DNA of 22,292 nucleotides from Desulfonatronovibrio sp. (GTDB lineage: Bacteria; Desulfobacterota; Desulfovibrionia; Desulfovibrionales; Desulfonatronovibrionaceae): assembly GCA_003558575.1 (NCBI GenBank), contig PWPY01000223.1:1-22292 (forward strand), read 5' to 3'. Position numbers and translations under genes: made by a program. The first letter of the stretch is position 1, and every line of letters starts with the position of its first letter. Of this stretch, positions 1-22,292 are shown one piece after another. The notes below the pieces were generated by a model. That model did not search any database. It saw nothing but the letters and a program-made list of their open reading frames with translations, and was not told the DNA's origin.

Positions 1-63
1 AACGGGGAAATGTGATTTCTGTCCTTCTGTCCCTGTACCATTATTTTTTTTCTCATTATTCAT
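1..63 (-). CDS. 5' end of a minus-strand gene (truncated by window edge)
   Basis: Reading leftward from an ATG at 63-61 gives 21 open codons up to the window edge, beginning M-N-N-E-K-K-N-N. An AAGGT-like ribosome binding site lies about 7 bases upstream of that ATG (on the plus strand, near 69-74). The visible residues are polar and low in complexity (Asn, Lys, Gly, Thr), so no family can be named. The gene would be divergent from the YeiH-like transporter, sharing the roughly 380-base intergenic region. The call rests only on an open frame plus a plausible ribosome binding site. Confidence 0.4.
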   Translation of the reverse strand, partial: MNNEKKNNGTGTEGQKSHFPV

Positions 64-443
64 AACTTACCTTAGATTTCTAATTCTAAAAATGATCACA
101 ATGCCTGCAGTCACCATAAAGCAAGTCCACGCCAATCTATCAGCTTAGTATCCTTTCCCTTGACCAGCCATGTAACTCAGAGTTTACACAAGAGCAAACA
201 AAAGTTTGCACCTTAAACTCTTCGAGATTTCCTTTAAAATCAAACTACGCATAAACCACTGAAAATACGGGATTAAAATAGGAAAAACAAAGGGAACAAA
301 AATGGTTCGCTTCTTGCTATATTTTTCACATTTACAATTAAGGCCTGATGTTTCAGGAGAAAAACCCAATCAGGGTTTTGGAGTCATCTCCCGAACCATC
401 AGTTATAAAATTTCAACCCAAATTAATTTCGTAAGGAGTAATC
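64..443. other. Intergenic region upstream of the yeiH-like gene
   Basis: This AT-rich stretch separates a leftward partial gene from the rightward transporter. A 61-codon minus-strand frame at 184-369 has no ribosome binding site or recognisable sequence, and I do not consider it coding. A small perfect hairpin lies at 361-379. The transporter has a clear AAGGAG ribosome binding site at 433-438. A TTGGAG/TTATAA pair (378-383 and 403-408) has too long a spacer to call as a promoter with any confidence. Nothing else recognisable was seen. Confidence 0.5.
361..379 (+). promoter_or_regulatory. Short hairpin in the yeiH-like leader region
   Basis: AAAACCC (361-367) and GGGTTTT (373-379) form a perfect 7-bp stem around a 5-base loop, 64 bases before the transporter start. 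It could be a weak terminator for transcripts arriving from the left, or a leader hairpin. No U-run follows beyond the stem, so a terminator role is uncertain. Confidence 0.3.
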
Positions 444-2189
444 ATGGCGGAACAGAAACAACCTGAATATGTAGTGGATAAGGCCGGATTTGAATGGTCT
501 GAACTCTACAAAAAAGAAGACTGGATGGCCATCTGGCTCGGCTTTATCATCTTAATCGTAGGTCTTATGATATTCCTGCCCAGGCCACCGGCAGACATAG
601 ATCAGAAGCTCAGCCAGTCCCAGGCCATCATGCAGGCTGAAAAAGCAAGGACAGGCACTGCATTTGAAACTATTGAATGGCATCAGGCCAATGATACCAT
701 GTCCGGCTTGCGTGCCCGCAACCAGGATTATGGCAAAACCATTGCCAAATGGCTGAGCACTCCAGGCAGATGGGCGTCCAACCCCATGGAAGCTTTAATT
801 CTGACTGAGTCAAGGGCTGCTGAAATCCGCAGCAATGCACAGCCAAGATATGCTGAGGCTCAGGAAAAAACCAAAGCAGCCTTAGCCAGAGCAGAAGCAG
901 CCCAGGCAGCTGCTGCTGATTATAACTTTCAGAATGCTGACCTGAATGAGCAGGCCGAAGCAGCTATCAGTGAATGGCGAAGCGCCAGAAGCGCTGAAAG
1001 CAGTGCCAGATCCAGGGCAAATACTCAGCCGTACAATAAAATACCTTACCTCATTGGCATAATGATTATTTTTATGCTTTTCTTTGCTGCTGGTAGCACC
1101 CTCATGCCTCTGAACACAGCAACTTTCATCAAAGGCTTTGCCTTTGTTTTCCTTCTGGCAATTGTAGCAGAAATCATTGGAGGCAATTCAACCCTTAGAA
1201 GCTGGGGATTTGGGCCATTGATCTGGGCTATTCTTGGTGGAATGCTCATAGCCAACACCATTGGCACACCCAGATTTATTCAGGAAGCTGCCCAGACAGA
1301 ATACTTTATTAAGACCGGACTGGTTCTGCTGGGTGCAGAAATCCTTTTTGGAAAAATTCTGGCCATTGGTTTGCCAGGTATCTTTATTGCCTGGGTTGTA
1401 ACACCTACAGTTCTGGTTCTAACTTATATCTTTGGCCAGAAAGTAGTAAAAATTCCTTCCAAAACATTGAATATAACGGTGTCAGCAGACATGTGCGTCT
1501 GCGGTGTCTCCGCAGCCATTGCTACTGCAGCTGCCTGTCGGGCCACAAAAGAAGAACTGACCATCGCCCTTGGTATGTCCATGCTTTTTACAGCCGTTAT
1601 GATGATTGCCCTGCCCACGTTCATTGTTGCCGTTGGTATGCACCCTGTTCTGGGTGGTGCATGGATCGGCGGAACCATTGACTCCACAGGTGCGGTTGTT
1701 GCTGCTGGAGCATTTCTGGGTGAAACTGGAATGTTTGTCGCTGCAACCATTAAAATGATTCAGAACGTCATGATTGGTGTAATTGCCTTTGGTGTAGCTG
1801 TTTACTGGTGCACCAAGGTTGACTGCGTGCCTGGACAGACAGTCAGCAAGATGGAAATCTGGTATCGTTTTCCAAAATTCGTGCTGGGCTTCCTTGCTGC
1901 TTCCATCATCTTCTCCATCATGCTTGAATCCATGGGCCCTCGCGGCGATGTAATGCTCGACCAAGGCGTTCTTCGTGGCTTCACACGTCCCTTGAGAGAG
2001 TGGTTCTTTATCCTGGCCTTTGCTTCCATCGGTCTGACCTCAAACTTCAGAGAGATGGCAAAACACTTTAAAGGCGGAAAACCTGTTATACTGTACGTCT
2101 GCGGTCAGAGCCTCAACCTTATCCTGACCCTGACCATGGCTTACATTATGTTCTTTGTTGTATTCCCTGGAATCACAGAAACCCTGTAA
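444..2189 (+). CDS. YeiH-family putative sulfate exporter with N-terminal coiled-coil-like extension
   Basis: This is an integral membrane protein of the YeiH/UPF0324 (Cons_hypoth698) family, often annotated as putative sulfate exporter; the substrate is not proven for most members. The conserved ~380-residue transporter core starts around residue 195 and consists of many hydrophobic helices. It carries the family features C-V-C-G-V-S-A-A near residue 352 and a G-G-T-I-D-S-T-G-A-V-V-A-A-G motif near residue 410. At 581 aa it is far longer than the ~340-aa enteric YeiH. The extra N-terminus has one membrane segment (about 28-46) and then a soluble, Ala/Glu/Gln-rich, probably helical region (about 50-195). 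The start is supported by AAGGAG seven bases upstream of the ATG. A small membrane-protein gene follows after a stem-loop. In a sulfate reducer this could move sulfate or a related oxyanion, but that is inference. Confidence 0.85.
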   Translation: MAEQKQPEYVVDKAGFEWSELYKKEDWMAIWLGFIILIVGLMIFLPRPPADIDQKLSQSQAIMQAEKARTGTAFETIEWHQANDTMSGLRARNQDYGKTIAKWLSTPGRWASNPMEALILTESRAAEIRSNAQPRYAEAQEKTKAALARAEAAQAAAADYNFQNADLNEQAEAAISEWRSARSAESSARSRANTQPYNKIPYLIGIMIIFMLFFAAGSTLMPLNTATFIKGFAFVFLLAIVAEIIGGNSTLRSWGFGPLIWAILGGMLIANTIGTPRFIQEAAQTEYFIKTGLVLLGAEILFGKILAIGLPGIFIAWVVTPTVLVLTYIFGQKVVKIPSKTLNITVSADMCVCGVSAAIATAAACRATKEELTIALGMSMLFTAVMMIALPTFIVAVGMHPVLGGAWIGGTIDSTGAVVAAGAFLGETGMFVAATIKMIQNVMIGVIAFGVAVYWCTKVDCVPGQTVSKMEIWYRFPKFVLGFLAASIIFSIMLESMGPRGDVMLDQGVLRGFTRPLREWFFILAFASIGLTSNFREMAKHFKGGKPVILYVCGQSLNLILTLTMAYIMFFVVFPGITETL

Positions 2190-2204
2190 ATCCCTAATTG
2201 TAGT

Positions 2205-2239
2205 TGCGGGCAGTCTTCCTCATAAGAAGGCTGTCCGCA
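2205..2239 (+). other. Stem-loop after the yeiH-like stop codon
   Basis: Positions 2205-2218 and 2226-2239 can pair over 14 bp (two of them G-U wobbles) around a 7-base loop, starting 15 bases after the stop codon. There is no T-run behind it, so it is not a classical intrinsic terminator. It may protect the transporter mRNA 3' end and set unequal expression of the transporter and the following small gene, but this function is inferred. Confidence 0.45.
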
Positions 2240-2398
2240 CAAAACATATCTGGAAAATCATAAAGATGCCTGAAAAAAATAAACTTGACGATTTCATGTA
2301 TCTTTTGTTCTTCCAGATTGCATTAAGACCTGGAAACTGTTTTTACTGATTCAGATCAAAAACTAAAATGAACGATTCTCAGAGTAAAAGGATAAACC

Positions 2399-2641
2399 AT
2401 GCATAACAACTCTTCAAACCTCCTTAACAGGCTCAGCAGGTTCATAGCAGGAGCAGCAATGATCTGGCTGCTGATTTTTGTTGCCCTGCCGTGGGCCCAG
2501 AAGCTTCCGGTGATAAATCCCATCATGGAAATTATCACTGAAGCTGACCTTGATGCCAATCAATACTTCTACACGCAGTCTGAAGAGACATACCAGGCAG
2601 AGTCACGAATCAAATTCCGACTGGAACAGGCCAAAAGATAG
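2399..2641 (+). CDS. Small single-pass membrane protein of unknown function
   Basis: The 80-aa product has a basic N-terminus (N-R-L-S-R), one hydrophobic segment at about residues 14-32 ending in A-L-P-W-A-Q, and a polar charged C-terminal tail of about 45 residues. An AAAGGAT ribosome binding site precedes the ATG by about 6 bases. It follows the yeiH-like gene by 209 bases and ends just before a strong terminator, so the two genes may share a transcript and the protein could be a transporter partner. I do not recognise the family. Coding is supported by the ribosome binding site, membrane topology and terminator placement. Confidence 0.65.
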   Translation: MHNNSSNLLNRLSRFIAGAAMIWLLIFVALPWAQKLPVINPIMEIITEADLDANQYFYTQSEETYQAESRIKFRLEQAKR

Positions 2642-2657
2642 ATTTCACACACACCCC

Positions 2658-2707
2658 AAAAGAAAACCCCCCGACTAGATTAGAATCTAATCAGGGGGTT
2701 TTCTTTT
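2658..2707. terminator. Strong bidirectional intrinsic terminator
   Basis: Perfect 14-bp arms AAAAGAAAACCCCC (2658-2671) and GGGGGTTTTCTTTT (2694-2707) enclose a second small perfect hairpin, GATTAG-AAT-CTAATC (2678-2692). The A-rich left side and T-rich right side let it work on both strands. It lies 17 bases after the small membrane-protein gene and about 200 bases beyond the end of the minus-strand gene at 2908, so it can insulate both. Confidence 0.85.
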
Positions 2708-2907
2708 GTATCCTGCTGACCACACTAAAAAGCGTTCCACCTGGACGCCCAGCCAGGACCAAACCGCCAAGCAACCAACTGCCACAGCGAGTGGAGCAAT
2801 CTGCATGGCAAAAGTATAACTGGCTGAATTTGTGAATTATAGGCTTCAAGTTACCTGTAAGATATACCCCTCTATCCCAGGGATTCGACACATTGTAGTC
2901 GCTTATC

Positions 2908-3504
2908 TTAAAAGTACTTTCTAACGTCCTGCTCTCTGAAATTGTAGATGGTATCTTCCATTTTCTTGGTTATTTTTTTGGCCTGATCTGTAGTCTGGTA
3001 TACCTTTAAAACATACTTGTTCACTTCACCTTCAGCACTGGTGAGTTTATTCAGAAAAGTTCGAAAATCTCCTCCTCTGCGGTATGCATCCTTGACTAAG
3101 GACTCGTACGTTTTTCCTCTTGCCTGGAGGAGCTTAAGATAATGGGCATACAGAATCTCAATCTCTTTAAGCTGTTTCTGACAGACCCTCACCTCTTTAT
3201 CATTAGCTGAATCCACCTGAGGAAAACATTTCTCAAGGGTAATTTCAGCCTTTTGCCCGGATTTTAATTCTTCCAGAGCCATGTCCAGAGCTTTGTTTTT
3301 TGTATTCATGAAGTTTGCTGCGAAATCATGAATACTGTTTTTGTATTTCTGGATATTAAACATGTGATAAACAAAAAGAAAAGGCAGAAGAATCATCCAG
3401 ACGGAAGTTTCCGGTTTGGGAATCAGCTCCTTGGCCAACGTGTAAGCAAAAATTTTCTCCTGACCTACTATTAAATCATGCTTTTCTTCAATGGTTAAAG
3501 ACAA
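2908..3504 (-). CDS. Conserved-looking hypothetical protein with one hydrophobic segment
   Basis: The 198-aa protein has a short polar N-terminus, then a Trp/Phe/Leu-rich hydrophobic stretch at about residues 34-51 (S-V-W-M-I-L-L-P-F-L-F-V-Y), and a long charged helical remainder with several Lys/Glu-rich segments. It could be monotopic or peripherally membrane-bound. The ATG is preceded on its strand by a GGAGAAAT sequence (near 3513-3520), a good ribosome binding site. It lies about 150 bases beyond the end of the radical SAM gene on the same strand, with no clear terminator between them. I do not recognise the family and do not assign a function. Confidence 0.7.
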   Translation of the reverse strand: MSLTIEEKHDLIVGQEKIFAYTLAKELIPKPETSVWMILLPFLFVYHMFNIQKYKNSIHDFAANFMNTKNKALDMALEELKSGQKAEITLEKCFPQVDSANDKEVRVCQKQLKEIEILYAHYLKLLQARGKTYESLVKDAYRRGGDFRTFLNKLTSAEGEVNKYVLKVYQTTDQAKKITKKMEDTIYNFREQDVRKYF

Positions 3505-3655
3505 TTTTATTTCTCCTTATCATTTGAAATCTTGTATTTATTCATACTAATTCAAAAACTACTCCATAACTATTCATCGCTTTACCGACTTGCCCGTGCT
3601 TAGGTGTCTCAAGCAATACAATGATCAATTACAATATCCCTGGTTGTCCTGACAG

Positions 3656-4687
3656 CTACTCTGAAAGATCGTCAATGAACCTTTTGGCACAGTGAACACA
3701 AGGCTTATTGATCTTAGGGTTGAAAAAGCCATGCCTGAAAGCAGAATAATCCTCACTCTTCCAGATTTCTGCCATAGACTGGTCTTTGATGCTGCCGAAA
3801 TTAAGACCTGAAAAAGGATAGCGACCTGAACTAATATGTCTGTTTAGACAGGCATCCTCTGGAAAGTCAGTATATACGCACGGCCTGATTAATCCGTCAA
3901 CACTGGCATAAGTCGATTTTTGAATATTTTCCGAGCATGTTTTGCCCGAAAGATAGGGATTATAAATGTGGAAAAAAGTATTTCCCGGCTCGTCCAGCTC
4001 ATTTTTCATACTTTGGAGTCTGCTTTTGAGAAGTGCAAACTCCTGTTTACTCTTTGCAAGGTACATCTCCTGCTCCATTGCCGGATCCAGGGCTAAGGTA
4101 AGTCCGCTGATCACAATCTGATCAAGGCCCAGTGCATTCAAAAATTCCGGCAGCTTTTCAATGTCATCAAGGTTGGATCCAAGCAGCATATAGGCTAAAT
4201 GAATATGGGGCCTATTCCTGCCCATGGAAATTCTTATTTTATGAACTGTCTCAATGGCTGTAAGCACTTTTTTCCAGCTGGTTCCTTTTCTAATTCTATC
4301 ATTGGAATCATCAATTCCTGCCATTGATAGAGATAAAATATCCAGCCCCTGGCCCACAAGACGCTTTATATTCTCATCCGTGAGCAAAGTAGCATTGCTT
4401 GTCAGGCCTGCTTTTGACCCTTTATTTTTAACTAAATCCAGCATCGTAAAAAAATCTGGGTGAAGCAGGGGCTCTCCCCAGCCCTGGAGATAAACCAGTT
4501 CGGTCCTGGAAAAAGCAGGGGCCAGCGACTGAAAAACTTCCATGGGCATATCCCTGCCCTTCCAGGTTTTTCGTAAACTCCAATGGGGGCAGTAAGTACA
4601 GGCAGCGTTACACCTGCTTGTTACTCCCACCTGTATCCAATCCAATTGGGGGTAACCCTTAGATAAATATTTATTTAAAATATTCAT
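3656..4687 (-). CDS. Radical SAM/SPASM-type protein, probable partner of the AOR-family enzyme
   Basis: This enzyme uses a [4Fe-4S] cluster and S-adenosylmethionine. The cluster motif C-N-A-A-C-T-Y-C (C26, C30, C33) follows the family-typical V-T-S-R, and Q-G-W-G-E-P-L matches the SAM-binding GGE-like motif. The C-terminal third holds further cysteines (T-C-S-E-N, R-P-C-V-Y, D-A-C-L-N, P-C-V-H-C-A-K) typical of a SPASM/twitch auxiliary cluster domain. The ATG at 4687 gives 343 aa; an in-frame TTG at 4717 would add 10 residues but is less typical. It is divergent from the AOR-family gene with 158 bases between starts. Radical SAM maturases are known next to tungsten oxidoreductases in related bacteria, so a role in maturing that enzyme is likely. 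The exact reaction is unknown. Confidence 0.8.
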   Translation of the reverse strand: MNILNKYLSKGYPQLDWIQVGVTSRCNAACTYCPHWSLRKTWKGRDMPMEVFQSLAPAFSRTELVYLQGWGEPLLHPDFFTMLDLVKNKGSKAGLTSNATLLTDENIKRLVGQGLDILSLSMAGIDDSNDRIRKGTSWKKVLTAIETVHKIRISMGRNRPHIHLAYMLLGSNLDDIEKLPEFLNALGLDQIVISGLTLALDPAMEQEMYLAKSKQEFALLKSRLQSMKNELDEPGNTFFHIYNPYLSGKTCSENIQKSTYASVDGLIRPCVYTDFPEDACLNRHISSGRYPFSGLNFGSIKDQSMAEIWKSEDYSAFRHGFFNPKINKPCVHCAKRFIDDLSE

Positions 4688-4782
4688 AATCCCATCTTTG
4701 CAATAAACGTTCTTCAATCACTGCCCTACAACATGGTTAACAGCTTTTTCTTTACATGTCGGGAAAAAAGCTGATATTCTAT

Positions 4783-4811
4783 TTGCGAACTCTAAAAGAA
4801 CCATATATGTT
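4783..4811 (+). promoter_or_regulatory. Possible promoter of the AOR-family gene
   Basis: TTGCGA (4783-4788) and TATGTT (4806-4811) are separated by 17 bases, giving 4 of 6 matches to each consensus box. The predicted transcript would start near 4818, leaving a leader of about 28 bases. The inverted repeat at 4806-4823 overlaps the -10 box. This is a weak call made by eye. Confidence 0.3.
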
Positions 4812-4823
4812 TTGTAAAACATA
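4806..4823. promoter_or_regulatory. Inverted repeat upstream of the AOR-family gene, possible operator
   Basis: TATGTTTT-GT-AAAACATA is a perfect 8-bp dyad with a 2-base centre, ending 22 bases before the ATG. The short spacer suits a dimeric helix-turn-helix regulator rather than an RNA hairpin. It overlaps the proposed -10 box, a typical repressor position. The regulator is unknown. Confidence 0.4.
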
Positions 4824-4845
4824 ATTTAAAAACAGGAGGGATATT

Positions 4846-6585
4846 ATGGCCAGAGTTCTTCGCATCAACACCAGAAACAAAAAAGTTACAGAAGAAGACT
4901 TGGCGGGTGATTACGCAGGGCTTGGCGGAAGAGGCCTTACCTCTCGCATTGTACGCAAGGAGGTTCCACCAGCATGCCATCCTCTAAGCGCTCAGAACAA
5001 GCTGATCGTTGCTCCAGGCCTTTTGACCGGAACTACTGCTGCCAACACCGGCCGTATTTCTGTGGGTGGGAAATCTCCCCTTACTGGAACCATCAAAGAA
5101 TCCAATGCTGGTGGAACCATGTCCCAAAAACTCGCCAAGCTTAATATTATGGGTCTGGTCCTTGAAGACAAGCCAGAACCGGGATCTCCCTTTCAAACCC
5201 TGTATATCAATAAAGAGGGTGCAAAGCTAATGGAAATTCCGGAAATATCCGGCATGGGAACTTACGATGCATCCAAAAAGCTCTTTGAAAAATTTGGCCA
5301 GAAAGTTGGAATAATGGTTATTGGACCTGCCGGTGAAAACACCAGGCTCGCTTCATCAATTCAGTTTACTGATCCCAAAGGCAATCCCAGCCGTGCAGCA
5401 GGCAGGGGCGGTCTTGGAGCTTTAATGGGCTCCAAAAAAATCAAGGCCATTGTTATTGACTCAGAAGACGCAAAAGCGCCCGAAGCTGCTGATAAAGAAG
5501 CATTCAAGGCTGCAGCCAAAAGATGGGCTGAAATCCTGGTAAGCCATCCAGTTACTGGACAGGGACTGCCATCTTATGGAACATCCATTCTCATTAACAT
5601 TATTAATGAAGCCGGCACTCTGCCCACCAAAAACTTCCGGGATGGCCGTTTTGACAAGGCAGCAGATATCAGCGGCGAAAAAATGGTGGAGATTATCAAC
5701 CAGAGAAAAGGTGTGGCCAAAGAAGGTTGCCATGCTGGATGCGTGATTCAGTGTTCCCAGAAATATTGCGATGAAAAAGGTGAATATCTTACATCAGGCT
5801 TTGAGTATGAAACAGTATGGGCCTTTGGTTCCAACCTGCTTATCAGCAATATGGACCAGATAGCCATGCTTGATCGCCTGTGCGATGATCTTGGTCTGGA
5901 TACCATTGAAACCGGAACCACTGTGGCCATGGCCATGGAGGGTGGCGTTATCCCCTGGGGTGACGGTCAGGCAGCCATTGACTTGCTCAAAAGACTTTAT
6001 GATCCCAAGGATTACCTCGGAGCAATAATAGGTAACGGAACATCCTTTGCAGCTGAAGCCTTTGGTGTGGACAGAGTTCCTGTGGTAAAGAAACAGTCTC
6101 TGCCTGCTTACGATCCCAGGGCAGCTAAGGGCGTTGGCGTTACATATGCCACAAATCCCATGGGTGCTGACCATACAGCTGGCTACGCCATTTGCCAGAA
6201 CATTCTTAAGGTTGGTGGCGATATTGATCCTCTGGGCAAGGAAGGCAACATCGAAGTCTCCAAGAACCTGCAGATTGCCACAGCAGCTGTGGATGCAACT
6301 GGATTTTGCCTGTTTGTAGCCTTTGCAGTTCTGGATACTGATGATGCGCTTGAGACCATAGCCAAACTGATCAGTGCCAGATTTGGAATTAACTTTACAG
6401 CAGACGACATCGGCAAGACAGGAATTGAAATTCTAAAAGATGAGTTTTCCTTTAACCGGGATGCCGGGTTCACAGCTGCCCATGATCAGCTCCCGGACTT
6501 CTTCACCAATGAAGAGCTGCCCCCGCACAAGGTCAAATGGGATTTTACTGCTCAGGAACTGCAAAAAGCAAAAGTTGATTTCTAA
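4846..6585 (+). CDS. Aldehyde:ferredoxin oxidoreductase family tungsten/molybdenum enzyme (YdhV-like)
   Basis: This cytosolic oxidoreductase should carry a bis-pyranopterin tungsten (or molybdenum) cofactor and one [4Fe-4S] cluster. Visible motifs are the pterin-binding A-A-G-R-G-G-L-G-A-L-M-G-S near residue 184, E-Y-E-T near 325, G-A-D-H-T near 440 and D-A-T-G-F-C near 483-488. Cluster ligands would be C295, C299, C303 and C488. The first three have C-x3-C-x3-C spacing, unlike the C-x2-C-x3-C of Pyrococcus AOR; as I recall, this is shared by YdhV-like members, so an aldehyde substrate should not be assumed. At 579 aa it is slightly shorter than classical AOR (~605). An AGGAGG ribosome binding site precedes the ATG. 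MoaD- and ThiF-like genes follow, and a radical SAM gene is divergent, which supports a dedicated cofactor module. Confidence 0.88.
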   Translation: MARVLRINTRNKKVTEEDLAGDYAGLGGRGLTSRIVRKEVPPACHPLSAQNKLIVAPGLLTGTTAANTGRISVGGKSPLTGTIKESNAGGTMSQKLAKLNIMGLVLEDKPEPGSPFQTLYINKEGAKLMEIPEISGMGTYDASKKLFEKFGQKVGIMVIGPAGENTRLASSIQFTDPKGNPSRAAGRGGLGALMGSKKIKAIVIDSEDAKAPEAADKEAFKAAAKRWAEILVSHPVTGQGLPSYGTSILINIINEAGTLPTKNFRDGRFDKAADISGEKMVEIINQRKGVAKEGCHAGCVIQCSQKYCDEKGEYLTSGFEYETVWAFGSNLLISNMDQIAMLDRLCDDLGLDTIETGTTVAMAMEGGVIPWGDGQAAIDLLKRLYDPKDYLGAIIGNGTSFAAEAFGVDRVPVVKKQSLPAYDPRAAKGVGVTYATNPMGADHTAGYAICQNILKVGGDIDPLGKEGNIEVSKNLQIATAAVDATGFCLFVAFAVLDTDDALETIAKLISARFGINFTADDIGKTGIEILKDEFSFNRDAGFTAAHDQLPDFFTNEELPPHKVKWDFTAQELQKAKVDF

Positions 6586-6595
6586 GATAACAGTC

Positions 6596-6631
6596 AAGCC
6601 TGGTGCAAAATAAAGTTTGCACCAGGCTTTT
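6596..6631 (+). terminator. Intrinsic terminator between the AOR-family gene and moaD-like gene
   Basis: AAGCCTGGTGCAAA (6596-6609) and TTTGCACCAGGCTT (6616-6629) form a perfect 14-bp stem with a 6-base loop, followed by T to 6631. It lies 11 bases after the oxidoreductase stop codon. The short T-run (TTTT) suggests partial read-through into moaD-thiF, which would keep the cofactor genes at a lower level than the enzyme. Confidence 0.75.
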
Positions 6632-6684
6632 ATCGAACACCTTTTTCGACTTGAACTGACTGTAAGAAAAACCAGGGTCCATAC

Positions 6685-6909
6685 ATGAAAATACAGGTTT
6701 CCTGTTTTGCAACTCTTTCCAAATACGCGCCTGATGACGGCAACCTTGACATTGAAAAAGGGGATACACCTGAAAGTGTTTTTAAAAAACTGAGCATCCC
6801 TTCTGAAGAGGTCAAGGTAATCTTTGTAAACGGCCAAAGTTCCAAAAGAGATACCTTGCTAAAAGAAAATGACCGCCTGGGCATATTTCCGGCAATTGGA
6901 GGAGGATAA
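6685..6909 (+). CDS. MoaD/ThiS-family sulfur-carrier protein
   Basis: This is a 74-aa ubiquitin-like beta-grasp protein ending in I-G-G-G, so it has the C-terminal Gly-Gly that is adenylated and converted to thiocarboxylate for sulfur donation during molybdopterin synthesis. F-V-N-G-Q near residue 50 and the F-P-A-I-G-G-G tail are typical of MoaD. The gene lies between the AOR-family gene and a ThiF-like activating enzyme, 3 bases before the latter's start. It is therefore probably a second, enzyme-dedicated sulfur carrier for the tungstopterin cofactor. The ribosome binding site is weak (CAGGG), and the stem-loop upstream suggests low expression. Confidence 0.85.
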   Translation: MKIQVSCFATLSKYAPDDGNLDIEKGDTPESVFKKLSIPSEEVKVIFVNGQSSKRDTLLKENDRLGIFPAIGGG

Positions 6910-6912
6910 TTT

Positions 6913-7752
6913 TTGAAAAAAAAATCCTTTCACTCTGAGCTCAGAAACAACTCAGATGAACTCTCTGACAAGCCTTTCCAGACAATTTCAAGCTCGCTCC
7001 TGCTCCAGACAGCTGATATCTTTCGCCTGAGCCCCCACCAGGCTCAGATCCAGGCCCTCAAGGCAAACATTCTTCCAGAAAGATACCTGAGAAATACCCC
7101 TTCCCTGTCAATGAACAAACAGATCCTGCTGGCTGAATCCAGAGTTTTTTTAATTGGCCTGGGTGGACTTGGAGGATACATCCTGGAAATCCTGGCCAGA
7201 ACCGGCGTAGGCGAATTCATCCTTGCAGACGGCGATCATTTTGAGGAAAGCAATCTTAATCGCCAGATACTGGGAACAACAGAAAGTATAGGGCAATCAA
7301 AAGCCTTTGAGGCTGAAAAAAGAATTAAATCTGTCAATCCATTCTGCAACGCCCGAATCATTCCGGAATTTCTTGATCATTCCGCACTGCCTGCCCTTAT
7401 CCAGAGTACGGACCTTGTGATTGACGCCCTGGGCGGAATCAAATTCAGACCAACCCTTCTTGACCAAGCCTCTAAGGCTGACCTGCCTCTGATTACTGGA
7501 TTTGTAGCTGGAACAACCGGCCTTGCCTCAACTGTTTATCCGCAGGGAAAATCCCCTTCAGCCTTCTGGCAGGGAGATGACCTTCAGGGTGCTGAAAACA
7601 TCCTGGGCAATATGGCCACCATAGTAAGCATGATCGCAACAATACAGGCCAGTGAGGCCATCAGAATCATAACCCAGGGCACACCACGTCTAAGAGATAA
7701 GGTGCTGGTGGCTGATTCTGAGAACTTGACCTTTGAATTACTTGAATTGTAG
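6913..7752 (+). CDS. ThiF/MoeB/HesA-type adenylyltransferase acting on the MoaD-like protein
   Basis: This E1-like enzyme should adenylate the MoaD-like C-terminus. A Rossmann motif G-L-G-G-L-G-G lies at 82-88 and the ATP-contacting N-L-N-R-Q at 114-118. The start is a TTG with GGAGG 7 bases upstream, overlapping the end of moaD; the first ATG would cut into the family's N-terminal E-R-Y-L-R-N-like region. Three features are odd. The usual D-x-x-D-N metal/catalytic motif reads D-A-L-G-G at 171-175. There are no C-x-x-C pairs for the structural zinc of MoeB. The only cysteine is in N-P-F-C-N, so there is no obvious thioester cysteine. It may be a specialised minimal E1 for the AOR module. Assignment to the superfamily is firm; the specific role is inferred. 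Confidence 0.85.
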   Translation: MKKKSFHSELRNNSDELSDKPFQTISSSLLLQTADIFRLSPHQAQIQALKANILPERYLRNTPSLSMNKQILLAESRVFLIGLGGLGGYILEILARTGVGEFILADGDHFEESNLNRQILGTTESIGQSKAFEAEKRIKSVNPFCNARIIPEFLDHSALPALIQSTDLVIDALGGIKFRPTLLDQASKADLPLITGFVAGTTGLASTVYPQGKSPSAFWQGDDLQGAENILGNMATIVSMIATIQASEAIRIITQGTPRLRDKVLVADSENLTFELLEL

Positions 7753-7844
7753 TGTATGATCTTCATATTTTAATTCGCTTTCTCAATAACATATTCAATA
7801 GATACCTTTGCCATCAAAAACTTTAACCACAATCAAGCACTACC

Positions 7845-8474
7845 ATGACCAAAAACCAGAACAAGACCACCGTAGTCCTGGCCACAAGAAACCAGGGTAA
7901 AGTCAGGGAAATACACAAAATACTAAGCTCCATCATGCCTGATATTGAAATAAGGGGACTTGATAAGTATCCTGAAATTGGTGAAATACCTGAAACCGGA
8001 GATACTTTTGAAGAAAACGCCCTGATTAAAGCCAAAACAGTTTGTGAGCTGACTGGGCTTACAGCCATAGCTGATGATTCCGGACTTTCAGTTCTGGCAC
8101 TTAATGGAGAGCCTGGAGTATACTCAGCAAGGTATGCTGGAGAAAACGCTGCTGATGAAGATAATAACCTCAAACTCTTGAAAGAAATGAAGGACCTTAA
8201 GGGCGATAAGCGAAAGGCTGCATTTATCTGTGTCATGGCTGCTGTTTCACCTGAGGGATCAGAGCTCACTGTCAGAGGTGAGTGGACAGGACTGATCGCC
8301 CATGAACCCCATGGTGACAACGGCTTTGGATATGATCCATTATTTTTTGATCCTGAGCTCAACCTCCACAGCGCCCAAATGAATCCGGATCAAAAAAACA
8401 GCCGCAGTCACAGAGGAAAGGCCCTCAAAAAGTTGGCTGCCAGTTGGGAAAAATTTGCTGCCAGTTCACTATAA
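7845..8474 (+). CDS. rdgB: Non-canonical purine NTP pyrophosphatase (RdgB/HAM1 family)
   Basis: The enzyme hydrolyses dITP, ITP and XTP to the monophosphate and pyrophosphate, cleaning the nucleotide pool. The N-terminal A-T-R-N-Q-G-K-x-x-E motif near residue 14, A-D-D-S-G-L near 76, G-F-G-Y-D-P-L-F near 164 and S-H-R-G-K-A-L near 185 are the family's substrate and metal-binding signatures. Length (209 aa) is normal. The ATG at 7845 lacks a strong ribosome binding site. glmS follows after 49 bases on the same strand, and the two may be cotranscribed. The upstream 92 bases after the ThiF-like gene show no terminator. Confidence 0.95.
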   Translation: MTKNQNKTTVVLATRNQGKVREIHKILSSIMPDIEIRGLDKYPEIGEIPETGDTFEENALIKAKTVCELTGLTAIADDSGLSVLALNGEPGVYSARYAGENAADEDNNLKLLKEMKDLKGDKRKAAFICVMAAVSPEGSELTVRGEWTGLIAHEPHGDNGFGYDPLFFDPELNLHSAQMNPDQKNSRSHRGKALKKLAASWEKFAASSL

Positions 8475-8523
8475 AAACGCATACTACCTATTGTTTGAGT
8501 CTAAAATTTAAGGAGAATACCGC

Positions 8524-10347
8524 ATGTGTGGAATAATTGCCTATGCCGGACATAGACCAGCCGTGCCTGTTCTGATCCAGGGTCTTAAAAGCCTTGAATA
8601 CAGAGGATACGACTCCTCCGGCCTGGCCTTTGTACATATGAACAAACTGCATCTTTTTCGGGCCTCAGGTAAACTTGAAGCCTTGGAATCCAAGCTGGAT
8701 TCAGGACATATTCTTCATGCTACTTCCGGCATAGGACATACCCGCTGGGCAACCCATGGTCTGCCCAACGAAACCAATGCCCACCCTCATCTGGATGTAA
8801 CTGCCAATTTAGCCCTGGTTCATAACGGCATTATTGAAAACTTCCAGGAAATAAAAGACAGCCTTTCAAACCAGGGCGTCTGTTTTTGCTCAGAAACAGA
8901 CACAGAAGTTCTGGTCTGCCTGATTTCCCATGGACTGCAGAAAAAAAAGGACATAAAAAAAGCCATTTCATGGACACTTGATCAAATTGAAGGATCGTAC
9001 GCCTTTGCCCTTATCTCCAGAGACCATCCAGGAACCATTTGGGCTGCCAGACAGGCAAGCCCGCTGCTTTTTGGTGTGGGCACAGGTGAAAACTTCATTG
9101 CATCAGACATCCCAGCATTTCTGCCCTTTACCAAAGAAGTAGTATTTCTTGAAGACAATGAACTCATTGAAATGAATGCCGGTCAATGGTCTGTTTTCAA
9201 TTCCTCAACCCTTGAACCTGTGAACAAGGAAGTGAAAACTGTTTCCTGGGATGTCCAGGCAGCCAAAAAAGGCGGATATAAACACTTCATGCTCAAGGAG
9301 ATCTTTGAACAGCCCAAAGTCATCAAGGATTGCCTTTCAGGCAGGATAAACCGGGAAGAACAGAAAATAATACTGCCCGAACTTCAGAATATTGCTGTGC
9401 CCAAAAGGTTACACATTGTAGCCTGCGGTACATCTTACCACGCTGGACTCTGGGGAAAATACGTCATGGAGAGCATGGCCGGAATACCCGTTGATGTAGA
9501 GATAGCTTCTGAGTTCCGCTACAAAACTCTGGTTCCTGATAAGAGTAAAATGTTCTTATTTATAAGCCAGTCCGGCGAGACCGCAGACACCTTAGCAGCC
9601 CTGCGCTTGGTAAAAGAAAAAGGTTTTCCTGTGCTTGGGCTCTGCAATGTGGTGGGTTCCAGCCTCGCCCGCGAATCTCATACTGTAATCTATACCCAGG
9701 CAGGTCCAGAAATAAGTGTTGCCTCCACTAAAGCTATGTGCAGCCAGCTGGTACTTATTTTGCTTCTAACCCTGTACTGGACAGGAAAAAATAATCCCGA
9801 GGAAAAAAACAGCATTTCAGAAGCAATCAAGTCATTCTCTTCTTTACCGGATGTTCTTGAAAAAGAACTTCCTGAGATGCAACGCAGGATCATGGGCATA
9901 AGCAGGGACTACTCCTGGGCAAAAAGCTTCTTTTTTTTGGGACGGGGAATCTACTACCCCATGGCCTTAGAAGGGGCTTTGAAACTTAAAGAGATTTCAT
10001 ATATTCATGCAGAAGGTTATGCCGCCGGCGAGCTCAAACATGGTCCCATAGCATTGATTGACGAAGAATTTCCTACCTTTGCCATTGCACCTTCTGACCA
10101 TCTACTTGGCAAAATCAAGTCAAACCTGAAAGAAATTCAGGCAAGAAAAGGAAAAATAATCGCCTTGACCCAGGCAGGATCAGAATTAAATGTAGATGAT
10201 GAATTGCAGATACCCCAGACTTGGGGTCCTTTGAACAGTTTTTTTATTTTGCCGGCATTGCAGCTTTTTGCCTATGAAACATCTGTATACTTGGGAAAAG
10301 ATGTTGATCAGCCCAGAAATCTGGCCAAAAGTGTAACCGTAGAGTGA
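8524..10347 (+). CDS. glmS: Glucosamine-6-phosphate synthase (isomerizing)
   Basis: GlmS converts fructose-6-phosphate and glutamine to glucosamine-6-phosphate and glutamate, the first step toward UDP-GlcNAc for peptidoglycan and lipopolysaccharide. The N-terminal nucleophile cysteine follows Met1 (M-C-G-I-I). E-Y-R-G-Y-D-S-S-G and H-T-R-W-A-T-H-G belong to the glutaminase domain. Two SIS sugar-isomerase domains follow, with C-G-T-S-Y-H-A near residue 302, S-Q-S-G-E-T near 350 and E-L-K-H-G-P-I-A-L-I near 505. The protein ends in P-R-N-L-A-K-S-V-T-V-E, the conserved tail. Length (607 aa) is normal. AAGGAG lies 9 bases upstream. The stop codon overlaps or abuts the amidase start, so the two are translationally coupled. 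No glmS ribozyme fits in the 49-base upstream gap. Confidence 0.97.
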   Translation: MCGIIAYAGHRPAVPVLIQGLKSLEYRGYDSSGLAFVHMNKLHLFRASGKLEALESKLDSGHILHATSGIGHTRWATHGLPNETNAHPHLDVTANLALVHNGIIENFQEIKDSLSNQGVCFCSETDTEVLVCLISHGLQKKKDIKKAISWTLDQIEGSYAFALISRDHPGTIWAARQASPLLFGVGTGENFIASDIPAFLPFTKEVVFLEDNELIEMNAGQWSVFNSSTLEPVNKEVKTVSWDVQAAKKGGYKHFMLKEIFEQPKVIKDCLSGRINREEQKIILPELQNIAVPKRLHIVACGTSYHAGLWGKYVMESMAGIPVDVEIASEFRYKTLVPDKSKMFLFISQSGETADTLAALRLVKEKGFPVLGLCNVVGSSLARESHTVIYTQAGPEISVASTKAMCSQLVLILLLTLYWTGKNNPEEKNSISEAIKSFSSLPDVLEKELPEMQRRIMGISRDYSWAKSFFFLGRGIYYPMALEGALKLKEISYIHAEGYAAGELKHGPIALIDEEFPTFAIAPSDHLLGKIKSNLKEIQARKGKIIALTQAGSELNVDDELQIPQTWGPLNSFFILPALQLFAYETSVYLGKDVDQPRNLAKSVTVE

Positions 10348-12161
10348 GTATGATCAGAAAAATATATTTATTAATTCTTTTGACTATGCTCTCACTTTCA
10401 CTGCTGACAAGTGAGGGCCATGCAGATTACCAAAAAGGGGTGCGCGATTTTAATGCCCTTAAACAAAATGATAACAGGGCACAGTATCGCTCCCACTGGT
10501 TAGATATCGCTGAAATTTTCCAAAAGTCTTTCCAGACCAACCCCAAAGGAGAAAACGCTCCTCAATCTCTGTTTTATCTGGGCAGGACGTACGAAGAACT
10601 GGGGAAAAGATCATTTTTAAGGTCAGACTTTGAAAAGGCTGAGCAGTATTATGACCAGGTTATTAAGACTTTTCCCTCGAGTCCGCGGGCCAGTGAAGCC
10701 CAATTCAGAAAGGCGGGGATTCATCTCAACCACTACAATGACTCTGCCCAGGCCTACTTGGAATATCTTAAGGTAGTTTATAATTTCCCCAATGGAAATA
10801 CGCGCTCCAAGGCCCAGGAAGTCTTGAAAGAGCTGGACCAGGCCAACCTTGAAAAAATCAGACAGAGCTCAGGAAGTTTGCCTGTACCTGCTGTGCCGGA
10901 AAAGTCTGCTCAAACAAGTCCACCTCCTGCCATTGAGTCCAGAACCATTGAGGATGAAACCCCTGATTTTTCATCCCTGCCCTCATCTCCAGCAGTTGCT
11001 TCGTCAAAAAAAACGCCTGCTTCCTCTAAACGTGCTCAACTGGTAAAAATCAGACACTGGAGTAATGATGAGTATACCCGCGTTGTTCTTGATCTGGATA
11101 ATCAGGCTGACTACTACCACAAGCTGCTCAAACCTGATCAGGAACTGGGTACACCACACAGACTGTTTATTGACCTGGACCAGACAATGGTTGCGGAAAG
11201 TACTCCCAGAGAAGAGAACGTTGCAGATGGAATCCTGAGAAGAATAAGGTCTGCCCAGCATACTCAGGATAAATCCAGAGTTGTTCTGGATATTCAGGAT
11301 CTGGATAACTTCAGGGTTTTTGCCTTAGAAAATCCATTCCGGGTTGTTGTTGATGTTTATGCTCCGGAAAAACAAGCTCCGGGTCCAGTAAAAACAAGTG
11401 ATACCCTGGCTCAGGTAACCCTTGACCCTGAAAGTAGAGACATGACTGCCAAAAGCCTGGTAGAACAATTAGGGCTAAAGGTCAGAACCATTATGATCGA
11501 TCCAGGGCATGGAGGAAAAGATCCCGGGGCTGTGTACAATAATGTCCTTGAAAAAAACATTGCCCTGAAAATGTCTAAAGTACTCGGCAATATGCTCAAG
11601 GAAAAAGGTTTTGAAGTCTTATACACCAGAACCACAGATGTGTTTGTCCCTCTGGAGGAACGAACAGCCATGGCCAATTCCAAAAATGTGGATTTGTTTA
11701 TTTCTGTTCATGCCAATGCTCATCGCAATCGCAATGTCCGGGGGTTTGAGGTCTACTACCTCAATTTTGCCCAGACCGAAGATGCAATGCGGGTGGCAGC
11801 AAGGGAAAATGCTGTATCCACCCAAAAGATATCAGATTTACAGTACATTCTCACTGACCTGATGCTCAGTTCCAAAATCAATGAATCCCGTGAATTGGCA
11901 AATAAGATTCATGGAATAACCATAGACCATGTTCGTTCAAAATATTCCAGTGTCAATGATAATGGTATCAGACAGGCGCCTTTTTATGTACTTATGGGGG
12001 CCAGAATGCCGGCAATACTTCTGGAGATGGGATATATGACCAACGAACAGGACTTAAAGCTCCTGCTCTCTGACGAATTCATCAAACGTATGGCAGGGGG
12101 ATTGACCAAAGGTGTCGTTGCCTACCGAGACAAGATAGAGCAATTTGCCAGATTGGATTAA
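10344..12161 (+). CDS. N-acetylmuramoyl-L-alanine amidase (TPR-like, AMIN and Amidase_3 domains)
   Basis: This exported zinc amidase cleaves the bond between MurNAc and the stem peptide, as in daughter-cell separation. It has a signal peptide (K-I-Y-L-L-I-L-L, cleavage near G-H-A, residue ~28), a TPR-like helical repeat region (about 30-165), a Pro/Ser-rich linker, an AMIN domain (about 225-345) and a C-terminal Amidase_3 domain. Catalytic residues, numbered from the ATG at 10350, are H387 in D-P-G-H-G-G, E401, H454 in S-V-H-A-N and E559 in L-E-M-G-Y. The start is either GTG at 10344, overlapping the glmS stop, or ATG at 10350. The AMIN domain suggests septal targeting. The TPR region is an addition not found in E. 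coli AmiC. Confidence 0.93.
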   Translation: MSMIRKIYLLILLTMLSLSLLTSEGHADYQKGVRDFNALKQNDNRAQYRSHWLDIAEIFQKSFQTNPKGENAPQSLFYLGRTYEELGKRSFLRSDFEKAEQYYDQVIKTFPSSPRASEAQFRKAGIHLNHYNDSAQAYLEYLKVVYNFPNGNTRSKAQEVLKELDQANLEKIRQSSGSLPVPAVPEKSAQTSPPPAIESRTIEDETPDFSSLPSSPAVASSKKTPASSKRAQLVKIRHWSNDEYTRVVLDLDNQADYYHKLLKPDQELGTPHRLFIDLDQTMVAESTPREENVADGILRRIRSAQHTQDKSRVVLDIQDLDNFRVFALENPFRVVVDVYAPEKQAPGPVKTSDTLAQVTLDPESRDMTAKSLVEQLGLKVRTIMIDPGHGGKDPGAVYNNVLEKNIALKMSKVLGNMLKEKGFEVLYTRTTDVFVPLEERTAMANSKNVDLFISVHANAHRNRNVRGFEVYYLNFAQTEDAMRVAARENAVSTQKISDLQYILTDLMLSSKINESRELANKIHGITIDHVRSKYSSVNDNGIRQAPFYVLMGARMPAILLEMGYMTNEQDLKLLLSDEFIKRMAGGLTKGVVAYRDKIEQFARLD

Positions 12162-13108
12162 TCTTCTTCCCTGCATTCTTTCTTTTCACCTGGCATTGGA
12201 GCGCGTCTCTGCACTCCTCCCAGAACCTCTCCATCCCATGAAGCACTGTCTTCCACAGGCTCAACATGGATAGTCACCTGAGAATTTGGGAGCCTGCTTT
12301 CAATATCCCTTTCTATTTTACAGCAGATAGTGTGCCCTGCCCTTATGGTTTTTTCACCAGGCAGCAACAGGTGAAAATCAATAAACCTGCGTGAGCCTGA
12401 CTTTCTCGACCTAAGTCCATGATACTCTCTGTCATTTCCGGCATGCTTCAGAATGGATTCTTCAACAATTTTTATTTCACTTTCAGGAAGGGCTACATCC
12501 ATCAGACCTTTCAGGGACCTTTTAATCAGACTGAATCCGGATCTGGTAATATTCAAAGCCACCATTACAGCAACCAGAGCATCCAGAATAACCCATTCAG
12601 GCTTGATCATGATAATCCCGAGACCGACCACAACTCCAGCAGAGGTCCAGACATCAGCCAGAAGATGTTTGGCATCACCTTCAAGAGTAATGGAATCAAA
12701 ATGCCTCGCTGCCCTGAGCATTATCCTGGCTACAATAAGATTAATAAGGCCGGCCACAATTGAAATGCCAATCCCCCAGCCAAGATTTTCAAGGGGCACA
12801 GGACTAACCATTCTGGACAGGGCGGAGTAAACTATCCCACCTGCCGCAACCAGAATCAGTCCTCCTTCCAGTCCTCCGGCAAAATACTCTGCCTTATCAT
12901 GTCCGTAGGTGTATTTTTTGTCAGCTGGTTTAAAAGCTATGGTCAGGGCAATAACCGCAACAATGCTTGCGGCAAGGTTAACAAAAGTCTCCATGGCATC
13001 TGAAAGAAGACCTACCGACCCTGTAATCCAGTAAGCTCCAAATTTGAGGCCCAGGGTCAATAAAGAAGCCAGTACAGACAGTAAAGCCACGTTTCTTGGC
13101 ATTTGCAT
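12158..13108 (-). CDS. Cation diffusion facilitator (CDF) metal exporter
   Basis: This inner-membrane proton antiporter exports divalent metals (Zn, Fe, Co, Mn or Cd; the exact metal is not predictable here). TM2 carries G-L-L-S-D-A-M-E-T-F-V-N, where the usual D-x3-D metal site of FieF appears as E-x3-N. TM5 has H-L-L-A-D, the H-x3-D half of the site. A cytoplasmic ZT-dimer domain contains H-G-L-R-S-R-K-S-G, F-I-D-F-H and H-V-E-P. Length (316 aa) and about six membrane helices are typical. An AGGAT ribosome binding site precedes the ATG. Its stop codon shares the palindromic TTAA with the amidase stop (4-base tail-to-tail overlap). A likely promoter lies at 13158-13185. Confidence 0.93.
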   Translation of the reverse strand: MQMPRNVALLSVLASLLTLGLKFGAYWITGSVGLLSDAMETFVNLAASIVAVIALTIAFKPADKKYTYGHDKAEYFAGGLEGGLILVAAGGIVYSALSRMVSPVPLENLGWGIGISIVAGLINLIVARIMLRAARHFDSITLEGDAKHLLADVWTSAGVVVGLGIIMIKPEWVILDALVAVMVALNITRSGFSLIKRSLKGLMDVALPESEIKIVEESILKHAGNDREYHGLRSRKSGSRRFIDFHLLLPGEKTIRAGHTICCKIERDIESRLPNSQVTIHVEPVEDSASWDGEVLGGVQRRAPMPGEKKECREED

Positions 13109-13429
13109 TTATCCTGTTGAGGTTGCCATATATATATTTAACAAGTGCATCAGCTTACTCATAAAACAATGATATTTATTGACAAGTACAATCTAATCTG
13201 AAAATTTATTTCTATTCACCTTAACTTAATGACTTAAATCAAAAGACTGGATCCTGTCCGGATTTCGAAATGTTGCAATGTTTGACCGGCCACGGCTACG
13301 CTCTGCAAAACCAGCGTTTGTTTTGTTAAACCAGAAATAAACAGGCTTTGTCTTTTTATAAAAGAACAGCCATCATCATGCACAAATTTTGAAAATGGCT
13401 CTAATATATGACCTTCAAAAGAAAGAATT
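13109..13429. other. Intergenic region between the CDF gene and the unknown gene at 13430
   Basis: This 321-base divergent intergenic stretch is mostly AT-rich. It holds a likely leftward promoter for the CDF gene (13158-13185). On the plus strand a TTGACA occurs at 13179-13184 but without a good -10 box. The middle (about 13245-13320) is less AT-rich, with no hairpin or open frame that I can support. No metal-responsive operator was recognised. Confidence 0.5.
13158..13185 (-). promoter_or_regulatory. Likely promoter of the CDF exporter gene
   Basis: On the minus strand, TTGTCA (13185-13180, 5 of 6 consensus) is followed after 16 bases by TATGAG (13163-13158, 4 of 6). This places a transcript start near 13151, about 40 bases before the ATG at 13108. 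Confidence 0.4.
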
Positions 13430-14140
13430 ATGTCTAAATCATGGGTTAAGTCAAAATTTCCTGAATTTGTCCGGGATGTTTTGCGGGACTTTTGCCTTGT
13501 TAGTCAATGTTTATTTACTGAATTTTCCAGGCATGCCCAAACTGGACAGGTAAGTTTCACTTTTTTTAAAGACCTTCTTGGCGAAGAAATGAATAAAGGC
13601 CTCTTATGGACTCTGAAGGATACATCTCATATCCTTTTCAGGTCTGAGGCTCAACCTGACCGTACAGGACTTTACCTGGACTGGTGCATAGGATATATCT
13701 TTCATGAGTGCATGAAGCTGAGGGAAGATGCCTACCAGCAGGAAAAGTACCGCCCATGGTTCGAAATGATGCATGCCAATCCAGCTCTCCCCCCTGAAGA
13801 AAAGCTCATTGGAAAAGAGTTATTCACCGTGCTTGAGCAGACAAGTGAAAGTATAGACCGTGAAATATCAAGAATAAAATTCATACTCTTTCATTGTCGT
13901 CGTCTTTTTGCCATGTTTCTGCCGCAACACCAGGACAACCCTCTTCTCGCCAGGTTCTTTTTTGCCCAGGAAGACCTTGTCCGAAATGTATTCAAATCTT
14001 CATATAACGAGCTTATACAGAAAATCTACTCCCAGGATCATACGAAGCTGTATCGGCTTGCAGCCCAGAGCCTTGAACAGGGAGGATGGACAGAAGAGTC
14101 TGCAAAGGCCCGCAATAGAGCCCGGCTGGTTTTTCCCTAA
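13430..14140 (+). CDS. Hypothetical cytoplasmic protein
   Basis: The 236-aa protein has no signal peptide or membrane helix and reads as mostly alpha-helical. It is rich in Phe, Leu, Trp and Cys (for example D-W-C-I-G-Y-I-F-H-E-C-M and F-H-C-R-R-L-F-A-M-F), with a basic C-terminus (A-K-A-R-N-R-A-R-L-V-F-P). The ribosome binding site is a weak AAAGAA about 7 bases before the ATG. It stands between the divergent CDF gene and the LysM lipoprotein gene, which has its own promoter, so it is probably a single-gene unit. I do not recognise the family. The long frame with even composition supports real coding. Confidence 0.65.
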   Translation: MSKSWVKSKFPEFVRDVLRDFCLVSQCLFTEFSRHAQTGQVSFTFFKDLLGEEMNKGLLWTLKDTSHILFRSEAQPDRTGLYLDWCIGYIFHECMKLREDAYQQEKYRPWFEMMHANPALPPEEKLIGKELFTVLEQTSESIDREISRIKFILFHCRRLFAMFLPQHQDNPLLARFFFAQEDLVRNVFKSSYNELIQKIYSQDHTKLYRLAAQSLEQGGWTEESAKARNRARLVFP

Positions 14141-14175
14141 CCGATACTTACAAAAGTAGCCCATTGAACAACAAC

Positions 14176-14205
14176 TTGACTTTTTACAAATAAAAAGATT
14201 AAACT
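14176..14205 (+). promoter_or_regulatory. Likely promoter of the LysM lipoprotein gene
   Basis: TTGACT (14176-14181, 5 of 6) and TAAACT (14200-14205, 4 of 6) are separated by 18 bases. The spacer contains a perfect small dyad, CTTTTTA-CAAA-TAAAAAG (14180-14197). The predicted leader is about 60 bases. Confidence 0.45.
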
Positions 14206-14271
14206 ATTTACTTTAAAACCATGTTTTAAAAGTCCATTAACTCTAATCATTGTTTTCAAATGGAGGAAGGA

Positions 14272-14757
14272 ATGAAACGCTACTTATTATTAGCAATCTT
14301 ATTGCTGGCCATTGTCAGCTTTGGTTGCGCCAAAAAGCCGGCTGCGCCAGAACCCGAACCACCCAAACAGGAAGCCAAAGTTGAACCAGCTCCTGCTCCA
14401 AAGCCCGAGCCCACAGCTCCTCCCCAGCCTACAGCAAGGGAAATCTACGAGCAGAACTACTCTATGCTTCCCACAACCCACACAGTGGTAAAAGGTGAAT
14501 GCCTGTGGTGGATTGCTGAATACAGACAGGTTTACAATGATCCCTTTATGTGGCCTCTTATTTACAAGGCCAACCGGGATAAAATCAACAATCCTGACTT
14601 AATTTATCCTGGCCAGGTTTTTCAGGTTCCCAGGTCCTACCAGCTGAGCGAAGTCAAAGAAAGCCGCCAGCAGGCCGGGGCACCCAAGCCCTACCTTCCT
14701 CCCCAGGCAGCGACCCTGCCAGCTGATATCCGGGCAGAACTGGGCTGGAGTTTTTAA
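14272..14757 (+). CDS. LysM-domain lipoprotein
   Basis: This is a secreted, probably lipid-anchored peptidoglycan-binding protein. A signal peptide with a Leu/Ile-rich core ends at V-S-F-G-C (C19), a slightly atypical lipobox because Leu is absent at -3. A Pro/Glu/Lys/Ala-rich spacer (about 20-60) precedes one LysM domain (about 70-120) starting H-T-V-V-K-G-E-C-L-W-W-I-A and ending P-G-Q-V-F-Q-V-P-R. The ATG at 14272 is chosen because the in-frame ATG at 14260 is directly joined to the ribosome binding site GGAGGAAGG (14262-14270). Own promoter and terminator flank it, so it is a single-gene unit. Its short length suggests a structural or scaffold role rather than an enzyme. Confidence 0.9.
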   Translation: MKRYLLLAILLLAIVSFGCAKKPAAPEPEPPKQEAKVEPAPAPKPEPTAPPQPTAREIYEQNYSMLPTTHTVVKGECLWWIAEYRQVYNDPFMWPLIYKANRDKINNPDLIYPGQVFQVPRSYQLSEVKESRQQAGAPKPYLPPQAATLPADIRAELGWSF

Positions 14758-14778
14758 ACTACTTAAATAACGCCTCAT

Positions 14779-14811
14779 AAAGCCCCGGTCGCCAGTCCGG
14801 GGCTTTTTTTT
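14779..14811 (+). terminator. Intrinsic terminator of the LysM lipoprotein gene
   Basis: AAAGCCCCGG (14779-14788) pairs with CCGGGGCTTT (14797-14806) over 10 bp around an 8-base loop, followed by a T-run to 14811. It is 22 bases after the stop codon. Confidence 0.9.
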
Positions 14812-14899
14812 GCCATCCTGCTTTTTAGTTTTTCCTTGCTCCAAGACCTGCTAAGTGCTATTCTTACTCAAGAATAAAAAAATAGTTTCAGGAGGACCT

Positions 14900-16735
14900 A
14901 TGTTTGATTCCTTATTCCACAAAAATCCTGCCAGGCAGCATTATAATATCGATGATGTCGACAAACCAGAGCTGTTAAGGGAACTTTATCCTTATAACAA
15001 AATATGCAGGGTTTCCTTTGATGACTCATTTATTATGCCCAGGCCTCCAGAAAAAATATTTATTACTGACACTACTTTCAGGGATGGCCAGCAGGCCAGA
15101 CCACCTTTTTCAGTCCAGCAGATAGCGGACATATTCGAGCTGCTTCATAAACTGGCCGGGCATTCAGGATTGATACGCCAAAGTGAATTTTTTCTTTACT
15201 CTGACAAAGACAAAAAGGCTGTCCATGCCTGTCAGGATAAAGGATATAAATTTCCCGAAGTTACCGGATGGATCAGGGCCAACAAGGACGATCTGAAGCT
15301 GGTTAAAGAGATGGAACTAAAAGAAACCGGGATGCTCACCTCTGTCTCTTATTACCATATCTTTCTCAAGCTCGGTAAAACGCGCAAGCAGGCTGCTGAA
15401 GATTATCTAAGGCTTGTGGAAGCTGCCCTGGACTGGGATATAATACCAAGATGTCACTTTGAGGACATTACCAGGGCAGATATCTATGGGTTCTGTATCC
15501 CTCTGGCCCAGAAACTCATGGATCTTTCCAGACAGAAAGGACTACCTGTTAAAATAAGACTTTGCGATACCATGGGTTACGGAGTTCCATATCCAGGAGC
15601 CTCTCTGCCCCGAAGTGTTGCCAAGATAGTACGCACTTTTACTGATGAAGCCCAGGTTCCCAGTGAATGGCTGGAATGGCATGGTCATAATGACTTTCAT
15701 AAGGGCTTTATAAATGCTACTACAGCCTGGATTTACGGCTGTTCCGGAGTTAACGCCACTGTATTCGGATTTGGAGAAAGAACTGGCAATGCCCCCTTGG
15801 AAGCATTGATTATCGAATATATCTCCCTTACAGGAGACGATGATTCAGCATACACGCCTGCAATCACTGAAATGGCCAGATACTTTCAAAAAAATCTCAA
15901 TGTTGAGATCCCACCCAACTATCCTTTTGCTGGTCGCGATTTCAATGCCACGAGCGCAGGCATACATGTTGACGGTCTGTTAAAAAATGAAGAAATATAC
16001 AATATTTTCAACACTAAGCAGATTCTCCACAGAAATGTTCCAATAATTATTACAGACAAAACAGGTCGCTCCGGGGTGGCTTACTGGATAAATCACAACC
16101 TCAACCTTTCTGAAGAGCAAAAGGTAGATAAGCGCCATCCGGCTGTAGGGAAAATATATGATAAAATCATGCGCTCTTACGCCAAAGGCAGAACAACCAA
16201 TTTTTCCCATGAAGAAATGCAAAAACTGGTGCGCAGGTTCATTCCGGACCTCTTCCTGTCATCTTTTGAACAGCTTAAGGTACTGGCCAGTAAAGTTCTG
16301 GCAAATATTATGAAGGAACTTGCTGAGAACCCTTCCATGGCCACAATGGATAAGGACAATATTGACCTGGTACTCAATGACTTCCTGAGCGAGTACCCAT
16401 TTATTCAATATATGTATGTGACTGACATAAATGGTTGTTTGCTTACCTGGAATGTTAGTGATATTGGTGACTTATCAAAGTACAGACAGGTACCTTCAGG
16501 AGCAGATCTCTCAGACAGAGAATGGTTTATCCGGCCTGTCAAAACCGGAAAACTACATATCACTGATTTCTATAAATCGTACTTTACCGGAAAACTGTGC
16601 TTGACTGCTGCCACACCAATATTTACCACTGAAGACGAAATTGTAGGTATTCTTGGTGCAGACATCAGGTTTGACGAACTTGCAAAAATTCAGGAAGGCT
16701 TGGCTGACGATCAGGAAGTATCCCTGGACCATTAG
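14900..16735 (+). CDS. Re-citrate/homocitrate-synthase-like enzyme fused to a C-terminal PDC/Cache sensor domain
   Basis: Residues ~45-350 form an HMGL-like (isopropylmalate/homocitrate synthase superfamily) barrel that condenses acetyl-CoA with a 2-oxo acid. It shows D57 and R61 in T-D-T-T-F-R-D-G-Q-Q, metal histidines H261 and H263 in H-G-H-N-D, and G-E-R-T-G-N at 292-297. F-R-D-G-Q-Q-A-R-P-P-F and P-R-C-H-F-E-D-I-T-R-A-D recall the Re-citrate synthases of Clostridium kluyveri and Desulfovibrio, so citrate synthesis is my best guess. There is no LeuA leucine-binding domain. Instead residues ~455-605 look like a PDC/Cache domain: M-Y-V-T-D-I-N-G, R540-x-W542-F543, Y558 and D588. No membrane segment exists, so the sensor would be cytosolic. 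The ATG at 14900 has AGGAGG upstream; an earlier in-frame ATG at 14855 does not. Confidence 0.8.
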   Translation: MFDSLFHKNPARQHYNIDDVDKPELLRELYPYNKICRVSFDDSFIMPRPPEKIFITDTTFRDGQQARPPFSVQQIADIFELLHKLAGHSGLIRQSEFFLYSDKDKKAVHACQDKGYKFPEVTGWIRANKDDLKLVKEMELKETGMLTSVSYYHIFLKLGKTRKQAAEDYLRLVEAALDWDIIPRCHFEDITRADIYGFCIPLAQKLMDLSRQKGLPVKIRLCDTMGYGVPYPGASLPRSVAKIVRTFTDEAQVPSEWLEWHGHNDFHKGFINATTAWIYGCSGVNATVFGFGERTGNAPLEALIIEYISLTGDDDSAYTPAITEMARYFQKNLNVEIPPNYPFAGRDFNATSAGIHVDGLLKNEEIYNIFNTKQILHRNVPIIITDKTGRSGVAYWINHNLNLSEEQKVDKRHPAVGKIYDKIMRSYAKGRTTNFSHEEMQKLVRRFIPDLFLSSFEQLKVLASKVLANIMKELAENPSMATMDKDNIDLVLNDFLSEYPFIQYMYVTDINGCLLTWNVSDIGDLSKYRQVPSGADLSDREWFIRPVKTGKLHITDFYKSYFTGKLCLTAATPIFTTEDEIVGILGADIRFDELAKIQEGLADDQEVSLDH

Positions 16736-16744
16736 GAGAAAAAA

Positions 16745-17227
16745 ATGTCTAAAAAATTTATTTTACTGCTTTTGATAATGTTTATTGCCGGATGTGCCAA
16801 TATGCAGAGGTCATCCCCTGAAAACTCTTATGAGCCCTTGGAAACCTACCCGGTCGATGACCAGATCACTACTGGAGATGACGTTGCAGTTAACGACTCT
16901 CATCGTCATAGGTATTATGATTTTGATGATATTCCAATACCCAATGAGATGAAAATCGACACCAGCGAATCAATTTTATTTGAATCCCAGAATATAAAGG
17001 CAGGGTCACTTACTTTCACAGGAAGAGTAGACCCGGACTCTTTGTTCAGCTATTTTCAAGTGGCCATGCAGAATGAGGGCTGGAGAGCACTTAGTTATAT
17101 CAGATACGGGAGCTATATCCTGACTTTTGATAAACCAGGCAAGCTGTGCATAATCCGTATTATTGAAAGATCATTCAGGTCAGAACTCCAGATCTGGGTA
17201 TCTCCCAAAATATCCCCGGACAATTGA
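16745..17227 (+). CDS. Lipoprotein of unknown function
   Basis: The 160-aa product has a classic lipoprotein signal: K-K, a Leu/Ile core and lipobox I-A-G-C with C17 as the lipidated residue. After a Ser/Pro/Asp-rich linker (about 18-60) comes a compact domain with Y-D-F-D-D-I-P-I-P-N-E-M-K near residue 60, G-S-L-T-F-T-G-R-V near 92 and M-Q-N-E-G-W near 113. This layout is familiar from uncharacterised lipoproteins of Deltaproteobacteria, but I cannot name the family. TTAGGAG, overlapping the stop of the synthase gene, is the ribosome binding site, so the two genes are tightly coupled. The stop codon overlaps or nearly abuts coaBC. Confidence 0.8.
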   Translation: MSKKFILLLLIMFIAGCANMQRSSPENSYEPLETYPVDDQITTGDDVAVNDSHRHRYYDFDDIPIPNEMKIDTSESILFESQNIKAGSLTFTGRVDPDSLFSYFQVAMQNEGWRALSYIRYGSYILTFDKPGKLCIIRIIERSFRSELQIWVSPKISPDN

Positions 17228-17238
17228 TAAATAGAGCC

Positions 17239-18459
17239 ATGCTGCCGGATCATTACCCCATATTTCAAATATTCAGTGGCAAAAGAGTCCATCTTGGAAT
17301 CACCGGCAGTGTGGCGGCTTACAAATCTGTTGAACTGTGGAGGCTTTTGAATGAATCCATGATGGATGCCGGGGCCACCATTACTTCTTGCGCATCCCAG
17401 TTCATAGGCCCCATGAGCTTGAGCGCCCTTGGTGTGGATCCAGTTTACTCAGGCAATAAATGGGATCATTCAGATCCTTATCCCCATCTTTTTCCAGCTC
17501 ATTCTGCTCATGCCTTTGCTGTTATTCCCGCCACTGCCAATACCATGGCCAATGCTGCCCACGGATTGGCCCATGACCTGCTCTCTACACAAATTCTGGC
17601 CTATAACAGGCCTGTTCATTTCTTTCCGGCCATGAACCCAGACATGTGGTCCAATGCTGCAACCCAGGACAACGTCAAACTCCTGGATACACGTGGACAC
17701 CAGATAATCCTGCCCCATGAAGGCAAAGTGGCCTGTGGTGATGAAGGGCAGGGCAAATTGCCCCCTGTGCCGGCAATTTATTATCATATACTCAAGGCGC
17801 TCTCTCCCCAGGATCTTGCAGGGCAGTCAATACTGGTAACTGCCGGGCCTACCCACGAGTATTTCGATCTGGTCAGATATATAAGCAACCCATCTTCCGG
17901 TCGCATGGGCCTGGCCATAGCTCTGGCCTGCTGGCTTCGAGGAGCCCAGGTGTTTTTTGTTCATGGACCCATTGGTAAAATTTTTCCACTCCCTCAGTTT
18001 CACCTTTTACCTGTCACCTCTGCCCGGGACATGCTTTCTGCTTGCAGTTCTGTGTGGAACCAATGTGACAAGGGAATTTTTTCAGCCGCTGTATCAGACT
18101 TTGCGCCTGTTCCATGCACTGATCTTAAATTCAAAAAAACCGGTCTTGACTCAATGAAAATGGAGATGAACTCTAATCCGGATATTCTGGCAACCCTGTC
18201 CACAAAAAAGAATGCAAAACAGGTTACAGTCGGTTTTGCAGCTGAAGCTTCTGACCTTGAATTCAATGCAAGAGACAAGATGCAAAGGAAAAACCTGGAC
18301 ATTATTGTGGCCAACCTGGTCAGGACAGAACAGACTCCGTTTGGAAGTCCTGACAATGAGGTTCTGGTTATGGATAAAAAAGGAAGGACAGAGTCATGGC
18401 CTTCCCTTTCCAAGGCTCAGGTAGCCTGGAGGTTAGTCGATTGGTTCACCCTGATCTGA
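17239..18459 (+). CDS. coaBC: Bifunctional phosphopantothenoylcysteine decarboxylase/phosphopantothenate-cysteine ligase
   Basis: CoaBC performs two consecutive steps of coenzyme A synthesis: the ligase joins phosphopantothenate and cysteine, and the FMN-dependent decarboxylase yields 4'-phosphopantetheine. The CoaC half (about 10-180) shows I-T-G-S-V-A-A-Y-K, V-I-P-A-T-A-N-T, P-A-M-N-P-D-M-W and the cysteine flap A-C-G-D-E-G-Q-G-K. The CoaB half (about 190-400) shows V-T-A-G-P-T-H-E, I-S-N-P-S-S-G-R-M-G, A-A-V-S-D-F-A-P and D-L-K-F-K-K. Length (about 406 aa) is normal. I prefer the ATG at 17239; an in-frame TTG at 17224 would overlap the lipoprotein stop (TTGA) and add five residues. Neither has a strong ribosome binding site, so translation is probably coupled. 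Confidence 0.95.
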   Translation: MLPDHYPIFQIFSGKRVHLGITGSVAAYKSVELWRLLNESMMDAGATITSCASQFIGPMSLSALGVDPVYSGNKWDHSDPYPHLFPAHSAHAFAVIPATANTMANAAHGLAHDLLSTQILAYNRPVHFFPAMNPDMWSNAATQDNVKLLDTRGHQIILPHEGKVACGDEGQGKLPPVPAIYYHILKALSPQDLAGQSILVTAGPTHEYFDLVRYISNPSSGRMGLAIALACWLRGAQVFFVHGPIGKIFPLPQFHLLPVTSARDMLSACSSVWNQCDKGIFSAAVSDFAPVPCTDLKFKKTGLDSMKMEMNSNPDILATLSTKKNAKQVTVGFAAEASDLEFNARDKMQRKNLDIIVANLVRTEQTPFGSPDNEVLVMDKKGRTESWPSLSKAQVAWRLVDWFTLI

Positions 18460-19082
18460 ACTTTTATCAATCCACCCTCAAAAGTTTTGGCATTAAATAT
18501 GTTCTTGGGGCTTCAGTACGTCCAGAGCCTGCCCTCGTTCACACACCAGCCCCAACCAAAGTCCATCCGGTTAAAAAAAATAGACAGACAGAAAATTCGA
18601 ATGATAAAAAGAACAGTTTGTCCTCAATCTCAGAAATTGACAACGTCCAGCCTCATTTAATCAAATTTCTCAGGACTGCATATTCTGTCTGGACATATCT
18701 TAATTTGCCTGAAGATATAAAAAAGGGATTTACAACGCCGAGAGGAGAGTTATTATCTAATATAGTAAAAAATCTTGGCTGGAACAAACAGGCCTGTACC
18801 CTCTGGCCAGTTTCTGTTATAAATGACAGTGAGCCTGTTCCTGACCGGGATTTTTTTTACAGAGGCCTCAGGCAGATTAAACCTGCTTATATATTTATAT
18901 TTGGCTGCCAGGCCTTTAAGATTATCACAGAAGACAGGCTTGATTACAGGTACGGACAACAATATCTTGGGAATCACCAGTTAATCATACTCCCTGACAT
19001 TAATACCCTTTTACCTGACAACCGGATACTTAAAAACTTAGTCTGGAATATACTTAAACAATATACTCCACCTCAATACTGA
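18441..19082 (+). CDS. Divergent UDG-fold protein, possibly a HolD (DNA polymerase III psi)-like subunit
   Basis: I place the start at TTG 18441 because GGAGG (18428-18432) lies 8 bases upstream; an in-frame ATG at 18396 has no ribosome binding site. This gives 213 aa overlapping coaBC by 19 bases. The N-terminus L-K-S-F-G-I-K-Y-V-L-G resembles the chi-binding segment of HolD proteins (L-G-I-x-x-W/Y). A variable polar linker (about 30-75) follows. The C-terminal part (about 95-205) resembles the uracil-DNA glycosylase fold: E-L-L-S-N-I-V-K-N-L-G-W, L-W-P-V-S-V-I-N-D and Y-I-F-I-F-G-C-Q-A-F. The catalytic G-E-A-P-G and H-P-S motifs are absent, so a glycosylase is unlikely. This is a fold-level impression from reading and the HolD link is tentative. 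Confidence 0.65.
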   Translation: MVHPDLNFYQSTLKSFGIKYVLGASVRPEPALVHTPAPTKVHPVKKNRQTENSNDKKNSLSSISEIDNVQPHLIKFLRTAYSVWTYLNLPEDIKKGFTTPRGELLSNIVKNLGWNKQACTLWPVSVINDSEPVPDRDFFYRGLRQIKPAYIFIFGCQAFKIITEDRLDYRYGQQYLGNHQLIILPDINTLLPDNRILKNLVWNILKQYTPPQY

Positions 19083-19101
19083 TTATTACCACAGGCTTGA
19101 T

Positions 19102-20388
19102 ATGATAAAATATAAAATACTTATAATTACATCCATTCTGCTTTTATTTGCCTGGACCCTGTCTGCGGACACTGTCCAGCATAAAATCCTGACCGTGGAT
19201 ATTGATGGCCCCATAACACCGGCCCAGGAAGAACTTTTGGGCGATGCCCTGGCTAAGGCTTCTGACGAAGGTTTTATAAACCTAATTGTAAGGTTAGATA
19301 CTCCTGGAGGCCTGGCTGAATCCATGCGCAACATGGTCAAGCTTATTCTTAATGCTGATGTACCTGTTACCGTGTGGGTGGCTCCTGACGGAGCAAGGGC
19401 AGCTTCAGCCGGAGTTTTTCTGGTGGCTGCTGCAGACCTGGCTGTCATGAGCCCTCAATCCACCATTGGATCAGCTTCTCCAGTTGATATCTCAGGTAAA
19501 GATGCTCAAGACACCATGGCCCAAAAAATTGTCAATGACCTTTTGAGCCTGATTACTTCTGTAGCGAGAGAAAGGGGCAGAAATATTGAGTGGTATGAAG
19601 CAGCTGTCCTTGAAAGCGCTAACCTTGATGCTCAAGACGCTCTTCAATCCAGAGTTATCGACATTATCGCCGGATCACAGGAAGACCTGCTGAATCAGAT
19701 GGGCAAACGCGGGCTGGTAATCCATGGACAGGAAATTAATTTTGAGGCTGGGGATATTGAAATAGTCATATTTGAGCCAGGACTCAAATATAAGATTCTT
19801 TCCTGGTTACTGCACCCTCAAATCGCTTACCTGCTCTTTCTTGCTGGGATGGCAGGTCTGTTTTTTGAATTTTCCAATCCCGGGGCAATTTTTCCTGGTG
19901 TTGTAGGAGGATTCTGCCTTGTTTTAGGCCTGTACTCCCTGTCAGTACTGCCTACCAACGTCACTGGAATTCTTCTTTTAATTTTGGGCTTTATTTTTGT
20001 GCTGATTGAAATTAACGTGCCCACATTTGGCTTGCTTACTACGGCAGCTTTAATTAGCTTTTTCTTTGGCTCCTTGTTTTTATTTGACTCTGGATACCCA
20101 TATTTTCAATTACCTGCTATGACAATCATTCCAATTATAACGATACTTACACTGGTACTTGTCTTATTAGCCTATCTTATTGGCAAGTCCCAGATGTCCC
20201 CAACAACCGATGAGTCAGGAATTACCAATGATACTGTCAGGGTACTTGACTGGGAGGGCACCCGGGGAAAAGTCAAGGTACGCGGAGAAATATGGAATGC
20301 AAGATCTTCTGCTCCGGTAAGTCTTGAGCCAGAACAGGAAGTTCCCGTAGACAGAGTCGAAGGAATGACCATATACATAAAAACATAA
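19102..20388 (+). CDS. NfeD-family membrane serine protease (stomatin operon partner)
   Basis: This membrane-bound ClpP-class serine protease is of the NfeD1b/PH1510 type, which cleaves stomatin C-termini in the archaeal case studied. A signal peptide or anchor (residues 1-22) precedes the protease domain. The nucleophile S102 sits in A-R-A-A-S-A-G, and K142 in Q-K-I-V-N-D fits the catalytic lysine of the Ser-Lys dyad. About four to five membrane helices span 230-370, and a C-terminal NfeD OB-fold domain (about 380-428) has [12 protein letters not shown]. Length (428 aa) is typical. The slipin gene follows after 19 bases, the standard partner arrangement, and both likely act in membrane-quality or lipid-microdomain functions. 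Confidence 0.92.
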
Positions 20389-20407
20389 TTTTTTTCAGGA
20401 GGTTTTC

Positions 20408-21202
20408 ATGCTTACTTACGCATTGCCCATTATTATTCTAGTAGTACTTTTTCTTATGAATGCTATTAGAATCCTCAACGAATACGAACGAGCAGTGGTA
20501 TTTCGATTGGGGCGTTTTCTCGATGTTAAGGGACCCGGACTCATCATACTCATTCCTGTCCTCGATAAAATGGTCAGGACTCAGCTCAGGATAGTAACCC
20601 TTGATGTTCCACATCAGGAAGTTATTACTCAGGACAACGTAAGTATCAAAGTCAGTGCTGTTGTATATTACCGCATTGTAGCTCCCAAAAGCTCCATCCT
20701 TGAGGTTGAAGATTTTCACTATGCCACATCACAGCTCTCCCAGACCACTCTTCGAAGCGTCTGCGGCGCTGCAGAACTTGATGAAATTTTATCCCAGCGC
20801 GATAAGCTTAATGCCAAAATCCAGTCCATCATCGATGAACAGACTGATGCCTGGGGCGTTAAAGTAACCTCTGTGGAAATTAAATACATTGACCTTCCCC
20901 AGGAGATGCAAAGAGCCATGGCCCGTCAGGCAGAAGCTGAAAGGGAAAGAAGGGCAAAGGTTATTGCGGCTGAAGGTGAATATCAGGCTGCTGCAAAGCT
21001 TGCTGATGCAGCCAGGATTATATCTGATTATCCTGCTGCCCTGCAGCTCAGATATTTACAGACAATGCTCCAGATGACTTCACAGGCAAATAACTCCACA
21101 GTCATCCCCATACCCATTGATATGTTCAGTGCCTTGAAAAATGTAATGGGTGCGCATCCTCAGATGCCCCCTGAAACTTCTTCGCCTGATAAGGCCCAAT
21201 AA
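20408..21202 (+). CDS. Slipin (SPFH/stomatin-family membrane protein)
   Basis: This stomatin-like scaffold protein has one N-terminal hydrophobic segment (about 4-20) and an SPFH/band-7 domain (about 22-180). Typical motifs are [25 protein letters not shown] and [16 protein letters not shown] charged helical segment ([13 protein letters not shown]) drives oligomerisation, followed by a hydrophobic C-terminal stretch with I-P-I-P, the part that NfeD-type proteases cut in Pyrococcus. AGGAGG (20397-20402) is a strong ribosome binding site. Next to the nfeD gene it forms the common nfeD-slipin unit. Confidence 0.95.
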
Positions 21203-21226
21203 GAGAGTGAGCAGGACGGTAAAGAA

Positions 21227-21514
21227 ATGGATTTCAAGACTTTAAAATCAGAACTTGAAAAGGTGTACGCAAACATTTCGCAACAAATCGACAACAACAG
21301 CATGCCTGAGGTTCAATCCCTGCAGGAATTCACAAGACTATCAAGGATGATGCCCATGTTAGCCGAAGATGAGTGGATAGGCGAGGCAGAGGATTTTGCC
21401 CACTTGGCCACCCAGCTTTTGCAGGCAGCCAAAAAAAATGATTTCAAGACAGTAGTTCAACTGGCAGACTCCTTGGATGATGCCCAGAGATTCTGTCACA
21501 AAACCTTCAGATAA
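21227..21514 (+). CDS. Small XXXCH-like protein
   Basis: The 95-aa protein is highly helical, with charged N-terminus (M-D-F-K-T-L-K-S-E-L-E-K), A-T-Q-L-L-Q-A-A-K near residue 65 and a C-terminal D-A-Q-R-F-C-H-K-T-F-R. The invariant-looking C-H close to the end and the preceding helical pattern match my memory of the XXXCH domain defined in the GAK system (with HprK-related kinases and an ATP-grasp protein) of Desulfovibrionales. No GAK kinase or ATP-grasp gene is visible here. It starts 24 bases after the slipin stop with a weak ribosome binding site and ends right at a strong terminator, so it closes the operon. The function of the family is unknown. Confidence 0.6.
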   Translation: MDFKTLKSELEKVYANISQQIDNNSMPEVQSLQEFTRLSRMMPMLAEDEWIGEAEDFAHLATQLLQAAKKNDFKTVVQLADSLDDAQRFCHKTFR

Positions 21515-21515
21515 T

Positions 21516-21556
21516 AAAACAGGTACTGACGATTAATAACCGTCAGTACCTGTTTT
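21516..21556 (+). terminator. Strong intrinsic terminator closing the nfeD-slipin operon
   Basis: AAAACAGGTACTGACG (21516-21531) pairs perfectly over 16 bp with CGTCAGTACCTGTTTT (21541-21556) around a 9-base loop. The right arm supplies the T-run. The stem begins 2 bases after the XXXCH-like stop codon, so translation to the end may affect folding. Confidence 0.85.
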
Positions 21557-21581
21557 GCGTTGAGTCATATTAAAAAGTCAT

Positions 21582-21613
21582 AAAAAAAGGGTTAAGCTGT
21601 ACTTGCTTAACCC
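21582..21613 (-). terminator. Intrinsic terminator of the tRNA-Pro gene
   Basis: Read on the minus strand, GGGTTAAGC (21613-21605) pairs with GCTTAACCC (21597-21589) over 9 bp around a 7-base loop and is followed by seven T (21588-21582). It lies 12 bases after the tRNA 3' end. Together with the terminator at 21516-21556 it separates two converging transcripts. Confidence 0.8.
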
Positions 21614-21624
21614 CTTATTCTTAC

Positions 21625-21701
21625 TGGTCGGGATGAGAGGATTTGAACCTCCGACCCCCTGAACCCCATTCAGGTGCGCTTCCAGGCTGCGCTACATCCC
21701 G
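21625..21701 (-). tRNA. tRNA-Pro (anticodon GGG)
   Basis: The minus strand folds into a complete cloverleaf of 77 bases including an encoded CCA. The acceptor stem is CGGGATG (21701-21695) with CATCCCG (21635-21629), discriminator A and CCA (21627-21625). The D stem is GCGC/GCGC. The anticodon stem CCTGA/TCAGG encloses loop ATGGGGT, whose anticodon GGG reads CCC/CCU proline codons. The T arm has GGAGG-TTCGAAT-CCTCT with one G-U pair. Own promoter and terminator are visible on this strand. Confidence 0.96.
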
Positions 21702-21712
21702 TAGAAGAGGGA

Positions 21713-21741
21713 CACTAATGTCCTGGCATTAGTTATGTCAA
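21713..21741 (-). promoter_or_regulatory. Likely tRNA-Pro promoter overlapping an inverted repeat
   Basis: On the minus strand a perfect TTGACA (21741-21736) lies about 35 bases before the tRNA 5' end; the -10 box is weak (ATTAGT or TTAGTG at 16-17 spacing). A perfect 7-bp dyad ACTAATG-TCCTGG-CATTAGT (21714-21733) fills the spacer and -10 region. Confidence 0.4.
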
Positions 21742-21805
21742 TGACTTTTTTGCAGCGATCCTTACATAAAACTTAAAAACTATCCCAAACCTATAAGGAG
21801 TAATA

Positions 21806-22030
21806 ATGCACATTTTTGCCGACGGACTTACCAAAGTCTCATTCTCCAACAACAATTTAAGAATCTGTCTTTTTCAAAATGGCCCAGATAATACAACCAT
21901 AGAATCTGGCACTCTCATCATCCCCATTAACCAGGCTGCAAACTTTATTAATTCCATGGCCAACAGCCTGACCACCCTCAACGAACAGATGAAGGCCCAG
22001 GCTCAGGATACACAGGGAGAACCCCAGTAG
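21806..22030 (+). CDS. Small protein of unknown function
   Basis: The 74-aa protein opens with M-H-I-F-A-D-G and alternates hydrophobic and polar residues as beta strands (K-V-S-F-S-N-N-N-L-R-I-C-L-F), then ends in a helix and a Gln-rich tail. AAGGAG with 5-6 bases of spacing before the ATG is a good ribosome binding site, which is the main support for coding. The layout (short beta region with S-N, then a helix ending in a conserved-looking N-E-Q-M-K) is loosely like DUF3467-type proteins, but I would not assign it. A weak terminator follows at 22045-22071. Confidence 0.65.
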   Translation: MHIFADGLTKVSFSNNNLRICLFQNGPDNTTIESGTLIIPINQAANFINSMANSLTTLNEQMKAQAQDTQGEPQ

Positions 22031-22044
22031 CCTTACTCCACAAT

Positions 22045-22071
22045 GGTGAGTCTGCTGCAATCACCTTTTTT
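22045..22071 (+). terminator. Weak intrinsic terminator candidate
   Basis: GGTGA (22045-22049) pairs with TCACC (22061-22065) over 5 bp around an 11-base loop, followed by six T (22066-22071). It lies 14 bases after the small gene. The stem is short, so it may be inefficient. Confidence 0.35.
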
Positions 22072-22109
22072 GTCAAAGCACAGGTTGAAAAAGCCCTTGT
22101 TTAGCAGGC

Positions 22110-22292
22110 TCATCTATAAAGGCAGGTATTAGCTTTTTTGTTTGTCAGCTCAAGGTTGAGAAGCTTCTGAATCCTGTCCATGGACTGACTGAGTAAAATC
22201 GCTGAAACAGGAGCAGGATCATGAGGATTTATTTTAAGGACCAAAGGATCATCCATGAACACCTGTTTTTTTATGGGTGTCCTTAACTGCTC
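22110..22292 (-). CDS. C-terminal end of a minus-strand gene (truncated by window edge)
   Basis: Reading leftward from the right edge, a frame stays open for 60 codons and ends in TGA at 22112-22110. The visible product has Q-V-F-M-D-D-P-L-V-L-K-I-N-P-H-D-P-A-P-V, then S-Q-S-M-D-R-I-Q-K-L-L-N-L-E-L and a basic end K-K-A-N-T-C-L-Y-R. The composition looks like a genuine protein, and the opposite orientation to the small gene at 21806 gives a convergent arrangement. I do not recognise the family; the start lies outside the window. Confidence 0.5.
   Translation of the reverse strand, partial: EQLRTPIKKQVFMDDPLVLKINPHDPAPVSAILLSQSMDRIQKLLNLELTNKKANTCLYR

Follow-up and report, generated by a model that had tools for sequence, protein, structure and literature searches.

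A C-terminal cytosolic Cache domain on a putative Re-citrate synthase of Desulfonatronovibrio and its relatives

The window, by which we mean the whole stretch of 22,292 nucleotides of Desulfonatronovibrio sp. DNA that was analysed, carries on its forward strand, at 14900..16735, a coding sequence for a 611-residue protein, a putative Re-citrate synthase that ends in a cytosolic Cache domain. A likely ribosome-binding site, AGGAGG, is found at 14890..14895, 4 nt 5' of the ATG. All features of the protein are given on the same strand. The HMGL-like catalytic TIM barrel occupies residues 53–305 (15056..15814; Pfam PF00682, 99.8 bits) and is followed by an HCS_D2-like post-barrel subdomain at residues 352–407 (15953..16120), for which the PF22617 score of 21.8 bits does not reach the cut-off of 27. 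A junction at residues 437–454 (16208..16261), close to where the alignment of Cache-less relatives ends (∼440–468), leads into a single Cache/PDC domain at residues 455–600 (16262..16699), which is defined by matches above cut-off to PF02743 and PF22673, by the predicted structure and by fold comparison. The highest 19-residue hydropathy mean is 0.99, and the protein therefore has no membrane segment. AlphaFold modelled the full-length protein with a pLDDT of 91.7 from a 66-row alignment, and we regard both the fold and the fusion of enzyme and Cache as near certain. Directly 3' of the enzyme gene, 16745..17227 (+) encodes a small lipoprotein-like protein of 160 residues without a Pfam match; its cluster (16) consists of three loci, two from Desulfonatronospira and the window itself.

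Judged by its sequence, the protein is a member of the HMGL-like/homocitrate synthase superfamily with a complete HMGL-type catalytic domain. The D-x-x-x-R, HxH and GERxGN motifs are all present, and F60–Q65, H261, G262, H263, G292–R294, G296 and N297 are invariant across 66 sequences. The best PDB fold match of the full-length model is the homocitrate synthase 6ktq, with the MAM synthase 6e1j, other homocitrate synthases and isopropylmalate synthases also among the top matches. By sequence, the best PDB match is the Leptospira citramalate synthase and the best NCBIfam match is the homocitrate synthase NifV, at 125.7 bits against a cut-off of 462.9; the NCBIfam synthase models, among the matches listed, all score far under their own cut-offs. 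Relatives from Bacillota are 46–57% identical across the catalytic part. A Pfam scan at E ≤ 1 found no LeuA dimer or RAM domain in the protein.

Among 395 genomes of the phylum, 158 contain only this family, 161 only PF00285 (Citrate_synt, which also takes in methylcitrate synthase), 39 both and 37 neither, giving an odds ratio of 0.057 and a Fisher p of 2e-36, a value that overstates the significance of the mutual exclusion since it is uncorrected for kinship. The window's own genome, which is 78% complete, gave no Citrate_synt match at E ≤ 1e-30, no NADP isocitrate dehydrogenase (NF005425) and only one aconitase-like match, under cut-off. Four same-order genomes were examined. In each of them, the gene downstream of the enzyme is an NADP isocitrate dehydrogenase scoring above its NCBIfam cut-off; it is encoded on the same strand and starts ∼60 nt or less from the enzyme match. 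Three of these genomes also have an aconitase-family gene on that contig, no more than ∼3.3 kb away. Such neighbours provide the setting of the 2-oxoglutarate pathway, which supports assignment as a Re-citrate synthase. Over the 77 loci in which the Re-citrate synthase reading frame was called (76 named loci and the window), aconitase or isocitrate dehydrogenase occurs no more than two genes away in 13 and is absent there in 64. Aspartate-tRNA ligase is the neighbour seen most often, lying immediately upstream in 28 of the 77; at L044–L101 it is often preceded by a gene that reads as histidine-tRNA ligase. Aspartate is one step away from oxaloacetate. The product of 14900..16735 is thus likely to be a citrate synthase of the Re type, as the original prediction had guessed, with both the mutual exclusion with PF00285 and the isocitrate dehydrogenase and aconitase neighbours speaking for it; any placement within the clade of characterised Re-citrate synthases would likewise depend on context.

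The enzymes of S. aciditrophicus and C. kluyveri are named as known Re-citrate synthases in the accessible part of PMC12016533. Like the protein described here, CKL_0973 (C. kluyveri), SYN_02536 (S. aciditrophicus) and HM1_2993 (H. modesticaldum) are HMGL/homocitrate-synthase-like and replace Si-citrate synthase. The Bacillota relatives examined, unlike the 14900..16735 protein, stop short of the Cache domain. Relatives of the Syntrophales/Syntrophaceae type that do carry it have 628–631 residues and masses of 71.2–71.9 kDa. The tagged S. aciditrophicus enzyme is reportedly about 72.9 kDa and tetrameric, and because this mass is near that of the Cache-bearing relatives, the characterised enzyme may itself already be Cache-bearing.

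The C-terminal region was assigned from several lines of evidence. Residues 467–596 match dCache_1 with 49.9 bits (Pfam cut-off 45) and residues 529–595 match MCP-like_PDC_1 with 43.2 bits (cut-off 27). Modelled alone, residues 445–611 gave a pLDDT of 89.9 and a single module that runs from a long helix through a PAS-like sheet to a closing helix, so that the PAS-like sheet and long N-terminal helix by which the Cache superfamily is recognised are both present. Structure prediction and comparison with known PDC/Cache structures, which had been proposed as a check, returned KinD as the best PDB match, along with WalK, several amino-acid chemoreceptors and CitA, a citrate-binding sensor that superposes on the model with 2.3 Å over 127 residues. 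The central claim of the original prediction, that an HMGL-type synthase is joined to a cytosolic domain of Cache/PDC fold, is thus upheld by Pfam, by the model, by the fold matches and by the lack of a membrane segment; the region has a Cache-like fold, and a LeuA-type regulatory domain was not seen by Pfam at E ≤ 1. A LeuA dimer domain at the C-terminus can be ruled out on the same two grounds. The likeness to dCache_1 as it had been worded did not hold, since there is one Cache module and the dCache_1 model is covered only at positions 29–157 of 240, and a double Cache is excluded for the same reason. The extracytoplasmic location typical of Cache is absent from this protein. According to the available part of PMC4822843, Cache domains are extracytoplasmic in 78% of cases, a location that is typical and not universal, and intracellular examples are already known, YkuI_C and Diacid_rec being mainly intracellular.

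The fusion is not a local oddity. A relative of the protein was found in 197 of the 395 phylum genomes at E ≤ 1e-40, and among the matches listed for the phylum all 150 extend to query residue 597 or further. Searching 118 phylum genomes with the Cache alone gave a match in 57 of the 59 enzyme-bearing ones, the exceptions being G016 and G034. The best 80 of 586 relatives include records titled Desulfovibrio, Syntrophales, Nitrospirae and Spirochaetes, as well as Elusimicrobia, Omnitrophota, Lentisphaerae and Fibrobacteres. The suggested search for HMGL-like plus Cache architectures therefore recovered the fusion in the phylum and in Nitrospirota, Spirochaetota, Elusimicrobiota and others, and it is a widespread architecture of several phyla. 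Within 161 extracted proteins, 116 have the Cache and 40 complete ones are without it. Neither class includes L096 and L106, which are truncated at contig ends, L112, which has masked bases, or the fragment L139; L002 is a LeuA-like paralogue and L003 gave no reading frame hit at E 1e-20. Chance joining or mis-assembly is ruled out by the recurrence of the fusion in these 116 of 161. In Bacillota, the enzyme is present in 27 of 249 genomes and, among the matches listed, none runs beyond residue 480; in Spirochaetota it is present in 25 of 100, and 11 of the 27 matches listed have the Cache while 16 do not. The existence of Cache-less homologues in these two phyla indicates that the Cache is dispensable for catalysis in the family. 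The Spirochaetota genomes G656 and G692 (L148 and L145) each hold one Cache-bearing and one Cache-less copy, a natural comparison for regulation.

The predicted pocket of the Cache comprises R540 and W542 (16517..16525), Y558 and S560 (16571..16579) and D588 (16661..16663), all on the forward strand. Conservation was counted over 113 Cache-bearing relatives, leaving out of the 116 the 5'-incomplete L086, L108 and L151; the 113 rows contain near-duplicates, and 65 sequences remain below 80% identity. W542, S560, L566 and D588 are invariant in all 113, and F543 and T569 have one variant each. R540 is kept in 103 and replaced by H, S, K, C or T in the other 10, the losses with a named source being from Spirochaetota and Lentisphaerota, and position 558 is Tyr in 96, Phe in 15 and neither in two. 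The full combination of R540, W542, Y558 and D588 with Phe or Tyr at 543 occurs in 92 of the 113. This contrasts with the domain as a whole, for which the mean pairwise identity over the 65 sequences is 40%, against 62% for the catalytic part. The mean entropy of R540, W542, Y558 and D588 is 0.44 bits, compared with 1.95 for residues 455–599, and only 29 of 100000 random residue quartets were equally low. Distances in the Cache and catalytic parts correlate (Mantel 0.64, equalled by 0 of 999 permutations). The Cache is otherwise divergent, and its pocket is selectively conserved.

In our alignment, R540, W542, Y558 and D588 correspond to R126, W128, Y144 and D173 of PctA, positions that the part of PMC10104139 available to us describes for amino-acid binding. 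Two other positions differ: that of PctA Y121 is A535 here and is aromatic in only 23 of the 113 relatives, and that of PctA D146 is S560, Ser in every one. The dCache_1AA motif put forward originally is thus matched at four positions and departs at the other two, and straight membership is rejected because there is a single module and the Y121 position is not aromatic here, the likeness itself being retained. More generally, PctA, PctB, PctC, Tlp3, Mlp24, Mlp37 and CtaA share with the enzyme the fold of their membrane-distal module and the R/W/Y/D pocket positions; these amino-acid dCache_1 chemoreceptors are, however, extracytoplasmic and have a double Cache, whereas the enzyme Cache lacks the conserved Y121 position and has Ser for D146. 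The top fold match, KinD (4jgo, pyruvate-bound), has R131 at the position of R540, which is also the residue altered in the R131A KinD chain, and Ser at that of S560, but has Phe in place of W542 and Ala in place of D588. The KinD sensor domain is extracytoplasmic.

We also used a profile of the enzyme Caches to look for their nearest kin in the 118 phylum genomes. Ranked next after the enzymes, at E 1e-34 to 1e-33, are the C-terminal Caches of methyl-accepting proteins without a membrane segment; further down come a membrane receptor with a C-terminal Cache (1e-26), a periplasmic receptor (1e-14) and EAL proteins (∼1e-10). In the reverse direction, with a profile of the chemoreceptor Caches and up to 10 preliminary candidates scored per genome, the enzymes come straight after the chemoreceptors. 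The idea of a domain borrowed from a chemoreceptor is correct as to kind, but the non-enzyme Caches found to match best in the phylum are already cytosolic and sit at the C-terminus of soluble chemoreceptors. In Bacillota, the enzyme-Cache profile recovered CheW proteins into which a Cache is inserted, membrane receptors that end in a Cache, and a periplasmic receptor with a full dCache. The last of these, L234 (E 2.9e-26), has a score similar to those of membrane receptors whose Cache is cytosolic, and it carries the S/C pocket variant, which is thus not confined to cytosolic Caches. With soluble, membrane and periplasmic classes assigned from hydropathy and reading, Ser occupies position 560 in 49 of the 51 cytosolic Caches of a 60-row set, including those of Re-citrate synthases, against 4 of the 9 periplasmic ones (22/22 enzymes, 12/12 soluble receptors, 7/9 membrane receptors with a C-terminal Cache, 5/5 CheW and 3/3 EAL). 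YkuI (2bas) was matched by the A2 profile at E 0.0012. The soluble chemoreceptors with a C-terminal Cache, the Cache-inserted CheW and the YkuI-type EAL proteins all have cytosolic Caches that share the pocket of the enzyme, and differ from it in that their output is chemotaxis or c-di-GMP signalling.

A Cache tree was built after removing the duplicates L195–L199 and L248, with every third A2 row representing Re-citrate synthase; L211 in it is a contig-end fragment, and the start of L213 may be longer and membrane-bearing. One branch separates the Re-citrate synthase Caches from the rest (73/99; recovered in 78% of 200 bootstrap trees), which fits one fusion without supporting it strongly. 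The tree has no supported branch uniting them with the soluble chemoreceptor Caches, so that this kinship rests on profile scores and pocket identity. On quick catalytic trees the Cache label needs 3–4 changes, and a topology constrained to keep the Cache-bearing enzymes together passed the AU test (p 0.333). With their very long outgroup branch, these trees do not tell gain of the Cache from loss. Several relatives are unusual in themselves. In the Bacillota proteins L238:1255-2100 and L240:1144-2097, on which Pfam was run, the CheW match falls into two stretches, which flank dCache_1 or lie next to it, and L235, L237 and L239 are further CheW-like proteins with a mid-protein Cache; a Cache-bearing CheW would be a soluble adaptor of the chemotaxis system that carries a sensor domain itself. 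The soluble methyl-accepting proteins L195–L198, L204–L208, L210, L212, L217, L243 and L245 have the Cache C-terminal of the signalling domain, the reverse of the usual order.

Taken together, the explanation that we favour, and consider somewhat probable, is that of a Re-type citrate synthase in which the C-terminal cytosolic Cache serves as an allosteric site; a ligand-binding regulatory role of the Cache as such is slightly more probable still. The enzyme would make citrate from acetyl-CoA and oxaloacetate and so open the route to 2-oxoglutarate and glutamate in these anaerobes, and the pocket would bind a small intracellular carboxylate, with R540, W542 and Y558 holding the carboxylate and D588 possibly holding an amino group. 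By analogy with LeuA and RAM domains, which are unrelated to Cache and shift the catalytic domains of sister enzymes, ligand binding could act on the catalytic domains via the joining helix. LeuA/isopropylmalate synthase, with its LeuA dimer domain, and homocitrate synthase with RAM (dRAM in the title of 6ktq) have the same catalytic fold and likewise place the allosteric domain at the C-terminal end, but the added domain here is a Cache. An α-amino acid is a little more likely as ligand than a plain oxo acid or carboxylate, because D588 is present where the pyruvate-binding KinD has Ala. Glutamate or aspartate as feedback effector would be the most economical guess, and glutamate in particular is just that, a guess.

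The preference for an amino acid has to be weighed against a pocket that binds a TCA acid free of an amino group (citrate, oxaloacetate, pyruvate or 2-oxoglutarate), by which the enzyme would be subject to product inhibition or would sense its substrate. That KinD, whose structure contains pyruvate, has the R540 and S560 positions in common with the enzyme, that citrate-binding CitA superposes well and that R540 is not invariant would all suit this reading; we nonetheless think it rather doubtful, as D588 is Asp in 113 of 113 against Ala in KinD and an acidic pocket residue disfavours a di- or tricarboxylate. It is less likely again that the Cache is a structural module for dimers or tetramers whose relic pocket binds nothing. 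Receptor Caches usually pair through the lead helix, which is seen at residues 455–475 of the full-length model, and the Cache-less relatives show that catalysis without the domain is possible, but the pocket is the best-kept part of a fast-changing domain, with four of its residues invariant, and its retention across phyla is not expected of a pure scaffold. Least probable is that the catalytic part belongs to another aldol-type synthase of the LeuA superfamily, making homocitrate, citramalate or a new acid: the NifV and citramalate synthase matches point that way, but all of the listed NCBIfam synthase models fall far short of their cut-offs, and neither the mutual exclusion with PF00285 nor the operons with isocitrate dehydrogenase and aconitase would be expected. 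A wider version of the favoured reading, an allosteric Cache on a Re-citrate synthase, can be offered tentatively and is on balance doubtful: one cytosolic Cache lineage, with the pocket R-x-W-F, Y-x-S, C-x-T, D, may be common to citrate synthase, soluble chemoreceptors, CheW and c-di-GMP phosphodiesterases, such that the same intracellular metabolite gates glutamate-directed carbon flow and reports the metabolic state to chemotaxis.

Synthases of the LeuA superfamily with an allosteric domain at the C-terminus are a known kind, and a Cache in that role appears, as far as searched, to be new to print. The searchable literature, outside which lie most subscription papers, including the main ones on Re-citrate synthase, contained no paper that mentions a Cache domain alongside homocitrate or isopropylmalate synthase, and nowhere in it did we see a Re-citrate synthase described as having a Cache; the three papers that mention a Cache domain with citrate synthase have titles on muscle, a schistosome and horses, and the terms cytoplasmic, cytosolic, intracellular or soluble Cache domain found no use. 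The accessible parts of the literature likewise gave no account of how Re-type enzymes are regulated, and our search found no description of the ligands of cytosolic chemoreceptors with the same pocket. Citrate synthase acts where energy metabolism and amino-acid synthesis part. If the favoured reading is true, a built-in Cache would be a new route of regulation for a core enzyme, and a receptor ligand domain would have been turned into a metabolic allosteric site, by which cells may steer carbon toward glutamate synthesis. The system is testable, as the enzyme is soluble and easily assayed, its effector can be screened for and its pocket is in common with that of cytosolic chemoreceptors.

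Elsewhere in the window, 444..2189 (+) encodes a YeiH-type transporter with Cons_hypoth698 at residues 230–550; its N-terminal extension is ∼230 residues long and in part Ala/Glu-rich and coiled-coil-like. An aldehyde ferredoxin oxidoreductase gene at 4846..6585 (+) adjoins one for a ThiF/MoeB-like protein at 6913..7752 (+), which is plausibly its cofactor partner.
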